Below, piece after piece: positions 1 to 64,000 of a DNA stretch of 64,000 bases. Origin of the DNA: Jatrophihabitans cynanchi (GTDB lineage Bacteria > Actinomycetota > Actinomycetes > Mycobacteriales > Jatrophihabitantaceae); the NCBI RefSeq assembly GCF_027247405.1, contig NZ_CP097463.1, positions 2,666,001-2,730,000 of the forward strand, in the 5' to 3' direction. The position numbers and the translations under genes were made by a program. The notes under the pieces are model-generated. The model saw only the letters and a program-made list of their open reading frames with translations. It did no database searches and was not told the origin of the DNA. How positions within the stretch are numbered: the stretch's first letter is position 1; each line of letters starts with the position of its first letter.

Positions 1-1
1 C

Positions 2-286
2 GTCTACTGGATCGTGAACGAGGCCGTCACCAACGTGGTGCGGCACGCGTCCGCGCGGCACTGCGAGGTCCGGCTCGAGCTCGCCGAGGGAGCGGTGCTC
101 GTGTCGGTTGCCGATGACGGCATCGGCTTGCCCGCGAACTGGCGGGCCGGGGTAGGCACGTCGTCGATGGCCGAGCGTGCGGCTGAGCTCGGCGGCACCC
201 TGACCATGCGGCGGGCGCCGCGTGGGACGGGCACCCGCATCGACGTGACCCTGCCGGTCCGCACGGCGGCGATTCGCGATGAGTGA
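2..286 (+). CDS. Sensor histidine kinase, C-terminal ATPase fragment (partial, cut by window start)
   Basis: Only the last 94 residues are in the window; the reading frame is open back to base 2. They form the end of a HATPase_c domain: an N-box NEAVTNVVRHAS near the start, a G-box DDGIGLP about 30 residues later, then a glycine-containing C-terminal strand. This layout is that of NarL/DesK-type kinases (HisKA_3 family), which autophosphorylate a histidine and pass the phosphate to a LuxR-type regulator. The stop codon overlaps the start of the next gene (shared ATGAGTGA around 279-286), so the two are translationally coupled and are almost certainly cognate partners. Sensor domain and stimulus are outside the window. 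Confidence 0.88.
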   Translation, partial: VYWIVNEAVTNVVRHASARHCEVRLELAEGAVLVSVADDGIGLPANWRAGVGTSSMAERAAELGGTLTMRRAPRGTGTRIDVTLPVRTAAIRDE

Positions 287-926
287 GGAACCGATCCGGG
301 TGCTGCTCGTCGACGATCACCCGATGTTCCGCGACGGTCTGAAGGTCGCGCTGGGCGCCATGGACGGCGTCGAGGTGATCGCCGAGGCAGCGAGCGGGAT
401 CGACGCGGTGGCGCTCGCGACCGAGCACCAGCCCGACGTCGTGCTGATGGACGTCAACATGCCGGGGCTGAACGGCATCGACGCGACCCGCCGGATCGTC
501 GCGGAGAGCCCGCACATCGGCGTGCTCGTGCTGACGATGTTCGACGAGGACGAGAGCGTGTTCCAGGCGATGCGGGCCGGCGCGCGCGGCTACCTGCTCA
601 AGGGGTCCGACCAGGAGGACATCGCACGTGCCGTGCACGCGGTCGCGCGTGGCGACGCGATCTTCGGGCCGGCCCTGGCGCAGCGGCTCATCGGCTACTT
701 CGCCGCGGAGCGCGGGGCCGTCGTGCCGTTCTCCGGGCTGACCGACCGCGAGCGGGAGGTGCTCGAGCTGATCGCGCGCGGCCGGAACAACAGCGAGATC
801 GCGCGCGAGCTGTTCATCAGCGCCAAGACGGTGCGCAATCACGTGTCCAACGTCTTCGCCAAGTTGCAGGTCACCGACCGGGCGCAGGCCATCGTGCGCG
901 CACGTGAGGCCGGTCTCGGCGAGTAG
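279..926 (+). CDS. NarL/FixJ-family response regulator
   Basis: A 215-residue two-domain regulator. The receiver has the acidic pair in LLVDDHP (residues about 9-15), the phospho-acceptor aspartate in VVLMDVNMPGLNG (about residue 58) and the lysine in YLLKGSDQED (about 108). The C-terminal 65 residues are a LuxR-type helix-turn-helix beginning LTDREREVLELIARG and ending with the recognition helix region SAKTVRNHVSNVFAKL. It overlaps the preceding kinase by 8 bases and should be its phosphorylation target and a DNA-binding transcription factor. The regulon cannot be told from the sequence. A long hairpin follows directly, closing the operon. Confidence 0.95.
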   Translation: MSEEPIRVLLVDDHPMFRDGLKVALGAMDGVEVIAEAASGIDAVALATEHQPDVVLMDVNMPGLNGIDATRRIVAESPHIGVLVLTMFDEDESVFQAMRAGARGYLLKGSDQEDIARAVHAVARGDAIFGPALAQRLIGYFAAERGAVVPFSGLTDREREVLELIARGRNNSEIARELFISAKTVRNHVSNVFAKLQVTDRAQAIVRAREAGLGE

Positions 927-936
927 CGGGTCGACC

Positions 937-976
937 GTCATGCGATTGAGGGGCTCTGGCCCCTCAATCGCATGAC
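937..976. terminator. Bidirectional hairpin terminator (perfect 18-bp stem)
   Basis: Arms 937-954 and 959-976 are exact reverse complements around a 4-base loop (tctg). It lies between the convergent response regulator and trpB2 genes, 10 bases past one stop and 11 bases from the other. No T-tract follows on either strand, as is common for hairpin terminators in high-GC actinobacteria. Confidence 0.85.
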
Positions 977-987
977 AGATCGGGACC

Positions 988-2355
988 TCAGGCCGGTACC
1001 GGCGGCAGCGCCGCGATCGCTGCCGCGATGTCCTCGTCGGCCAGCGAGTGGTCGGTGATCGAGCCGGACAGGTACGCGTCGTAGGCGGCCAGGTCCAGGT
1101 GGCCGTGTCCGCAGAGTGCCGTCAGGATCACCTTCGCCTCGCCGGATTCCTTGCAGCGCAACGCTTCCTCCACCGCCGCGGCGATCGCGTGGGTGGGCTC
1201 GGGCGCGGGCACGATCCCCTCGGTCCGGGCGAACTGCACCCCGGCCGCGAAGCACTCGCGCTGCGGCTTCGCGGTGGCCTCGATCATCTTCGACTCGACC
1301 AGGTGGCTGATCAGCGGGCTCATCCCGTGATAGCGCAGGCCCCCCGCATGGATCGGGTCGGGGATGAAGTCATGACCGAGCGTGTGCATCTTCATCAGCG
1401 GCGTCATGCCGGCGGTGTCACCGAAGTCGTACGCGTACACGCCGCGGGTGAGTGACGGGCAGGCGGCCGGCTCGACCGCGCGGATCACCGGCACCATCCG
1501 CCCGGCCAGCTTCTCGCGCAGGAACGGGAAGGCCAGCCCGCCGAAGTTGGAGCCGCCGCCCGTGCAGCCGACGATCACGTCCGGTGTCTCACCGACCTTC
1601 GCGAGCTGCAGCAGCGCTTCCTCGCCGATCACGGTCTGGTGCAGCAGCACGTGGTTCAGCACCGAGCCGAGCGCGTAGTTCGTGTCGGCGTGCTGCGCGG
1701 CGACCTCGACGGCCTCGCTGATCGCGATACCCAACGAGCCGGTGGAATCGGGGTGCTCGGCGAGAATCTTGCGGCCCGCTTCGGTGAGGTTGGACGGCGA
1801 CGGGTGGATGACGCCGCCGAACGTCTCGATCATGATCTTGCGGTACGGCTTCTGGTCGTAGGACGCGCGTACCTGCCAGATCTCGCAGTCCAGGCCGAAC
1901 TGCGCGCACGCGAACGCCAGCGCCGTGCCCCACTGCCCGGCGCCGGTCTCGGTGGTCAGCCGGCGGATGCCCGCCTTCTTGTTGTAGTACGCCTGCGGCA
2001 CCGCGGTGTTCGGCTTGTGCGAACCGGCCGGCGAGACGCCCTCGTACTTGTAATAGATCCGCGCCGGGGTGTCGAGCGCACGCTCCAGCCGGTGCGCGCG
2101 GAACAGCGGCGAGGGCCGCCACAGCCGGTAGACGTCCAGCACCGCGCCCGGGATGTCCAGGTACCGCTCGGTGCTCACTTCCTGGCCGATCAGTTCCATC
2201 GGGAACAGCGGCGCCAGGTCGTCCGGCCCGATCGGCTGCAACGTGCCGGGATGCAGCACGGGCGGTGGTGGCGTCGGCAGGTCGGCGAGCAGGTTGTACC
2301 ACTGGGTGGGCTGCTCGGACTCGTCCAGCAGGATCTTGGTCTTCTCGGCTGCCAT
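988..2355 (-). CDS. trpB2: TrpB2-type tryptophan synthase beta chain (TrpB-like PLP enzyme)
   Basis: A 455-residue fold-type II PLP enzyme. The Schiff-base lysine is in GSHKPNTA (K114) and the phosphate-binding glycine loop is [11 protein letters not shown] (about 263-273). The N-terminal extension of roughly 80 residues, the [14 protein letters not shown] context and the total length fit the TrpB2 branch rather than the roughly 400-residue TrpB1 partner of TrpA. The family condenses indole with serine to tryptophan, often without TrpA, acting as an indole-salvage enzyme. No trpA or other trp genes are nearby, which fits a stand-alone role. ATG start; GATAGT sits 6 bases upstream in -10 position, so a leaderless message is possible. 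Transcribed divergently from purA. Confidence 0.93.
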
Positions 2356-2398
2356 GGCGCCACTATCTCGCTCCCGACGGTCCGTGACCAGGGGTTGC

Positions 2399-3727
<1,329 letters not shown>

Positions 3728-3728
3728 C

Positions 3729-3779
3729 CCGATCGTGCAACGTTCCGCGCCCTCGCGCCACAGTGGGTTGCACAATCGG
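3729..3779. terminator. Imperfect hairpin after purA (GTGCAAC/GTTGCAC arms)
   Basis: Arms 3729-3741 and 3767-3779 pair over 13 positions with one wobble, around a 25-base loop. It begins right after the purA stop and ends 3 bases before the next start, so it probably terminates purA. The arm sequence CCGATCGTGCAAC recurs in the hairpin at 37717. Confidence 0.55.
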
Positions 3780-3782
3780 CTC

Positions 3783-5243
3783 ATGCGTGCTGTCGCCGTG
3801 GTCGCGGTACTGCTGCTCGCGGGCTGCACGTCAAGCGGCGGTGATCCCCGGGGGAGCGCGCCGGTCACCGCGCCGTCCGCCGGTCCGGTCACGACGACGA
3901 GGACGCCGCCGCCGACCTCATCTGCGGGCAGCGCGACGGGCAGCGCGACGGGCAGCGCGACGGGCGGGCCGACGGGAACCGCGACGCTGCCAGCGGACTG
4001 GCCCATGTACCACGGCGACCCGGCCCGCACCGGCGTGGCGGCGTCGATGCCCACCGCGTCCGGGCCCCTGCACCGGATCGCCACCCTCGAACTGGACGGC
4101 CAGGTCTACGCCTCGCCGATCGTGGTCGGTGGCACCACGATCGTGGCGACCGAGAACAACACCGTCTACGCGTTCGACGGGCACTACAGGCAGGTGTGGA
4201 AGCGGCACCTGGGCTCGCCGTCGCCGGCGTCCGAGCGGCCGTGCGGCAACATCGATCCGCTCGGCATAACGGGCACGCCGGTGTACGACGCGGGAACCGG
4301 GCGCATCTTCGTGGCGCCTGAGTTCTCCGGCAGCCCGCCGCGGCACGAACTCCTCGCGCTCGATGCCCGGACCGGCTCGATCACCTGGCGCCGTAGCCTC
4401 GACCTCCCCGGCGTGGATGCCAGCGCGATGCAGGAGCGCGGCGCCCTGGCGCTGACCGGCGGACGGGTCTGGGTGCCGTTCGGCGGGCTGGCCGGCGATT
4501 GTGGCGCGTACAAGGGTCGCGTGATCGGCTACCGCGTCGACGGCACCGGCGCGCCCGTTGCGTACACCGTGCCGACCGCGCGCGAAGCGGGCATCTGGAC
4601 GCCGCCCGGGCCCGTCGTCGACGCGGCCGGGAACCTCTACGTCTCGGTCGGCAACGGCGAGTCCGGTGTGGGCGATCGCTACGACCACAGCGACTCGGTG
4701 CTCAAGCTCTCGCCGGACGCGCGGCTGATCGACTCGTTCTCGCCACGCTCGTGGGCGACTAACAACGAGGGCGACCTCGACCTCGGCTCGCAGGCGCCGG
4801 CCCTGGTCGGGCCGTGGGTGTTCATCGCCGGCAAGTCCGGCACCGCCTATGTGCTGCGCCGCGATCACCTCGGCGGGATCGGCGGCGAGGTGAGCAGCGC
4901 CGGCGTGTGCCGCTCCTTCGGCGGGACAGCGGTGGTCGGCGACGTCGTGTACGTGCCGTGCCTCGACGGCGTCCGGGCGGTGCGCGTCGACGGATCAGGG
5001 CGCATCCACGTGCTGTGGCACGCCGACGGCGCGATCTCGGGTTCGCCGGTCGTCGGCGGAGCAAGGGTTTGGGCGCTCGACCCGAACGGCGGCGTGCTGC
5101 ACGCACTGGACCCGGCCACCGGACGCTCGCGCGCCGCCGTCCGGGTCGGCGCGACGAGCCGGTTCGCCACCCCCGCCATCAGTGGCAGTCACCTGATCGT
5201 GCCCACCCTGACCGGCATCACCGTCGTGTCCGCCGGTCAGTAG
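3783..5243 (+). CDS. Lipoprotein with PQQ-like beta-propeller
   Basis: A 486-residue exported protein. The start at 3783 gives a short signal peptide ending in the lipobox LLAGC (Cys15), so it should be a membrane-anchored lipoprotein. A low-complexity Ser/Thr/Gly/Ala/Pro linker follows (about 16-75), encoded partly by a 12-bp tandem repeat. The rest contains about seven beta-propeller-like repeats of the PQQ/BamB type, for example [21 protein letters not shown] and ALDPATG segments. Such proteins act as scaffolds or as quinoprotein-like binders; no dehydrogenase catalytic residues are evident, so no enzymatic role is proposed. It sits alone between purA and purD with only 11 bases before purD. 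Confidence 0.8.
3927..3962 (+). repeat. Three tandem copies of a 12-bp unit in the lipoprotein linker
   Basis: The unit gggcagcgcgac occurs three times head to tail with a degenerate fourth start. It encodes a Gly-Ser-Ala-Thr repeat in the linker after the lipid anchor. Being in frame (12 bp), slippage would change linker length without disrupting the propeller. Confidence 0.9.
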
Positions 5244-5254
5244 GCTCGGCGCTC

Positions 5255-6487
5255 GTGCGCGTCCTCGTCGTCGGCTCCGGTGCACGGGAGCACGCCCTGT
5301 GCCTGGCCCTCGCCGCCGACCCGGCGGTCACCGCGCTGGTGTGCGCGCCGGGCAACGCAGGTACCGCGGCCGTGGCCGAGCAGCGCGGCGTCGACCCGCT
5401 CGACGGCGCCGCAGTCGCGCGCCTTGCCGCCGACGTCGCCGCCGACCTGGTGGTGATCGGGCCGGAGGCGCCGCTCGTCGCCGGGGTGGCCGACGCGGTG
5501 CGGGCGGCCGGCATCGCCTGCTTCGGCCCGTCCGGCCAGGCCGCGCAACTGGAGGGCAGCAAGGCGTTCGCCAAGGCCGTGATGGCCGCCGCCGGCGTCC
5601 CCACCGCCGCCGCCCGGGTCTGCGCCGGCGAAGCGGACGCAACCGCCGCGCTCGAGGAGTTCGGCCCGCCCTACGTGGTCAAGGACGACGGGCTGGCTGC
5701 CGGCAAGGGTGTCGTCGTCACCGCCGATCGCGAGGCGGCGCTGGCGCATGCCCGCGCCTGCCGTGGCACCGTGGTGATCGAGGAGTTCCTGGACGGCCCG
5801 GAGGTCTCACTGTTCTGCCTGACCGACGGGACGAGCGTCGTCCCGTTGCTGCCCGCGCAGGACTTCAAGCGCATCGGCGACGGCGACACCGGGCCGAACA
5901 CCGGCGGGATGGGCGCGTACGCACCGCTCGACTGGCTGCCTGCGGGGTTCACCGACAGCATCGTCGACACGGTCGCGACGCCCACCGTCGCCGAACTGCG
6001 CCGGCGCGGCACCCCGTTCACCGGGCTGCTCTACATCGGCCTGGCGATCACCGGGCGCGGCCCGCGCGTGGTCGAGTTCAACGCCCGGTTCGGCGATCCG
6101 GAGACGCAGGTCGTGCTCGCCCTGCTGGAGACGCCGCTCGCCGGGCTGCTGCACGCCACCGCCACCGGCACGCTGGCCGCGCACCCGCCGCTGCAGTGGA
6201 AGGACGGCGCCGCGGTGACCGTCGTCGTCGCCGCAGCCAACTACCCCGGCACCCCGCGTACCGGTGACGTGATCACCGGCGCCGATCAGCCCGGGGTGAT
6301 CCACGCCGGCACCCGACGCCGGGACGACGGGGCGGTGCTGTCCGCCGGCGGCCGCGTGCTGTCCGCGACCGCGACGGGCGCGACCCTGGCCGAGGCGCGC
6401 GCGGCCGCGTACGCGCTCGTCGCGCGCATTGACCTGCCGGGCGGGCAGTACCGCACCGACATCGCCGCCCGCGCCGCCGGCTCGTAG
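5255..6487 (+). CDS. purD: Phosphoribosylamine--glycine ligase
   Basis: A 410-residue ATP-grasp ligase, the normal size for PurD, joining phosphoribosylamine and glycine to GAR in de novo purine synthesis. It begins with a Rossmann-like [15 protein letters not shown], followed by the ATP-grasp segments [13 protein letters not shown] (about 147-159) and the conserved [10 protein letters not shown] (about 213-222), with [10 protein letters not shown] near residue 275. GTG start at 5255: TAGGCT (5241-5246) lies 8 bases upstream in -10 position, overlapping the preceding stop codon, so leaderless transcription is likely. No other purine gene is directly coupled to it. Confidence 0.97.
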
Positions 6488-6534
6488 CCGCCGGGACGCT
6501 TGCCAACGCGTCCGGCTGCGCTGAAGCTGAACGC

Positions 6535-7251
6535 ATGCGCACGCGGGCGGGCGACGCCGAGCCGGGCGTCCGGTTCGTGCTGGTCAGCGAGGGTCCGGAG
6601 CCGGACGAGGACCTGATCGACCGGCCGGACGATCGCCTGCTGCGCACCCCGGCGCGGCGCCGCGCGGCAGTCGCGCTCGCGGTGCTGCTCGTCGGTGGCG
6701 GCCTGGTGGTGCGCGCGGCCACGTCGCACGAGCAGGTGCCGAAGGCGCAGCCGGCCGAGACGGTGCGCGTGCCGACCCGGCTGCCGCAACCGGACGTCGG
6801 CGGGCTGGAAACCCGATTCCCGATGGAGCCCGCCGCCGAGCCGGTCAACCCGCTCTGCCCGACCACCCCGGTCGACTGCCTGGTGAACAGCGAACTGCCC
6901 GCCGCGTTCCTGACCGCGGTGCGCGATCACCTGCAGGTGGCGCTTCCGCTCGTGCAGAACGAGGTCGTCATCGGCGCCGGCCAGCTCTGGTACCGGCAGT
7001 TGCGAGCGGCGGGTGCCGGCAAGACCACCATCGAGGTCCAGGTGTCGACCGCGTCCGGAGCGCTGACCTCGCTCGCCACCGTCGAGCACGGGCCGGCCGG
7101 CCAGATCGCCACGGTCGTGTACCCGACCGCCACCTCCGGGCTGCAGGTGACGGTGCGGATGACCGGGCCGGCGAGCTGGGCACCGCAGCTCACCACGATG
7201 GAGGCGCTCGCCGCCGACCCGCGCCTGGTCGAGCGGCCGGGCAGCGGCTGA
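6535..7251 (+). CDS. Membrane-anchored protein of unknown function, paralogue 1 of a tandem pair
   Basis: A 238-residue protein I do not recognise. A charged cytoplasmic N-terminus (about 40 residues, including EGPEPDEDLIDRPDDR) leads into an arginine patch and one transmembrane helix (AVALAVLLVGGGLVV, about 44-58), then a Pro-rich linker and an exterior domain of about 150 residues. The domain shares with the next gene the blocks LPAAFLTAVRDH, LWYRQL and LAADPRL at matching positions, so the two are diverged tandem duplicates. Two cysteines (CPTTPVDC) open the domain in a spacing similar to CSNAPLC in the neighbour, suggesting a conserved disulfide. Both lie between purD and purB. Confidence 0.6.
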   Translation: MRTRAGDAEPGVRFVLVSEGPEPDEDLIDRPDDRLLRTPARRRAAVALAVLLVGGGLVVRAATSHEQVPKAQPAETVRVPTRLPQPDVGGLETRFPMEPAAEPVNPLCPTTPVDCLVNSELPAAFLTAVRDHLQVALPLVQNEVVIGAGQLWYRQLRAAGAGKTTIEVQVSTASGALTSLATVEHGPAGQIATVVYPTATSGLQVTVRMTGPASWAPQLTTMEALAADPRLVERPGSG

Positions 7252-7291
7252 TCCGCTCGCCGATCGCACCGCGAAGGCGCACCCTGGACGC

Positions 7292-7927
7292 GTGGATCCC
7301 GACGAGCACGAGGAGTTGCTGGAACAGCGGCCGCGTCTCGTGCTGCTGCGCACCCGCGGCCGGCGGTGGACCGCGGCCGCGCTCGCCGCGCTCGCGGCAG
7401 GTGCCCTGCTCGTCGCGCACCTGACCGGCGAGGACGTGGCGCCACGGCCGGACGCGGCGTCGCTGTCGCCGCGCCCCGCGCCCACCATCGAGCACTCCCG
7501 CGCCGCCCAGTTCACCTACGACCCCACGGTGTGCTCGAACGCGCCGCTGTGCAACGTCAGCAGTGCGCTGCCCGCCGCGCTGCTGACCGCGATCCGCCAG
7601 CACGTGCCCGGCGCGCGGCCGGTGCGCTCGCACACGGTGGGCACGTTCTTGCAGGCGCCGTCGCGCAACGGGCTGTGGTACCGGCAGCTGGACCTCACCG
7701 CCGGGACCGTGCGGATCCAGATCATCGTGCAGCGCTCGGCGCCGCGTCCGGAGTCCGCGCCCACCGACACCCAGGTGCGCGGCGCCGAGAGCTCGATCGG
7801 CTTCACCCGGATCCTCACCGGCATCTTCGCCGTCTCGGTCGAGTTCATCGGGCCGGCCGGGTACGCGCCGCCGATGCCCGCCATCCGCGCCCTCGCCGCC
7901 GACCCCCGGCTGCTCGTCACCAGCTGA
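7292..7927 (+). CDS. Membrane-anchored protein of unknown function, paralogue 2 of a tandem pair
   Basis: A 211-residue relative of the preceding gene. The layout is the same: short charged N-terminus (DPDEHEELLEQRPRLVLLR), a single transmembrane helix (AAALAALAAGALLVAHL, about 28-44), a linker, then an exterior domain with CSNAPLCNVSSALPAALLTAIRQH, LWYRQL and a closing LAADPRL. The shared blocks alternate with unalignable stretches, so the duplication is old. GTG start at 7292. It ends 12 bases before purB, and the two may be cotranscribed. No known domain is visible; the topology resembles small actinobacterial anchored proteins, but no function is proposed. Confidence 0.6.
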   Translation: MDPDEHEELLEQRPRLVLLRTRGRRWTAAALAALAAGALLVAHLTGEDVAPRPDAASLSPRPAPTIEHSRAAQFTYDPTVCSNAPLCNVSSALPAALLTAIRQHVPGARPVRSHTVGTFLQAPSRNGLWYRQLDLTAGTVRIQIIVQRSAPRPESAPTDTQVRGAESSIGFTRILTGIFAVSVEFIGPAGYAPPMPAIRALAADPRLLVTS

Positions 7928-7939
7928 GACAATGGCCGG

Positions 7940-9382
7940 GTGAAGCCCGTCATCTCGAACGTCCTCGCCGGCCGGTACGCCTCGTCCGGCATGGCCACGA
8001 TCTGGTCGCCGGCGCACAAGGTCGTGCTCGAGCGGCAGCTCTGGCTGGCGGTGCTGCGCGCGCAGGCCGAGCTCGGGGTCGCCGTGCCGGCCGGCGCGAT
8101 CGAGGCGTACCAGGCGGTGGTCGATCGGGGGACGGCCGCGGTCGACCTCGACTCGATCGCAGCGCGCGAGCGGGTGACCCGGCATGACGTCAAGGCGCGG
8201 ATCGAGGAGTTCAACGAACTGGCCGGGGCCGGCGAACAGATCCACAAGGGCATGACGAGCCGCGACCTCACCGAGAACGTCGAGCAGCTGCAGGTGCGCT
8301 CGTCGCTCGCGGTGGTCCGCACCAAGACGCTCGCCGTGCTGTCGCGCCTGGCCCGCCGCGCCGCCGAGTACGACACGCTGGTGCTGGCCGGCCGCTCGCA
8401 CAACGTCGCCGCCCAGGCCACCACGCTGGGTAAGCGGTTCGCGTCGGCGGCCGACGAGTTGCTGATCGCGCTCGCCCGGCTGGACGAGCTGAGCGCGCGG
8501 TATCCGCTGCGTGGCGTCAAGGGCCCGGTCGGCACCGCGCAGGACATGCTGGACCTGCTCGCCGGAGACCCCGCGAAGCTCGCCCGGCTCGAGGCCGCGG
8601 TGGCCGAGCATCTGGGCTTCACGCGCACGCTGACCAGCGTCGGGCAGGTCTACCCGCGCTCGCTCGACTTCGACGTGCTGAGCGGGCTCGTCCAGCTTGC
8701 GGCCGCCCCGTCCTCGCTGGCCAAGACGATCCGGCTGATGGCGGGCAACGAGTTGGTGACCGAAGGCTTCGCGCCGGGCCAGGTCGGCTCGTCGGCGATG
8801 CCGCACAAGATGAACACCCGCAGCGCTGAGCGGATCAACGGCTTCATGGTGATCCTGCGCGGCTACGCGTCGATGGCCGGCGAACTGGCCGGTGACCAGT
8901 GGAACGAGGGCGACGTCTCGTGCTCGGTCGTGCGGCGGGTGGCGCTGCCGGACGCATTCTTCGCACTCGACGGCCTGCTGGAGACGACGCTGACCGTGCT
9001 GGACGAGTTCGGCGCGTTCCCGGCGGTGATCGAGCGCGAGCTGGACCGCTACCTGCCGTTCCTCGCGACGACCAAGGTCTTGATGGCCGCGGTGCGGCGC
9101 GGGGTAGGGCGCGAACACGCGCACGAGGCGATCAAGGAGAACGCGGTGGCCGTCGCCCTCGAGCTGCGCGAGAAGGGCACCGACCGTAACGAGCTGTTCG
9201 ATCGGCTGGCCGCCGACTCCCGGCTCGGGCTGTCGGCGGCCGAGCTGCGCGGCCTGCTGGCCGAGCCGCTCTCATTCACCGGCGCGGCGCGCGAGCAGGT
9301 CGCGGCGGTGGTGGCGAGCGTCGAGGCGGCCGTGGCGAGCGAGCCGGGTGCCGCGCTGTACACGCCCGAGCCGATCCTGTAG
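7940..9382 (+). CDS. purB: Adenylosuccinate lyase
   Basis: A 480-residue member of the fumarase/aspartase superfamily, cleaving both SAICAR and adenylosuccinate. The superfamily signature is GSSAMPHKMNTRSAERI (about 281-297), carrying the mobile-loop serine. Other conserved segments are MTSRDLTENVEQ (about 105-116), RSHNVAAQATTLGKR (about 153-167) and GVKGPVGTAQ. GTG start at 7940. It catalyses the step after PurA, so the purA-purD-purB neighbourhood covers AMP synthesis, although the genes are separated by unrelated exported proteins. purC, which often follows purB in actinobacteria, is not present here. Confidence 0.97.
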   Translation: MKPVISNVLAGRYASSGMATIWSPAHKVVLERQLWLAVLRAQAELGVAVPAGAIEAYQAVVDRGTAAVDLDSIAARERVTRHDVKARIEEFNELAGAGEQIHKGMTSRDLTENVEQLQVRSSLAVVRTKTLAVLSRLARRAAEYDTLVLAGRSHNVAAQATTLGKRFASAADELLIALARLDELSARYPLRGVKGPVGTAQDMLDLLAGDPAKLARLEAAVAEHLGFTRTLTSVGQVYPRSLDFDVLSGLVQLAAAPSSLAKTIRLMAGNELVTEGFAPGQVGSSAMPHKMNTRSAERINGFMVILRGYASMAGELAGDQWNEGDVSCSVVRRVALPDAFFALDGLLETTLTVLDEFGAFPAVIERELDRYLPFLATTKVLMAAVRRGVGREHAHEAIKENAVAVALELREKGTDRNELFDRLAADSRLGLSAAELRGLLAEPLSFTGAAREQVAAVVASVEAAVASEPGAALYTPEPIL

Positions 9383-9431
9383 TTATCGCGCCGTGCTGGT
9401 ACGGCGGCGCGCTGCGGCGCACCATCGAGTG

Positions 9432-10508
9432 ATGTTCGAGCCGCCGCGCGACGCCGGTGACGACGTCCTGGAGGTCGGGCCGCGGCGCCATTGGCCGCGC
9501 TGGGTGCCCGCGGTCGCCGCGTTCGCGGTGGCCGGGGCCGTCATGGCGCTGCTCGTCGGACGCGACGGCGGGCAGCACCGCGCGGCGCCGCGGCCCACGG
9601 ATTCGGCCCGCGGGCAGCCGGTGACCCGGTCGATCGGCGGCGCCGCGAACGAGGCGCTCGCGGTGTCCGGGCACTACCTGTACCGGTTCTTCAGCGGCGC
9701 CCTGTACCGCTCGGACATCACCGATCCGCTGGACCCGGTGCCGGCCGGCGTCACGTCTGTCGGCGGGTTCGACCTGACCCTGCAGGGCGTCGAGTTCGGC
9801 CTGGTGCTGGACCCGGCACACCGCCAGCTCTTCGTGATCAGCCTGAACGCGGCGCCGGCCACCATCGTGCGCATCGACCTGGACACCATGGCCGAGGCCG
9901 GGCGGCTGGTCTGGCCCACCGCCGTCGCCGCCGCCGCCGTCCTCGACGGGCACCTGTTCCTCGCCGCCACCAACTCGGTCGTCGACATCCCGCCCGGTGG
10001 CACCGATTCGCGCCCGATCCCGGCGCTGCTGGGCCAGTACTCCGACCTGAGCGCCGACCTGGCACGGCACCGGCTGGTGCTCTTCGGTCGCGAGGGCAAG
10101 GCGATGCGAGTGGTGACCTACCGGCCGGCCGACGGGCGGTCCACTCGCGCCGCGGCCCCGTTCGCCAAGGGCTGGCTGGCCGTGGCCGGCGACGCGATCT
10201 GGGCGGGGGGCTATGCCAACTCCGGCGCCGTCCTCGCCCGGCTGGACCCGAGCACGCTCAAGCCGGTCGCGTTCAGCGCGCTCACCCCGCAGCTCGGCCC
10301 GGGGGCGATCCCGGTCGCCAGTGGCGGGCGGGACGTCTGGGTGCGCAGCGGATCGGGCGGTGACGGGCTGTGGTGCGTGGACGGGCGCACCGGCGACTCG
10401 CTGCAGTACTGGCAGTACGAGGGCGCGGTCGCGTCCGAGGTCGGCGCGGCGTACGTCGCGACGAGCAGCGGTCCGCTGCCGTTACGGCTGGGGTCCTGCG
10501 CCGGCTGA
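9432..10508 (+). CDS. Single-pass membrane protein with a predicted beta-propeller exterior
   Basis: A 358-residue protein from the ATG at 9432. A short cytoplasmic N-terminus (about 22 residues) precedes one transmembrane helix (WVPAVAAFAVAGAVMALLVG, about 25-44); the remainder is exterior and built of repeated beta-strand pairs with YLYRF, GYANSGAVLARLDPSTLKPV and similar units, as in NHL or WD-like propellers. Sequence motifs for a named family are not evident. It is the third anchored or lipid-anchored propeller-like or unknown protein in the purine block. Its last 27 bases overlap tail to tail with the thioesterase gene on the other strand. Confidence 0.65.
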   Translation: MFEPPRDAGDDVLEVGPRRHWPRWVPAVAAFAVAGAVMALLVGRDGGQHRAAPRPTDSARGQPVTRSIGGAANEALAVSGHYLYRFFSGALYRSDITDPLDPVPAGVTSVGGFDLTLQGVEFGLVLDPAHRQLFVISLNAAPATIVRIDLDTMAEAGRLVWPTAVAAAAVLDGHLFLAATNSVVDIPPGGTDSRPIPALLGQYSDLSADLARHRLVLFGREGKAMRVVTYRPADGRSTRAAAPFAKGWLAVAGDAIWAGGYANSGAVLARLDPSTLKPVAFSALTPQLGPGAIPVASGGRDVWVRSGSGGDGLWCVDGRTGDSLQYWQYEGAVASEVGAAYVATSSGPLPLRLGSCAG

Positions 10509-10892
10509 TCCGCCCAGCACCGCCTGCGTTTGCGTCACCTGCGCGACGAGCCTGCCGTCGGCGTCGCGCAGCTCGGTGAGCACGGCGATCGTGCTGCGGC
10601 CGACGTGCATCGGCCGGGCCGTGGCAGTGACCGTGCCGGCGCGGACGCCGCGCAGGAACACCGTGTTCGAGCTCGTCGTCGACGTGCTCGCGCCCGACGG
10701 CAGGTTGAGGAACGCGCACACCGCGCCGATGCTGTCGGCGAAGGCCATCAGCGCGCCGCCGTGCAGCGCGCCGCCCGCCGTCGTCCGCTCCGGCGCCCAG
10801 TCCAGGGTGCCGATCACCTCGCCCGTGCCGGCCGAGCTGACCTGCACGCCGATCGCCTGCGCGAACGGCATCATCGCCACGTAGTCGGGCAT
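10482..10892 (-). CDS. PaaI-family hotdog-fold thioesterase
   Basis: A 136-residue single hotdog domain. The family motif HGGALMAFADSIGA (about 43-56) supplies the acyl-CoA-binding helix start, and the later NTVFLRGVRAGTVTA strand fits PaaI-type acyl-CoA thioesterases. The substrate is not predictable. Start ATG at 10892 is preceded by GGAGGG at the correct spacing, which overlaps the stop of the upstream siderophore-interacting gene, so the two are coupled. The 3' end overlaps the convergent propeller gene by 27 bases. Confidence 0.88.
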   Translation of the reverse strand: MPDYVAMMPFAQAIGVQVSSAGTGEVIGTLDWAPERTTAGGALHGGALMAFADSIGAVCAFLNLPSGASTSTTSSNTVFLRGVRAGTVTATARPMHVGRSTIAVLTELRDADGRLVAQVTQTQAVLGGSAGAGPQP

Positions 10893-10895
10893 CGC

Positions 10896-11618
10896 TCACC
10901 CTCCGGTCGGCCGGCGCCCGGCAATCCGGTCCGGGCGGCCGATGTTCCAGTAACCCTTCACGAAGATCGCCTCGTGGGCCAGGCCGCGTGCCTCCAGCAG
11001 CGCCCGCAGCGCCACCATGGAGCGGGTCTCGCCCAGCAGGTAGCCGTGCCCCGGCCCGTCCGGCAGGGTCAACGACTCGACCACCGGCAGCAGCTGGTCC
11101 GGCGTGCCCGGCGCCGCCGCACCGCGGTGCACCCAGTGGCTGTCCGCCGTGACCGGCAGTTCGTCGGCCGCGTCCTGCACCTCGAGCACCGCGAGCGCCG
11201 GCTCGGCTGCGGGCAGTGCCTCGCAGATGGCCGCGATGGCCGGCAGCGCCGACTCGTCGCCCACCAGCAGGTGCCAGGCGGCCGGGCGCAGCTCGAGCTT
11301 GCCACGCGGGCCCTGGAAGCTGACCGGATCGCCCGGCGCCGCGGTCCGGCCCCACTGCGAGCCCGGCCAGTCGCCGTGCAGCAACACGTCCAGGTCGAGC
11401 TCACCGGCCTCGGGGCGGGCCGCGCGGATCGTGTAGCGGCGCTTGACCCGCCGGCCGGACGCGTCCACCAGGTGCAGCTCGACATCCTGGGCCGGGCGCA
11501 GCTCCACGCCGAGCATCGCCTCGGACCGCACGGTGACCCGGCGCATCCGCGGCGTGAGGTCGCGACCCGCGAGCACCTGCCCGTGGTGGATCGGCGAGCG
11601 GCGGATCGGCGTGGTCAC
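10896..11618 (-). CDS. Siderophore-interacting protein (ViuB/SIP-type FAD-dependent ferric reductase)
   Basis: From the GTG at 11618 the protein is 240 residues. It has the ferredoxin-reductase-like fold of SIPs: an FAD-binding barrel with [13 protein letters not shown] and the RRYTIRAA flavin motif (about 72-79), then the NAD(P)H-binding half starting [17 protein letters not shown]. These cytoplasmic enzymes reduce ferric siderophores to release iron. TAGGGT lies 8 bases upstream of the GTG, favouring a leaderless start there rather than the in-frame ATG at 11657. Coupled to the downstream thioesterase. No siderophore transporter or synthesis genes are adjacent. Confidence 0.88.
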
Positions 11619-11725
11619 GAAAGGCGACCCTACCCACGCCGCGACCACCCGCCGCACGCCGTCGCGATGCCACCGAATAGCGTCGACGTCGGTACACGAG
11701 GAGTTCGAGCCCTTCGAGGAGTGCG

Positions 11726-12148
11726 ATGTCCATCAAGTTGACCAAGGTTGCGTACACGACGTCCGCCGAGGCCCACGGCGGCCGCGCCGGGCACGTCAAG
11801 AGCGCCGACGGGATCATCGATCTCGACCTGGCCCAGCCCGGCACGTCCAGCGAGCCGAAGGCGAACCCGGAGACCCTGTTCGCGGCCGGCTACTCGGCCT
11901 GCTTCCAGGGCGCGCTGGCGAACCGGGCCAAGACGCAGGGCATCGACACCGCCGACTCCACCGTCACCGCCGAGGTCTCCTTCGGCCCGTCCGAGGACGG
12001 CGGCTTCGGCCTGGCGGTCGAGCTCAAGGTGAACATCCCGGGCGTCGACGCCGCCAAGGCCCGGGAGCTCGTCGAGCTGGCGCACGAGTTCTGCCCGTAC
12101 TCGAAGGCGACCCGCGGCAACATCGACGTCACGCTGACGGTGGTCTGA
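11726..12148 (+). CDS. ohr: Organic hydroperoxide resistance protein (Ohr/OsmC family)
   Basis: A 140-residue peroxidase. The two redox cysteines are in [11 protein letters not shown] (about residue 59) and [15 protein letters not shown] (about 123), the spacing expected for Ohr, which reduces organic hydroperoxides with dithiol cofactors. The N-terminal [20 protein letters not shown] segment is also typical of Ohr rather than OsmC. The start at 11726 is preceded by CGAGGAG (11715-11721). An OhrR regulator is not next to it, so control is probably by a distant gene. Confidence 0.94.
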
Positions 12149-12244
12149 CCGCGGCGCAGCCATGAGCACCGCTTGCGCCACACCGTGGCGGCGTTCATCG
12201 ACGGCAGGTCGGGCCGCACACACGTGGCGGAGCATGATGGGCGC

Positions 12245-13615
<1,371 letters not shown>

Positions 13616-13624
13616 GGGGGACCC

Positions 13625-13855
13625 ATGGGCCGTCGTCGTGGACCCGCAGGCGTGTTCCAGAAGGTGACCGGCAGGCTGCGGATCAGGCGGCTGCTGCGGC
13701 AGAGGGTGCCCGCAGGCGCGCCCGTGCCGGGGGCCCGGCCACGTCGTCGAGACGGTGGCCCGGACGAGCCGGGCGGCGGTGCGGCGGGCGTCCGCGAGCC
13801 GCGTCGTCCGCTGCCGACGTCCGGTGCCGGCGCGGCTGCGGTACCACCGGAGTAG
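13625..13855 (+). CDS. Possible small basic protein downstream of sdaA
   Basis: A 76-residue ORF rich in Arg, Gly, Pro and Ala, beginning MGRRRGPAGVF and containing an RLRIRRLLRQR segment. GAGGGGG ends 4 bases before the ATG and overlaps the sdaA stop, so translational coupling is possible. The composition is what random GC-rich sequence gives, and no domain is visible; it may be spurious. Confidence 0.3.
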   Translation: MGRRRGPAGVFQKVTGRLRIRRLLRQRVPAGAPVPGARPRRRDGGPDEPGGGAAGVREPRRPLPTSGAGAAAVPPE

Positions 13856-13860
13856 CCCGC

Positions 13861-13949
13861 CTTCCCCCACGCTGTAGCGACAACGCGCCCGCTCCCCCCA
13901 CCGCGTTACCCGATCCGGGGCGCGATTCTGGTAACTGCAGGGGGGAAGC
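13861..13949. repeat. Dispersed intergenic repeat, copy A (89 nt)
   Basis: One of three exactly 89-nt copies that align without gaps (others at 55161-55249 and 61634-61722). Pattern: a C-tract at the start, a second C-tract near position 32-39, gttac, a central gggcgcgattctg, then ggtaac and a closing ggggggaagc. Either C-tract can pair with the terminal G-tract, giving two mutually exclusive hairpins. Copy A lies between sdaA (+) and the exporter (-), both converging on it. Confidence 0.8.
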
Positions 13950-13963
13950 GGGCGCGGGCTGGA

Positions 13964-15625
13964 TCAGGCTGCGACGGCCTCGAGCGGCGGCTCGGCCGGC
14001 AGTTCGTCCTTCTTCAGGTTGATCAGCACCAGCGAGGCGATCAGCGCGACGACCCCGAAGATCGCGCCCATCAGGAAGCCCTCGCCGGACGCGTGTGCCA
14101 GCAGGTGGTGCCCGAAGTCCTTGTACGGGCCGCCGAAGAAGTCGCCGGCGGGGCCACGCTGCGCCGGCGGCAGGCCGGCGACGAACTTCTTGATGTCTGC
14201 CTGCTGCAGGCCACCGCTACCCGCCTCCGCGATGCGATGCGCAACCGGCCCGCGCAGGGCCGCGGGCAGCGTCCCGATGGCGTCCTGCAGCGTGCCCTTG
14301 TGCGAGCTGCCGTAGTTGCGCGCCGCGGTGCCGAACACTGTGGTCATGATCGACAGGCCGAGCGCGCCGCCGACCTGCTGCCCGACGTTGAGCAGCGCCG
14401 AGGCCAGGCCCGCGTCGGTGTTGTTGACCTTGGAGACCGCGGTGGACGTCAGCGGCACGAACAGGCAGCCCATCGCGACGGCCAGCACCAGCATGCCGGG
14501 CAGCAGTTTGCCGGCGTAGCTGGAGTCGGCGTCCACGGTGGACAGCCACAGCAGCGAGATGGTGAGCAGGCCGGTGCCGGTGACCATCATCGGCTTCGGA
14601 CCGGTGCGCAGCAGCAGCTTGGCCACGATCTGCGAGCTGATGCCGATGGTGAAGGCCACGGGCAGGAAGGCCACGCCGGTCTTCAGCGGCCCGTAGTCGC
14701 GCACCAGCTGGACGAAGAAGGTGATGAAGTAGAACATGCCGAACATCGCCGCGCCGACGACCAGCATCACCAGGTACGTGCCGGCGCGGTTGCGCTCCTC
14801 GAAGATGCGCATCGGCATCATCGGCTCGGCAGCCCCGAACGCCTCGTACAGGACGAAGCCGACGAGCAGCGCTGCCGCCAGCATGAACACGACGACGCTC
14901 TCGGTCTCGCCCCAGCCGCTGTGCGCGACGTGGATGAAGCCGTAGACCAGCGAGGTCATGCCGGCGATCGAGAGCAGGCCACCGATGATGTCGAACCGGC
15001 CGGACAGCCGTTCGGACTGGTGCAGGTAGGTGAAGGCACCGAGCATCAGCACGATGCCGATCGGGACGTTGACGAACAGCACCCAGCGCCAGCTGAAGTA
15101 GTTGGTGAGCACGCCGCCGAGCAGCAGCCCGAGGGCCGCACCGGCACCGGACACCGCGGCGTACACGCCGATGGCGCGGGTGCGCGCCTTGCCCTCCTCG
15201 AACTCGGTGGTGATCAGCGAGAGCGCGGTGGGCGAGGAGATCGCGCCGCCGAGGCCCTGGATCACGCGGCCGAACAGCAGCATCGCGAAGTTGGGGGCGA
15301 TTCCGGCGAGGAAGCTGCCGAGGGTGAACATGCCCAGGCCGACGATGAACATCCGTCGCCTGCCGAGGATGTCGCCGGCCCGTCCGCCCAGCAGCAGCAG
15401 GCCGCCGAAGGCGAGCGTGTAGGCGTTCAGCGCCCAGGTCATGTCGGTCTGGCTCTTGTCGAAGTACTCGCCCATCGACGGGAGCGCGATGTTCACGATC
15501 GTGCCGTCGAGCACGACCATCATCTGCGCGCCGGCGATGATCAGCAGTACCAGCGCGGGATGCGCGTGGCGGCGTGCTCCGCGGGTGCCTTTGGTTAGAC
15601 GCCCGGCGGTTGCTGTCTCGGTCAC
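13964..15625 (-). CDS. DHA2-family (EmrB/QacA) drug:proton antiporter
   Basis: A 553-residue MFS transporter with about 14 hydrophobic segments. Motif A-like GGRAGDILGRRRMFIVG lies in the loop after helix 2 (about 79-95), the motif C region GVYAAVSGAGAALGLLLGGVL near 155-175, and the opening helix carries MMVVLDGTIVNIALP, the DHA2 D1 motif. These proteins export drugs or metabolites across the cytoplasmic membrane. GTG start at 15625. The TetR gene starting 140 bases away on the other strand, with a palindrome between them, is the probable local repressor. Substrate unknown. Confidence 0.94.
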   Translation of the reverse strand: MTETATAGRLTKGTRGARRHAHPALVLLIIAGAQMMVVLDGTIVNIALPSMGEYFDKSQTDMTWALNAYTLAFGGLLLLGGRAGDILGRRRMFIVGLGMFTLGSFLAGIAPNFAMLLFGRVIQGLGGAISSPTALSLITTEFEEGKARTRAIGVYAAVSGAGAALGLLLGGVLTNYFSWRWVLFVNVPIGIVLMLGAFTYLHQSERLSGRFDIIGGLLSIAGMTSLVYGFIHVAHSGWGETESVVVFMLAAALLVGFVLYEAFGAAEPMMPMRIFEERNRAGTYLVMLVVGAAMFGMFYFITFFVQLVRDYGPLKTGVAFLPVAFTIGISSQIVAKLLLRTGPKPMMVTGTGLLTISLLWLSTVDADSSYAGKLLPGMLVLAVAMGCLFVPLTSTAVSKVNNTDAGLASALLNVGQQVGGALGLSIMTTVFGTAARNYGSSHKGTLQDAIGTLPAALRGPVAHRIAEAGSGGLQQADIKKFVAGLPPAQRGPAGDFFGGPYKDFGHHLLAHASGEGFLMGAIFGVVALIASLVLINLKKDELPAEPPLEAVAA

Positions 15626-15694
15626 CGAGGTTTCCTACTTCCTTGATTGAAGACGGTTGCGTTCACTATCGGGTAAGGTTAGAGGAGGACAACT

Positions 15695-15714
15695 AAGAAA
15701 CGCAAGCGTTCTTT
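15695..15714. promoter_or_regulatory. Candidate TetR operator between exporter and regulator
   Basis: Imperfect 20-bp palindrome whose core AACGC-aa-GCGTT (15699-15710) is exact. It lies in the AT-richer divergent intergenic region, about 70 bases from the exporter start and 52 from the tetR start, where one bound dimer could block both promoters. Confidence 0.6.
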
Positions 15715-15765
15715 AGAGTACGTCCTGCTGTCGAACATATTTAGGTGAAGGGTCTGACAACGGAC

Positions 15766-16374
15766 ATGACGGCGACACCGGCGGTGGTGCAGCGCAGGCG
15801 CGGCGCGGCGCTCGAGGACGCGATCCGGGCGGCCGCCTATGCCGAGCTCAGCGAGGTCGGCTATCTCGCCTTCTCCGTCGAGGCGGTGGCCGAGCGGGCC
15901 CGCACCGGCAAGGCGAGCATCTACCGGCGCTGGCCCACCAAGCAGGAGCTGGTGCTGGACTCGCTGTGCTCCGCGCTGCCCACCCCGAGCATGTGCGGCC
16001 TGGAGCTTGAGCTCACCGACGACGTCAGCACCGTCGACGCACTGCGTCAGGTGGCCAGGGCGATCGCGGGCATCATGAGCAGCCCGGCCGGAGATGCGAT
16101 GCGCGCGGTGAAGTGCGAGGCGTTCAGCGACCCCGAGCTGGCCCGCACCGTGGACGAGCGGTTCCAGGCGCCACGGCGTGCTGCCCTGATCGCCTTGCTG
16201 CAGCGCGGTGTGGAGCGCGGCGAGGTCCGCCCGGAAGCGGCCACCGAGCTGGTGGCCGACGTGCTGCCCGCGATGCTCGCGCACCGGGTGATCCTGATGC
16301 GCGAGCAGGTCACCGAGCAGGACATCATGTCGATCATCGACGAGGTCGTGATCCCGCTGGTCTCGGTGCGCTGA
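15766..16374 (+). CDS. TetR/AcrR-family repressor, probable regulator of the divergent exporter
   Basis: About 202 residues from the ATG at 15766; a longer frame from the GTG at 15745 is possible. The N-terminal helix-turn-helix reads EVGYLAFSVEAVAERARTGKASIYRRWPTKQEL (about residues 31-62), with the TetR hallmark of a short recognition helix followed by YRRWP. The C-terminal domain resembles TetR_C families with a DALRQVARAIAG helix and would bind a ligand, perhaps a substrate of the pump. Divergent arrangement with a DHA2 exporter is the classic autoregulated efflux unit. tRNA genes follow. Confidence 0.92.
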   Translation: MTATPAVVQRRRGAALEDAIRAAAYAELSEVGYLAFSVEAVAERARTGKASIYRRWPTKQELVLDSLCSALPTPSMCGLELELTDDVSTVDALRQVARAIAGIMSSPAGDAMRAVKCEAFSDPELARTVDERFQAPRRAALIALLQRGVERGEVRPEAATELVADVLPAMLAHRVILMREQVTEQDIMSIIDEVVIPLVSVR

Positions 16375-16458
16375 GCGCCCACCGCCGCGCTGTGGAACGG
16401 GTCCCGGCGACCTTGTAGGCTGTGCGCCCGGTGGCCGTTGCAGTTCTGCTCGGCCGCA

Positions 16459-16548
16459 GGAGGCTTCGCCTAGTCTGGTCTATGGCGCCGCACTGCTAAT
16501 GCGGTTTGGGTTAACCGCCCATCCCGGGTTCGAATCCCGGAGCCTCCG
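16459..16548 (+). tRNA. tRNA-Ser (anticodon GCT)
   Basis: A 90-nt class II tRNA. Acceptor arms GGAGGCT/AGCCTCC pair exactly, with discriminator G at 16548. The anticodon loop contains GCT between paired arms around ccgca/tgcgg, a long variable arm follows, and the T-loop has GGGTTCGAATCCC. CCA is not encoded. Reads AGC/AGU serine codons. Confidence 0.96.
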
Positions 16549-16626
16549 CGGGGATCGTCCCGTGGTCCGCGCGGTGGCGCGTACCCGGTAGACTGTCCCG
16601 TCGGTGCCGATAGTCGGTGACCACCA

Positions 16627-16699
16627 GCGCCCGTAGCTCAACGGATAGAGCACTTGACTACGGATCAAGAGGTTGCAGGTTCGAGTCCTGCCGGGCGCG
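16627..16699 (+). tRNA. tRNA-Arg (anticodon ACG)
   Basis: A 73-nt class I tRNA: acceptor arms GCGCCCG/CGGGCGC pair perfectly, anticodon stem cttga/tcaag encloses ctACGga, and the T-arm has GCAGGTTCGAGTCCTGC. ACG is the wobble-inosine arginine tRNA. CCA not encoded. TAGACT at 16589-16594 is a likely -10 for its own promoter. Confidence 0.96.
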
Positions 16700-16739
16700 C
16701 ACAAGCATCCAGCTGGCTCGGCATCGTGCGGACCACCGA

Positions 16740-16790
16740 TGATCAAAGTCGGGTTGTGGCTGCGGAACGACCACAACCCGACTTTGATCA
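16740..16790 (+). terminator. Perfect 20-bp hairpin downstream of tRNA-Arg
   Basis: Arms 16740-16759 and 16771-16790 are exact reverse complements around an 11-base loop. It starts 41 bases after tRNA-Arg and has no T-tract. Probably the terminator of the tRNA transcript; the long stem would also stop transcription from the other strand. Confidence 0.75.
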
Positions 16791-16907
16791 AGGGCATGCC
16801 GAAGACCGGCGCCACACGATAGGAACAATTCGTTCGGCCGGCTCACGTTTCGGGCGCGGCGCTCGTCTACCTGGTGACACGGTCCACGCCGATCACCAGG
16901 AGTCAGC

Positions 16908-17642
16908 ATGCCCATCGCCCTTGTCACCGGAGCCAACCGTGGCCTCGGGTTCGCCACCGCTCGCGCGCTCGCCCGGCACGGCATGTGCGTTCTGCTGGGT
17001 GGTCGCGACCCGATCCGGACCGAGGCCGCCGCGGCCGAACTGCGCACCGAGGGTCTGCAGGTCGGCGCGCTCCCGCTGGACGTCACGGACCCGGACAGCG
17101 TCGCGGCGGCGGCCGCCCACGCCACGGATCGCCACGGCCGGCTGGACGTGCTCGTCAACAACGCCGGTGTGCTGCCGGAGGCGACCGACACCCGCGACCA
17201 CGCCTTCGCCGACGCGGCCATGTTCCGGCGCACGTACGAGACGAACGTGTTCGGCACCGTGGCCGTCACCGATGCGTTCCTGCCGTTGCTGCACCGCAGC
17301 GTGATGGGGCGCATCGTGAACGTGTCCTCGACGATGGGATCGCTGCAGGACCAGTGCGATCCGAAATCGCCGTATTACGGCATGATCCTGCCGGCGTACC
17401 AGAGCTCGAAGGCGGCCCTGAACGCCGTGACCGTCGCGCTCGCCAAGAAGCTCGCGGGTACGCCGATCACGGTCACGTCCGTGTGCCCGGGCTGGGTGCA
17501 GACCGATCTGGCGCCGGGGAACCGGGAGCGGGCCCCGCTGACGCCCGACGAGGCCGCGCGCATCGTCGTCACCGCCGCCACGCTGGCAGCGGACGCGCCC
17601 AGCGGAACGTTCATCGACAGCGCCGGCGTCGTGGCCTGGTAG
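16908..17642 (+). CDS. Short-chain dehydrogenase/reductase (carbonyl-reductase-like)
   Basis: A 244-residue classical SDR. The cofactor motif is TGANRGLG (residues 8-15), NNAG lies near 84-87, the catalytic serine is in VSSTMGS (about 140) and the Tyr-Lys pair in YQSSKAA (about 164-168). GGRDP after strand 2 suggests NADP(H) preference. The sequence resembles carbonyl reductase and other single-gene oxidoreductases of unknown substrate. The ATG at 16908 follows CCAGGAG. It ends 7 bases before the convergent DinB-like gene. Confidence 0.93.
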   Translation: MPIALVTGANRGLGFATARALARHGMCVLLGGRDPIRTEAAAAELRTEGLQVGALPLDVTDPDSVAAAAAHATDRHGRLDVLVNNAGVLPEATDTRDHAFADAAMFRRTYETNVFGTVAVTDAFLPLLHRSVMGRIVNVSSTMGSLQDQCDPKSPYYGMILPAYQSSKAALNAVTVALAKKLAGTPITVTSVCPGWVQTDLAPGNRERAPLTPDEAARIVVTAATLAADAPSGTFIDSAGVVAW

Positions 17643-17649
17643 GTCCCGG

Positions 17650-18189
17650 CTACTCCCCGGTGCTGCCGTCCACCGACTCGCGTAGCAGGTCGGCATGCCC
17701 GTTGTGCCGTGCGTACTCCTCGATCAGGTGCACCAGGATCCAGCGCAGGCTCGGCGACCGGCCGTCCGGCCAGCGGCGCTCGGCCAACCGGTCCAGCCCG
17801 CCGTCGGCCAGCGCTTCGCCCACCAGGGCCCGCGCTCGCTCGACGGTGTCGCGCCAGAGCGCGCGCAGCTGATCGGGGCTGTCCCGCGCCGCGGAGTGCC
17901 AATCCCAGTCACGGTCGGCGGCCCAGTCCACCGCGTCCCAGGGTGGTGCCGCCGCGTGCCCGTGCAGCCAGCGCGAGCACCAGTGGTCCTCGACGTACGC
18001 GAGATGCTTGAGCAGCCCGCCGAGCGTCATCGACGAGGCGCCCACCGTCGCCGCCAGCGCGGCGGCGTCGAGCCGTGAGCACTTCCAGTCGAGCGTCGCG
18101 CGTTGGTAGTCCAGGAAGCCCAGCAGGGTTCCGGTCTCGTCCGCGGCGAGTGGCGGTTCGGGACGCCCCTGCTCGTCGACGGTGGTCAC
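17650..18189 (-). CDS. DinB/DUF664-family protein
   Basis: About 179 residues from the GTG at 18189. The four-helix DinB-like fold is suggested by LLKHLAYVEDHWCSRW (about 60-75) and the C-terminal ILVHLIEEYARHNGHADLLRE, which carry the conserved histidines (HLAYVE..., HLIEE..H..H) that bind a metal in this family. Some members are mycothiol- or bacillithiol-dependent S-transferases; this branch (DUF664) is uncharacterised. TAGGTT lies 7 bases before the GTG, so this start is preferred over the TTG at 18198. It may be cotranscribed with the cupin gene ahead of it. Confidence 0.82.
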   Translation of the reverse strand: MTTVDEQGRPEPPLAADETGTLLGFLDYQRATLDWKCSRLDAAALAATVGASSMTLGGLLKHLAYVEDHWCSRWLHGHAAAPPWDAVDWAADRDWDWHSAARDSPDQLRALWRDTVERARALVGEALADGGLDRLAERRWPDGRSPSLRWILVHLIEEYARHNGHADLLRESVDGSTGE

Positions 18190-18199
18190 GGTGGCCAAC

Positions 18200-18703
18200 C
18201 TATCGCTGCGGAAAGGGTCCGACGGTCCAGTCGTGCAGGTTGACCTGGTCGTGCCGGCGGGCGAACTCGTCGATCTCCTCCTGGGTCGGCGTACGGCCGT
18301 CCGCGCGCGCCTGCAGCAGCCCGGTGAAGTAGTCCTCGCGCGGGATGCCCGGTGTGAACAGGATCAGGAACCGGGCGCCGACGTCCTGGGCCACGGACCG
18401 GAATCCGTGCACGCCGTGGCGCGGCACGTAGACCAGGTCGCCGGCGCTGGCCGTCGTCCACTCGTGGCCGTCCAGCACGGCGAGTTCGCCGTCGAGCACG
18501 TAGAACGTCTCGCTGAAGCCGGCGTGGTAGTGCGGGCCGGGTCCGCCGCCACCGGGTGCGAGGCGGTACTCGAACAGCCCGAAGTCGTTGCGGGTCTGTG
18601 CCGAGGTGGCGACGAACCGCGTGCTCGCGGACGGGTCGCCGCCTGCGAACGGTTGCTCGGCGCTGCGGACGACGGTGGCGCGCAGGCTCTCGAACAAGCT
18701 CAT
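18200..18703 (-). CDS. Cupin-domain protein
   Basis: A 167-residue single cupin. Motif 1 is HYHAGFSETFYVLDGE (about 58-73), with the His-X-His and Glu metal ligands, and motif 2 GDLVYVPRHGVHGF (about 88-101) gives the last histidine. A C-terminal extension contains TPTQEEIDEFARRH. Cupins of this type include small dioxygenases and binding proteins; nothing here selects one. It lies 10 bases upstream of the DinB-like gene on the same strand. Confidence 0.87.
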   Translation of the reverse strand: MSLFESLRATVVRSAEQPFAGGDPSASTRFVATSAQTRNDFGLFEYRLAPGGGGPGPHYHAGFSETFYVLDGELAVLDGHEWTTASAGDLVYVPRHGVHGFRSVAQDVGARFLILFTPGIPREDYFTGLLQARADGRTPTQEEIDEFARRHDQVNLHDWTVGPFPQR

Positions 18704-18816
18704 CGGCCCAGGCTCTCACCGGCGTCCGACACCCGTGCCGGCCGGCCCTGCTCGTCGGCCTCTGTGGCACGGGGCTGCTGCAACGGCTGCTCGACCGGGT
18801 CACGCCTGGTGACCTG

Positions 18817-19581
18817 CTACGCGCCTGACCGCCCGATCACGACGGTGGCATCGAGCGGTTCGTACCGGACGACGTCAGCGGTCAGGCCGGCGTCGCGCAT
18901 CAGCGCGCGAGTATCGGACGACTGCCGCTCGCTGGTCTCGACCAACAGCGCCCCGCCGGGGGCCAGCCAGCCCGGCGCGCCGGCGATCACCCGGCGCTGC
19001 ACGTCGAGCCCGTCCGCCCCGCCGTCGAGCGCCGCCCGTGGCTCGTGCAGCCGCGCCTCCGGTGGCAGCAGGCCGATCGTTCCGGTCGGGATGTACGGCG
19101 CGTTGACGACGAGCAGGTCGACCCGGCCGCGCAGCCCGCGCGGCAGCGGCGCGTACAGATCACCCAGGTAGGCGTGCCCGCCGGGCAGGTTCCGTTCGGC
19201 GCAGCGCACCGCCGCCGGCTCGATGTCCACGGCGTGCACCTGGACACCGGCAACCGCGGCCGCCACCGCCGACCCGATCGCGCCGGATCCGCAGCACAGG
19301 TCCAGCACCACCGCACCCGGAGCGGCCAGGGCGATCGCGCGCCGGGCCAGGAACTCGGTGCGCCGGCGCGGCACGAACACGCCCGCCTCGACCACCACGC
19401 GCCGGCCGAGGAACTCCGCCCAGCCCAGCAGGTGCTCCAGCGGCTCGCCGGCCACCCGCCGCGCCACCAGCGCCTCGACGCGGTCCGGTCCGGCCACCGC
19501 CAGCAGCCGTGCCTCGTCTTCGGCGAACACGCAGCCCGCGGCGCGCAACCTGGACACGAGCGCGTCCGGAACCGTCGTCAT
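18817..19581 (-). CDS. PrmC-related protein N5-glutamine methyltransferase-like protein with NAPY motif
   Basis: A 254-residue class I SAM methyltransferase. The SAM loop is LDLCCGSGAIGSA (about 92-104), the acidic ribose-binding residue follows in AVDIEP, and the substrate loop reads VVNAPYIPTG rather than the canonical NPPY. An N-terminal helical domain and the GEPLEHLLGWAEFLGRRVVVEAGVF segment match the PrmC/HemK family, and the protein fits the actinobacterial side branch of PrmC relatives rather than the release-factor enzyme itself. The Asn that positions the amide remains; the first Pro is replaced by Ala. Divergent from aacS, starts 42 bases apart. Confidence 0.85.
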   Translation of the reverse strand: MTTVPDALVSRLRAAGCVFAEDEARLLAVAGPDRVEALVARRVAGEPLEHLLGWAEFLGRRVVVEAGVFVPRRRTEFLARRAIALAAPGAVVLDLCCGSGAIGSAVAAAVAGVQVHAVDIEPAAVRCAERNLPGGHAYLGDLYAPLPRGLRGRVDLLVVNAPYIPTGTIGLLPPEARLHEPRAALDGGADGLDVQRRVIAGAPGWLAPGGALLVETSERQSSDTRALMRDAGLTADVVRYEPLDATVVIGRSGA

Positions 19582-19622
19582 CGCAGCCCAAGCTACTGCC
19601 GGTGGCCACTAGATTCGACGCG

Positions 19623-21608
19623 GTGAGTACCCCCGAGCCCATCTGGACACCCGACACCTCGGTCGCGGCGGACAGCGCCGTCGAACGCTTCCGGGCCTTC
19701 GTGAACGACCGGCACCACCTCGCGCTCGCCGACTACCCCGAACTGCACCGCTGGTCGGTCGAGCAGCTGGAGCAGTTCTGGTCGGCTGTCTGGGACTTCT
19801 TCGGCGTGCGGTCGGATGCGCCGCCGACCGTCGCGATCGGCGAGATCACCATGCCGGGCGCGGACTGGTTCCCCGGCACGCGGCTCAACTACGTGGCACA
19901 GATCCTGCGGCATCCCCGCACGGCCGAACCCGCGATCATCGACATCGCCGAGGACGGCACCGAGTCGGCGGTGAGCTGGACCGAACTGCACCGACGGGTG
20001 GGCGCGCTCGCGGCGACGCTGCGCGAGTTAGGGGTCGGTGTCGGTGACCGCGTCGTCGGCTACCTGCCGAACACGTCGGCCGCGATCGTCGGCCTGCTCG
20101 CCACCGCCTCGCTCGGCGCGATCTGGTCCGTCTGCGGCCAGGACTACGCGGCCAAGGGTGCCGCCGACCGGTTCGCCCAGCTCGAACCGTCCGTGCTGTT
20201 CACCGCGGACGGCTACCAGCACAACGGCACCCGCCACGACCGGCGGGCCGAGGCGCGCGACCTCGTCGGCCGGCTGGCGACGCTAACCGCCGTGATCACG
20301 GTCGACAACCTCGGGCTCGGCCCGCTCGACGCGGGCGCGCTCCGCGTGCTCGACTATGTGGCCGCGACGTCCGGTGATGCCGCCGTCGAACCGGAACCGG
20401 TGCCGTTCGACCATCCACTGTGGGTGCTGTTCACGTCGGGGACGACAGGCGCACCGAAGGGCATCGTGCACGGGCACGGCGGCGTGCTGCTCGAGCACCT
20501 GGTCATGCTCGCGCTGCAGTGCGACCTGTCCGAGCGGGACGTCTTCTTCTGGTACACCACGACCAACTGGATGATGTGGAACATGGTCGTGTCCGGCCTG
20601 CTCGTGGGCGCGACGGTCGTCGCCTACGACGGCAGCCCGCTCGCGCCGGACGCCGACCGGCTGTGGCGCGTAGTCGAACGACATCGGGTGAGCGTGTTCG
20701 GCACCAGCCCGGGTCATCTGCTCGCCTGCGAGAAGGCCGGATTGCACCCGGCCGCCGAGCACGCGCTGTCCGCGCTGCGGCTGCTCGGCTGCACCGGGGC
20801 CGCGCTGCCGGTGTCGGCGTACCACTGGGTGCACGAGCAGGTCGGTGCGCGGGTGCAGCTCGGCTCCACGTCCGGCGGCACCGACCTGGTCGCCGGGTTC
20901 GTCGGCTCCGCGCCCACCGTGCCGGTGTGGCCGGGGGAGATCTCGGCGATCAACCTCGGGGTCGCACTCCAGGCGTGGGACGCCGACGGGCGCCCGGTGG
21001 TCGGAGAGGTCGGCGAACTCGTGGTCACCAAGCCGATCCCGTCGATGCCGCTGTACTTCTGGAACGACCCGGGCGGAGCGCGCTACCACGACGCGTACTT
21101 CGCCACCTACCCCGGCGTGTGGCGGCACGGCGACTGGATCACGGTCACCGAGCGCGGCAGCGTGATCGTGCACGGCCGCTCGGACGCGACGCTGAACCGC
21201 AACGGGGTGCGGCTCGGCAGCGCGGACATCTACGACGCGGTCGAGCAGATCCCGCAGATCGCCGAAGCGCTGGTGCTCGGCGTCGAGGAGGGCGACGGCG
21301 GCTACTGGATGCCGCTGTTCGTCGTGCTGGCGCCCGGCGCGGAACTGGACGACGCGCTGCGCGAGCGGATCAGGACCGCGATCCGCACCAATGCCTCGCC
21401 GCGGCACGTGCCGGACGAGGTGATCGCGGTGCGGGCGATCCCGCACACCCGCACCGGCAAGAAGATCGAGGTGCCGGTGAAGCGGCTGCTGCAAGGCGCG
21501 ACCGCGGATCAGGCGCTCAGCCTGGCCGCCGTCGACGACCCGTCACTGATCGAGCTGTTCGCCGGGATCGGCCGCGCACACCGCGCACACCGCGCCCAGC
21601 CCGGCTGA
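19623..21608 (+). CDS. aacS: Acetoacetate--CoA ligase (acetoacetyl-CoA synthetase)
   Basis: A 661-residue ANL-superfamily ligase, activating acetoacetate with ATP and CoA. P-loop FTSGTTGAPKGIVHGHGG (about 271-288), an aromatic/Trp-rich FWYTTTNWMMWNMVVSG segment (about 310-326) typical of acetoacetyl-CoA synthetases, QLGSTSGGTDLVAGF (about 415-429), and the catalytic lysine near the end in RTGKKIEVPVKRLL. GTG at 19623 lies 7 bases after TAGATT (19610-19615), a clean leaderless promoter. The next gene, HMG-CoA lyase, produces acetoacetate, so the two form a leucine/ketone-body catabolic unit. The C-terminus has an Ala-His-Arg tandem repeat. Confidence 0.95.
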   Translation: MSTPEPIWTPDTSVAADSAVERFRAFVNDRHHLALADYPELHRWSVEQLEQFWSAVWDFFGVRSDAPPTVAIGEITMPGADWFPGTRLNYVAQILRHPRTAEPAIIDIAEDGTESAVSWTELHRRVGALAATLRELGVGVGDRVVGYLPNTSAAIVGLLATASLGAIWSVCGQDYAAKGAADRFAQLEPSVLFTADGYQHNGTRHDRRAEARDLVGRLATLTAVITVDNLGLGPLDAGALRVLDYVAATSGDAAVEPEPVPFDHPLWVLFTSGTTGAPKGIVHGHGGVLLEHLVMLALQCDLSERDVFFWYTTTNWMMWNMVVSGLLVGATVVAYDGSPLAPDADRLWRVVERHRVSVFGTSPGHLLACEKAGLHPAAEHALSALRLLGCTGAALPVSAYHWVHEQVGARVQLGSTSGGTDLVAGFVGSAPTVPVWPGEISAINLGVALQAWDADGRPVVGEVGELVVTKPIPSMPLYFWNDPGGARYHDAYFATYPGVWRHGDWITVTERGSVIVHGRSDATLNRNGVRLGSADIYDAVEQIPQIAEALVLGVEEGDGGYWMPLFVVLAPGAELDDALRERIRTAIRTNASPRHVPDEVIAVRAIPHTRTGKKIEVPVKRLLQGATADQALSLAAVDDPSLIELFAGIGRAHRAHRAQPG

Positions 21609-21693
21609 GCCGACCGCTGAGCCGACCGGGACGCCGGCCGCGCGGTGGCGCGGTGGCGCAAGATGGAACCTTCGCGAGCGAGAGGGGACGTCG

Positions 21694-22620
21694 ATGAACG
21701 GACCGGTGCCGGTCAGCCTGCCTGGTCTGCCGGAGCGCGTGGACATCTACGAGGTGGGTGCCCGCGACGGGTTGCAGAACGAGGCGACCAGCGTGCCGGC
21801 CACGGTCAAGGCAGAGTTCATCGAGCGGCTCGCCGACGCCGGTCTCACCACCATCGAGGCGACCAGCTTCGTGCACCCGAAGTGGGTGCCGCAGCTCGCC
21901 GACGCCGAGGAACTGCTCGGCTCGCTGCCGCGGCGCGACGGCGTTCGCTACCCGGTGCTGGTGCCGAACGAACGCGGCCTCGACCGGGCGCTCGCCATGG
22001 GGCTGCGTGAGATCGCGATCTTCGCCAGCGCGACCGAGACGTTCGCGCAGCGCAACCTCAACCGCACGCTGGAGAGCCAGTTCGAGATGTTCGAGCCGGT
22101 CATGCGCCGTGCGCTGGACGCCGGCATGACGGTGCGCGGCTACGTCTCGATGTGCTTCGGCGACCCGTGGGAGGGTGCCGTGCCGATCGAGCAGGTCGTA
22201 CGGGTCGGCACCCGGCTGCTCGAGCTCGGCTGCGCGCAGCTGTCCCTGGGCGACACGATCGGGGTGGCGACCGCCGGGCAGGTGCGCGCGCTGCTGGGCG
22301 CGTTCACTGCGGCCGGGACGGACATCGGCAGCCTCGCCGTGCACTTTCACGACACCTACGGCCAGGCCCTGGCGAACACCCTGGCCGCGCTGCAGGCGGG
22401 CGTGACGACCGTCGATGCGTCCGCCGGCGGGCTCGGTGGCTGCCCGTACGCCAAGAACGCCACCGGCAACCTGGCGACCGAGAACCTGGTATGGATGCTG
22501 GACGGCCTGGGCGTGCAGACCGGGGTCGACCTGGGCCGGCTGGTCGAGACGAGCGTGTGGATGGCCGGGCACCTGGGCCGTCCCAGCCCGTCCGGCGTGG
22601 TGCGGGCGCTGACGTCCTGA
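21694..22620 (+). CDS. mvaB: Hydroxymethylglutaryl-CoA lyase
   Basis: A 308-residue TIM-barrel enzyme of the DRE-TIM family, splitting HMG-CoA into acetyl-CoA and acetoacetate, the last step of leucine degradation. Strand 1 carries VGARDGLQNE (catalytic Arg and metal Asp), the middle has SLGDTIGVA, metal-binding histidines lie in VHFHDTYGQALANT, and the catalytic cysteine in GGLGGCPYAKNATGN. The start ATG at 21694 follows GAGAGGGGACGTCG. The substrate-product link with the preceding acetoacetyl-CoA synthetase is direct: acetoacetate made here is reactivated there. Confidence 0.95.
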   Translation: MNGPVPVSLPGLPERVDIYEVGARDGLQNEATSVPATVKAEFIERLADAGLTTIEATSFVHPKWVPQLADAEELLGSLPRRDGVRYPVLVPNERGLDRALAMGLREIAIFASATETFAQRNLNRTLESQFEMFEPVMRRALDAGMTVRGYVSMCFGDPWEGAVPIEQVVRVGTRLLELGCAQLSLGDTIGVATAGQVRALLGAFTAAGTDIGSLAVHFHDTYGQALANTLAALQAGVTTVDASAGGLGGCPYAKNATGNLATENLVWMLDGLGVQTGVDLGRLVETSVWMAGHLGRPSPSGVVRALTS

Positions 22621-22730
22621 CGCCGTCGGTATCGCCGGGGGCTCGGGTTGGTCCTGGCGCATAGCGGCTTCGTGTCACTGAAGCCTCAGCCCGTGAGCCA
22701 CTGGCGCTCGCACTCGCTATGGTGCCGACC

Positions 22731-23446
22731 ATGGCAGCGATTCGGGCCGTGCTCCTCGACTGGCGCGGCACGCTCGTCGTCGCACCGACATACCGCGGTC
22801 TCATCCGGTCGGCTCTTGGGCGAATAGGACGAGACGTGTCAGACGAAGCTGTCGATAAGGTGATGGCCAAGCTGCGCCGGGTCGACCGGGCTGCGGTCGA
22901 AGACTCGGCAACCGACGCCGACGCAGACCGACACCGCGCAGCCTATGAAGAATGGTTCGCTGCAAGCCGATCGATGCTGACCTGGCGCAGTCGTTGTACG
23001 CCACCGAGTCCGATCCTGACGGTAACGCGTACGCGGACGACGTCGAGCTCCTGCTCACGACACTGCACAGGGCCGGCATTCGAGTCGCGATCGTGAGCGA
23101 CATCCACTTCGACATCAGGCCAAGCTTCGCTGCACGGGGCTGGATCGACCTTGTGGACGCATGGGTCTTGTCGTTCGAAGTCGGCGCAGCGAAGCCGGAC
23201 CCGACCGTCTTTGCCGCTGCTCTCAGCGCCCTCGACGTCGATGCTTCGGTGACCCTGATGGTCGGCGATCGCGCTGGTTTCGACGGCGCGGCGGAGCAAT
23301 TGGGGATCACGACACTTCTCCTTCCACCGCTGCGTGAGCCGGGCGACTGCCGACTCCATCGTGTGCTCGATCTCGCGATCCCAGGCTGGCGACGCTCGCC
23401 TGCGAACCGCACTGACGACTCGCCTCTCCGGCCCGCGAAACTCTAG
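22731..23446 (+). pseudogene. HAD-superfamily hydrolase split by a frameshift
   Basis: Two overlapping frames together encode one HAD phosphatase. The first (ATG at 22731) has motif I, LLDWRGTL, and runs into nonsense after about 22950; the second frame holds motif II (IVSDIHFD), motif III (AAKPDPTVF) and motif IV (MVGDRAGFDGAA) and ends at 23446. The span 22731-23446 is 716 bases, one short of a multiple of three, so a single-base deletion between about 22949 and 22975 explains it. TATGGT 7 bases before the ATG is a good leaderless promoter. Base composition is visibly less GC-rich than its neighbours, so transfer is likely. A sequencing error is the main alternative. Confidence 0.75.
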
Positions 23447-23453
23447 GACTGTC

Positions 23454-23472
23454 TTACGAATTGTGTTACGTT
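23454..23472 (+). promoter_or_regulatory. mazE promoter with direct-repeat operator candidate
   Basis: Two half-sites TTACGAA (23454-23460) and TTACGTT (23466-23472) lie 12 bp apart, and the second contains the -10 hexamer TACGTT (23467-23472), 6 bases before the ATG at 23479. Toxin-antitoxin operons are autorepressed by a ribbon-helix-helix antitoxin, so this is the natural operator position. Confidence 0.5.
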
Positions 23473-23478
23473 CGAGCT

Positions 23479-23712
23479 ATGGCGCAGACGATCACCTTCC
23501 GGACCGATGCGGACGCCGAGCGGGCTCTTGCTGTACTCACTGCCGACGGCACGGCGGTATCGGCGGCGGTGCGGTCGGCGCTCATCGACGCGGCCCGTGC
23601 CCGCGCTCAGCACAGCGTGCGCGCGGAGGCCGAGGCCCTTGCCGCTGACCCGGAGGACCGGGCTGAAGCAGCCCAGGTGCTGCGGGACATGGAGACGCTG
23701 CGTGCGTGGTGA
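23479..23712 (+). CDS. mazE: Antitoxin of a MazEF-type toxin-antitoxin pair
   Basis: A 77-residue acidic, Ala-rich protein from the ATG at 23479 (MAQTITFRTDADAE). The N-terminal beta-strand TITFRT followed by helix ADAERALAVL and SAAVRSALIDAARAR has the shape of a ribbon-helix-helix antitoxin of the kind paired with actinobacterial MazF. The C-terminal acidic helix (EAEALAADPEDRAEAAQVLRDMETL) would wrap the toxin. The stop overlaps the toxin start by 11 bases. The call depends partly on the recognisable neighbour. Confidence 0.85.
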   Translation: MAQTITFRTDADAERALAVLTADGTAVSAAVRSALIDAARARAQHSVRAEAEALAADPEDRAEAAQVLRDMETLRAW

Positions 23713-24013
23713 CGTCCATCGGCTCAGGGCGCCACGAGCGAGCCGCGGCCACGAGCAATGTGGCCCGCGCTACGCCGTCGTCGTTCAGTCCGACGTCCTA
23801 CCGCTGTCGACACTGCTGGTCGCCCCGACCTCGACTTCGGCACGGGCCGCGAGCTTTCGCCCGGAAATAGTGCTCGAGGGAACGACCACCCGCGTGCTGG
23901 TCGAACAGAGCGCCGCCGTGGACCCCAGCCGCCTCGGAGAGCACGTCGGACAGCTCAGCTTCGACGAACTCAGACAGGTCGACGCTGCCCTGCGACTCGT
24001 CTTCGAGCTGTAG
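23702..24013 (+). CDS. mazF: MazF/PemK-family mRNA interferase toxin
   Basis: A 103-residue toxin from the GTG at 23702, preceded by GGAG at 23691-23694 inside the antitoxin. Family features: VRGDVHRL at the start, GPRYAVVVQSDVLPLSTLLVAPTS (catalytic Arg-containing strand and the PLSTL segment), then RVLVEQSAAVDPSRLGEHVGQL. MazF cleaves single-stranded RNA at short sequences, stalling growth. No residue of the active core seems lost, so the pair should be functional. It lies next to a frameshifted HAD gene in a patch that interrupts core genes. Confidence 0.92.
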   Translation: MRGDVHRLRAPRASRGHEQCGPRYAVVVQSDVLPLSTLLVAPTSTSARAASFRPEIVLEGTTTRVLVEQSAAVDPSRLGEHVGQLSFDELRQVDAALRLVFEL

Positions 24014-24044
24014 CGAGGGCGGCCGCGGGCCCGATACGTCCGTC

Positions 24045-24584
24045 TCAGACGAGCTGGCGGCGGTCCGACGGCGGGGGAGGCGTCACGTCGTCGCGGTCGT
24101 CCTGCCCGCCACCGCCCTCGCGGCACCACGGGCACCACGGCTGCAGCCGCCGGTGCGAGGAATAGGCGAGGATCAGGTAGATCATCGACGACTGCACGAT
24201 CGCCCAGCCGATCCGTCCGATCGTCCCGGTCAGGAAGTTCGACCCGATCAGCACGGCCAGGTACGGCACGAGGAAGGCGGGCTTGCCGCCGGAGTGCGCG
24301 AGCCAGAACCGCGTCTTGTAGTGGGCCGCCAGCTCCGACGGGTTGAGCGGCATCGCCGCCATGCACAGCTCGCACAGCCGCCGGTCGTGCTGGCGCATGA
24401 GCAGCCAGCTCATCAGCACGAACGCGAGCAGCGCGATCGGCATGGTGAGCGCCAGTGCGCTCTGCGGTGGGTAGAGCCCGAGCAGGATGACACCCAGGAT
24501 GGACGCCGACAGCAGCGCCGGGCTGTGGTGCCCGATCCGTCCGGCCAGTCGAGCACTCCACGGATGCGCGGCGTAATCCCCCAT
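24045..24584 (-). CDS. Membrane protein with two Cys-X2-Cys pairs, function unknown
   Basis: About 179 residues from the ATG at 24584, with GGAAGG just upstream on the minus strand. Two hydrophobic pairs are visible (LLSASILGVILLGL ... PIALLAFVLMSWLLM, and later AFLVPYLAVLIGSNFL ... AIVQSSMIYLILAYS). Between the pairs lies a loop with CELC, and after the last helix RRLQPWCPWCREGG gives CPWC on what should be the same side as CELC. Four cysteines of this type could bind zinc or serve as redox pairs. I do not recognise the family. Converges with mazF. Confidence 0.7.
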   Translation of the reverse strand: MGDYAAHPWSARLAGRIGHHSPALLSASILGVILLGLYPPQSALALTMPIALLAFVLMSWLLMRQHDRRLCELCMAAMPLNPSELAAHYKTRFWLAHSGGKPAFLVPYLAVLIGSNFLTGTIGRIGWAIVQSSMIYLILAYSSHRRLQPWCPWCREGGGGQDDRDDVTPPPPSDRRQLV

Positions 24585-24663
24585 GACCCGATCCTTCCCC
24601 CGAACCTCGATCATCACCCCGATCGAAGCGAAGCTCAACCTACACTTCTGCGCCCGGGATCTT

Positions 24664-24700
24664 GTTGCACCCGCGACGCGACAGGCGCGGCGGGCGCAAC
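24664..24700 (-). terminator. Hairpin terminator after the surface-anchored protein gene
   Basis: Arms 24664-24674 and 24690-24700 pair over 11 positions with one mismatch that is a G-U wobble in the minus-strand RNA. It lies 20 bases downstream of the stop of the minus-strand gene that ends at 24720. The loop itself is GC-rich and may pair internally. Confidence 0.6.
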
Positions 24701-24719
24701 GAGGTCGACGAGAGTGCGC

Positions 24720-26336
24720 TCACAGCACCCGGCGTCCGCGAATCCGCCAGCTCACCAGCCCGGCGCCGGCCAGGACCAGCCCGGCCAGCAGCAGGGCGAT
24801 CGGCGCAGCCGGCGTGCCGTGGGCGCCGAGCCCGGCCGGCACGGCGGTCGGCACAGCGGCCGGCCCTGCAGTCGCCGCGTCCACGCCGTGTGAGGGTGCC
24901 GCCGCCGGAGACGCCGCACTCGGTCCGGCGGCCGCGTTGGCCAGGGCGAGTGTCAGGATCCCGTCGCGCTCGGCGCCTGCGGCCACGGTGACTTCCAGCG
25001 CTCGCACGATCGTCTGGCCGGCCACCACCGCGGTGCCCTGCTTCGGCGTGGCCGCCAGGGGATCGGTGAACGCGGCGCCCTTGGGGCCGGCCGGGCCGTT
25101 CGGCTGCACGTTCACGCCAACGTCCAGTAGCCGGTCCAGCAACGTCGCGATCGGCGCGAGCGGGTTCGCGCCGGCTGCACCGGTGAGCGCGGCGGCAAGG
25201 CCGCTGGCGGTGTCCTCGAGTGTCTTCTTGCCGCCGATCAGCGTGTCCAGCAGCGTCTGCAGCGGCGCGGCCAGTGGGCCGAGCGCGTTCAGGGCACCCG
25301 AGCATTGCTGGTACTTCGCCACCATCGGGTCGACGAGCCCGTCGACCACGCCCTGGATGCCCTTGGCCAGCCCGTTCGGATCGGCCAGGTAGCCGAGCAG
25401 GTAGCCGAGCACGTCGGTGTTCGCAGGCAGCGCGTTCAAGTTCAGCCCGAGCACGTCCAGCAGCCGGGCCAGCGACACGGTGATCGTCGCCGTGGCCGGG
25501 TCGAGCACGACCGCGCCCTTCTCCAAGCTGATCCGGGACGGGACGGCGCCGGACGTCAGGTCGCACCCGGTCAGCGTGCCGGTCACCGCGCCGGCGGCGG
25601 TCGCGACCTGCCGCAGCACGGTCGTCGTGCTGCGCAGGACCCCGCCGAGCAACTGCCCCAACGCCGGCGAGCCGAGTTCCAGGTCGAGGCCGGCGATCTG
25701 GTAGGCGGTCGTGCCCGGCTTGCCATGGCCGGCCGGGGTCTGGGCGAGCGCGGACACCGCGCCGGTCGTCAGCGTGATGCCGCCGAGGGCGTCGGCGCTG
25801 CCGCCGCCGGGCAGCGCGACGGCGTTGCCGCCGAGGCCCGACGCGGTCAACTCGATCCGCGCGTCGGCAGGGTAGGCGGCGTTGTCGCCGCCGATCGACA
25901 CCCCGCCGGAGTTGCGCACCGCGCCGGCGGCGCCGTACGAGTAGCCGTCCTTCTTGGCGACGGCGACCTGGTTGACGGCACCCAGCCGGACCCCGAGCAG
26001 TTGCGGTAGCTGCACGGCGCCGGTCAGCGGCAGGCGCACCGAGTCCAGGACGGTGGCGTCGAGCGGGTTCTGCGCACTCGTCGACCCCGGGACGCGGGCC
26101 CGCGCGTACTCCAGCGCGGCGACCCGGTCCAGCGGCGCGCCGCCCAGCGTCGCGTCGAGGAAGTTGCCGACGGACTGCGCGTCGGGCGTCGCCGCGGTCG
26201 CGCCGGCGTCCGGCGCGGCGAGGGCGACGAGCGCCAGGGCCACCGTGACCGTGCCGGCGAGCGCCCGGAGCGAAGGCCTGCGAGGCGGTCGGACGGTGGG
26301 CACGGTGGGGACGGTGGGCTGGAACGTGGGGGACAT
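24720..26336 (-). CDS. Secreted, C-terminally anchored surface protein (choice-of-anchor G-like)
   Basis: A 538-residue exported protein. The start at 26336 is preceded by GAGAGG. A Pro/Thr N-region and a signal peptide (LAGTVTVALALVALAAPDAGATA, about 22-44) lead to a large extracellular domain beginning AQSVGNFLDATLGGAPLDRVAALEYARARVPGSTSAQNPLDATVL, which matches the opening I know from choice-of-anchor G proteins. The C-terminus has an Ala/Pro-rich spacer, then LLLAGLVLAGAGLVSW and the basic tail RIRGRRVL, a membrane anchor without a visible LPXTG. Expected on the cell surface; function unknown. Two Cys (TGCDL, QQCSG) may form a disulfide. Confidence 0.75.
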   Translation of the reverse strand: MSPTFQPTVPTVPTVRPPRRPSLRALAGTVTVALALVALAAPDAGATAATPDAQSVGNFLDATLGGAPLDRVAALEYARARVPGSTSAQNPLDATVLDSVRLPLTGAVQLPQLLGVRLGAVNQVAVAKKDGYSYGAAGAVRNSGGVSIGGDNAAYPADARIELTASGLGGNAVALPGGGSADALGGITLTTGAVSALAQTPAGHGKPGTTAYQIAGLDLELGSPALGQLLGGVLRSTTTVLRQVATAAGAVTGTLTGCDLTSGAVPSRISLEKGAVVLDPATATITVSLARLLDVLGLNLNALPANTDVLGYLLGYLADPNGLAKGIQGVVDGLVDPMVAKYQQCSGALNALGPLAAPLQTLLDTLIGGKKTLEDTASGLAAALTGAAGANPLAPIATLLDRLLDVGVNVQPNGPAGPKGAAFTDPLAATPKQGTAVVAGQTIVRALEVTVAAGAERDGILTLALANAAAGPSAASPAAAPSHGVDAATAGPAAVPTAVPAGLGAHGTPAAPIALLLAGLVLAGAGLVSWRIRGRRVL

Positions 26337-26474
26337 GCGGGGCCCTCTCGCTGGTGGAGTCGCCACGCAGCGAGGCGGCCGATGCCCGCTGCGTTAGCAC
26401 GCGCTTCACGCGTACCTAGATCACAACGAGCGGGTCCGCCGGGGGTTGCGCGCCGATCGACGCTGCCGCGACGG

Positions 26475-28184
26475 TCAGGCGCTGCGCGTCGTCGGCGCCC
26501 CCAGATCGAGGCGGCGCAGTGCCGCCGGGGCGCTCTGCGGGACGACCGGATGGTGCGGCGCCACCGGCTCCAGCCGGGTGTACCGGCTGCCGAGCGGCGG
26601 CCGCCGGTCGGCCTCGCCCTTGTTCGGCCACAGCGCCATCGCCCGCTCGGCCTGGGCGGTGATCGACAGCGACGGGTTGACGCCGAGGTTCGCGGTCAGC
26701 GCCGAGCCGTCGACGACGTGCAGGCCGGGGTAGCCGTAGAGCCGCTGGTACGGGTCGATGACACCGCTCTGCGGCGAGTCGCCGATCGCGCAGCCGCCGA
26801 TGAAGTGCGCCGTCATCGGGATGTTCATCAGATCACCCCACGTGCCACCGGCCATGCCGCCGACGCTCTCGGCGAGCTGCGCCGCGGCCCGGTTGGCCGC
26901 GGGGATCCAGGTCGGGTTGGGCTCGCCCACGCCCTGCCGGCTGCTGAGCCGGCCTGACTTCTTGCGGAACACGGTGATCGAGTTGTTCAGCGACTGCATC
27001 ACCAGCAAGATGATCACCCGCTCGGACCACTTGCGCGGCACGAGCATGCGCAGCTGCGCCGGCCGTCGCAACAGGGCGAGTGCCAGCTGGGTCCAGCGTT
27101 CGCGGCGGGTGCCGCCGTCGGTCATCACCGTGTTCAGCAGGCCCATCGCGTTGCTGCCCTTGCCGTAGCGCACCGGCTCGATGTGCGTCGCCTCGTCCGG
27201 GTGCCACGACGAGGTGATCGCCACGCCCTGGGTGTAGTCGTGCGCGGGCTTGGCCATCCGCACGCCCAGCAGGGACTCGGAGTTGGTGCGCGAGAGCTCG
27301 CCCAGGCGCGGCGAGATGTCCGGCAAGGTGGTGGCGCGCAGTTCGTGCAGCAGCTTCTGGGTGTTGTAGGTTCCGGCGCTGAACACCACCTGGTCCGCGG
27401 TGAAGGTCTGCCTGGTCCGTCCGGCCAGCCACGCGCCGGTGCGGACCGCGGTGACGGCGTAGCCGCCGTGTTCGCCGCGCAGCGGGCGCACACCGGTCAC
27501 GGTCGTCAGCGGATGCACGACCGCGCCGGCGTGTTCGGCCAGCGCCAGGTAGTTCGTGGTCAGGGTGTTCTTCGCGCCGTGCCGGCAGCCGGTCATGCAC
27601 TCGCCACACTGGATGCACCCGGTGCGTTCCGGGCCGACGCCGCCGAAGAACGGATCGGGCACCGTCGTGCCGGGCTCCTGCGCTCCGTCGCGACCGAAGA
27701 ACACGCCGACGGGCGTGCGGTGGAACGTCTCGCCCTTGCCGAACTGGTCGGCCAGCCGCTGCATCTCGTGATCGCTCGGCGTCATCGTCGGGTTGGTGAC
27801 CACGCCCAGCATGCGCTTGGCCTGCTCGTAGTGGGGTGCCAGCTCGGCGCGCCAGTCGGTGATGTGCGCCCACTGCGGGTCGTCGTAGAACGGCTGCAGC
27901 GGCTCGTAGAGGGTGTTCGCGTAGTTCAGCGAGCCGCCGCCCACGCCGGCCCCGGCGAGGATCACGCAGTCCTTGAGCAGGTGGATGCGCTGCAGGCCGG
28001 TGCAGCCCAGCCGTGGTGCCCACAGGAACCGGCGCAGATGCCAGGAGTTCTTGGGCAGGGTCTCGGACGTGAACCGTTGCCCGGCTTCCAGGACGCCGAC
28101 CCGGTAGCCCTTCTCGGTGAGGCGCAACGCGGTGACGCTGCCGCCGAACCCGGAACCGATCACCAGCACGTCGTAGTCCGTCAT
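26475..28184 (-). CDS. choD: GMC-family flavin oxidoreductase, ChoD-type cholesterol oxidase
   Basis: A 569-residue GMC oxidoreductase with N-terminal FAD-binding motif VIGSGFGGSVTALRL (about 7-21) and LEAGQRF, AGAGVGGGSLNYANTLYEP (about 77-95) and a C-terminal HFIGGCAIGDSPQSGVIDPYQRLYGYPGLHVVDGSAL block. A CIQCGECMTGC cysteine cluster (about 190-200) is unusual for a GMC enzyme and resembles a metal-binding insert seen in the ChoD group. The closest group I can name is mycobacterial ChoD; family members oxidise sterols or other alcohols, and the substrate here is unproven. SD GAGGACGG precedes the ATG. A 23-bp palindrome (28197-28219) lies directly upstream. Confidence 0.85.
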   Translation of the reverse strand: MTDYDVLVIGSGFGGSVTALRLTEKGYRVGVLEAGQRFTSETLPKNSWHLRRFLWAPRLGCTGLQRIHLLKDCVILAGAGVGGGSLNYANTLYEPLQPFYDDPQWAHITDWRAELAPHYEQAKRMLGVVTNPTMTPSDHEMQRLADQFGKGETFHRTPVGVFFGRDGAQEPGTTVPDPFFGGVGPERTGCIQCGECMTGCRHGAKNTLTTNYLALAEHAGAVVHPLTTVTGVRPLRGEHGGYAVTAVRTGAWLAGRTRQTFTADQVVFSAGTYNTQKLLHELRATTLPDISPRLGELSRTNSESLLGVRMAKPAHDYTQGVAITSSWHPDEATHIEPVRYGKGSNAMGLLNTVMTDGGTRRERWTQLALALLRRPAQLRMLVPRKWSERVIILLVMQSLNNSITVFRKKSGRLSSRQGVGEPNPTWIPAANRAAAQLAESVGGMAGGTWGDLMNIPMTAHFIGGCAIGDSPQSGVIDPYQRLYGYPGLHVVDGSALTANLGVNPSLSITAQAERAMALWPNKGEADRRPPLGSRYTRLEPVAPHHPVVPQSAPAALRRLDLGAPTTRSA

Positions 28185-28196
28185 CGGCCGTCCTCA

Positions 28197-28219
28197 CCTA
28201 TTGACCGCAAATCAATAGG
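28197..28219. promoter_or_regulatory. Perfect palindrome upstream of the choD-like gene
   Basis: CCTATTGA (28197-28204) and TCAATAGG (28212-28219) are exact inverted 8-mers around a 7-base spacer, in an AT-rich pocket 13 bases upstream of the gene start. Position and symmetry fit a repressor operator overlapping the promoter. Confidence 0.65.
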
Positions 28220-28269
28220 CGCAGTCTAGGCCATGCGCGCCGCCGCGACCACCGCCGGCAACACGGCGG

Positions 28270-28911
28270 TCAGGGCCGTTGGCCGGTGACGATGAAGCTG
28301 GTGCGCCGCGCCACCGCCACCGCGTGATCGGCGTACCGCTCGTAGTAGCGGCCGAGCAGGGTCACGTCGATCGCCGCCTCGGTACCCGACGCCCAGTTCG
28401 GCGAGAGCACCAGCGTGAACAGCTTGCGTCGCAGCGCGTCCATCGAGTCGTCCTCGGCCTCGATCGCCTGGGCCAGCGCGACGTCGCGACCGTCGACGAC
28501 GTCGGCCACCTTGTGCACCAACGACAGCGCGACGGCGCCCATCTGCGAGATCACGTCGCGGGACTGGTCGGGCACCGCGGCCTCGGGGTAACGCAGCCGG
28601 GCGATCTTCGCGACGTGGTGCGCGAGGTCGCCCATCCGCTCCAGGTCACCGGCCAGGTGGATCGTGCTGATCAGCACACGCAGATCCGTCGCCACCGGCT
28701 GCTGCTGCGCGATGAGTTGGAAGCAGCGGTCCTCCAGCTCGACGCGCAGCGCGTCCACCCGCCTGTCGCCGGTCATGATCTGCTCGGCCAGCGCGAGGTT
28801 CGCGTCCAGCAGCGCCTGCGTGGCGTCATCCATCGCGACGGCCACCAGCTTGGCCATCTCGATCACCTGCTTGCCGATGTCGTCCAGTTCGTCGTGGTAG
28901 ATGTCGCGCAT
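28270..28911 (-). CDS. phoU: Phosphate transport regulator PhoU
   Basis: A 213-residue protein with the two PhoU three-helix repeats. It opens MRDIYHDELDDIGKQVIEMAKLVAVAMDDA, includes DRRVDALRVELEDRCFQLIAQQQPVATDLR (metal-binding E/D motif of repeat 1) and AEDDSMDALRRKLFTL (repeat 2). PhoU links the Pst transporter to the phosphate two-component system and limits phosphate uptake. It follows pstB by 27 bases and ends the operon pstSCAB-phoU, the standard actinobacterial order. Confidence 0.96.
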   Translation of the reverse strand: MRDIYHDELDDIGKQVIEMAKLVAVAMDDATQALLDANLALAEQIMTGDRRVDALRVELEDRCFQLIAQQQPVATDLRVLISTIHLAGDLERMGDLAHHVAKIARLRYPEAAVPDQSRDVISQMGAVALSLVHKVADVVDGRDVALAQAIEAEDDSMDALRRKLFTLVLSPNWASGTEAAIDVTLLGRYYERYADHAVAVARRTSFIVTGQRP

Positions 28912-28938
28912 GGTTACCTTTCCGGAGGTGGTGCCGTG

Positions 28939-29718
28939 TCAGCCGAAGCGGCCGGAGATGTAGTCCTCGGTGCGCCGGTCGGACGGGTTGGAGAAGATCG
29001 TCTGGGTGTCGTCCATCTCGACCAGTTGGCCGGGCCGGCCGATGCCGGCGAGGTTGAAGAACGCGGTGCGCTCGGACACCCGCGCCGCCTGCTGCATGTT
29101 GTGCGTGACGATCACGATCGTGTACTTCGTCTTGAGCTGCTGAATGAGGTCCTCGATCGCCAGCGTGGAGATGGGGTCGAGCGCCGAGCAGGGCTCGTCC
29201 ATCAGCAGCACCGCGGGCTCGACGGCGATCGCTCGCGCGATACACAGCCGCTGCTGCTGACCGCCGGACAGTCCCGAGCCGGGCTTGGCCAGCCGGTCCT
29301 TGACCTCCTCCCACAGGTTCGCGCCACGCAGTGAACGCTCGACCACGGTGTCGAGGTCGGCCTTCTTCGTCCGGCCGTTCTGCAGCTTCAGCCCGGCCAC
29401 CACGTTGTCGTAGATCGACATGGTCGGGAACGGGTTCGGCCGCTGGAACACCATGCCGACGGTGCGGCGCACGTCGACCGGGTCCACCCGGTTGTCGTAG
29501 ATGTCCTCGCCGTCCAGCAGTACCGTGCCCTCGACCCGCGCGCCGGCGATCACCTCGTGCATGCGGTTGAGCGTGCGCAGCACGGTCGACTTGCCGCAGC
29601 CGGACGGCCCGATGAAGGCGGTCACCGAGCGCGGCGCAATCGTGAGATTCACCTCGCTGACGGCGAGGAACTTGCCGTAATAGATGTTCAGGTCGTGCGC
29701 CTCGATGCTCTGTGCCAT
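28939..29718 (-). CDS. pstB: Phosphate ABC transporter ATP-binding protein
   Basis: 259 residues from the ATG at 29718. Walker [10 protein letters not shown] (about 38-46), the PstB-typical TLNRMHEV and [20 protein letters not shown], signature [33 protein letters not shown] (ABC signature plus Walker B, read in two parts), and the H-loop VTHNM. It energises phosphate import through PstA/PstC. Eight bases separate it from the end of pstA. Confidence 0.98.
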
Positions 29719-29726
29719 GGCGTTCC

Positions 29727-30650
29727 CTACTCGGCAGTCTTGGTGAATCGCCCGAGGAAGCGGGCGAACATGTTCAGCGCGAGCACGATGATGATCAGCG
29801 TGAGCGCGGTGCCCCACATCCGGTCCGGGGCGTAGTTGGCGACGGCGCCGGCGACCCTGTTGCCGTTCACGTCCAGGTGGTACGCGCTCGTACCCGTGGC
29901 GTGGTTCAGGTTGGTGAACTGGTCATTGATCATCGTCGGCAACGAGCCCTGGAACCCGTTGAACAGATCGGTGTTCAGGCTGTTGGAGTAGCCCACCAGG
30001 ATCAGCAGCGGTGCGGTCTCGCCGGCCACGCGCGCAATGCCCAGCACGACGCCGGTCACCAGGCCGGTGAACGCCGTGGGCAGCACGACGTGCACGATCG
30101 TCTTCCACTTGGGCACGCCGAGCGCGTACGAGGCCTCGCGCAGCTCGTCCGGCACCAGCTTGAGCATCTCCTCGGTGGTGCGCACGATCACCGGCACCAT
30201 CAGGATCACCAGGGCGAGCGAGACCAGCCAGCCCGAGCGCACCTGGTGGAACGTCGAGATGAACAGCGCGTAGATGAACAGCGCCGCAACGATCGACGGG
30301 ATCCCGGTCAGGATGTCGACCATGAACGTCGTCACCCGTGCGAACGCGCCGCGCCCGTACTCGACCAGGTAGATCCCTACGCACAACGCGATCGGTACCG
30401 AGATCGCCGTGCAGAGCGCGACCTGCTCGAGCGTGCCGACGAGTGCGTGCAACATGCCGCCGCCGGGGTCGCCAGGTGTCTTGCTGCGCTGCGTCTGGGT
30501 CCACCACGACGCCGACGCGACCTGGCGCCAGCCCTTGCTGATCACGGTCCACAGCAGCCAGGCCAGCGGGACCATCGCGATCAGGAAACAGGCCGTGACC
30601 GCGGCGGTCGCGGTCGCGTTCTTCACCTTGCGTACGGCCAGGGTGCTCAT
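29727..30650 (-). CDS. pstA: Phosphate ABC transporter permease PstA
   Basis: 307 residues from the ATG at 30650, with about six membrane helices. The EAA-type coupling loop is EELLKLVP-like: [25 protein letters not shown] (about 187-211, quoted in part), contacting PstB. A periplasmic loop carrying the tandem [17 protein letters not shown] follows the first helix. An Asn-Gly-rich insertion ([13 protein letters not shown]) lies before the last helix. The start overlaps the pstC stop (ATGA), so the permeases are translationally coupled. Confidence 0.97.
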
Positions 30651-31687
30651 GTTCGCTCCCGGACGATCCAGCGGGCGGCAGCGTTCACCACGAAGGTCAG
30701 CACGAACAGCACCAAGCCTGCGGCGATGTACGCGCCGGTCGAGGCCGGGTTGTTGAACTCGCTGGAGTTGTTGGCGATCTTCGACGCGAACGTCTCGCCG
30801 CCGCTGAACAGGGACGGCGAGAACACGCTGACCTTGGACAGGATCAGGTAGACGGCGAGGGTCTCGCCGAGCGCGCGACCGAGGCCGAGCATCGCGCCAC
30901 TGACGACGCCGGCCCGGCCGTAGGGCAGCACCGCCAACCGGATCATCTCCCACTTCGTCGCGCCGAGTGCCCACGCCGCCTCGATGTTCTGCCGCGGCGT
31001 TCGCGCGTAGACGTCCCTGCTGATCGCGGAGATGATCGGCAAGATCATCACCGCCAGTACCACGCCGCCGTCGAACAGGCTGCCGGTCGGCACGTTCTTG
31101 TCCTTGAACAACCCGAATCCGCCGAGGTGGTACAGCGCGTCCTGAACGCCGGTCAGCTGAGGTGCCAGCACCCGGGCGCCCCAGATGCCGTAGATGATCG
31201 ACGGGATCGCCGCGAGCAGGTCGATCGCGTGCGCGGTCGGCCGGGCCAGGCGGCGCGGGGCGTAGTGCGTGATGAACAGCGCGATACCCACCGCGATCGG
31301 CACCGCGATCACCATCGCGACGAGCGAGATGACGACGGTCGTGTAGAGCAGGGCGGCGACGCCGAAGCGCAGGTTCCCGGCGGTGGGCGCCCACTCCGTC
31401 GAGGTGAGGAAGTTGACCTTGTCGGCGCGGATCGACGGGACGGACCGGGCCAGCAGGAACACCGCGACGAGCACGACGAGCACGACCACGAACGCGGCGG
31501 AACCGCCCGTCAGCAGGCGGAAGAGACGCTCGCCCAGGCCGCTCGTGCGGGTCCGTCGCGCAAGGCCGCCGGGCACCAGCTCGCTCTCGGTCTCGGTGTC
31601 CGGGGCGACGGTGGTCTCCTCGAGCGGCATGGTGGTGCTGGTGGGCACCTGCGTCGAGTCGCCCACCAGCACCTCCTCCTTCGCCAT
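30647..31687 (-). CDS. pstC: Phosphate ABC transporter permease PstC
   Basis: 346 residues from the ATG at 31687. A polar N-terminal tail of about 60 residues (Thr/Glu-rich) precedes the first of six helices (AAFVVVLVVLVAVFLLA). The coupling loop is TPRQNIEAAWALGATKWEMIR (in part) near residue 240. It pairs with PstA to make the membrane channel for phosphate. The start is 8 bases after the pstS stop; the 4-base overlap with pstA continues the operon. Confidence 0.97.
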   Translation of the reverse strand: MAKEEVLVGDSTQVPTSTTMPLEETTVAPDTETESELVPGGLARRTRTSGLGERLFRLLTGGSAAFVVVLVVLVAVFLLARSVPSIRADKVNFLTSTEWAPTAGNLRFGVAALLYTTVVISLVAMVIAVPIAVGIALFITHYAPRRLARPTAHAIDLLAAIPSIIYGIWGARVLAPQLTGVQDALYHLGGFGLFKDKNVPTGSLFDGGVVLAVMILPIISAISRDVYARTPRQNIEAAWALGATKWEMIRLAVLPYGRAGVVSGAMLGLGRALGETLAVYLILSKVSVFSPSLFSGGETFASKIANNSSEFNNPASTGAYIAAGLVLFVLTFVVNAAARWIVRERT

Positions 31688-31695
31688 GGATGCGG

Positions 31696-32829
31696 TCAGC
31701 GGATCGTCGCGACCGCGGCCTGTACCTTGGCCTGCAGTTCGCTCGGCAGCGGCGCGTAGCCGAGCTGGGCCAGCCCGTTCTGACCGCCGCCGGAGGCGTA
31801 GCTGAGGAAGGACTTCACGAACGCGCCCGCGGTCGGGTCGCTGTACTTGCTGCACGCGATCTCGTACGTGACCAGGATCAGCGGGTACGCCCCGGGCGTC
31901 TTGGTCGCGTAGTCGATCTGCAGGCTCAGGTCGTTGCCGGTGCCCACTACCTTGGCGGCACCGGCGGCCGTGCTGGCCGTCTCCTTGGACAGTTCGACCG
32001 GCCCGCCGCCGTTGTCGATCTGGGCGGTGGACAGCCCGCTCGCGACGGCGAAGGAGTACTCGTCGTACCCGATCCCGCCCTCGGTCGCGGCGATCGCGTC
32101 GGCGACGCCCTGCGACTTCGCCTTGCCCTGCCCCGCGAAGCCGGCCTTCGAGCTGTCCTTGTCCGGCTTGGCGGTGAAGATGCCGGGCGCCGTCGCCGCC
32201 AGGTACTTCTCGAAGTTCTGAGTCGTACCCGAGGAGTCCGAGCGGTAGAAGACCGAGATCTTCGTGCTCGGCAGCGTCACGCCCGGGTTGAGCGCCGAGA
32301 TCGCCGGGTCGTTCCAGGTGGTGACCTTGCCCAGGAAGATCTTGGCGATCAGCTCACCGTTGACGATCAGCTTGTCGACGCCCTTGAGCTTGTAGGCGAT
32401 GGCCACCGGGCCGACCACCATCGGCAGGTCGAGTGGTGTGCTCGCGCAGCGCTGCTGCGCCGCCGCGACCTCACCCTTGCCCGGGTCGAGCGCGGAGTCC
32501 GAGCCGGCGAAGTCGACCTGGCCGGCGGTGAAGGCGGTGATCCCCGCGCCCGATCCGGTCGGGTTGTAGTTGACGGTGGCCCCGCTGCAGGCGCTCTGGT
32601 AGTCCTTGATCCACTGGTTGATCGCGTTCGTCTGCGCCGTCGAGCCTTCGGCGTTCAACGTGCCGCTCGGGCAGTCCTGGCCGGACGGGGTCGACGACGC
32701 GGACGTCCGGGCGCCCGTGTTCGCCGGCGGGTTGTCGTTGCTGCCGCCGTTCGCGCTGCTACTGCACGCCGCGAGCGCGATCGCCCCGGCGAGCAGTCCT
32801 GTTGCCACGCCGGTTCGGTTCAGCTTCAC
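31696..32829 (-). CDS. pstS: Phosphate-binding lipoprotein PstS
   Basis: 377 residues, GTG start at 32829 with AAGGAG (32837-32842) before it. Signal peptide and lipobox ALAACSSS (Cys22) anchor it outside the membrane. The binding protein has the PstS motif GSTAQTNAINQWIK (about 66-79), TGSGAGITAFTAGQVDFAGSDS (in part, about 107-125) and RSDSSGTTQNFEKYL (about 200-214), which ligate phosphate. First gene of the pst operon, downstream of a PHO box at 32901-32922. Confidence 0.97.
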   Translation of the reverse strand: MKLNRTGVATGLLAGAIALAACSSSANGGSNDNPPANTGARTSASSTPSGQDCPSGTLNAEGSTAQTNAINQWIKDYQSACSGATVNYNPTGSGAGITAFTAGQVDFAGSDSALDPGKGEVAAAQQRCASTPLDLPMVVGPVAIAYKLKGVDKLIVNGELIAKIFLGKVTTWNDPAISALNPGVTLPSTKISVFYRSDSSGTTQNFEKYLAATAPGIFTAKPDKDSSKAGFAGQGKAKSQGVADAIAATEGGIGYDEYSFAVASGLSTAQIDNGGGPVELSKETASTAAGAAKVVGTGNDLSLQIDYATKTPGAYPLILVTYEIACSKYSDPTAGAFVKSFLSYASGGGQNGLAQLGYAPLPSELQAKVQAAVATIR

Positions 32830-32900
32830 GTGGTGTCTCCTTCATCCATTTCCTGGTGTCAGGCCGGACGTTAGGAGCGCGAGATGGCGCGACGGGGCGG

Positions 32901-32922
32901 CATGGATGAACCTCGGATGAAC
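32901..32922 (-). promoter_or_regulatory. PHO box (two 11-bp direct repeats) controlling pstSCAB-phoU
   Basis: On the minus strand GTTCATCCGAG (32922-32912) is followed directly by GTTCATCCATG (32911-32901): two adjacent 11-bp units matching the actinobacterial PhoP recognition repeat GTTCAYYY. TAACGT (32873-32868) downstream is a plausible -10. It sits 72 bases ahead of the pstS start, as expected for phosphate-starvation activation by PhoP. Confidence 0.85.
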
Positions 32923-32939
32923 GCCGGAGTTCGTGCGGG

Positions 32940-33788
32940 TTACCGAGTGGCGCGCCACTGCCTGTCGACGTCGTGACGGGCGAATCCGTACCGCTCGTAG
33001 AGGCGCATCGCGGCGGTGTTGGACTCGTCGACGTACAGCAGCACCTGCGGGCAGCCGCGCTCGGCCAGGTGCCGCAGCCCGATCACCAGCAGCGCCGCGC
33101 CCAGGCCGGAGCCCTGCCCGGCGGGCGCGACGCCGAGCACGTACACCTCACCGAGACCGTCGGCGTGCACCTTCGTCCAGTGGAACCCGACCAGTTCGTC
33201 GCCGCGCCAGGCGAGGAAGAAGCCGGCCGGGTCGAACCACGGTTCCCGCTCGCGTGCCGTGAGGTCGGGCCGGCGCCAGCCGCCCTGCTCGGCGTGCGCA
33301 GCGAACGCTGCGGCGTTCACGCGCAGCCAGGCGTCCTCGTCCGTCCCCACCCGGAACGGGCGGACCCGGACGTCCGGCGGCAGCGCGTGCTCCGGGACGG
33401 CTACCTCGGCGGGTCGACGCAGCTGGTGCAGGACCCGGACCGGTTCGTAGCTCCGTGCGGCCACCGCCGCGGCGAGCGCGCTGTGTGTGCCGTGCGTCCA
33501 GACGAGCAGCTCGCCGTCGGTGGCGCCCTCCGCCGCCGTCAGCAGGGCGTCCATCGCGCGCGGTTCGGCGGCGACCTCGAGCGCGCCGGCGGTGAGCTGC
33601 GCGTACCCGGCGAGCGCCGTGCCGTCGCGGGCCAGCAGGTGCCGCACGCCCGGCTCGGCCAGTTGGGTCAGCGCCTGGTCGGACAGCGCGGGCGCACCCG
33701 CGGCGTCCGAGATCCGATCGGCGAGAGCGTGCACGGCCGCGCGGTCGTCGGGGCCGAGGCTGCTCGCTGCGCTGACGTCGACTGCCAC
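32940..33788 (-). CDS. mshD: Mycothiol acetyltransferase (mycothiol synthase)
   Basis: A 282-residue protein with two tandem GNAT domains, the usual MshD length. The C-terminal, active domain has the acetyl-CoA pyrophosphate loop VLGVAPAGQGSGLGAALL (about 217-234), preceded by AWRGDELVGFHWTKVH, and ends RLYERYGFARHDVDRQW. MshD acetylates Cys-GlcN-Ins, the last step of mycothiol synthesis, and marks this genome as actinobacterial. GTG start at 33788, with TAGCGT 6 bases upstream. It lies directly downstream of glnR and upstream of the pst operon, the order also found in mycobacteria. Confidence 0.95.
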   Translation of the reverse strand: MAVDVSAASSLGPDDRAAVHALADRISDAAGAPALSDQALTQLAEPGVRHLLARDGTALAGYAQLTAGALEVAAEPRAMDALLTAAEGATDGELLVWTHGTHSALAAAVAARSYEPVRVLHQLRRPAEVAVPEHALPPDVRVRPFRVGTDEDAWLRVNAAAFAAHAEQGGWRRPDLTAREREPWFDPAGFFLAWRGDELVGFHWTKVHADGLGEVYVLGVAPAGQGSGLGAALLVIGLRHLAERGCPQVLLYVDESNTAAMRLYERYGFARHDVDRQWRATR

Positions 33789-33797
33789 GTGCCGACG

Positions 33798-34529
33798 CTA
33801 GCGGCCCGGGTCCGCCGCCGGATCGCGGCTGGCCGACTCGTGACCGGCGCGACCGGACGGTTCGGGCGGGCGGACGAACTTGTAGCCGACGTTGCGCACG
33901 GTGCCGATCATCGCGTCGTGCTCGGGTCCGAGCTTGGCGCGCAGCCGGCGAACGTGCACGTCGACGGTGCGCGTGCCGCCGAAGTAGTCATAGCCCCAGA
34001 CCTCCTGGACGAGGTGCGAGCGGCTGAACACCCGGCCGGGGTGCTGGGCGAGGAACTTCAGCAGCTCGAACTCCTTGTAGGTCAGGTCGAGCGGGGTACC
34101 GGACAGCCGTGCGCTGTAGGTGCTCTCGTCGATCGTCAGTTCGCCGATGTCGACCTGATCCGGCGTCGGGTTCTCCCGCAGGGTGGTGCGTTCCACGGCC
34201 AGCCGCAGCCGGGCGTCCAGCTCGGCGGGACCGGCGGTGTCCAGCACGAAGTCATCGACGGCCCACTCGGCGGACACCGCGATCAGGCCGCCCTCGGTCA
34301 GCACCGCGATCACCGGCACGGCGAGCTCGGCGGCGGCGAGCACCCGGGTGAACGTGCGGGCAGCAGCGAGATCGCGGCGGGCGTCGAGCAGGATCACGTC
34401 CCCGGCGTTGCGGTCGACGAGCGCGGCGGCGTCCAACGGCAGGACGCTCACCCGGTGCGGCAGCAGGCCGAGGGCGGGCAGTACTTCGGTGGTCGGCTGG
34501 CTGGCGGTGGTGAGCAGGCTGAGGTCCAC
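33798..34529 (-). CDS. glnR: GlnR-type atypical OmpR-family regulator of nitrogen metabolism
   Basis: 243 residues from the GTG at 34529 (GGAGG 8 bases upstream). The N-terminal receiver keeps only the central aspartate region VILLDARRD (about residue 49) and lacks the acidic pair of beta-1 and the lysine, as in orphan GlnR. The C-terminal winged helix is standard: [54 protein letters not shown] (positions about 150-205). In actinobacteria GlnR activates glnA, amt and nitrogen-assimilation genes without a kinase. No kinase is adjacent. Position next to mshD is the actinobacterial signature for GlnR. Confidence 0.88.
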
Positions 34530-34601
34530 GCACGCCTCCGGTGGGCAGAGGAGGTGGGCCGCGCTGCCCGGACGAACTTGTTGCACGAGACAATACCGGT
34601 C

Positions 34602-35396
34602 GTGCCCGTACCGCAGCGTGTCAGCCTCACCACCAGCGACGGCCTCACCCTGCTCGCGCGGCACTGGGACGCGGGCCTGCGCGATGTCGGCTGCGTGGTC
34701 GCGCACGGATTCACCGGCTCGTCGGGCAATGCGCCGGTACGCGCGATCTGTGCCGGGCTCAGTGCCCGCGGGTTCGGCGTGCTTGCCCCGGACCTGCGTG
34801 GGCACGGCCAGTCGCAGGGCCGGTGCACCGCCGGTGCCGACGAACCGCTCGACATCGCTGCCGCCGCTGCCTGGTTGCGCGAGCACGGCTACGCGCAGGT
34901 CGCCGTGCTCGGCTGGTCGATGGGCGGCTCGGCCGTGCTGCGGTACGCCGGGCTGGGCGGTGCCGCCGACGCGGTGGTGGCGGTCAGCTCACCGGGCACC
35001 TGGTTCGAGCGTGGCACCCGGCCGATGCGACTGGTGCACTGGCTGTGCGAGACGCGTTCCGGACGCGCCAGCGCGCGGCTGCTGCGCGGCACCCGCATCG
35101 CCCCGGGAGGCTGGGCGCAGGTGCCCGAGGCGCCGGAGGAAGTGGTGGGGGCGATCGCTCCTACGCCGCTGCTGATCGTGCACGGCGACAGCGACCGCTA
35201 CTTCCCGGCCACGCACGTCGACGCCCTTGCCGCGCAGGCACCGGCCGCCGACATCTGGATCGAGCCAGGCATGGGTCACGCGGAGACCGCCACGACCCCC
35301 GACCTGCTCGACCGGATCGGTGCCTGGCTGGCGGCGGCCACGTCCAGGTCCGCGCTCCCGCAGCCGGCGGTCTGCGACGATGAGGCACGTGACTGA
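34602..35396 (+). CDS. Alpha/beta-hydrolase fold protein (serine aminopeptidase/lysophospholipase-like)
   Basis: 264 residues from the GTG at 34602. Oxyanion loop [11 protein letters not shown] (about 33-43), nucleophile elbow [10 protein letters not shown] (about 104-113; Ser107), acid residue in [13 protein letters not shown] (about 192-204), catalytic histidine in GMGHAE (about 226). The consensus G-x-S-x-G elbow is present as GWSMG. A likely carboxylester hydrolase or thioesterase of unknown substrate, apparently cytoplasmic. It overlaps the following membrane-protein gene by 17 bases, so both are cotranscribed, and it starts 72 bases from glnR on the opposite strand. Confidence 0.88.
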
Positions 35397-36240
35397 CAGC
35401 GACGAGCCGGTGCCGGCCGAGGGCGTCGAGCGCGTCCAGGCCGGCTCGCTCGTGCTCGCCGCGGTCGTCGGCGTCGGGCTGGCGGTAGCTGCCCGCACCA
35501 ACGCGCTCGCCCTGTTGATCGCCGTCGCCGTCACCCAAGCGCTGCTCGCCGCCGGATGGGTGTTCTGCAGCCGGATGCCCGGGCGTAAGGGCGCGCTCGT
35601 GCTCGCCGCGTTGGCCGCCGCGGGCGCGGACGTCTCGGTGTCGATCTGGCCGCACGGCAAGCTGGGTACCCTGCTCGCCGTGCTCGGCCTCGCCGTGCCG
35701 CTGCTGTTCATCCACCAGCTGATGCGCGGTGCCGCGCGCAGCCGAATCGTCCAGTCACTGAGCGGCATCGCGCTGCTCGTGCTCGCCGAGGTGGCCCTCG
35801 CCGCCCTGCTCCAGCTGCGCCACGAGTTCGGCGGCCAGACCGGCGGCCGGGTGGTGGCCGGGGTGGTGGCCGCGGCCGCCGGCGCGCTCGTCGTCGGCTA
35901 CCTCGTCGACCTGATCGCGCCGCTGCCGCGCTTCGACCCCGACGTGCCGCGCGGGCTGCTCGGCGTGGTCGCCTCGGCGGGGCTGGGTGGGTCGCTCGGC
36001 TACCTGCTGCTGCAGTCCGACCGGCTCGGCACCTTCGCAAGCGGCCGGGGCGCGTTCATCGGGGCCTCGCTCGGCGCGCTGGTCGGCTTGCTCGCCGTCG
36101 CGGTCGCGTTCGCCGAGCGCGAACTGCCGGTGCGTGCCGACGGTGCCGGGCAGCGATGGCGCCCGTTCGTCGGCGTGCTGGTGCCGATCAGCGTCCTTGC
36201 CCCGGTGGCCTTCCTGCTCTGCCTGGCCATCCGCACCTGA
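35380..36240 (+). CDS. Polytopic membrane protein, function unknown
   Basis: 286 residues from the ATG at 35380 (GTG at 35389 is an alternative), with roughly eight hydrophobic segments and very small loops. It starts with a polar tail [18 protein letters not shown], then SLVLAAVVGVGLAVAA; a conserved-looking HGKLGTLLAVLGLAVPLLFIHQLMRG lies near the middle and PLPRFDPDVPRG in the last third. No family recognised. Coupled to the hydrolase before it by overlap. It separates glnR from the sulfurtransferase operon, where mycobacteria have a thioredoxin-like and an exported-protein gene. Confidence 0.72.
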   Translation: MRHVTDSDEPVPAEGVERVQAGSLVLAAVVGVGLAVAARTNALALLIAVAVTQALLAAGWVFCSRMPGRKGALVLAALAAAGADVSVSIWPHGKLGTLLAVLGLAVPLLFIHQLMRGAARSRIVQSLSGIALLVLAEVALAALLQLRHEFGGQTGGRVVAGVVAAAAGALVVGYLVDLIAPLPRFDPDVPRGLLGVVASAGLGGSLGYLLLQSDRLGTFASGRGAFIGASLGALVGLLAVAVAFAERELPVRADGAGQRWRPFVGVLVPISVLAPVAFLLCLAIRT

Positions 36241-36319
36241 GCGGGCCGTGCCTACCGCGCCCGAGCGGCCCGGGCCTACGCGCCGGAGCGGCTTTCGCCG
36301 ATCGGCTACTGTGAGCGCC

Positions 36320-36415
36320 ATGGGCATCTCGCTCGTTGCCGTGGGTGTCGCACTCACGTCCCGCCGCACGGTCGACCTGTGCCGTGTGGGCAGCTGCCTG
36401 TGTCGCATGCGCTGA
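36320..36415 (+). CDS. Cysteine-rich leader peptide (31 aa) upstream of the sulfurtransferase operon
   Basis: ATG at 36320 encodes 31 residues: a hydrophobic start (MGISLVAVGVALT), then SRRTVDLCRVGSCLCRMR with three cysteines in the last ten residues. TACTGT (36307-36312) ends 7 bases before the ATG, so the transcript should be leaderless. It is followed by a GC hairpin at 36429 and, 161 bases later, cysA-sseC. Leaderless Cys-rich short ORFs ahead of sulfur genes act as cysteine attenuators in mycobacteria, where ribosomes stall when Cys-tRNA is short and relieve repression of the operon. This one has the same layout, so I infer the same role. Confidence 0.8.
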   Translation: MGISLVAVGVALTSRRTVDLCRVGSCLCRMR

Positions 36416-36428
36416 CCGGGTGACACCG

Positions 36429-36441
36429 GGGGCTCCGCCCC
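36429..36441 (+). promoter_or_regulatory. Short GC hairpin after the leader peptide (possible attenuator element)
   Basis: GGGGC (36429-36433) and GCCCC (36437-36441) flank a 3-base loop 14 bases past the leader stop. Too short to be decisive alone, but it is where a ribosome-controlled attenuator would be expected before cysA. Confidence 0.35.
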
Positions 36442-36576
36442 GCCGCACGCTGGCCCGTCCACCGTTGCGCCTTGCGTCTCATCCGGTTTCCCACCCCGCC
36501 GCCCGCCACCGTCGTGGCGTTCCGGCGGTGCGCCCACATCCCCATCCCGTCACATCCACTTCGAGGAGAGCAACCC

Positions 36577-37410
36577 ATGGCCCGCGCTGACGTGCTGGTC
36601 TCGGCCGATTGGGCCGAGGAGAATCTGAACACCCCTGGTGTCGTGTTCGTCGAGGTCGACGAAGACACCTCCGCGTACGACGGCGGCCACCTCGCCGGCG
36701 CCGTGAAGCTGGACTGGAAGACCGACCTGCAGGACCAGGTCCGCCGCGACTTCGTGAACAAGGAGCAGTTCGAGGCGCTGCTCGGCGCGAAGGGCATCGG
36801 CAACGACGACACCGTCGTGCTGTACGGCGGCAACAACAACTGGTTCGCGTCCTACGCGTACTGGTACTTCAAGCTGTACGGGCACGAGAACGTCAAGCTG
36901 CTCGACGGCGGCCGCAAGAAGTGGGAACTCGACGGCCGTGAGCTGAGCAAGGACACCGTGCAGCGCCCGGCCACGAGCTACACGGCCAAGGAGCAGGACC
37001 TGTCCATCCGCGCGTTCCGCGACGAGGTCCTCGACTCGATCGGCAAGCAGAACCTGGTCGATGTGCGCTCGCCCGACGAGTTCTCCGGAAAGCTGCTCGC
37101 GCCGGCGCACCTGCCGCAGGAGCAGAGCCAGCGCGGCGGGCACATCCCGAGCGCGCTGAACGTCCCGTGGAGCAAGGCCGCGAACGAGGACGGCACGTTC
37201 AAGTCGGACGAGGAACTGCGCGCGCTCTACGCGGACCAGGGCCTGGACGAGGCCAAGGACACCATCGCGTACTGCCGTATCGGCGAGCGCTCCAGCCACA
37301 CCTGGTTCGCGCTGCACGAGCTGCTCGGCCACCAGAACGTGAAGAACTACGACGGCTCGTGGACCGAGTACGGCTCGCTGGTCGGCGTCCCGATCGAGAA
37401 GGGTGCCTGA
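36577..37410 (+). CDS. cysA: Thiosulfate sulfurtransferase (tandem rhodanese)
   Basis: 277 residues forming two rhodanese domains. The first is structural ([25 protein letters not shown]), the second carries the persulfide cysteine in [12 protein letters not shown] (Cys233), a CRIGER active-site loop typical of thiosulfate sulfurtransferases. It transfers sulfur from thiosulfate to thiols or cyanide. GAGGAGAG lies before the ATG. SseC follows directly (1 base between stop and start), as in the mycobacterial cysA2-sseC2 pair, and a Cys-rich leader precedes it, so the operon should respond to cysteine supply. Confidence 0.95.
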
Positions 37411-37411
37411 C

Positions 37412-37711
37412 ATGTGCGGTGCTCCGGCCCAGACCCCCACGCTGCCCGCGGGCGTCGACCTCGAAACCGAGACGGTGATCTACGGCGTCGTGAGCAAGGA
37501 CGGCGCGCCCGTCCCGTCGGCCTATGTCCGGCTGCTCGACGCGAGCGGGGAGTTCACCGCAGAGGTGGTCACGTCCGCCACGGGTGACTTCCGGTTCTTC
37601 GCCGCGCCCGGCGACTGGACGCTGTCGGTGCTGCACAAGGACGGCAAGGTGCGCCAGCAGGTCCACGCCGCCGCGCCGGGCCTGACCGAGGCGTCGCTGC
37701 ACCTCCGATAA
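37412..37711 (+). CDS. sseC: SseC-type protein (DUF1416)
   Basis: 99 residues, beginning MCGAPAQTPTLPAGVDLETETVIYGVV and continuing as a small all-beta (transthyretin/carboxypeptidase-regulatory-like) domain with AYVRLLDASGEFTAEVVTSATGDFRFFAAPGDWTLSVLH (in part). DUF1416 proteins accompany thiosulfate sulfurtransferases in actinobacteria and are thought to support thiosulfate use, without a demonstrated activity. Stop and start are separated by one base from cysA, so translation is coupled. The conserved N-terminal cysteine (Cys2) could carry sulfur. Confidence 0.92.
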   Translation: MCGAPAQTPTLPAGVDLETETVIYGVVSKDGAPVPSAYVRLLDASGEFTAEVVTSATGDFRFFAAPGDWTLSVLHKDGKVRQQVHAAAPGLTEASLHLR

Positions 37712-37716
37712 CCCGA

Positions 37717-37759
37717 TCGTGCAACCTCCTGCGGGCGCACGCCGCGGGAGGTTGCACGA
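37717..37759. terminator. Strong hairpin terminator after cysA-sseC
   Basis: Arms 37717-37734 and 37742-37759 pair over 18 positions with one G-U wobble around a 7-base loop. The arm carries CCGATCGTGCAAC, the same block as the purA terminator at 3729. It starts 6 bases past the sseC stop and has no T-tract. Confidence 0.8.
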
Positions 37760-37781
37760 CCAGGTGGCATATCCTGCCGGT

Positions 37782-37880
37782 ATGGAAGCGACCTATCTCG
37801 TCATCCTGATCGCGACGTTCGTGGCGATCACCGTCGTGTCGCTCTACATCGTGGCCAAGCTCTACTCCGGTCAGCGGTGA
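37782..37880 (+). CDS. Possible 32-residue single-helix membrane protein
   Basis: ATG at 37782 opens a 32-codon ORF, MEATYLVILIATFVAITVVSLYIVAKLYSGQR, whose middle is one clean transmembrane helix and whose end is basic. TATCCT (37770-37775) ends 6 bases before the ATG, a leaderless promoter. It lies between a terminator hairpin and the nitrobindin-like gene, 25 bases ahead of the latter, so it may be its leader or an independent small protein. Not shown to be conserved. Confidence 0.5.
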   Translation: MEATYLVILIATFVAITVVSLYIVAKLYSGQR

Positions 37881-37905
37881 GCCGGGCGGACGGCGCGGCA
37901 GCTCG

Positions 37906-38430
37906 GTGAACGCACCGGTCGCCGACACCGCGGATCTGCGCACCGGGGTGCCGATCCACGACGCGTTGCTCGCACTGCTGCCCCTCGTCGGGCGCTGGGA
38001 GGGTGGCGGCGATGGGGTCGTCGCCTCGACGGGCGCGCAGTTCCGGTACCGCCAGCAGCTGAGCTTCGTGCACGACGGACGGCCGTTCCTGGCCTACGAG
38101 GCCCGTTCCTGGCTGGTCGACGAGGCGGGCGAGACGATCCGGCTGGCCTGGCGTGAGTCCGGGTTCTGGCGTCCGGGCGGCGGACAGGACGATGTCGAGG
38201 CGGTGATCTCGTCCAACACCGGGCAGGCGCTGCTGTACGTCGGAGTGGCCGGCGATCAGCGCTGGGACCTGCGCTCCATCTCGGCGGTGCCGACCCCGAC
38301 CGCGCGCGAGGTCGACGGCGAGCGGCGGCTGTACGCGGTGGTCGGCACCGAGCTGGTCTACGCGACCGAACTCGCCCCGGCCGGCCGGCCCTATGCGGCG
38401 CACCTGAACGCGCGGCTGGCCCGGGTCTGA
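37906..38430 (+). CDS. Nitrobindin-like FABP-fold heme protein (DUF1794)
   Basis: 174 residues with a ten-strand beta-barrel signature: LLPLVGRWEGGGDGVV (about 21-36, GxWxGxG), RYRQQLSFVHDGRPFLAYEARSW (in part) and GFWRPGGG. The barrel ends with PYAAHLNARLARV, whose histidine is in the place of the nitrobindin proximal heme ligand. Nitrobindins bind ferric heme and isomerise peroxynitrite. GTG start at 37906. It follows the sulfurtransferase operon as in mycobacteria, and a TetR gene converges 13 bases after it. Confidence 0.86.
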   Translation: MNAPVADTADLRTGVPIHDALLALLPLVGRWEGGGDGVVASTGAQFRYRQQLSFVHDGRPFLAYEARSWLVDEAGETIRLAWRESGFWRPGGGQDDVEAVISSNTGQALLYVGVAGDQRWDLRSISAVPTPTAREVDGERRLYAVVGTELVYATELAPAGRPYAAHLNARLARV

Positions 38431-38443
38431 CCGGCGGGGAAGC

Positions 38444-39103
38444 TCAGTCCGGCAGCGCCATGTCGGCGTCCAGCTCGAGACCGAGCGTGCTCCCCATGTT
38501 CTCGATGATCAGCCACACCTGGGTGCTGAGCGCCTCGGTCAGCTCCGACCGCGGCACGTCGCGGTGTTCCAGCCACCAGGCCGCGCTGGCGTCGACCATC
38601 CCCACCACGCCCACCATCACCCGCTCGGCAGGAGCGGTGGCGGCCCCCAGCAGGCGCAGGTAGTGCTGCACCAGCGCGGTGAGCTCGGCGGCGAAGACCG
38701 ACTTCGCGTCCGCGGTACTCGCGTCCTTGGCCGGGACGGCATACGCGTGCTGGGCGAGGAAGCGGTACAGGTTCGGGTGCTCCTCGATCCAGGCCAGGTG
38801 TGCCTCGACGGAAGCGCCGATGATCTGCCGTGGTGAGCCGCGCGTTCCCAGCGCGTGGCGGATCCGGGTGCCGAGCTCGTTCGCGACGTGTGCCGACACG
38901 GCCAGGTCGAGCGCCCGCTTGCCGTCGAAGTGCCGGTACACGTGCGTGCGCGGGACGCCGGCGTACTGCGCGATCTGGCCGGTCAGGGCATCCGGGCCGT
39001 GCTCCTCGATCGCGGTGATCGCGGCGGTGATGATCGCCAGCCGGCGCTCGCGACGGTGCGGGTCCCAGCGGGTCGATCGCCCGTCCCGCGCCCGCTCGGC
39101 CAT
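38444..39103 (-). CDS. TetR-family regulator divergent from the diiron oxygenase
   Basis: 219 residues. The helix-turn-helix is ALTGQIAQYAGVPRTHVYRHFDGKRALDLAV (about 39-69), with YRHFDGKRAL closely matching the TetR consensus. A basic N-terminus (STRWDPHRRERRLAIITAAI) precedes it. The C-terminal domain is a TetR_C-like helical bundle. The gene starts 134 bases from the AurF-like oxygenase on the other strand, and a direct-repeat element lies between; it is the probable regulator of that gene. Confidence 0.92.
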   Translation of the reverse strand: MAERARDGRSTRWDPHRRERRLAIITAAITAIEEHGPDALTGQIAQYAGVPRTHVYRHFDGKRALDLAVSAHVANELGTRIRHALGTRGSPRQIIGASVEAHLAWIEEHPNLYRFLAQHAYAVPAKDASTADAKSVFAAELTALVQHYLRLLGAATAPAERVMVGVVGMVDASAAWWLEHRDVPRSELTEALSTQVWLIIENMGSTLGLELDADMALPD

Positions 39104-39144
39104 TCCGGCAGCCTAACGACCGGCCCGACCGGCACCGCGTGAGT

Positions 39145-39190
39145 TGCCTGTTACAGCTTGTCTTATGAAGTTCTGCCTGGTACACCTTGT
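39145..39190. promoter_or_regulatory. Two 17-bp direct repeats in the TetR/oxygenase intergenic region
   Basis: 39145-39161 and 39174-39190 share tgcctgNtacaNcttgt (15 of 17 identical), spaced 29 bp. No other such pair is seen in the window. They flank the likely oxygenase promoter and are the best candidates for the binding site of the divergent TetR protein. Confidence 0.6.
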
Positions 39191-39237
39191 GGCAGGTAGT
39201 CCTGACGATGAGCGATCCAGGCGAGAGGTGGTCAGCC

Positions 39238-40128
39238 ATGACCGCGGTCCAGAACCTGCAGGCCCGGACGGCCGAGCGGCTGCTCAAGTCGTCGTCCAAG
39301 AACTCCTACGACCCCCAACTCGACATCGACTGGGACGCAGAGATCCCGGACGAACTGGCGTACCTGCCGATGGAGCGGGTCTCGCTGTACGGCACCGCGC
39401 TGTGGGCCGAGATGAGCGAACGGCAGCGTCGCGAGCTGTCCAAGCTGGAGCTGATGAGCGTGGCCGGCACCGGCCTGTGGTTCGAGATCATCCTGATCCA
39501 GATGCTGGCTCGCTACGCCTACCACCAGGACCCGCAGGCCGCGCACACCCAGTACGCGCTGACCGAGATCGGTGACGAGACCCGGCACGTGATCATGTTC
39601 GCGAAGCTGATCAACCGGCTCGGCGCGCCGACCTTGCGGCCGCGGCCGTTCGTGCACAACCTGGCCCGGCTGTACAAGGCGACCGCGCGGGGCGTGTCGG
39701 TGTTCGCGCCGGTGCTGGTCGCCGAGGAGGTCACCGACCGGTTGCAGCGCGCGACGATGAACGACGAAGCGATCAACCCGCTGATCCGCATGGTCAACCG
39801 CATCCACGTGGTGGAGGAGGCGCGGCACGTGCGCTTCGCCCGCGAGGAGGTGGCGAGGCTGATGCCGGGCCTCGGCCCGGTCCGCCGATTCATCGCCACC
39901 ACCGTCTCGGCGGTCTCGGCCGCGTTCGTCATCAGCTCGCTGATCAACCCGGACGTCTACGAGCGGGCCGGCCTCGACAAGCGCCGTGCCGTTCGCGAGG
40001 CGCGCCGCAACCCGCACAACCACGAGACCCGCCGCTGGATGGGCGAGAAGATCATGGCGTTCCTCGGCGAGCAGGGCCTGATCACCTGGAACGCCAAGCC
40101 GATCTACCGCCTGGTGCACCTGATCTGA
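39238..40128 (+). CDS. AurF-like diiron oxygenase
   Basis: 296 residues of the p-aminobenzoate N-oxygenase-like family (PF11583 type). Carboxylate/histidine ligands are visible in EIILIQMLARYAYHQ (about 83-97), EIGDETRHVIMF (about 111-122), APVLVAEEVTDRLQR (about 157-171) and VVEEARHVRFAREE (about 192-205), the E-x-x-H pairs of a ferritin-like four-helix diiron site. The start at 39238 is preceded by GAGAGGTGG; the upstream ATG at 39208 is an alternative. Family members N-oxygenate arylamines or hydroxylate small molecules; the substrate is unknown. Divergent TetR and downstream ABC exporter may belong to the same response. Confidence 0.88.
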   Translation: MTAVQNLQARTAERLLKSSSKNSYDPQLDIDWDAEIPDELAYLPMERVSLYGTALWAEMSERQRRELSKLELMSVAGTGLWFEIILIQMLARYAYHQDPQAAHTQYALTEIGDETRHVIMFAKLINRLGAPTLRPRPFVHNLARLYKATARGVSVFAPVLVAEEVTDRLQRATMNDEAINPLIRMVNRIHVVEEARHVRFAREEVARLMPGLGPVRRFIATTVSAVSAAFVISSLINPDVYERAGLDKRRAVREARRNPHNHETRRWMGEKIMAFLGEQGLITWNAKPIYRLVHLI

Positions 40129-40135
40129 TCGGCCG

Positions 40136-40951
40136 TCAGCTGTCCCGGCCGCACAGCGCGAACCCGGCGAGCACCGCGCCCAGGGCGTACAGCCCGAAGA
40201 CGCCGAGCCCGGCCCACGCCGAGAGCGCGCCCTGCTTGTGCACGAGTGTGAGGATCTGGCTGCCGGCGTTGGCCGGCAGGTACTCGATCACCGTGTTGCG
40301 CCAGCTGGTCGGGAGCAGGTCCACCAGGGCGCTCGGCGCGAACAGCACGCCGAAGAACGCGGTCAGTGCCCCGGCCGTGTGCCGGATCGCGGTGCCCAGG
40401 CCGAAGCCGAGCACGGCCACCAGGGTCAGGTAGAGGCCGGAGCCGAACACGGCGCTCAGCACGCCCGGGTCGGCGAGCGAGACGCCGGCGTGCTTGCCGG
40501 CGAGCAGCGCCTGGCCCGAGCCGAACGCCGCGAAGCACGAGATCCCGGCCAGGACGAAGGTCGAGGCGGCCACGACGAGGGCCTTGGCCGCGATCAGCGC
40601 GCGTCGCTGCGGCACCGCGCAGAAGCTGGCCCGGATCATCCCGGTGGTGTGCTCGGAACTGATCGCCATCGCCGCGATCACGCCGACCACGATCTGGACG
40701 AGGTACACGCCGCTCAGCGAGACGTTCGTTGCGTCGAAGTCGGGGTCGAGCGGGCCATGCTGGTGGGCCCAGCGCGCGCCCAGGAACACGCCCAGGCCGA
40801 TGGTGCCGAGCACGATCACGGCGGCGCTGAGCCGGTTCGAGCGCAGCGTCCGCAGCTTCGTCCACTCGGACAGCAGCAGGTTGCCGAAGCCGACGCTCTG
40901 GTGCAGCGCCGGACGCGTCGCCGGCGGGACGGCCGCGGTCGGTGTGGTCAT
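40136..40951 (-). CDS. ABC-2-type transporter permease
   Basis: 271 residues with about six hydrophobic helices. It opens with a cytoplasmic LLLSEWTKLRTLRSNRLSA (about 26-44), typical of ABC-2 permeases that face an ATPase without a signal sequence, then AVIVLGTIGLGVFLG and AISSEHTTGMIRASFCAVPQRR. The exported compound is unknown. Four-base overlap (ATGA) with the ATPase gene upstream shows coupling. Note that 7 bases only separate it from the convergent oxygenase. Confidence 0.9.
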   Translation of the reverse strand: MTTPTAAVPPATRPALHQSVGFGNLLLSEWTKLRTLRSNRLSAAVIVLGTIGLGVFLGARWAHQHGPLDPDFDATNVSLSGVYLVQIVVGVIAAMAISSEHTTGMIRASFCAVPQRRALIAAKALVVAASTFVLAGISCFAAFGSGQALLAGKHAGVSLADPGVLSAVFGSGLYLTLVAVLGFGLGTAIRHTAGALTAFFGVLFAPSALVDLLPTSWRNTVIEYLPANAGSQILTLVHKQGALSAWAGLGVFGLYALGAVLAGFALCGRDS

Positions 40952-41862
40952 GACGCGCCGCTCTCCGACGCGAAGTCGACCGAGCCCGCGGTCAGCTCGA
41001 GGAAGGCGGCCTCGAGCGAGGCCTGCTGCGGGGACAGCTCGTGCAGCACGACTCCCGCGCGCCCGGCCAGCTCACCGACGGCCGCGCAGTCCAGGCCGGA
41101 CACCTCCAACCCGCCGTCGCGATGCGGCCGCACGGTCGCGCCGGCCGCTCGCAGCCGCGGCGCGAGCACGGTGTCGTCCGGCGAGCGCACCAGCACGTAG
41201 CCGGACACGCTGGCGGCGATCACCTCGGCCACGCTCGCGTCGGCCAGCAGCCGGCCGCGGCCGACGACGATCAGGTGGTCCGCGGTCAGCGCCATCTCGC
41301 TCATCAGGTGACTGGAGACGAAGATGGTCCGCCCCTGCGCGGCCAGGGTCCGCAACAGGCTTCGGATCCAATGGATGCCCTCCGGGTCCAGGCCGTTCAC
41401 CGGTTCGTCGCACAGCAGTACGGCAGGGTCACCGAGCAGCGCGGCGGCCAGCCCGAGACGCTGGCTCATGCCGAGGGAGAAGGTGCGTGCGCGCCTGCCG
41501 GCCGCCTCGCCCAGCCCGACCAGGCCGAGCACCTCGTGGACCCGGCGGCGTCCGATGCCGTTGCTCTGCGCCAGGCAGAGCAGGTGGTGGTACGCGCTGC
41601 GGCCGCCGTGCACGGCGCGCGATTCGAGCACGGCGCCGACCTCCCACAGCGGGCGGTGATGCGCCGGGTACTGACGGCCCAGCACGAGCGCCGTGCCGCG
41701 CGTCGGCCGGTCCAGGCCGAGGATCATCCGCATGGTGGTCGACTTGCCCGCACCGTTCGGGCCCAGGAACCCGGTGACATGCCCCGGCCGGACGTCGAAG
41801 CTGAGATCGTCCACCGCGCGGGTGCGCCCGTAGTCCTTGGTCAGTCCGCGTACCTCGATCAT
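40948..41862 (-). CDS. ABC transporter ATP-binding protein (ABC-2/CcmA-like)
   Basis: 304 residues from the ATG at 41862. Walker A GFLGPNGAGKST (about 33-44), Q-loop region GAVLESRAVH, ABC signature FSLGMSQRLGLAAALLG (about 132-148), Walker B VLLCDEPVNGLDP (about 151-163), H-loop FVSSHLMSEM. A C-terminal extension of about 90 residues follows the nucleotide-binding domain, as in many drug- or lipid-export ATPases. It powers the coupled permease, with which it overlaps by 4 bases. Confidence 0.95.
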   Translation of the reverse strand: MIEVRGLTKDYGRTRAVDDLSFDVRPGHVTGFLGPNGAGKSTTMRMILGLDRPTRGTALVLGRQYPAHHRPLWEVGAVLESRAVHGGRSAYHHLLCLAQSNGIGRRRVHEVLGLVGLGEAAGRRARTFSLGMSQRLGLAAALLGDPAVLLCDEPVNGLDPEGIHWIRSLLRTLAAQGRTIFVSSHLMSEMALTADHLIVVGRGRLLADASVAEVIAASVSGYVLVRSPDDTVLAPRLRAAGATVRPHRDGGLEVSGLDCAAVGELAGRAGVVLHELSPQQASLEAAFLELTAGSVDFASESGAS

Positions 41863-41946
41863 GCGAGCAGCGTGCGCGCCGGACCGGCTGGCGCGCATCG
41901 GGGCCGCACCCTGAGATCGACCCTGAATGCACCCGGACACAGGACA

Positions 41947-42003
41947 GCCCCCGGATCTTGTCCGCCGAGGCGGGCCGGCTGGACGGGCCGACGATCCGGG
42001 GGC
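41947..42003 (-). terminator. Nested stem-loop in the ABC/pabC intergenic region
   Basis: Arms 41947-41957 and 41993-42003 are exact 11-bp reverse complements; the 35-base loop contains a second hairpin (CCGCC/GGCGG, around 41962-41974). It lies downstream of the 12-codon ORF on the same strand, so it may end that transcript, or may be a structured RNA. The rest of the 323-base intergenic region shows nothing further that I can name. Confidence 0.5.
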
Positions 42004-42083
42004 CGGGTAGCTGCCTGGTAGTGCTCGCCGCCGTCGCCGGCGGACCGGGCAGAGCCATGCAGGTCCGTTGTCTTGTACAGCGG

Positions 42084-42122
42084 CTAGCTGGCAGCCACCT
42101 CACGTGTCCTAGAAGTATTCAA
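42084..42122 (-). CDS. Twelve-codon ORF with an exceptionally strong Shine-Dalgarno
   Basis: On the minus strand AAGGAGGTGGTCC (42139-42127) matches the 16S anti-SD over about 11 bases. Ten bases after its GGAGG core a TTG opens LNTSRTREVAAS and stops at TAG (42086-42084). The ORF is closer in context to pabC (stop 64 bases upstream) than to anything else. Such a perfect ribosome site for a 12-residue peptide is unusual; I infer translation, but the role is unknown. Confidence 0.5.
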   Translation of the reverse strand: MNTSRTREVAAS

Positions 42123-42185
42123 CTGCGGACCACCTCCTTCCTCGTGTACCGACGAAGGTACGACGAAGATCGGACGACGGCAACG

Positions 42186-43046
42186 CTATTGCCGACCGAA
42201 GCCGCACAGCGTCCGGACCTCGGCGGTACGTGCGGTGTCGCGGGCCCGGACGACGCCGTCGATGCGGACGACGTCCACCGGGCCGCGGACGCTGCCGACC
42301 AGCCAGAGCGAGTCCGCGGCGAACAGGTCGGCAACCCGGGCCCGCGCCGCCTCGGTGCGCCAGCCGGCCGCAGCTGCGCGCTCGAACAGCAACTGCTGGG
42401 TGGTGCCGCCCAGGATGCCGGTGCCGTCCAGCGGGGTCGTGAACAGGGCCCGTCCCACCGCCCACACCACCGAGCTGGTCGGTGCCTCCAGCACGAAACC
42501 GTCCGCGCTGACGAAGATCACGTCCTCCGCGCCGCGCCGCACGGCCTCGCGCTGCGCCGCCATGTTCACCGCGTAGGAGAGGGCCTTCACCCCGCCGAGC
42601 AGCCACGGCGCGCGGGCGAACGCGTCGGCCGCGGTGCCGCGGTCCAGGGTCGCCACCGCGATCCCGTCCCGGCGCTGGCGCGGGTATTCGGCCGGCAGCG
42701 CGCTGACCGTGAGCAGCCCCACCGGCGTCCCGCCTGCCGGGCCGCGGGTGAGCAGCAGCTTCATCGCCCACTCGCCGGGCGTGACACAGGCGGCCAGCGC
42801 CTTGTCGACCAGCACCCGCCACTCGTCCGCGTCGAACGGAAGCTGCAGCGCCGAGGCGGATCGCCGCATCCGGGCCAGGTGCGCATCCAGCTTGTCGACC
42901 TGGCTGCGGCCGGAGCCGTCGGTGCGGACCCGGCATCCCTCGAAGCAGCCGTCGCCGCGGGTCAGGCCGGGATCGTCGGCGTGGACCACCGCGCTACGGG
43001 GATCGACGAGCCCGGTGCCGAGCAGCCCCAGTAACGTCAGCGTCAC
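42186..43046 (-). CDS. pabC: Class IV aminotransferase, aminodeoxychorismate lyase-like
   Basis: 286 residues of the branched-chain aminotransferase/ADC lyase fold. The PLP lysine is in GGVKALSYAVNMAAQREA (about 152-169), the cofactor loop GDGCFEGCRV (about 31-40), and VIFVSADGFVLEAPTSSVVW contains the conserved E-x-x-x-S/T-N-like region. ADC lyase makes p-aminobenzoate for folate; some paralogues are D-amino-acid aminotransferases, so the product is not proved. GTG start at 43046. Neighbourhood with ygfZ, as in mycobacteria, favours the folate role. Confidence 0.88.
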   Translation of the reverse strand: MTLTLLGLLGTGLVDPRSAVVHADDPGLTRGDGCFEGCRVRTDGSGRSQVDKLDAHLARMRRSASALQLPFDADEWRVLVDKALAACVTPGEWAMKLLLTRGPAGGTPVGLLTVSALPAEYPRQRRDGIAVATLDRGTAADAFARAPWLLGGVKALSYAVNMAAQREAVRRGAEDVIFVSADGFVLEAPTSSVVWAVGRALFTTPLDGTGILGGTTQQLLFERAAAAGWRTEAARARVADLFAADSLWLVGSVRGPVDVVRIDGVVRARDTARTAEVRTLCGFGRQ

Positions 43047-43074
43047 CGCGCCAGGCTACCTACCATGGACCCCG

Positions 43075-43521
43075 ATGCATGCACCCGACGACCTGCACGC
43101 CGGCGAGCTCGATCTGGCCGGCGAACTTCGCGCGCGCGGCCTTCGGCTGACCGCCCAGCGCGAACTGGTGCTGCGCGCGGTCCGCGAACTGCGGCACGCG
43201 ACCCCGGAGCAGCTCAGCGAGGCGGTCCCCGGGGTCGACGTCACCACCGTCTACCGGACCCTGGAACTGCTCGAGGAGCTCGGCCTGGTCAAGCACACGC
43301 ACCTGGGCCACGGTGCGGCGTCGTACCGGCCGGCGGACGACGAGCACATCCACGTGGTCTGCCACGAGTGCGGCGCCGTGGTCGACGCGCCCCCGGACAC
43401 CGTGGACGCGCTGGAGAAGCGGCTGCTCGACGAGCGCGGCTTCGTGCTGGACCGCGCCCACTTCACCGTGTTCGGCCGGTGCGGGACCTGCGCGGAACAA
43501 TCCCCGGCCAAGGAGCGATGA
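43075..43521 (+). CDS. Fur-family metal-dependent regulator
   Basis: 148 residues. The winged helix holds LRLTAQRELVLRAVREL (about 23-39) and VDVTTVYRTLELLEELGLV (about 57-75). The dimerisation half has the metal-binding cluster HIHVVCHECGAV (about 94-105) and a C-terminal GRCGTC pair, so both CxxC motifs of a structural zinc site are intact. It may be Fur, Zur, Nur or PerR; sequence alone does not choose. TACCAT lies 8 bases before the ATG (leaderless). Directly upstream of ygfZ (7 bases between genes). Confidence 0.92.
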   Translation: MHAPDDLHAGELDLAGELRARGLRLTAQRELVLRAVRELRHATPEQLSEAVPGVDVTTVYRTLELLEELGLVKHTHLGHGAASYRPADDEHIHVVCHECGAVVDAPPDTVDALEKRLLDERGFVLDRAHFTVFGRCGTCAEQSPAKER

Positions 43522-43528
43522 CACCTGC

Positions 43529-44560
43529 ATGAGCATCGAAGTGGACGGCGCGGTCGCCGGCACCGGAGTGGACGTCGGCGTGCCGTGGCATTACGGCGAC
43601 CCGCTGCGTGAGCAGCGTGTCCTGGCCGAGGGCGCCGGCCTGATCGACCGGTCGAATCGCGACGTCCTGACCGTCACCGGCGAGGATCGGCTGCCCTGGC
43701 TGCACACGATCTGCTCGCAGCACGTGGAGCGGCTCGCCGACGGCGACAGCACCGAGTCGCTCGTGCTGTCGCCGCACGGGCACGTCGAGCAGCACTGGGA
43801 GCTGACCGAACTGGACGCGACGGTCTGGCTGGACACCGAGCCGGGCGCCGCCGTCGTCGTGCTGGACTATCTCCAGAAGATGCGCTTCCTCAAGCGTGTC
43901 GAGCCGGTCGACGTCTCCGCCGGCTGGGCCGTGTTGACGCTGGCGGGCCCGCGCACCGCCGACGTACTTGCGGCCGCGGAGCTGCCCGTGCCGCCCGCGG
44001 GCCGCGCGGTGGCGCTGCCCGGCGAGCCCGGCGGATTCGTGCGCGGCCGGCGATGGCCGGCGGGTGCTGTCGACCTGCTGGTGCCGCGGGCCGCGCAGGC
44101 CGCCCGCTCGCACGCGTTGACCGCGGCCGGTGCCCGGCCGGTCGGGCTGTGGGCCTTCGAGGCGCTGCGGGTCGAGCAGCGCCGGCCGCGGCTCGGCTTC
44201 GAGACCGACCACCGCACCATCCCGCACGAGGTGGGCTGGATCGGCAGTGCGGTGCACCTGCAGAAGGGCTGCTACCGCGGGCAGGAGACGGTGGCCCGGG
44301 TGCAGAACCTGGGCAAGCCGCCGCGCCGGCTGGTGCTGCTGCACCTGTCCGGTGACGCCGACGAGCTGCCGCCGGCGGGTACGCCGGTGCTTTCCGGCGA
44401 GCGTGCCGTGGGGTTCCTCGGAACCGCGGTGCACCACTACGAGCTGGGCCCGATCGCGCTCGCCGTGATCAAGCGGACTATCCCGGACGACGCCGCGCTG
44501 ACCGTCGCCGGCGCACCGGTCGCGGTCGACGTGGCGGCGCCGGCCGTACCCGGCGCCTGA
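43529..44560 (+). CDS. ygfZ: Folate-binding protein YgfZ (GcvT-related, iron-sulfur cluster assembly)
   Basis: 343 residues with the aminomethyltransferase-like fold. The family signature KGCYRGQETVARVQNLGKPPRR (about 248-269, quoted in two pieces) carries the conserved cysteine, and the N-terminal third has LLPHGHV-like VLSPHGHVEQHWELTE (about 75-90). YgfZ uses tetrahydrofolate to support assembly or repair of certain Fe-S clusters, for example in MiaB-type enzymes. The last codon overlaps a perfect palindromic terminator. It follows the Fur-family gene, which may link it to metal status. Confidence 0.93.
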   Translation: MSIEVDGAVAGTGVDVGVPWHYGDPLREQRVLAEGAGLIDRSNRDVLTVTGEDRLPWLHTICSQHVERLADGDSTESLVLSPHGHVEQHWELTELDATVWLDTEPGAAVVVLDYLQKMRFLKRVEPVDVSAGWAVLTLAGPRTADVLAAAELPVPPAGRAVALPGEPGGFVRGRRWPAGAVDLLVPRAAQAARSHALTAAGARPVGLWAFEALRVEQRRPRLGFETDHRTIPHEVGWIGSAVHLQKGCYRGQETVARVQNLGKPPRRLVLLHLSGDADELPPAGTPVLSGERAVGFLGTAVHHYELGPIALAVIKRTIPDDAALTVAGAPVAVDVAAPAVPGA

Positions 44561-44576
44561 TCAGGCGCCGGGTACG
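44545..44576. terminator. Perfect 32-bp palindrome, bidirectional terminator
   Basis: 44545-44560 and 44561-44576 are exact reverse complements with no spacer; the fold leaves a 4-base loop. The ygfZ stop codon (44558-44560) sits inside the left arm. It separates convergent ygfZ (+) and the MMPL gene (-), whose stop is 24 bases beyond. Confidence 0.85.
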
Positions 44577-44599
44577 TTCGCTCGGCGAACCGGGCAAGG

Positions 44600-46816
44600 T
44601 CACACGCCGACCGGGGTGCGCTCGGGCTCGATCACCTCGTCGGGCGGCTCCACCGAGACGCGCGGCGTGACCTTGTCCAGCCACTTCGGGAAGAACCAGT
44701 TGGCCCGCCCGAGCAGGTGCATGAGCGACGGGACGAGCACGGTGCGCAGGATGAACGCGTCCAGGAACACCGCGCTGGCCAGCCCGATGCCGAGCAGCTT
44801 GACCACGCGGTTCGGGTCGAGGACGAAGCCGAAGAACACCATGATCATGATCAGCGCGGCGGCGGTGATGATGCCGCCCGTCTCGGCCTGGCCGACCCGA
44901 ACAGCTCGGCGGTTGTCGCGTGTGTGCACCCATTCCTCGTGCATCCGGCTGACGAGGAACACCTGGTAGTCCATCGACAGTCCGAAGATGATCGCGAAGA
45001 ACAGCACGGGTGCCCAGGCTTCGATCGGGCCGCCCTTGCCGGCGCCTAGCGCGTCCGACAGCCAGCCCCACTGGAAGATCGCGACCACGACGCCGAACGA
45101 GGCGCCGGCGGCCAGCAGGTTCATCAGCGCCGCGGTCAGCGGGATGACGACGCTGCGGAACGCGATCATCAGCAGCAGGAACGACAGCCCGACGACGGCG
45201 CCCATGAACAGCACCATCTTGGACGCGAGCACGTGCGAGAAGTCGACGTAGATCGCCGTCTGGCCGAACACGTAGACGTGATCACCGGTGCCCTTGTACA
45301 GCGGGGGTAGCACGTCCGAGCGCAGCGAGTGCACCAGGTCGGTGGTCTTCGAGTCCTGCGGCGAGGTGCTCGACTTGAACGAGACGAGTGACAGCTCGGG
45401 CGTCAAGCCCTTCGGTGGCAGGAACACGCTGTTCGGGTTGACGTGCTCGGTGGTCTTCAGGGCGTCGGCGACCTTGGCGGCCAGGGCATGTGCCTGCGGC
45501 CCGTCGACGACCAGCGTCAGCGTCGAGTTGTACCCGGGGCCGAAGCCCTGCGCGATCAGGTCGTACCCCTTGCGGGTCGTCGTGTTCCCCGGGTCGTTGC
45601 CCTGGTCGGCGTGACCCATCCGCATCGACAGGAACGGGATCGCCAGCGTGATGATCGCGATCGCACCGACCAGCCCGAGGGCGACGCTGCGCTTGGCGAC
45701 CAGGTCCGACCAGCGGGCCCAGAACCCGACCGTGTGTGCGTCCTCGAACTGACCGGCTCGCACGGCCCGGCGCTGCTTGCGCGGCAGCACCTTCAGGCCG
45801 AGGAAGCTGAGCAGCGCGGGCAGCAGGGTCAGCGACGCGACCATGGTCAGGCTCACCGCGACCGCGGTGCCGATCGCCATGCCGTAGAAGAAGCTGACGC
45901 CGAGTGCGGTCAGGCCGAGCATGGCGATGCAGACAGTGGTACCCGCGAATAGCACTGCGCGGCCGGACGTGTCGATGGCCGACGTGATCGAGTCCTGCAC
46001 GCTCATGCCGCGCCGCAGGTTGCGCCGGTGCCGCGTCACGATGAACAGCGCGTAGTCGACGCCGACACCGATCACCATCAGCTCACTCAGCTGCGGTGTC
46101 ACGTTGGAGACGTCCATGACGTGCGTGAGCATTCCGATCAGGCCCAACCCGCTGGTGAGCGCGGCGATCGCGCTGGCCAGCGGCAGCGCGGTGGCGCCGA
46201 ACGTCCGGAACACGATGCCGAGCACGACGAGTGCGGCGATGAAGCCGAGCAGGAACGGGGGGACCCCCTGCTGCTTCTGGCCCTGCCCCTGGAACGCGTC
46301 GCCGGTGAACTCCACCTGCAGGGTGTCGCTGCGCAGCTTCACGAGCCGGTCGTAGACGCCGTCGAACAGCTTCTGGTCGTACTTGGCGGACTTCCAGGTG
46401 ACGTTCGTGATGGCGATGGACTTGTCCTGCGAGAGCAGGGTCGGCTGTCCCGCGGCGGGTTGGGCCTTGCCGTTCGCGCAGGTGACGCTCTGCCACGGCG
46501 AGGTGGTGCCGACGACGTCGAGCTTGTCGGCGCACAGCCCGGCCAGCGCCTGGTCGAGGCCGGCCGGCGCGGAATCGAGGGTTCCGCTCTTGGCCTTGAG
46601 CACCACCTGGCCGGACAGGCCGTTCTGCTCCGACTGCCCGGAGTTGTCCAGCAGGTGGATGACCTTGTCGGTCTCGGTGTGCGGCAGGCTGAAGGTGTCC
46701 TTGTAGGACGCGCCACCGAGCGCGCCGGTGAGTGCCTGGGTCAAGATGATGAACGCGATCCAGCCCGCGATGATCCACCACCGTCGGCGGATTGCGAATT
46801 GGGCGATCGTCTTCAT
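44600..46816 (-). CDS. MMPL/RND-family transporter
   Basis: 738 residues. Architecture of two copies of a helix pair bundle: one N-terminal helix (WIIAGWIAFIILTQALTGALGG), an exterior domain of about 150 residues, a five-helix block (FLLGFIAALVVLGIVFRTFG ... GVDYALFIVTRHR), a second exterior domain, and another block with GLSMDYQVFLVSRMHEEWV. The GVDYALFIVTRHRRNL and SMDYQVFLVSRMHEE segments are the MMPL proton-relay motifs (D-Y). These transporters export lipids or small molecules in actinobacteria; the cargo is not predictable. GGAG lies 8 bases before the ATG. Ends next to the ygfZ terminator. Confidence 0.93.
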   Translation of the reverse strand: MKTIAQFAIRRRWWIIAGWIAFIILTQALTGALGGASYKDTFSLPHTETDKVIHLLDNSGQSEQNGLSGQVVLKAKSGTLDSAPAGLDQALAGLCADKLDVVGTTSPWQSVTCANGKAQPAAGQPTLLSQDKSIAITNVTWKSAKYDQKLFDGVYDRLVKLRSDTLQVEFTGDAFQGQGQKQQGVPPFLLGFIAALVVLGIVFRTFGATALPLASAIAALTSGLGLIGMLTHVMDVSNVTPQLSELMVIGVGVDYALFIVTRHRRNLRRGMSVQDSITSAIDTSGRAVLFAGTTVCIAMLGLTALGVSFFYGMAIGTAVAVSLTMVASLTLLPALLSFLGLKVLPRKQRRAVRAGQFEDAHTVGFWARWSDLVAKRSVALGLVGAIAIITLAIPFLSMRMGHADQGNDPGNTTTRKGYDLIAQGFGPGYNSTLTLVVDGPQAHALAAKVADALKTTEHVNPNSVFLPPKGLTPELSLVSFKSSTSPQDSKTTDLVHSLRSDVLPPLYKGTGDHVYVFGQTAIYVDFSHVLASKMVLFMGAVVGLSFLLLMIAFRSVVIPLTAALMNLLAAGASFGVVVAIFQWGWLSDALGAGKGGPIEAWAPVLFFAIIFGLSMDYQVFLVSRMHEEWVHTRDNRRAVRVGQAETGGIITAAALIMIMVFFGFVLDPNRVVKLLGIGLASAVFLDAFILRTVLVPSLMHLLGRANWFFPKWLDKVTPRVSVEPPDEVIEPERTPVGV

Positions 46817-47089
46817 GCGTCAAACTCCGTTGTCTCGAGGCTGGATGCGCGTGTGAATGCTGCTTGTGGATCTTGCCTTGTAGATCTTGCTCCGTGGTGA
46901 GCGGCACGATGCCCGTGTTCCCTAACGCGCGACGGGTCGAGCTCAGTTCCCTGACAGCCGGACCGGTGCGCTCGTACAGCTTCACGTGCGGGCGGCCCCG
47001 GATGCCATGGGTTTTTCCCCCGAATGCACCCTGACATTTGTCCCTGACCTCAGGGGTACTGGCCACCCTGTCGACCGGCCGTGCGCATC
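46817..47089. other. Intergenic region upstream of the MMPL gene, no gene seen
   Basis: A 273-base stretch between two minus-strand genes. It contains a partial direct repeat of gatcttgc (about 46865-46890) and otherwise nothing I can assign; it should hold the promoter of the MMPL gene and the terminator of the amidohydrolase. Confidence 0.5.
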
Positions 47090-48352
47090 TCAGTCTGGCG
47101 CGAGCCAGGCGAGCGCGGCGGTGACGAGCGCTTGGGTACCGGTGTCGAGGGTGGGCTGGATGACTGGGGCGAAGTTCGGCGAGTGGTTGACGGGGATGTC
47201 CTGGGAGATCCGTCCGGCCTTCGCTGCCGCGGCGTAGGTGTCGGGGTCGATGCCGCCGATTCCCCAGTAGCTGTACGGCACCTCCAGGGCATTCGGGATG
47301 TCGCTGAAGTCCTCGCTGGCCGTCTGCAGAGGCAGCGTGGTCGCCCGGTCGCCGAAGTAGTCGTCGAATGCGGCACGGACGCTCGCGGTTGTGCCGGGAT
47401 CGTTGTGCGTGGGCGGGAACCGGTCGAACAGTTCGATGTCGGGGTCCTTCGGCGACTGCGAGGCCTGGCATTCGGCCGTCACGATGCGCCGTACCGCGTC
47501 GAGGATGTGGCCGCGGGTCTGGTCGTTGTAGCTTCGCACGTTCAGCTCGATGACGGCGTGGTCGCCGATGACGTTGCTCTTGCTACCGGCTTGGATGCTG
47601 CCGACCGTCAACACGGCGGGGTCGGTGGGGGCGACCTCGCGCGAAATCACCGTTTGCAGCCGGACGACGATCATCGCGGCGAGCACGGCCGGGTCGACCG
47701 ATGCCTGCGGCATCGACCCGTGCGCTCCACGGCCGTACACGGTGATCCGCATGCTGTCGGCCGCGGACAGCACCGGTCCGGGCCGGGTCGCGACCAGACC
47801 CGAGGGGAAGGGCAGCACGTGCTGGGCCAGGGCGACGTCGACCTTGCCGACCAGCTCGGCGATGCCGTCGTCGACCATCCGGGCTGCGCCGTCGCCGAGT
47901 TCTTCGGCTGGCTGGAACAGTGCGATGACGGTGCCGGTCCAGCGATCCTTGGCTCGCGCGAGCAGCGCGGCCGCGCCGAGCAGGCACGTGACGTGGACGT
48001 CGTGGCCGCAAGCGTGCATCACCGGTACTTGGTTGCCGGAGCCGTCGCTGGCCGTCGCTTCGCTCGCGTAGGGAAGCCCGGTCTGCTCGCGGACCGGCAG
48101 CGCGTCCATGTCCGCGCGCAGCAGCACCGTCGGCCCGGCACCGTTGCGAAGGACTGCGACCACCCCGGTGCCGCCGACGTGCTCGTGGAGGTCGAAGCCG
48201 CACTCTCGCATCCGGGAGGCCACCGTCGCTGCCGTCTCGGTTTCCTGGCGCGAGAGCTCCGGATGCTGGTGAAGGTTGCGGTAGAAGTCCTCCTGCCAGC
48301 CGCGGACCTGCTCGAGCCCTGCCAACACCGAGGTTGCCGAGTCACCGCTCAC
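47090..48352 (-). CDS. M20-family amidohydrolase (N-acyl-amino-acid/hippurate hydrolase type)
   Basis: 420 residues from the GTG at 48352, with AGGGGAG before it. Metal-binding motifs: MHACGHDVHVTC (about 108-119), catalytic glutamates in QPAEELGDGAARM (about 145-157), a lid-domain VYGRGAHGSMPQASVDP (about 198-214) and a C-terminal LQTASEDFSDIPN (about 353-365). These enzymes remove acyl groups from amino acids or split related amides (IAA-amino acid, hippurate, p-aminobenzoyl-glutamate). The specific substrate is unknown. Divergent from the XRE regulator, 199 bases between starts. Confidence 0.9.
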   Translation of the reverse strand: MSGDSATSVLAGLEQVRGWQEDFYRNLHQHPELSRQETETAATVASRMRECGFDLHEHVGGTGVVAVLRNGAGPTVLLRADMDALPVREQTGLPYASEATASDGSGNQVPVMHACGHDVHVTCLLGAAALLARAKDRWTGTVIALFQPAEELGDGAARMVDDGIAELVGKVDVALAQHVLPFPSGLVATRPGPVLSAADSMRITVYGRGAHGSMPQASVDPAVLAAMIVVRLQTVISREVAPTDPAVLTVGSIQAGSKSNVIGDHAVIELNVRSYNDQTRGHILDAVRRIVTAECQASQSPKDPDIELFDRFPPTHNDPGTTASVRAAFDDYFGDRATTLPLQTASEDFSDIPNALEVPYSYWGIGGIDPDTYAAAAKAGRISQDIPVNHSPNFAPVIQPTLDTGTQALVTAALAWLAPD

Positions 48353-48502
48353 GAATGTCTCCCCTGATCGATGCTGGTGCTGGTGCCGCTGCTCTTGCCG
48401 GTGCGTGTGTGGGGTCGGGGGTGTCCTTGTCCAGCGTGCGCCGTCGTCGGTGTGGGCGGTAGCGAGCGGGGACGATCCGCGCCGCCGGACGTGAGCAAGG
48501 TC

Positions 48503-48529
48503 GCTAGCTGCCCGCTTGCAATTGCTAGC
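48503..48529. promoter_or_regulatory. Pair of GCTAGC sites between amidohydrolase and XRE gene
   Basis: Two GCTAGC hexamers (48503-48508 and 48524-48529) are centred 21 bp apart, two helical turns, in an otherwise unremarkable region, just upstream of the XRE gene. They could be binding sites of the XRE protein itself. Confidence 0.4.
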
Positions 48530-48551
48530 AGTCTTCGGTGAGACTGGACCG

Positions 48552-49004
48552 GTGATAGCCGACCGGCCGCGGGAACAGGCCAAGCAGCAGGCGAAGCGCA
48601 GCAGCGCGGCCATCGGGGAGTTCATCCGCGAGCAGCGCGAACAGGCAGAGGTCTCGGTGCGCCAACTCGCGCGACTGGCCGGCGTCTCCAACCCGTATCT
48701 CTCGCAGATCGAACGCGGGTTGCGCAAGCCGAGCGCCGACATCCTGCAGCAGATCGCCAAGGGGCTGCGGATCTCGGCCGAGCAGCTGTACGTGCGTGCC
48801 GGGATCCTGGAGACCCGGATCGGCAACCCCGAGCTCGTCGCGGCGATCCTCGCCGACGAGGGGTTGGCCGAGCGGCAGAAGCAGGTGCTCATCGACATCT
48901 ACACCTCGTTCCGGCGGGAGAACGAGCAGCACCAAGCACGTCAAGATCCCGTCCGATCCAAGCCCACCGATGAACAGGAGTACGCCCATGTCGATCACCC
49001 GTGA
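48552..49004 (+). CDS. XRE-family transcriptional regulator
   Basis: 150 residues from the GTG at 48552. A basic N-terminus (REQAKQQAKRSSAA) is followed by a lambda-repressor-like helix-turn-helix SVRQLARLAGVSNPYLSQIERGLRKPSADILQQIAKGLRI (about 33-72), the typical XRE pattern. The C-terminus (ELVAAILADEGLAERQKQVLIDIYTSFRREN) is helical, with no sensor domain. It overlaps hbhA by 17 bases; the XRE-hbhA-DUF2516 order is the one seen in Mycobacterium, so it likely controls hbhA. Confidence 0.9.
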   Translation: MIADRPREQAKQQAKRSSAAIGEFIREQREQAEVSVRQLARLAGVSNPYLSQIERGLRKPSADILQQIAKGLRISAEQLYVRAGILETRIGNPELVAAILADEGLAERQKQVLIDIYTSFRRENEQHQARQDPVRSKPTDEQEYAHVDHP

Positions 49005-49497
49005 CCTCCGCAGCTATGCCGACGAACTCACCGGCAAGGCGACCGTCACCGTCGCCGAACTGCGCACCCAGGCCGAGAAGGCCGTCAACCTGCAGGCCAT
49101 CAAGGCTGCTGTCGAGCCCTACCTGGAGCAGGCGAAGGACTACACCCACTCGGTCACCGACCGGGCCGGCGGTCTCGTCGGCACCGTCACGTCGGACAAG
49201 CGGGTCGCCCGGCTGGTCACCACCGCCGAGGCGCTCACCGGCGCGGTCGCCGAGACCGTCCAGGTCAAGATCGTCAAGCCGGTCCGGTCGCTGACCGGCC
49301 TCGGCAACAAGCCGGCCGCCCGCCCGGCCCCACGTCCTGCCGCGCAGTCGGCAGCCAAGCCGGCAGCGAGCGCGGCTGCCTCCCGCCCGGCGGCCAAGGC
49401 CACCACCCGCAAGCCGGCGACCAAGCCCGCCGCGAAGGCCACCGGCGCCAAGCCGGCCGCCCGGAAGGCGCCGGCCAAGAAGGCCGCCGGGCACTGA
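48988..49497 (+). CDS. hbhA: Heparin-binding haemagglutinin-like protein
   Basis: 169 residues from the ATG at 48988 (AGGAG before it). Residues about 1-110 form a coiled coil, with VTVAELRTQAEKAVNLQAIKAAVEPYLEQAKD as a helical stretch (in parts), followed by a Lys/Ala/Pro-rich tail (NKPAARPAPRPAAQSAAKPA ... KAPAKKAAGH) of about 55 residues. The mycobacterial HBHA is a surface adhesin that binds heparan sulfate through such a tail. Here the sequence is diverged; a DNA- or cell-wall-related role of the basic tail is equally possible. Downstream of XRE, ahead of DUF2516. Confidence 0.78.
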   Translation: MSITRDLRSYADELTGKATVTVAELRTQAEKAVNLQAIKAAVEPYLEQAKDYTHSVTDRAGGLVGTVTSDKRVARLVTTAEALTGAVAETVQVKIVKPVRSLTGLGNKPAARPAPRPAAQSAAKPAASAAASRPAAKATTRKPATKPAAKATGAKPAARKAPAKKAAGH

Positions 49498-49697
49498 GTT
49501 CGTCGGCACGCGCAAACCCTCCACTGCCCCGCCCCGGTTGCGACCGGGGCGGGGCAGCGTCGTTCCCAGGCGCCGGGGTTCTTCCGGGTTCCGTGGGGTG
49601 CAGTGGCGTGCCCGGGGTGCGGCGCCGCTTCCGGTGCGGGCAGCGACGGCCAGGTACGCTGAGGGCTAGGCACCTGTGGGCTAGGTACCCTGAGCGA

Positions 49698-49997
49698 GTG
49701 GACATCGTCAGCGCGCTGTACCTGTGGACCGACCGGGTCCTGTTCTGGGGCCTGGTCGCGCTGAAGGCGTGGGCGCTGGTGGACTGCATCACGCGCAAGG
49801 CCGCCGCGTTCCCCGCCGTCGACAAGCTCACCAAGCCGGCCTGGCTGACCATCCTGGTGCTCTCCGGACTGCTCGGGTCGTGGCTCTCACCGTCGCCGAT
49901 CGGTCCGCTGTCGCTGATCTCCACCATCGTCGCTGCGGTGTATCTGGCGGACGTGCGCCCGGCGGTACGCGAGATCACCGGCGGCTCCGGCCGCTGA
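49698..49997 (+). CDS. DUF2516-family small membrane protein
   Basis: 99 residues with two or three hydrophobic helices (ALYLWTDRVLFWGLVALKAWAL; LTILVLSGLLGSWL; LISTIVAAVYLADVRPAVREI). The position directly after hbhA and the composition match the DUF2516 family found at this locus in Mycobacterium. Function unknown. TACCCT lies 6 bases before the GTG start, so the transcript is probably leaderless. A 15-bp imperfect direct repeat (49663-49677, 49678-49692) lies just upstream. Confidence 0.78.
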   Translation: MDIVSALYLWTDRVLFWGLVALKAWALVDCITRKAAAFPAVDKLTKPAWLTILVLSGLLGSWLSPSPIGPLSLISTIVAAVYLADVRPAVREITGGSGR

Positions 49998-50078
49998 GGC
50001 AACTACACAGGTGGCGGTGGTTGCAACCACCTGCGCGCGGGGCGACCCTTGAGGTATGGCATCACTGCGGAGGTTGCG

Positions 50079-50948
50079 ATGATCGATTCCGGCCGGCCCA
50101 TGTCCGGCCTGCTGGCCGGCAACGGCACGGCGATGGTGCATGCGCTGGTCTATCACCACCCCACTCCGGACGCCCCGCCCGCCGCGCTCGCCGAGTTGGT
50201 CGATCCACTCGATGGCGTCGACGGTCAGCCCGACGACTGGCAGCTGAGCATGCGCAAGCTGCTCGCGCACCGCGACGAACACGTGCACGACGTGTGGTCG
50301 ACCTTCTCCGCCTGGCGACGCACCTTCGTGGCCGACCGGGTCCTCGGTGACGTCGCCACCGTCCGCTCGTTCGTCACCTGGGCCGAGACGGTCGGGGACG
50401 TGCAGAGCCTGCATCCGCTGAACCTGCCCGCCGCCCGGGTGGAGTGGAAGAACGCACCGCGGATGGCCTGGCAGACGCAGCAGATCGCGACCGCCGCACG
50501 CGCTCGGGGTGACCTCGGCCTGGCGATCACCAACCCGCAGCGGTCGGGCATCGTGCGCGGGTTCGTGGTCGGCGACGAGCCGGTGCTGCTGCTCGAGGAC
50601 CGTGGCGCGTCGGTGTCCGCCGTGCCGGACGGGTTGGAGATCGTCGACCCGAAGGCGAGCACACTGCCACGTACGCTGCTGGTGCACGGCTGGGTACTCG
50701 ACACCGACGGCCTCACCGCGATCACGGACGAGGGGCCGGTCTCGATGGCCAGCCCCGCCGGTGGGCGACTGCTAGCCCTGGTCGCGCCCGGTGTGACGAA
50801 CGCATCGGTCGGGCCGGCGCAACTGTGCTCGATCTTCTCCAGCTTGATGACCAGCATGCAGGACATCGCGCAGTTGGCGGCCAGCGATCACGTCCCGGTC
50901 TGGATCCGTACCGGAAACGTCGGCAGCTCGCGCTACGTAGTGCGCTGA
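50079..50948 (+). CDS. Hypothetical protein, function unknown
   Basis: 289 residues from the ATG at 50079, with GGAGG 5 bases upstream; a TTG-initiated longer frame from 50049 exists. The protein is soluble-looking and moderately acidic, with no transmembrane helix, no clear repeats and no catalytic motif I recognise. It contains Trp-rich WQLSMRKLLAHRDEHVHDVW (about 60-80) and a C-terminal block of SMDIAQLAASDHVPVWIRTG-like strands. Next to hbhA-DUF2516, with a separate own promoter. I cannot assign it. Confidence 0.55.
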   Translation: MIDSGRPMSGLLAGNGTAMVHALVYHHPTPDAPPAALAELVDPLDGVDGQPDDWQLSMRKLLAHRDEHVHDVWSTFSAWRRTFVADRVLGDVATVRSFVTWAETVGDVQSLHPLNLPAARVEWKNAPRMAWQTQQIATAARARGDLGLAITNPQRSGIVRGFVVGDEPVLLLEDRGASVSAVPDGLEIVDPKASTLPRTLLVHGWVLDTDGLTAITDEGPVSMASPAGGRLLALVAPGVTNASVGPAQLCSIFSSLMTSMQDIAQLAASDHVPVWIRTGNVGSSRYVVR

Positions 50949-50990
50949 CGGCATCATGCGCTGACGGCATCGTGCGCTGACGGGATCCGG

Positions 50991-52445
50991 TCAGCGCAAC
51001 GCCAGGCGGCGTCGCTGCTGGTGTGCGTACAGCACCGGTAGCAGCGCGATCGCGATCACGATCAGCGCCACCAGGGTGACGGTGCGCGCGGCGTCGGTAC
51101 CGAAGCCGGCCGGCGCCAGCACGCACGCCGCACAACTGAGCGCGACGACCCAGTCGCGCCGGGCACCGGTGGCGGTCGGGGCCAGGCAGACGAGGCCGCC
51201 CAGCAGGTACCAGGGGTAGAGCACCGGGCCGAGCAGTGCGACGGCGAGCAGCGCGAACCCGACGGTGCGATCCAGCGAGCGTTCCCGGACGGTGGCGAGC
51301 AGGTAGGCGACCAGGGCGACCGCGGCGACCACGACGGCGATCCGGCCGCCCACAGCGAGATCGTCGAAGGAGGCCGACGGCACGATCGGCCGGACGATGT
51401 CGCTGACGATGCTCGCCGGCGCGAACGGGGTGTGCTCGCGGGTGACGACGCTCAGGTTGCGGCGCCAGCCCAGCCCGTCCCGAACGATCAGGGTAAGCGC
51501 GGCCAGGGTGACCGCGGCGATCGCCAGGTCGCGGGCGATGATCCGCCAGGCGATGTGCGCGCGGTGGCCGAGGCAGTGCGCGAGCAGCACGGCGGGGACC
51601 ACCGCCAGCGCGACCGGCTTGACCGCGGCGGCGGCGCAGATGAGCACCACCGACAGCGTCCACCTGCGTTGGGCCGAGGTCACCAGCGCGGCGAGCACCA
51701 GTAGCGCGAGGGCACCGTCGAGGTGTGCGCCGGAGAGCAGGTACAGCAGCAGTGCCGGGTTGAGTGCGGTGAGCACGATCGCCGGCACCCGGTACGGTCC
51801 GGCCAGGTCGGCCGCGAGCAGGCCGATGCAGATCACGCAGGCGATCGCCAGTAGCCGCAGCACGATCACCGTGGCGACGGCGTCGCCGCCGGTGCTCGCC
51901 ACCGCGAGGTGCTGCACGAGCGTCCCGAGCGGGCCGGACGTGCTCGGCGCACCGCGCCAGGTCGGGTCGATCGCATTGACGATCGCGTGGTAGCCGAGCG
52001 AGGACGGTCCGGTGCTGTAAGGGTCCTTGCCGGCCCGTTGCAGCAGACCCTGAGCCGCGTAGTTGTAGATATCGGTCGAGAGCAGCGGTGGCCCGACCGC
52101 GAACGGCACCCCCCAGGCGGCGACCAGGGACCAGGCCTGCCTGGTGTTGTGGGTGCCGCTCCGGACCACGGCGACGGCCACGATCCAGAGCAGCAGCAGG
52201 CAGCAGATCGCGCCGAACATGATGCCGCCGGCCAGGGCGTCGTTGCGGGTGCCGTCGTCCGGCAGCAGCCCGAGCCAGTGCGTCAGCGGAGTGGTCGCGC
52301 TGCCGGCACCGATCCGGCCGCCGGCAACCATTGCGGTGCCGGCCGCGACGAAGCCCGCCACCGCCAGGGAGGTGACCGGGTGCTCGACGATCTTCTTGCG
52401 CGCCAGGTCGAGCCCGTGCAGCGCCTGCTCGGCCAGGTCGTTCAT
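50991..52445 (-). CDS. Polytopic GT-C mannosyltransferase, MptB-like (polyprenol-phosphate mannose type)
   Basis: 484 residues with about a dozen membrane helices. The GT-C active loop LLSTDIYNYAAQGLLQRAGKDPYSTG (about 117-142, read in two parts) resembles MptA/MptB, which add alpha-1,6-mannose to lipid-linked mannan from polyprenyl-phosphate-mannose on the outer face of the membrane. The acidic Asp in STDIYNY is the usual catalytic residue. DPTWRGAPSTSGPLGTLVQH is a second conserved exterior loop. In actinobacteria these build lipomannan and related glycolipids. The substrate is unproved. ATG at 52445. Confidence 0.82.
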   Translation of the reverse strand: MNDLAEQALHGLDLARKKIVEHPVTSLAVAGFVAAGTAMVAGGRIGAGSATTPLTHWLGLLPDDGTRNDALAGGIMFGAICCLLLLWIVAVAVVRSGTHNTRQAWSLVAAWGVPFAVGPPLLSTDIYNYAAQGLLQRAGKDPYSTGPSSLGYHAIVNAIDPTWRGAPSTSGPLGTLVQHLAVASTGGDAVATVIVLRLLAIACVICIGLLAADLAGPYRVPAIVLTALNPALLLYLLSGAHLDGALALLVLAALVTSAQRRWTLSVVLICAAAAVKPVALAVVPAVLLAHCLGHRAHIAWRIIARDLAIAAVTLAALTLIVRDGLGWRRNLSVVTREHTPFAPASIVSDIVRPIVPSASFDDLAVGGRIAVVVAAVALVAYLLATVRERSLDRTVGFALLAVALLGPVLYPWYLLGGLVCLAPTATGARRDWVVALSCAACVLAPAGFGTDAARTVTLVALIVIAIALLPVLYAHQQRRRLALR

Positions 52446-52569
52446 GGTGCGGCCAGTATGCCCGGTCGGTCGGACGCGCCCGAACACGATCCTGACAATT
52501 CCCTGCCCTCGCGCAGACCCTCGCGGCGCAGGGTGATCGGTGTCATCGATACCGACCACAGGAGGATCC

Positions 52570-53034
52570 ATGTATCGCAGGCTCATCGTCGCCGGCGCGG
52601 CCGCGGCGGCCATCGTCGGATCGGGCACCGCCGCGATGGCGTTGACCGGATCGATCACGCCGTCCTCGCCCGGCTCGGCCGCGAGCAGTTCATCGGCGAA
52701 GGCAGCCCCGGCCGGCTCGCTGGAGCGCAGGTTGCTGCGCCACACCGTGCACGGCCAGTTCGTGACGCGGGACAAGAGCGGCCACTTCGTCACGCACGAC
52801 TACGCCCGCGGCACCGTCAGCGGCGTCTCGACGAAGCTGATCGTGGTGCACACGGCCGACGGCACGTCGCAGCGCTTCGCCGTCACGTCGGCCACGAAGG
52901 TGCGGCTGCGCTCGAACGGCAAGGGAACGGCCGGCAAGATCACCGACGTGCACATCGGCGACACCGTGCTCGTCGGTGGCGTCGGCTCCGGGACGCCGGC
53001 CGCGGGCCGCGTGCTGGATCTCGGCAAGCGCTGA
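52570..53034 (+). CDS. Secreted protein with DUF5666-like domain
   Basis: 154 residues from the ATG at 52570 (GGAGGATCC before it). A signal peptide (RLIVAGAAAAAIVGSGTAAMA, cleavage near residue 25) is followed by a Ser/Ala-rich linker and a C-terminal beta-rich domain, VTHDYARGTVSGVSTKLIVVHTADGTSQRFAVTSATKVRL (in part), resembling DUF5666/OB-like repeats. No lipobox, so probably released or wall-associated. It ends only 2 bases before the convergent kinase stop; a hairpin inside that kinase gene may terminate it. Confidence 0.65.
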   Translation: MYRRLIVAGAAAAAIVGSGTAAMALTGSITPSSPGSAASSSSAKAAPAGSLERRLLRHTVHGQFVTRDKSGHFVTHDYARGTVSGVSTKLIVVHTADGTSQRFAVTSATKVRLRSNGKGTAGKITDVHIGDTVLVGGVGSGTPAAGRVLDLGKR

Positions 53035-53036
53035 CG

Positions 53037-54398
53037 TCAGGCCTGAGGGAGGCGCACCGTGAAGCGCGCGCCTCCCTCAGCCGCGTGTCCGGCCTCCGCC
53101 GAGCCGCCGAGGCGCGCCGCCAGGCGGTGCACGATCGCCAGGCCCAGCCCGGTACCCACCTGGCGGACGCCCTGGTAGCGGCGGTGCAGCTCGGCACGCT
53201 CGAACGCGACGGCCAGGTCGTCGTCGCGCAGCCCCGGGCCTCCGTCGCGCACCTCGATCGCGACCGTGCCGGGAGCGGCCACGTAGGCAGCGAGAACGAT
53301 CGGCGCGCCCGCGGGGGTGACCCGCAGCGCGTTCTCCAGCAGCCCGTCGACGATCTGGCGCACGCGGGCGGCGTCGGTCCGGCAGCGGACCGGCTCGGCC
53401 GGCACCTGCAGGGCGAACGCGATGCCGACCTGCGCGCAGCGCTGCTGCCACACGTGCCCGGCCGCCACGGCCAGCTCGACGAGGTCGACGTCGGCCGGCT
53501 CGACCCGGAAGTCCTGTGCGTCCAGCCGGGCCAGGTCGAGCAGGTCGGTGACCAGCCGGGCAAGCCGTTGCCCCTCGGCAAGCATGACGGCACCGGCCTG
53601 CGCGGTCTGGTCGGCGGGTACCAGGCCGTTGGCGAGCGACTCGGCGTAGCCGGTGATCGCCGTCAGCGGCGTGCGCAGGTCGTGCGAGACAGACATCAGG
53701 AACTCGCGCTGGCGGGCCTCGGAGCGGGTGAGCGCCGACGCGAGCGTATTGACCGCGTCGGCCACGTCGGCGACCTCGGCCGGCCCGGACGGGTTCACCG
53801 TGACGTCCCGCCGGCCGGCCGCCAGCGCGTGCGCGGCCTCGGCGGTGCGCCGCAGCGGGCGGGCCATGCGGCGCGCGACGAGGGTGCCGATCACGGCCGC
53901 GACCGCGACGCCGACGAGGATCGCGATCAGGGTGCGGCGGATCGCGCGGCCGCCCGCCGCGGTGGCGTCGCCGTGCCGCTGCACGAGCACCACCCCACCG
54001 CCGCCCGTGGTGGGCCGCGCCTCGACGTACGCGCCGGTACCGAGGATGCGGGTGCTCGCCGAGATGGACCTCCCGGCGCGCACCGCCGCGACCTGGTCGG
54101 GCGTCAACGCGGCCCGGACCAGCGCGGCGTCGGCATTGACCGGGCCGGTGGCCGGGAGGCGGCCGAAGCGCACGTTGACGGCCGCCAGGGTGCGCTTGGT
54201 GCGCTGCGTGGCACGCGGCGTGTCGGCGCTGTTCGCCGCCGCGTCGGCGAGCCGGGCCAGCGTGTGCCGTGCCGCGGCGCCCTCGGCGTTGCGGATCAGG
54301 CCCACGGCCAGCAGACCGGCCAGCAGCCCGGTCACCACCGCGATCGCGATGCCGAGTGCGGCGATGCGGGCGGCCAGGCTGCCGCGGCGCCGGTTCAC
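53037..54398 (-). CDS. Membrane sensor histidine kinase
   Basis: 453 residues from the GTG at 54398. Two transmembrane helices (about 14-36 and 155-175) flank an exterior sensor domain of about 120 residues. HAMP domain after the second helix, H-box MSVSHDLRTPLTAITGY (catalytic His about 246), N-box QIVDGLLENALRV, G1 DGGPGL and G2 GTGLGLAIVHRL. Typical EnvZ/BaeS-class kinase. The start overlaps the response regulator stop by 4 bases (GTGA), so they form one operon. The stimulus is unknown. Confidence 0.95.
   Translation of the reverse strand: MNRRRGSLAARIAALGIAIAVVTGLLAGLLAVGLIRNAEGAAARHTLARLADAAANSADTPRATQRTKRTLAAVNVRFGRLPATGPVNADAALVRAALTPDQVAAVRAGRSISASTRILGTGAYVEARPTTGGGGVVLVQRHGDATAAGGRAIRRTLIAILVGVAVAAVIGTLVARRMARPLRRTAEAAHALAAGRRDVTVNPSGPAEVADVADAVNTLASALTRSEARQREFLMSVSHDLRTPLTAITGYAESLANGLVPADQTAQAGAVMLAEGQRLARLVTDLLDLARLDAQDFRVEPADVDLVELAVAAGHVWQQRCAQVGIAFALQVPAEPVRCRTDAARVRQIVDGLLENALRVTPAGAPIVLAAYVAAPGTVAIEVRDGGPGLRDDDLAVAFERAELHRRYQGVRQVGTGLGLAIVHRLAARLGGSAEAGHAAEGGARFTVRLPQA
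53043..53080 (+). terminator. Perfect 13-bp hairpin inside the 3' end of the kinase gene
   Basis: Arms 53043-53055 and 53068-53080 are exact reverse complements with a 12-base loop. It lies 8 bases after the stop of the plus-strand secreted-protein gene and within the last codons of the minus-strand kinase, so it can terminate the former without disrupting the latter. Confidence 0.65.
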
Positions 54399-55093
54399 CC
54401 GCCGTCCCGGTCGACCGCGTAGCCCACGCCGCGCACGGTCCGGATCGGGCTGGCAGCGCCGAGCTTGCCGCGCAGTTGCGCGATGTGCACGTCGACGGTC
54501 CGGGTGCCGCCGACCGGGCTGTAGCCCCAGACGTCGCTGATCAGCTGCTCGCGTGCGAAGACGCGGCCCGGCCGCCGCATCAGGTAGGCGAGCAGGTCGA
54601 ACTCGGTCGCGGTGAGCGCGACCTGCGTTCCGGCGGCGTGGACGCGGCGCTGCTCCAGGTCGAGGACGAGCTCGCCGATCCGCAGCGGCGCGGTGGCGCC
54701 GGCGGTGCCGCGCGTGCGCCGCAGCACGCTCGTCACGCGCGCGACGAGCTCGCGCGGGGAGAACGGCTTGGTCACGTAGTCGTCCGCGCCGAGCTCGAGG
54801 CCGACGATGCGATCCACCTCGTCGTCGCGTGCGGTGGCGAACAGCACCGGCGTCCAGTCGTTCTCGCTGCGCAGCCGCCGGCACACCTCGATGCCGTCCA
54901 TGCCGGGCAGCCCGACGTCGAGCACGATGGCCGCCGGGCGCAGCGTGCGAGCCGCCGCGAGGCCGCCGTCGCCGGTGTGCTCGACATGCACGCCGTAGCC
55001 CGCGGCGCTCAGGTTCAGCCGGATCACGTCGGCAATGGCGGACTCGTCTTCGATGACCAGGACGAGGCCGCGCTGGCCGGCGTCGGCAGACAC
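54395..55093 (-). CDS. OmpR-family response regulator
   Basis: 232 residues from the GTG at 55093. Receiver: LVLVIEDESAIADVIRLNL (acidic pair), IVLDVGLPGMDGIEV (phospho-Asp about 57), YVTKPFSPRELV (Lys about 107). Winged helix: [52 protein letters not shown] (in parts). TACAGT lies 7 bases upstream of the GTG, supporting this leaderless start over the longer frame from 55189. Operon with the kinase through a GTGA overlap; it should be phosphorylated by it. Confidence 0.95.
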   Translation of the reverse strand: MSADAGQRGLVLVIEDESAIADVIRLNLSAAGYGVHVEHTGDGGLAAARTLRPAAIVLDVGLPGMDGIEVCRRLRSENDWTPVLFATARDDEVDRIVGLELGADDYVTKPFSPRELVARVTSVLRRTRGTAGATAPLRIGELVLDLEQRRVHAAGTQVALTATEFDLLAYLMRRPGRVFAREQLISDVWGYSPVGGTRTVDVHIAQLRGKLGAASPIRTVRGVGYAVDRDGG

Positions 55094-55160
55094 GAGCCGA
55101 ACTGTAGTGCCGAGCGGGTCACGTGCGGGTGCACGCCGCGTTCGGGAATCGTCAGCGCGG

Positions 55161-55249
55161 CTCCCCCCACGGCGTGACGAGATCGCCACGGCTTCCCCCC
55201 TGCCGTTACGAAATTCAGGGCGCGATTCTGGTCAGCCGGTGGGGGAAGC
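55161..55249. repeat. Dispersed intergenic repeat, copy B (89 nt)
   Basis: Gap-free 89-nt relative of copies A and C. Terminal gcttccccc (second C-tract) and gggggaagc pair exactly, and a central cagggcgcgattctgg is shared with copy A over about 15 bases. It lies in the region between the response regulator promoter and the TRIC-like gene, on no gene. Confidence 0.8.
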
Positions 55250-55345
55250 GGCGGCGTGAGGTGCTCGGCGCGGCGGCACTCGCCCGCACGGCCGGTGCCC
55301 GGCGGCGACGCAGACCGCCTCGTCGTGGACGTAACCGGCTGCGCG

Positions 55346-56041
55346 TCATCTGCGCTGCCCCCGCGACGGCGGGGTGCGCAACCAGCGCACCAGGCCGCCG
55401 GTGTCGGACGGCCGCCAGCCGTGGCTCTCGGGCAGGTGCCAGTCGCGCCAGCGGGCCAGCAGGCACAGTACGGCACCGACGATCGTGGCGCTGATCAGAC
55501 CCGCGTTGGGCGAGTGCAGTCGCGAGAGCGCCACCATCACACCGCTGGCCGCGAGCGCGCAGGTGGCGTACAGCGTGTTGCCGCCGAAGATCCCCGGGAC
55601 GCGGCGCAAGATCACGTCCCGCACGAAACCGCCACCGACCGCGGTGATCGTGCCGAGCAGGATCGCGGGCAGCCAGCCCAGCCCGACGGCCAGCGTCTTC
55701 TGCGCGCCGGCAGCTGCCCAGCAGCCGAGTGCGACCGCGTCGACCAGCGGGAACAGCCGGTCCCACAGCCGTCCTTCGATGCGGACGGAGAACGCGATCA
55801 GCGCCCCGGCGAGCGCAGTGAGGATGTAGGCGTAGTCGGTCAAGGCGATCGGCGTGCCGTGCTGCAGCAGGGTATCGCGGATCATCCCGCCGCCGAGCCC
55901 GGACAGGATCGCCAGCGTCGCGAAGCCCACCGGGTCGAACCGCTCGGCACGCGCGATCGTCCCGCCGAGCACGGCGTTGGCGAACACGCCGGTCAGGTCC
56001 AGCGCCCGGAACAGGTCGGGAAGGTTCGCCGCGTCGGCCAC
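55346..56041 (-). CDS. TRIC-family (UPF0126) cation-channel-like membrane protein
   Basis: 231 residues, GTG start at 56041. Two repeats of three helices each, as in trimeric intracellular cation channels: TGVFANAVLGGTIARAERFDPVGFATLAILSGLGGGMIRDTLL (first, in part) and AVGGGFVRDVILRRVPG (second). The GGGMIRD and GGGFVRD loops are the family hallmark, carrying the glycine kinks and basic residue. Bacterial homologues pass monovalent cations across the membrane. Its start faces the flavoprotein gene on the opposite strand, 34 bases apart. Confidence 0.88.
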   Translation of the reverse strand: MADAANLPDLFRALDLTGVFANAVLGGTIARAERFDPVGFATLAILSGLGGGMIRDTLLQHGTPIALTDYAYILTALAGALIAFSVRIEGRLWDRLFPLVDAVALGCWAAAGAQKTLAVGLGWLPAILLGTITAVGGGFVRDVILRRVPGIFGGNTLYATCALAASGVMVALSRLHSPNAGLISATIVGAVLCLLARWRDWHLPESHGWRPSDTGGLVRWLRTPPSRGQRR

Positions 56042-56075
56042 CGGTACATCGTGCTACATCGGCTACGTTCGGCTG

Positions 56076-57737
56076 ATGAAGCAGACCGCTGACGTCATCG
56101 TGGTCGGCGCCGGGCTGGCCGGGCTGGTGGCCACCTACGAGCTGACCAGGGCCGGCCGCCGCGTGCTGCTGCTGGAGCAGGAGAACGAGAACAACCTCGG
56201 CGGGCAGGCGTTCTGGTCGCTGGGCGGGCTGTTCATGGTGGACACGCCGGAGCAACGGCGGATGGGCATCAAGGATTCGCACGAGCTCGCGATGCAGGAC
56301 TGGCTGGGCTCGGCGGGCTTCGACCGTGAGCGCGAGGACCACTGGCCACGGCAGTGGGCACGCGCCTACGTCGACTTCGCGGCAGGCGAGAAGCGCCGGT
56401 ACCTGCACCAGTTGGGCCTGCGCGTCATGCCCACCGTCGGCTGGGCCGAACGCGGCGACGGCACCGCGACCGGGCACGGCAACTCGGTGCCGCGCTTTCA
56501 CCTCACCTGGGGTACCGGGCCCGAGGTGGTGCGGGTGTTCCGTGAGCCGGTGCTGGACGCGGTGGCGCGCGGACTGGTCGACATCGCCTACCGGCACCAG
56601 GTGGACGAACTGATCGTCGAGGACGGTGCCGTGGTGGGCGTTCGCGGCACCGTGCTCGAGCCCGCGAACGCGGCACGGGGTGTGCAGTCGTCGCGAGTCG
56701 GTGTCGGTGAGTTCGAGCACCGTGCCGCCGCGGTGATAGTCACGTCGGGCGGGATCGGCGGAAACCCTGATCTGGTAAGGGAGAACTGGCCCGTCGAGCG
56801 GATGGGTCCGGCGCCGCGCTCGATGATCCGCGGCGTACCCGCGCACGTCGACGGGCGCATGCTCGCAATCGCCGAACGGGCCGGCGGCAGCATCGTCAAC
56901 CGTGACCGGATGTGGCATTACACCGAGGGCATCAAGAACTGGGACCCGATCTGGCCCGAGCACGCGATCCGGATCATTCCCGGCCCGTCCTCGCTGTGGC
57001 TGGACGCGACCGGAAGGCGGCTGCCCGCCCCGTACTACCCGGGGTTCGACACGCTCGGCACCCTGCGCCACATCGCCGGCACCGGCCACGACCACACCTG
57101 GTTCGTGCTCACGCGCGCGATCGCCGAGAAGGAGTTCGCACTCTCCGGGTCGGAGCAGAACCCCGACATCACCGGCAAGGACCTCAAACTGGTGCTGTCG
57201 CGCGTGAAGAAGGGCGCGCCCGGTCCGGTCCAGGCCTTCCTCGACCACGGCGAGGACTTCGTGCAGGCGTCGACGCTGCGCGAACTCGTCGACGCCATGA
57301 ACGCGATCTCTCCCGGACCGCAGCTGGACTTCGCCCAGGTCGAGCGTGAGGTGGCCGCCCGCGATCGCGCGGTGGCGAACGCGTTCGGCAAGGACATGCA
57401 GTTGATGGCCATCAGGAACGCCCGCGCCTACAAGCCCGATCGGATCATGCGCGTGGCGAAGCCGCACCGGCTGCAAGATCCCGCGTACGGCCCGATGATC
57501 GCGGTCCGGCTGCACCTGCTGACCCGCAAGACGCTCGGCGGGCTCGAGACCGATCTGGACTCGCAGGTGATTCGCGCGGACGGCTCGCCGTTCCCCGGCC
57601 TGTACGCGGCAGGCGAGGTGGCCGGCTTCGGCGGCGGCGGCGTGCACGGGTACAACGCGCTGGAGGGCACCTTCCTCGGCGGATGCATCTTCTCCGGCCG
57701 GGCGGCTGGGCGGGCGCTGGCGAGGGACCTGCGGTGA
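56076..57737 (+). CDS. FAD-dependent dehydrogenase (KstD/fumarate-reductase-like)
   Basis: 553 residues. N-terminal FAD motif VVGAGLAGLVATYELTRAGRRVLLLEQ (about 8-34, in part) followed by NENNLGGQAFWSLGG; the C-terminus has FPGLYAAGEVAGFGGGGVHGYNALEGTFLGGCIFSGRAAG (in part), the closing FAD-binding block. The family (fumarate reductase/3-ketosteroid-delta1-dehydrogenase-like) oxidises CH-CH bonds, with substrate unknown here. TACGTT lies 6 bases before the ATG. The stop overlaps the start of the next SDR by GTGA, so the two act together, perhaps as successive oxidation steps. Confidence 0.9.
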   Translation: MKQTADVIVVGAGLAGLVATYELTRAGRRVLLLEQENENNLGGQAFWSLGGLFMVDTPEQRRMGIKDSHELAMQDWLGSAGFDREREDHWPRQWARAYVDFAAGEKRRYLHQLGLRVMPTVGWAERGDGTATGHGNSVPRFHLTWGTGPEVVRVFREPVLDAVARGLVDIAYRHQVDELIVEDGAVVGVRGTVLEPANAARGVQSSRVGVGEFEHRAAAVIVTSGGIGGNPDLVRENWPVERMGPAPRSMIRGVPAHVDGRMLAIAERAGGSIVNRDRMWHYTEGIKNWDPIWPEHAIRIIPGPSSLWLDATGRRLPAPYYPGFDTLGTLRHIAGTGHDHTWFVLTRAIAEKEFALSGSEQNPDITGKDLKLVLSRVKKGAPGPVQAFLDHGEDFVQASTLRELVDAMNAISPGPQLDFAQVEREVAARDRAVANAFGKDMQLMAIRNARAYKPDRIMRVAKPHRLQDPAYGPMIAVRLHLLTRKTLGGLETDLDSQVIRADGSPFPGLYAAGEVAGFGGGGVHGYNALEGTFLGGCIFSGRAAGRALARDLR

Positions 57738-58534
57738 CCTCGCCGCGCACGGCACTGGTCACCGGCGCATCGTCCGGCATCGGCGCCGCAGTGGCGAATG
57801 CCCTGGTGGCGAAGGGGTATCGGGTGTTGGGCACCAGTCGCCGGCCGGAGTCGATCGCAGCTCCGATCGCCCGGGTCGAATACCTGGCACTCGATCTCGG
57901 TGACGACGCCAGCGTGACCGCGTGTGCAGCCGCGGCCGGCGCGGTCGACGTGTTGGTGAACAACGCCGGCGAGAGCCAGAGCGGCCCGTTCGAGGAGCTG
58001 CCGGCGGATGCGATCGAGCGGCTGTTCCGCGTCAACGTGTTCGGCGCGGTCCGGCTGAGCCAGTTGCTGCTGCCCGGCATGCGTGAGCGCGGGTACGGGC
58101 GCGTGGTCATGGTCGGCTCGATGTTGGCGAGCTTCCCGCTCGCCTATCGCGGCTCGTACGTCGCGTCCAAGGCGGCGATCAAAGGGTTCGCCAGCTCGCT
58201 GCGCCGCGAGGTTTCCCGTTACGGGATAGGGGTGTGCACCGTGGAGCCCGGGTCGATCAGCACCGGGATCGGCGAGCGCCGCACGCACTATCTGCGTGAC
58301 GGTTCGCCGTACGCGTCCGAGTACCGGACGATGATCGAACACCTGGACGCGAACGAGCGGGCGGGCGTGTCGGCCGCGCGGGTCGCGCGGACCGTGCTCG
58401 CCGCGATCGAGGCCGACCGGCCGCGTCCGCTGTATGCCGTCGGCTCGAACGCGCCGCTCGTATTCGCGCTGCGCCGGCTGCTGCCGCGGCGCACCGTCGA
58501 GACGATGGTGGCCCGGCGACACGGCCTGCGCTGA
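57734..58534 (+). CDS. Short-chain dehydrogenase/reductase coupled to the flavoprotein
   Basis: 266 residues from the GTG at 57734. Cofactor motif TGASSGIGAA (about 10-19), NNAGES (about 75), catalytic Ser in VGSMLAS (about 136), YVASKAA (Tyr about 148, Lys about 152), C-terminal VEPGSISTGIGERR. The stop codon of the flavoprotein and the GTG share bases. An alcohol- or ketone-acting SDR acting on the same substrate as the partner is the simplest reading, but no substrate can be named. A hairpin follows 18 bases after the stop. Confidence 0.92.
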   Translation: MTSPRTALVTGASSGIGAAVANALVAKGYRVLGTSRRPESIAAPIARVEYLALDLGDDASVTACAAAAGAVDVLVNNAGESQSGPFEELPADAIERLFRVNVFGAVRLSQLLLPGMRERGYGRVVMVGSMLASFPLAYRGSYVASKAAIKGFASSLRREVSRYGIGVCTVEPGSISTGIGERRTHYLRDGSPYASEYRTMIEHLDANERAGVSAARVARTVLAAIEADRPRPLYAVGSNAPLVFALRRLLPRRTVETMVARRHGLR

Positions 58535-58552
58535 TCCTGCCGAGTTCTGCCG

Positions 58553-58569
58553 CTGCGGCGGTGCCGCAG
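58553..58569. terminator. Hairpin between convergent SDR and anti-sigma-type kinase genes
   Basis: CTGCGGC (58553-58559) and GCCGCAG (58563-58569) form an exact 7-bp stem with a 3-base loop, between convergent stops at 58534 and 58600. Probably a shared terminator. Confidence 0.5.
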
Positions 58570-58599
58570 TTGCCCTCCGGCGGCGCCGCAGGTGCCGGT

Positions 58600-58971
58600 T
58601 CAGTCGATGGTCAGGATGAACCAGACCGTCTTGTGGCCGTCGGCCGGGTCGATCACCGTGCCCCAGGCGTCGGCCAGCGCGTCGACGATCTGCAAACCTC
58701 GCCCGTGCGCCTCGCTCGGCGTCGGGCGGCGCACCCGCACGTTCCCGCCGCCGCTGTCACTGACCTCGATGCGAATACGTGCCGATCCCGGCTCCACGCG
58801 GATCCGGAACTCGCTGCCGGCGTGCAGCACGCAGTTGGTGGCCAGTTCGGACACGACGAGCGCGGCCGTGTGCAGGGTGTCGTCCGGCAGGCCGGACAGC
58901 GACTCGGTGACGAACCGGCGCGCGGCGCCGACCGATTCGGGGGCGGGTGGCAGCACGCACGCGACGCTCAC
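58600..58971 (-). CDS. RsbW-like ATP-binding anti-sigma kinase/serine kinase
   Basis: 123 residues: a lone HATPase_c domain with VVSELATNCVLHAGSEFRI (N-box region, about 40-58), DSGGG and GRGLQIVDALADAWGTV (G-box, about 92-108). GTG start, overlapping the stop of the STAS gene upstream by 3 bases. Such proteins phosphorylate the STAS partner on serine or bind a sigma factor, and here the order PP2C-STAS-kinase gives a complete partner-switching module. No sigma-factor gene is in the window. Confidence 0.9.
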   Translation of the reverse strand: MSVACVLPPAPESVGAARRFVTESLSGLPDDTLHTAALVVSELATNCVLHAGSEFRIRVEPGSARIRIEVSDSGGGNVRVRRPTPSEAHGRGLQIVDALADAWGTVIDPADGHKTVWFILTID

Positions 58972-59312
58972 GATGCGACCCGCAGGATGTCGCTGAGCCC
59001 GGACAGTTCGATCAGGCGGCGGATCGGAGTGGACGCGTTTCGCAATTCGACCGCGCCGACGCGATGAGCGGCCTCGAGCAGCAGAGCGATACCCGAGCTG
59101 TCCATGAAGTCAAGATCTGCCAGGTCGAACGCGATGGAGTCGGGCGCGTCGGCAAGTGCGCGATCGAGTTCGGGCTGCAGTACGGGGACGCTGGAGATGT
59201 CCACCTCGCCGCGTAGCCGGAGAACGACCGTGCCGCTACCGTCGCCCGGTAGCCGCGCCAGCTCCGCGCGTGCGCACGCGTCGGCGCCCCCCGACCCCGC
59301 TACGCCAACCAT
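58968..59312 (-). CDS. STAS-domain anti-anti-sigma factor
   Basis: 114 residues. The SpoIIAA-like STAS domain has LRGEVDISSVPVLQPELDRAL and the phosphoserine motif DLDFMDSSGIALLLEAA (Ser in DSSG, about residue 71). It would be switched between free and phosphorylated states by the neighbouring kinase and phosphatase. The start lies inside the last codons of the phosphatase (13 bases overlap), and its stop overlaps the kinase start, so all three are coupled. Confidence 0.92.
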   Translation of the reverse strand: MVGVAGSGGADACARAELARLPGDGSGTVVLRLRGEVDISSVPVLQPELDRALADAPDSIAFDLADLDFMDSSGIALLLEAAHRVGAVELRNASTPIRRLIELSGLSDILRVAS

Positions 59313-60901
59313 TTGACCCCCAGAATGGCAGTGTCGTCGTCGTGCCCGTCGTGCGCCAGCCCCGCAAGTACCGTATCGATCACGCTGTCGAGCGAGCCCG
59401 ATGCGCTGGCTGCCGTCGTCCGTAGCCGGTTGAGGCCCGTCTCGAGGTCCTCACCGCGTCGCTCGATCAGCCCGTCGGTGTAGGCGATCAGCGTCGCCTG
59501 GGGCGGGATGGTGACCGTGACCGCCTGGTGGCCGTGGCCGTTCGCCACGCCGATCGGCGGGCCGACGGGCAGCTTCGCGTACTCGGCCCCGCCCGCGCTG
59601 ATGATGAGCGGCGGCGGGTGGCCGGCGTTGGCGAGCGTGATCTCGTGCCGCTCGATGTCGGCAAGACCGCACAGCACGGTGGCGAAGTGCTTGTCGTGGG
59701 CAACGCTGAGCAGTGGGGCGAGCTTGTCCAGGATCGTCGCGGGCGGGTGCCCTTCGCTGACGAACCCGCGAATCGCGAAGTTGAGCGAGGCCATCACGGC
59801 GCCGGCGCCCACCCCGCGTCCGGACACGTCACCGACGACGAACATGCAGCGCTTGGGGCCCACCGGGATGACGTCGTACCAGTCGCCCCCGATGTCGACC
59901 CCGTTGACACCGGGCAGGTAGCGCGCCGCGAACTCGACGCCAGGAACCTGCGGCAGCGCCTTCGGCAGCAGCGCGTGCTGCAGCGTCTCGGCGATCGTGC
60001 GCTGCTCGCCGAGCAGGCTCTGCACCTCACCCGCCAGGCGTTCGGCGGCCTGCCGGCGCCGCACCAGCCGTTCGGTGGTGACGGCAGCGACGATCGCGAT
60101 CAGGAAGCCCAGCGCCGCAACGATCCACCACAGCCAACCGGAGAGGTTGCCGCCGAGTTGGGTGGTGTTGGAGGCCACCAGCGTCAGCGAGTTGGAGCCG
60201 AACGGGACGACGACGGTGGCGGTGCGGCCCCGCAGCGGGGGCGCGACGTTGCTCTCCAGCAGCGAGCTCGGCGTTGCGGACTTGCCGAGGTACAGCGCGA
60301 AGTCGAGGTCGGAGAACGGCGAGTCACGCGACGGGGAAGGGGCGCGCCGGTTCGGCGGCAACGCGGTCTCGGCATATACCGCGTAGGCCGGTGCCTTGTC
60401 GGTGGACACGAAGGCCCAGCCGAGCCGCAGCTCGCTCGTCCCGATCGGCCCGGTGACGCTCAGCTCGGTGCGGCTGCCGGCTTCGGCGAGGAAGGTGGCC
60501 ATCTTTGCGGGCTGCGCCTTCAGTTCGGGCGTCTTGCCGACCACCGTGATCAACCGAGGGGTGGCGCCGTCCAGTTCCCAGAGCGAGGCCGACGCGAACG
60601 TCCCGTGCGGTGCCAGGTAGGCACTGATGTAGTCCTTGAACGCGGCCGGGTCGCCGTGGCCGGTCGCGGCGATCTCGGCCGCGGAGGCGAGCGGTGTCTC
60701 GATGCTGGGCACGATGGCCTGCAGCACGGTTCCGGTCTGCTGCGTCTGCAGGTGCAGCAGGCGATCCTCGTTGCGATCGTTCACGTCGTAGCAGAGCCAG
60801 GACAGGACGCCGGTGACGATCAGGGTGATGACCAGGGCCGCCACGCTGGCCCGGCTCGGACGCCAGCGGCGCGGCGAAGCCGATTGATCTGCCTCGGCCA
60901 C
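59300..60901 (-). CDS. Membrane-bound PP2C/SpoIIE-type serine phosphatase
   Basis: 533 residues from the GTG at 60901; the long frame from 61003 adds 34 residues. A transmembrane helix (VAALVITLIVTGVLSWL) precedes an exterior sensor region of about 210 residues, ended by a second helix (SGWLWWIVAALGFLIAIVAAV); the phosphatase domain then holds GVDIGGDWYDVIPVG (metal Asp), GDVSGRGVGAGAVMASLNFAIRG (in part), and HDGHDDDTAILGV with the terminal metal aspartates. It should dephosphorylate the STAS protein in response to a signal outside the cell. Confidence 0.93.
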   Translation of the reverse strand: MAEADQSASPRRWRPSRASVAALVITLIVTGVLSWLCYDVNDRNEDRLLHLQTQQTGTVLQAIVPSIETPLASAAEIAATGHGDPAAFKDYISAYLAPHGTFASASLWELDGATPRLITVVGKTPELKAQPAKMATFLAEAGSRTELSVTGPIGTSELRLGWAFVSTDKAPAYAVYAETALPPNRRAPSPSRDSPFSDLDFALYLGKSATPSSLLESNVAPPLRGRTATVVVPFGSNSLTLVASNTTQLGGNLSGWLWWIVAALGFLIAIVAAVTTERLVRRRQAAERLAGEVQSLLGEQRTIAETLQHALLPKALPQVPGVEFAARYLPGVNGVDIGGDWYDVIPVGPKRCMFVVGDVSGRGVGAGAVMASLNFAIRGFVSEGHPPATILDKLAPLLSVAHDKHFATVLCGLADIERHEITLANAGHPPPLIISAGGAEYAKLPVGPPIGVANGHGHQAVTVTIPPQATLIAYTDGLIERRGEDLETGLNRLRTTAASASGSLDSVIDTVLAGLAHDGHDDDTAILGVKWLA

Positions 60902-61103
60902 GCCCGCCCCCTTCCCCGCACGTGAGCAGAACGGTACCGCCAAGGCGGGACGCTTCCCGGGATCCGCCGCCGCTGCCACACGCGCGAGCACGACAATTCG
61001 CACAAGAGCATCCGGCGGGGACCGGGCACTGCAGTCCGGGGGTCACCGGGCCACGGCGTCACCGGACCCGCGCCCACCGAACGCCGCCGCTAGATTCGCC
61101 CAC

Positions 61104-61604
61104 GTGCCCATCGTGACGACGGCGCGCCTGAGCCTGCGCGAGATGACCGACCAGGACCTCGACGACATGGCGGACCTGCTCGGCGACGAACAGGTCATGC
61201 GCTACTACCCGCGGCCCAAGACCCGAGCCGAAGCGCAAGACTGGATCAGCTGGAACCGTCGTCTCTACGAGGAACACGGGTTCGGACTCTGGATCATCTC
61301 GCTCACCGAGACCGGCGAATTCGTCGGCGACTGCGGGTTGACCATCCAGCAGGTCGACGGTGCCAGCGAGGTGGAGCTCGGGTATCACGTCCGAACCGGG
61401 TGTCAGCGGCGCGGCTACGCCACCGAAGCCGCAGCGACGTGCCGCGACCTCGCGCGCGAACGGTTCGGCGTCGCTCGCCTCATCGCCATCACCAACCCCG
61501 CCAACGGACCGTCGCGAGCGGTTGCCGAGAAGATCGGGCTGCGACTGGAGAAACACGCCCGGGTCCACGGCGAGGACCGCGCGATCTACGCCGCCCAACT
61601 GTAG
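61104..61604 (+). CDS. GNAT-family N-acetyltransferase (RimJ/RimL-like)
   Basis: 166 residues from the GTG at 61104, with TAGATT 7 bases upstream (leaderless). Opens TTARLSLREMTDQDLDDMADLLGD, the RimL-type start, and has the acetyl-CoA loop ELGYHVRTGCQRRGYATEAA (about 91-110), where QRRGYA is the pyrophosphate-binding segment. Acetylates an amine of a protein N-terminus or a small molecule; target unknown. The tRNA-Lys gene and repeat copy C follow on the other side. Confidence 0.9.
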   Translation: MPIVTTARLSLREMTDQDLDDMADLLGDEQVMRYYPRPKTRAEAQDWISWNRRLYEEHGFGLWIISLTETGEFVGDCGLTIQQVDGASEVELGYHVRTGCQRRGYATEAAATCRDLARERFGVARLIAITNPANGPSRAVAEKIGLRLEKHARVHGEDRAIYAAQL

Positions 61605-61633
61605 GTGCGCCCGCGGCGCTCAACATCCGGACG

Positions 61634-61722
61634 GTTCCCCCATCGACTGACGACATTCCGGCCGCTCGCCCCACCGGCTCACGAATATTCGGCGCCAGAT
61701 CTCGTCACTGCAGGGGGGAAGC
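61634..61722. repeat. Dispersed intergenic repeat, copy C (89 nt)
   Basis: Third gap-free 89-nt copy. It is the most diverged in the middle (gaatattcggcgccagatctc) but ends with actgcaggggggaagc, identical over 16 bases to copy A. It sits between the acetyltransferase (+) and tRNA-Lys (-) genes, again in an intergenic position. Confidence 0.75.
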
Positions 61723-61806
61723 AGCAGCGGCACGCACCATCGAGGCCCGAGTACGGTGCCGCGTCCGCTGCCGCAACCTGCGGTGACAGTGGAGCGATCA
61801 CCTCGG

Positions 61807-61879
61807 TGGGCCCCGCGGGGCTCGAACCCGCAACCTACGGATTAAAAGTCCGCAGCTCTGCCAATTGAGCTAGAGGCCC
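61807..61879 (-). tRNA. tRNA-Lys (anticodon TTT)
   Basis: A 73-nt tRNA on the minus strand. Acceptor arms GGGCCTC/GGGGCCC (one G-U pair), D-loop TAGCTCAATTGGCAGAGC, anticodon loop ctTTTaa between ggact-like arms, T-arm GCGGGTTCGAGCCCCGC, discriminator A. CCA not encoded. The restriction-modification gene begins 210 bases beyond its 5' end. Confidence 0.95.
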
Positions 61880-62088
61880 GGCGTATGGGAGGAAGTCTGG
61901 GAACAACGGCAGGAAGAACCCAGGGAACAACCCGCTGCCGGCTCCCAGCGTAGTGCCCAGCGCCCCTCCGGCCACGGCGTCCTCCCCGGCTTGACCGTTC
62001 GGGGCGCTGCCCGTGCGTCAAGGAGCCGCGACCCTTGCCACTGGGTGGAGGATGTTGCTGATCATCGACGGTCGTCGGAGGGTACTGC

Positions 62089-64000
62089 GTGGCAACGCCT
62101 GCGGGATTTGAAAACAAGGTCGCGTTCGTATGGAGGATCGCGGACAAGCTGCGCGGTCACCTCAAGCCGCACGAGTACGGGTCGGTGATGCTGCCGACGC
62201 TTGTGTTGTTCCGGCTGGACGCGGTCCTGGAGGAGACGAAGCCGCAAGTGCTGGCGAAGGCCACCGGCCTAGACCTGATGTCTCCGGGCGCCGACAAGAT
62301 CCTCCGCAAGGTGGCTGGGCAGCCGTTCTACAACACCAGCCCGCTGACGCTGAAGTCGATGCTGTCGGACGACAAGAACATCGCCGCGCAGTTGCGGCAG
62401 TACATCGCGGCGTTCAGCCCGGCGGCGACCGAGGTGCTCGACGCCTATCGCTACGACGAGACCATCACCCGACTGGACAAGGCCGGCGTGCTGTACGCCG
62501 TGCTCGGCGACTTCGCCGACATCGAACTGCACCCGAACTACGTCTCCAACGAGGCGATGGGCTACATCTTCGAGGAACTCCTCCGGAAGTTCTCGGAAAT
62601 GAGCAACGAGACGGCCGGTGAGCACTACACGCCGCGTGAGGTCATCCGGCTCATGGTGGACCTGCTGTTCGCCGAGGACGCCGACGCACTGACCGGCCCG
62701 GCGCCGGTGCGCACGCTGTACGACCCGTGCGCAGGCACCAGCGGGATGCTCTCGGTCGCGGCGAACTACCTCACCGAGCTCAACCCGAACGCGCTGCTGG
62801 AGGTCTACGGGCAGGAACTGAACCCGGAGACCTGGGCCGTCGCGCGGTCGGAGTTGATGATGCGTGGTGTCGAACCCGACCGCATGGCGCTGGGCAACAG
62901 CCTCACCCAGGACGGCTACCCGGGGCTTCGCGCGGACTACCAGCTCACGAACCCACCCTACGGCGTGGACTGGAAGACCTACGCCGACCCGATCAAGACC
63001 GAGGCCACCACGAAGGGGTTCGCCGGCCGCTTCGGCGCCGGCCTGCCCCGGATCAGCGACGGCTCGTTCCTGTTCCTCCAGCACATGATCAGCAAGATGA
63101 AGCCGATTGTCGGCGGCCAAGGTGGATCGCGCATCGCGATCGTGCTGTCCGGCTCGCCGCTCTTCTCCGGCGGCGCTGGGTCCGGGGAGTCGGAGATCCG
63201 GCGCTGGATCATCGAGAACGACTGGCTGGAGGGCATCGTCGGCTTGCCGGATCAGATGTTCTACAACACCGGCATCTCCACCTACGTCTGGATCGTGACC
63301 AACCGCAAGCCGGCCGAGCGGGCCGGCACCGTGACGCTTGTCGACGCCCGGGAGCTCGGCACGAAGATGCGGAAGTCGCTCGGCGACAAGCGAAAGGAGC
63401 TCAGCCCGGACGCGATCAGCGAGATCAGCCGCCTGTTCCGTGATGCGCTCGAACTGGCCGGCTCAGACCCGCGCGTGAAGGTGATGCGCAACGAGGAGTT
63501 CGGCTACGCGCGGCTCACCGTCGAGCGCCAGATGCGTCGGGTCTGGCGGATAGATGACACGACCCTCGTCGAGCTGCCTGGGGACCTTGCAGCCGTGGTC
63601 GACAAGTTGCGCGGCCAAGCTTGGACGACTGAGAAGGCGGCGCGCATCGCCGTGGGCGCGTGCGGGCTGGACACCAAGCAGATCAACACCGTCGTCAAGA
63701 CGATCACGGTCTACGACGCCGAAGCCGAACCGATCAAGGCGAAGAAGGGGCACGGCTTCGAGGCCGACCCCGACCTGCGCGAACAGGAGAACATCGCTCT
63801 TCCCTCGGGGTACCTCGACCTGGGCGAGCAGGAGCGGATCAAGGCCGTTCGGGAGGCTGCTGTGAAGCACCTCGCCGAGGAGATCCACCCGTACGTTCCC
63901 GACGCCTGGATCGACCATGACAAGACGAAGATCGGCTACGAGATTCCGTTTGTCCGCCAGTTCTACGTCTACACCCCACCGCGTCCGGTCGCGGAGATCC
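62089..64000 (+). CDS. hsdM: Type I restriction-modification methyltransferase subunit HsdM (partial, cut by window end)
   Basis: GTG at 62089 with GGAGGG 6 bases upstream; 637 codons are visible and the frame is open at the window end. An N-terminal helical domain (FENKVAFVWRIADKLRGHLKPHEYG, in part) is followed by the class I methylase domain: YDPCAGTSGML (SAM-binding motif I, about 213-223), GQELNPETWAVAR, and the catalytic LTNPPYG (about 287-293), an NPPY motif for N6-adenine methylation. The length beyond 600 residues already exceeds many HsdM proteins, with a C-terminal extension. HsdS and HsdR should follow outside the window. GC content is lower than its neighbours, suggesting an acquired island. 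Confidence 0.93.
   Translation, partial: MATPAGFENKVAFVWRIADKLRGHLKPHEYGSVMLPTLVLFRLDAVLEETKPQVLAKATGLDLMSPGADKILRKVAGQPFYNTSPLTLKSMLSDDKNIAAQLRQYIAAFSPAATEVLDAYRYDETITRLDKAGVLYAVLGDFADIELHPNYVSNEAMGYIFEELLRKFSEMSNETAGEHYTPREVIRLMVDLLFAEDADALTGPAPVRTLYDPCAGTSGMLSVAANYLTELNPNALLEVYGQELNPETWAVARSELMMRGVEPDRMALGNSLTQDGYPGLRADYQLTNPPYGVDWKTYADPIKTEATTKGFAGRFGAGLPRISDGSFLFLQHMISKMKPIVGGQGGSRIAIVLSGSPLFSGGAGSGESEIRRWIIENDWLEGIVGLPDQMFYNTGISTYVWIVTNRKPAERAGTVTLVDARELGTKMRKSLGDKRKELSPDAISEISRLFRDALELAGSDPRVKVMRNEEFGYARLTVERQMRRVWRIDDTTLVELPGDLAAVVDKLRGQAWTTEKAARIAVGACGLDTKQINTVVKTITVYDAEAEPIKAKKGHGFEADPDLREQENIALPSGYLDLGEQERIKAVREAAVKHLAEEIHPYVPDAWIDHDKTKIGYEIPFVRQFYVYTPPRPVAEI

Follow-up and report, generated by a model that had tools for sequence, protein, structure and literature searches.

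Upstream of a thiosulfate sulfurtransferase operon in the 64,000 nt stretch of Jatrophihabitans cynanchi DNA analysed in this study (the window), a short ORF containing several cysteine codons raises the question whether it senses cysteine on behalf of the operon and, if so, through which output step it acts. A sequence-only reading had interpreted the locus as a leaderless cysteine attenuator with the layout described for mycobacteria. According to the best explanation, which we regard as probable, a leaderless cysteine-sensing leader controls cysA-sseC; its start, its translation, its response to cysteine and the direction of this response are points that we infer from comparison of the sequences. 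The features considered are listed below (positions in the window, basis in parentheses).

36307..36312, + strand: -10 box TACTGT (TANNNT), putative leaderless promoter (7 nt 5' of the leader ATG)
36320..36415, + strand: leader peptide ORF MGISLVAVGVALTSRRTVDLCRVGSCLCRMR (ORF call, NCBIfam matches, conserved ahead of cysA)
36366..36382, + strand: possible P1 hairpin GCACGG-UCGAC-CUGUGC, codons R16 to C21 (codon choice at synonymous stem sites)
36380..36403, + strand: Cys codons 21 (36380-36382), 26 (36395-36397) and 28 (36401-36403) (+1, +6 and +8 after Asp-Leu)
36416..36562, + strand: C-rich, G-poor spacer from the leader stop to the cysA Shine-Dalgarno (SD) sequence, candidate Rho-loading region (base composition)
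36497..36530, + strand: hairpin ahead of the C-rich stretch by the cysA ribosome-binding site (RBS) (z -2.40 for 36495-36540)
36563..36568, + strand: cysA SD sequence GAGGAG (read in the sequence)
36577..37410, + strand: cysA-like thiosulfate/3-mercaptopyruvate sulfurtransferase (rhodanese) gene (Pfam Rhodanese, 121.4 bits)
37412..37711, + strand: sseC-like gene, DUF1416 protein (Pfam DUF1416, 133.4 bits)

The ORF was found as the earlier reading had given it (31 codons, ATG at 36320, stop codon at 36413-36415), as was the -10 hexamer seven bases before its start, and the distance from leader to cysA amounts to 161 nt. Two of the three cysteines that had been placed among the last ten residues lie there, whereas the third is residue 21; the leader contains only these three Cys codons (21, 26 and 28) and no poly-Cys tract. 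The proposed position directly ahead of a thiosulfate sulfurtransferase operon was borne out, the rhodanese gene being followed on the same strand by the gene for the DUF1416 protein, which we take to be of the SseC type.

A described leader family and its recurrence ahead of cysA

Compared with the NCBIfam profile NF042934 ('putative leader peptide'), the window leader scored 28.0 bits (cut-off 27), with all 19 profile positions matched; its score was 26.8 in the genome scan and 27.2 with neighbours. It resembles this cis_reg_atten family in that the whole profile is matched, though with a score close to the cut-off. Against NF042933 ('Ms5788A family Cys-rich leader peptide'), it reached 34.2 bits and stayed below the cut-off of 45. 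One leader each from Jatrophihabitans (36.7) and Geodermatophilus (38.7) likewise fell short of it, and one each from a mycobacterium (56.3) and Catellatospora (61.0) exceeded it. The low NF042933 score of the window leader and the presence of just three Cys codons count as evidence against the best explanation. Rfam gave no match up to E 1 within positions 35500-38500.

For M. tuberculosis and M. smegmatis, the accessible parts of Shell 2015 (PMC4633059) describe a leaderless mRNA on which cysA2 is preceded by a small, conserved ORF whose Cys codons are clustered, with ribosome occupancy at the M. smegmatis locus. Cysteine-responsive attenuation by such ORFs is credited to Canestrari 2020 in the available passages of three later papers (PMC13236596, PMC9094748 and PMC9031893). 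The window leader is like the cysA2 ORF of Shell 2015 and NF042933 in its putative leaderless start, its RRxVDLCR motif, its Cys-rich C-terminus and the operon that it precedes, but unlike the mycobacterial ORF it has three spaced cysteines instead of a poly-Cys tract, and unlike in the mycobacterial arrangement no gene lies between leader and cysA. The mycobacterial attenuator layout that had been attributed to the locus was therefore recovered in part: a leaderless-type, Cys-containing leader of the cysA2 kind (as far as given in PMC4633059) is located ahead of the cysA-sseC operon, but contiguous Cys codons in a poly-Cys tract are missing. Further parallels exist with the trpL, leuL and ilvL attenuators of Streptomyces lividans, which, in the portion of PMC8079986 available, are described as translated, mostly leaderless and rich in the regulatory residue, some S. 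lividans leaders having no Rho-independent terminator; unlike the window leader, however, the eight S. lividans leaders are assigned there to other amino acids and none to cysteine, and those with a printed sequence lack the RxxVDL motif.

Of 69 genomes sampled from across the class, the window genome among them, 48 gave NF042934 matches with E up to 1e-4; the 14 control genomes gave none. The window genome contained one match above the cut-off, and 21 of the 23 other genomes of the window's family contained 2-6 matches each at E up to 0.05. Judged by these comparisons, the window leader is a real, conserved member of an actinobacterial family that has already been described. The expectation that its occurrence outside mycobacteria would broaden the mechanism did not hold, since NF042933 already covers a leader from Micromonosporaceae (that of Catellatospora) and NF042934 is as widespread as stated above; as one more copy of a cysteine-control element conserved in actinobacteria, the leader is a modest finding.

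Loci with related operons were collected by a CysA protein scan, from which the best 80 of 587 named relatives were kept. An R-x-x-VDL leader was present at 75 of these 80 loci and in the window. Four of the five loci missed by the pattern carry a variant leader (IDF three times, VEL once) with the same promoter box, and for the fifth (L042) upstream DNA is missing; among the best 80 of 587 relatives, leader and promoter box preceded cysA at every fetched locus for which upstream DNA was available (79 of 79). The sequence-only reading had proposed looking for the leader in related genomes, and it was found at these 79 loci as well as at 21 of 21 readable loci of the window's family, in which 23 CysA matches were read: 21 with leader (window included), one without upstream DNA and one 54%-identical paralogue without leader. 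Taken as a whole, the recurrence of leader and box is confirmed at the sequence level as more than chance. The leader immediately precedes cysA in the window and at 15 other loci of the 76, and a gene intervenes at the remaining 60, in many cases with a start like VDVRGPRF; the genes with this start presumably encode DUF4395 proteins. The four variant-motif leaders were left out of the codon-choice, fold, Cys, spacer and stalling counts and of the 84 promoter regions given below.

A TANNNT box was located 6-8 nt before the chosen ATG or GTG in 76 of 76 R-x-x-VDL leaders (window included) and, upon a looser inspection, upstream of all four variant-motif leaders; in the window's family, it lay 6-9 nt upstream in 19 of 21 leaders and was absent in two. 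Where several starts were possible, the start having a box was picked, so that box and start are not independent. Only 83 of 2,024 upstream ATG or GTG codons have TANNNT at a distance of 5-9 nt, a number in which the starts of the 76 leaders are necessarily contained. The spacings fit leaderless transcripts because, according to the available text of PMC8079986, the TAnnnT box of S. lividans lies on average 6.3 nt before the transcription start. We infer a leaderless transcript that starts at or next to ATG 36320. Among 84 distinct promoter regions (compared with window positions 36305-36312), no -35 element stood out; a G was observed two bases before TANNNT in 79 of the 84, and the fifth TANNNT position is C in 73 of them and G in the window.

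Of the NF042934 matches without a locus, 40 were fetched. A further set comprised 64 leaders from 70 loci, L165, L178, L179, L180, L198 and L212 having been dropped for lack of the pattern, and a TANNNT box was found for 35 of the 64. That the ORF encodes a small protein with a function of its own, or is spurious, appears very improbable: the peptide is conserved and its translation in this organism is putative, but related leaders stand ahead of different genes, their N-termini and lengths vary, conservation is concentrated toward the C-terminus, and the codons of the possible stem are constrained.

Codon choice and the conserved peptide

The RR-x-VDLC motif was compared in 117 cysA-type leaders, which comprise 75 distinct cores and count the loci L041/L122 and L044/L131 twice. 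All x codons but one (116 of 117) end in a purine, R16 is CGC in 108 of 117 and Leu is CTG in 109 of 117. In the cysA genes, purine-ending codons account for 15% of Thr and 36% of Ala, CGC for 67% of Arg and CTG for 55% of Leu codons. With one locus per taxon (20 taxa), the x codon ended in a purine in 20 of 20 cases (p 2e-12 under cysA codon usage), Arg was CGC in 18 of 18 (p 8e-4) and Leu was CTG in 20 of 20 (p 7e-6), while the next Arg, outside the stem, gave 16 of 20 (p 0.16); these p values ignore shared descent. In the loop, the synonymous positions are not fixed: the third base of both the Val and the Asp codon varies. All six P1 pairs were possible in 81% of the 75 cores, compared with 13% of synonymous versions generated with cysA codon usage.

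The folding energy of the core, irrespective of the structure formed, was better than that of synonymous shuffles for the cysA type (mean z -1.81 over 76 distinct cores, p<0.1 in 72% of them) and for the RLH type (19 cores, mean z -1.52). The RRH[VI]DL type showed no stronger fold than expected from synonymous shuffles (38 cores, mean z -0.36), so that a stronger-than-expected core fold is not common to all leader types. No covariation of P1 exceeded the shuffle control, all changes being one-sided, so the case for P1 is made by codon choice only. The codon choice at the P1 sites itself is firm; it likely reflects the RNA stem P1, with a cause other than RNA pairing as a possible alternative.

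Full-length folds were computed for 70 loci, 6 of the 76 having been left out for a weak SD sequence; lineage groups here and for the spacers were assigned from record titles, except that L065 (labelled Nocardia) was placed by its sequence in the Saccharothrix/Lentzea group and L118 (labelled 'UNVERIFIED_ORG: Bacillus') was counted with Geodermatophilaceae. P1 had a mean probability of at least 0.8 in 44 of the 70 folds, namely in every Nocardia (28) and every Mycobacterium locus (12), in 3 of 4 Geodermatophilaceae and in 1 other. It stayed below 0.1 in 20 (all 6 Micromonosporaceae, 5 of 5 Pseudonocardiaceae and 9 of 10 of the Saccharothrix/Lentzea group), and the window had a value of 0.50. 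For 36359-36388, the best fold contains a stem in a shifted register instead of P1, and at least four P1 pairs occurred in the own best fold of 51 of 75 cores. In several lineages, structures other than P1 are thus predicted to win. The recount by lineage leaves the odds of the main reading unchanged because this reading is independent of both P1 and the output step.

The eighth residue after Asp-Leu (DL+8) is Cys in 159 of 159 distinct leaders, an invariance that arises partly by construction, since the leaders were taken with a motif-containing pattern, the 76 cysA leaders by CysA homology plus the R-x-x-VDL pattern and the non-cysA leaders also by the NF042934 profile and a required Cys. 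The same Cys is kept in 4 of 4 variant-motif cysA leaders. After Asp-Leu, cysA-type leaders have 2-8 Cys residues, and 42 of 61 leaders of other types have just one. These observations bear on a different reading of the sensor, in which the nascent peptide R-x-x-[VI]-D-L-x-R, set at a constant spacing from a single Cys, acts through the exit tunnel and assists stalling, in place of the counting of Cys codons. The constant DL+8 Cys and the many non-cysA-type leaders with a single Cys after Asp-Leu would agree with it, and the RRH[VI]DL type, which keeps its peptide with varied codons and no stronger fold, speaks for selection on the peptide. Given that the invariance is partly due to the selection pattern, that shared descent alone produces some conservation and that four cysA leaders deviate (IDF in three, VEL in one), one of which also lacks the following Arg, we nevertheless judge this reading unlikely. 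Similarly doubtful is its extension to the whole family, namely a nascent-chain-assisted sensor in which the codons of the cysA branch double as a hairpin and the output has been rewired, with RBS unmasking in Nocardia and some Mycobacterium and early termination within a C-rich spacer in the window's family. In a literature search by title and start of abstract, without the motif itself as query term, no paper was found to mention the RxxVDL motif or to interpret it as acting in the nascent chain.

Candidate output steps between leader and cysA

In the preferred reading, that of a cysteine-sensing leader, a leaderless transcript would begin at or beside ATG 36320 and ribosomes would translate the 31-codon leader. 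With enough cysteinyl-tRNA, the ribosome would complete the leader at 36413, structure within the ORF could re-form, the C-rich 147-nt spacer would be free of ribosomes, and expression of cysA-sseC would be low. When cysteine is short, the ribosome would pause at Cys codons 21-28 and keep the hairpin within the ORF open; the pause would alter the options of the RNA just downstream, such that the operon is expressed for sulfur transfer from thiosulfate or mercaptopyruvate.

One candidate for the output step is the mechanism of pure translation attenuation, in which an RNA structure, as reportedly in mycobacteria, masks the ribosome-binding site of the first gene until a ribosome that stalls on the Cys codons sets this site free. 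The window SD sequence is predicted to be 93% paired, which would agree with masking. Its predicted partner is, however, the 5' end of the leader (0.85) and not the Cys tract (0.00), and thus lies outside the footprint of a ribosome at Cys codons 21-28; the pairing of Cys tract and SD of the mycobacterial attenuator is not predicted in the window. Equally good pairing between leader and SD was reached by 15% of 60 synonymous shuffles, and the corresponding value was at most 0.15 among 18 relatives, so that RBS masking by the leader 5' end was not retained for the window.

Among the 28 Nocardia loci, 24 are predicted to pair the SD with the Cys tract at 0.5 or more; for Mycobacterium the count is 7 of 12, and in the window's family 3 of 19 leaders exceed 0.5. 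The pairing of the real Cys tract was matched by less than 5% of shuffles at only 3 of 28 loci (chosen by hand), so support for masking outside the window's family is moderate. Stalling was simulated by excluding from pairing the bases under a ribosome positioned at a Cys codon and recomputing SD accessibility. A gain in accessibility of more than 0.2 resulted at 19 of 28 Nocardia (from a mean of 0.14 to 0.43), 4 of 12 Mycobacterium (from a mean of 0.24 to 0.39) and 2 of the other 30 loci; in the window's family, where accessibility changed from 0.37 to 0.42 overall, 3 of 19 loci showed such a rise, and the window itself changed from 0.07 to 0.13. In a hand-picked set of 16 Nocardia and Mycobacterium loci (10 of 16 rose), Cys-tract pairing had already been predicted in all, so this choice was biased and the counts from all loci with an SD are used here; repeating the simulation over all loci weakened the contrast for Mycobacterium. 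Masking of the SD by the Cys tract and its release by stalling are hence not predicted for the window. Although the available passages of the later citing papers mention that M. smegmatis regulates cysteine genes by translation attenuation, and although the Nocardia and Mycobacterium predictions favour it, we consider it rather unlikely that the window shares this output step, in view of the location of the SD partner, the small change upon simulated stalling, the shuffle results and the few loci at which shuffles were beaten even elsewhere.

A second candidate is early termination in the spacer. No GC hairpin with a subsequent T run, as expected of an intrinsic terminator, was found at 36200-36600. 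The GC hairpin that had been claimed after the leader stop was no more stable than shuffles (36413-36450, z +0.76; 36413-36476, z +1.30) and was discarded as a terminator, as it is not followed by a T run either; the whole region from leader to cysA also folds no better than shuffles (z +0.87). The listed hairpin near the cysA RBS was equalled by 2 of 200 shuffles (36495-36540), an uncorrected figure for a stretch chosen by eye. In Micromonosporaceae (L078, L082, L096, L101, L113 and L119), the final Cys codons together with the bases past the stop resemble a GC-rich hairpin by eye, and a T run follows in some loci, also by eye; in that lineage, the leader possibly is a true transcription attenuator.

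Rho prefers C-rich, G-poor RNA. The window spacer has fractions of 0.48 C and 0.26 G (36416-36560), and C exceeded G in the last 60 nt of the spacer in 18 of 19 members of the window's family (window included) and in 75 of 75 spacers across lineages, with 1 of 76 left out (<25 nt after trimming) and the spacer end uncertain in 6 loci with a weak SD. The mean difference C-G was +0.128 in 74 fetched spacers vs -0.009 in 100 other upstream regions taken as controls from these loci (Mann-Whitney p 8e-18), a bias that is suggestive only because the control regions may be largely untranscribed; a C-G of 0.2 was reached by 1 of 34 upstream regions in the window (that of cysA not being singled out). 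In M. tuberculosis, a uORF with Rho-dependent termination has been described (PMC12810186, accessible part). Against termination speaks that most of the C-rich spacer stays uncovered when a ribosome is stalled at the Cys codons, so that stalling alone does not account for reduced termination. As a tentative preference, held with less than even confidence, early (perhaps Rho-dependent) termination in the spacer seems more likely in the window's family than unmasking of the cysA RBS. There is a hint from these predictions that the output step may differ from that described in mycobacteria.

The comparison established the leader, its promoter box and their conservation before cysA. To earlier work, with Canestrari 2020 compared through citing papers, it adds the P1-compatible codon constraint, the constant DL+8 Cys, the excess of C over G in the spacer and a lineage dependence of predicted stalling. 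It makes testable whether or not the stall is set by the peptide motif beyond the supply of Cys codons, whether the hairpin encoded by the same codons is relevant, and whether one sensor is coupled to different output steps by lineage.

Other leader-like ORFs and neighbouring genes

A further leaderless-looking ORF with four Cys residues, VICTRCTGLVGKMIPMLCQCRAMRHLMA, was encountered in the window genome (G000:C1:822487-822570, - strand; L217, also L213). It has a TATGCT box 6 nt before its GTG and lies ~120 nt upstream of a sulfite/nitrite reductase gene that is followed by a cysH-type gene. The RxxVDL motif is absent from it, and no NCBIfam family was matched. Among 121 genomes, no convincing relatives were detected (best non-self match, E 0.0099), and none of the six matches read was seen before a sulfite reductase.

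Leaders of the RLHVDLCR type (L159, L173, L174, L192 and L199) precede genes whose products start with MAIEVRIPTILR and look ThiS/MoaD-like by eye. In four of these five leaders, the Arg codon is AGG, where AGG extends the hairpin CUGCAC/GUGCAG.

The operon of the window is located near genes for a GlnR-type regulator (33801-34586, - strand) and a THAP4-like heme-binding protein (37906-38427, + strand), similar to neighbours in the cysA2 region of M. tuberculosis. An AurF-type p-aminobenzoate N-oxygenase gene is present at 39226-40125 (+ strand).
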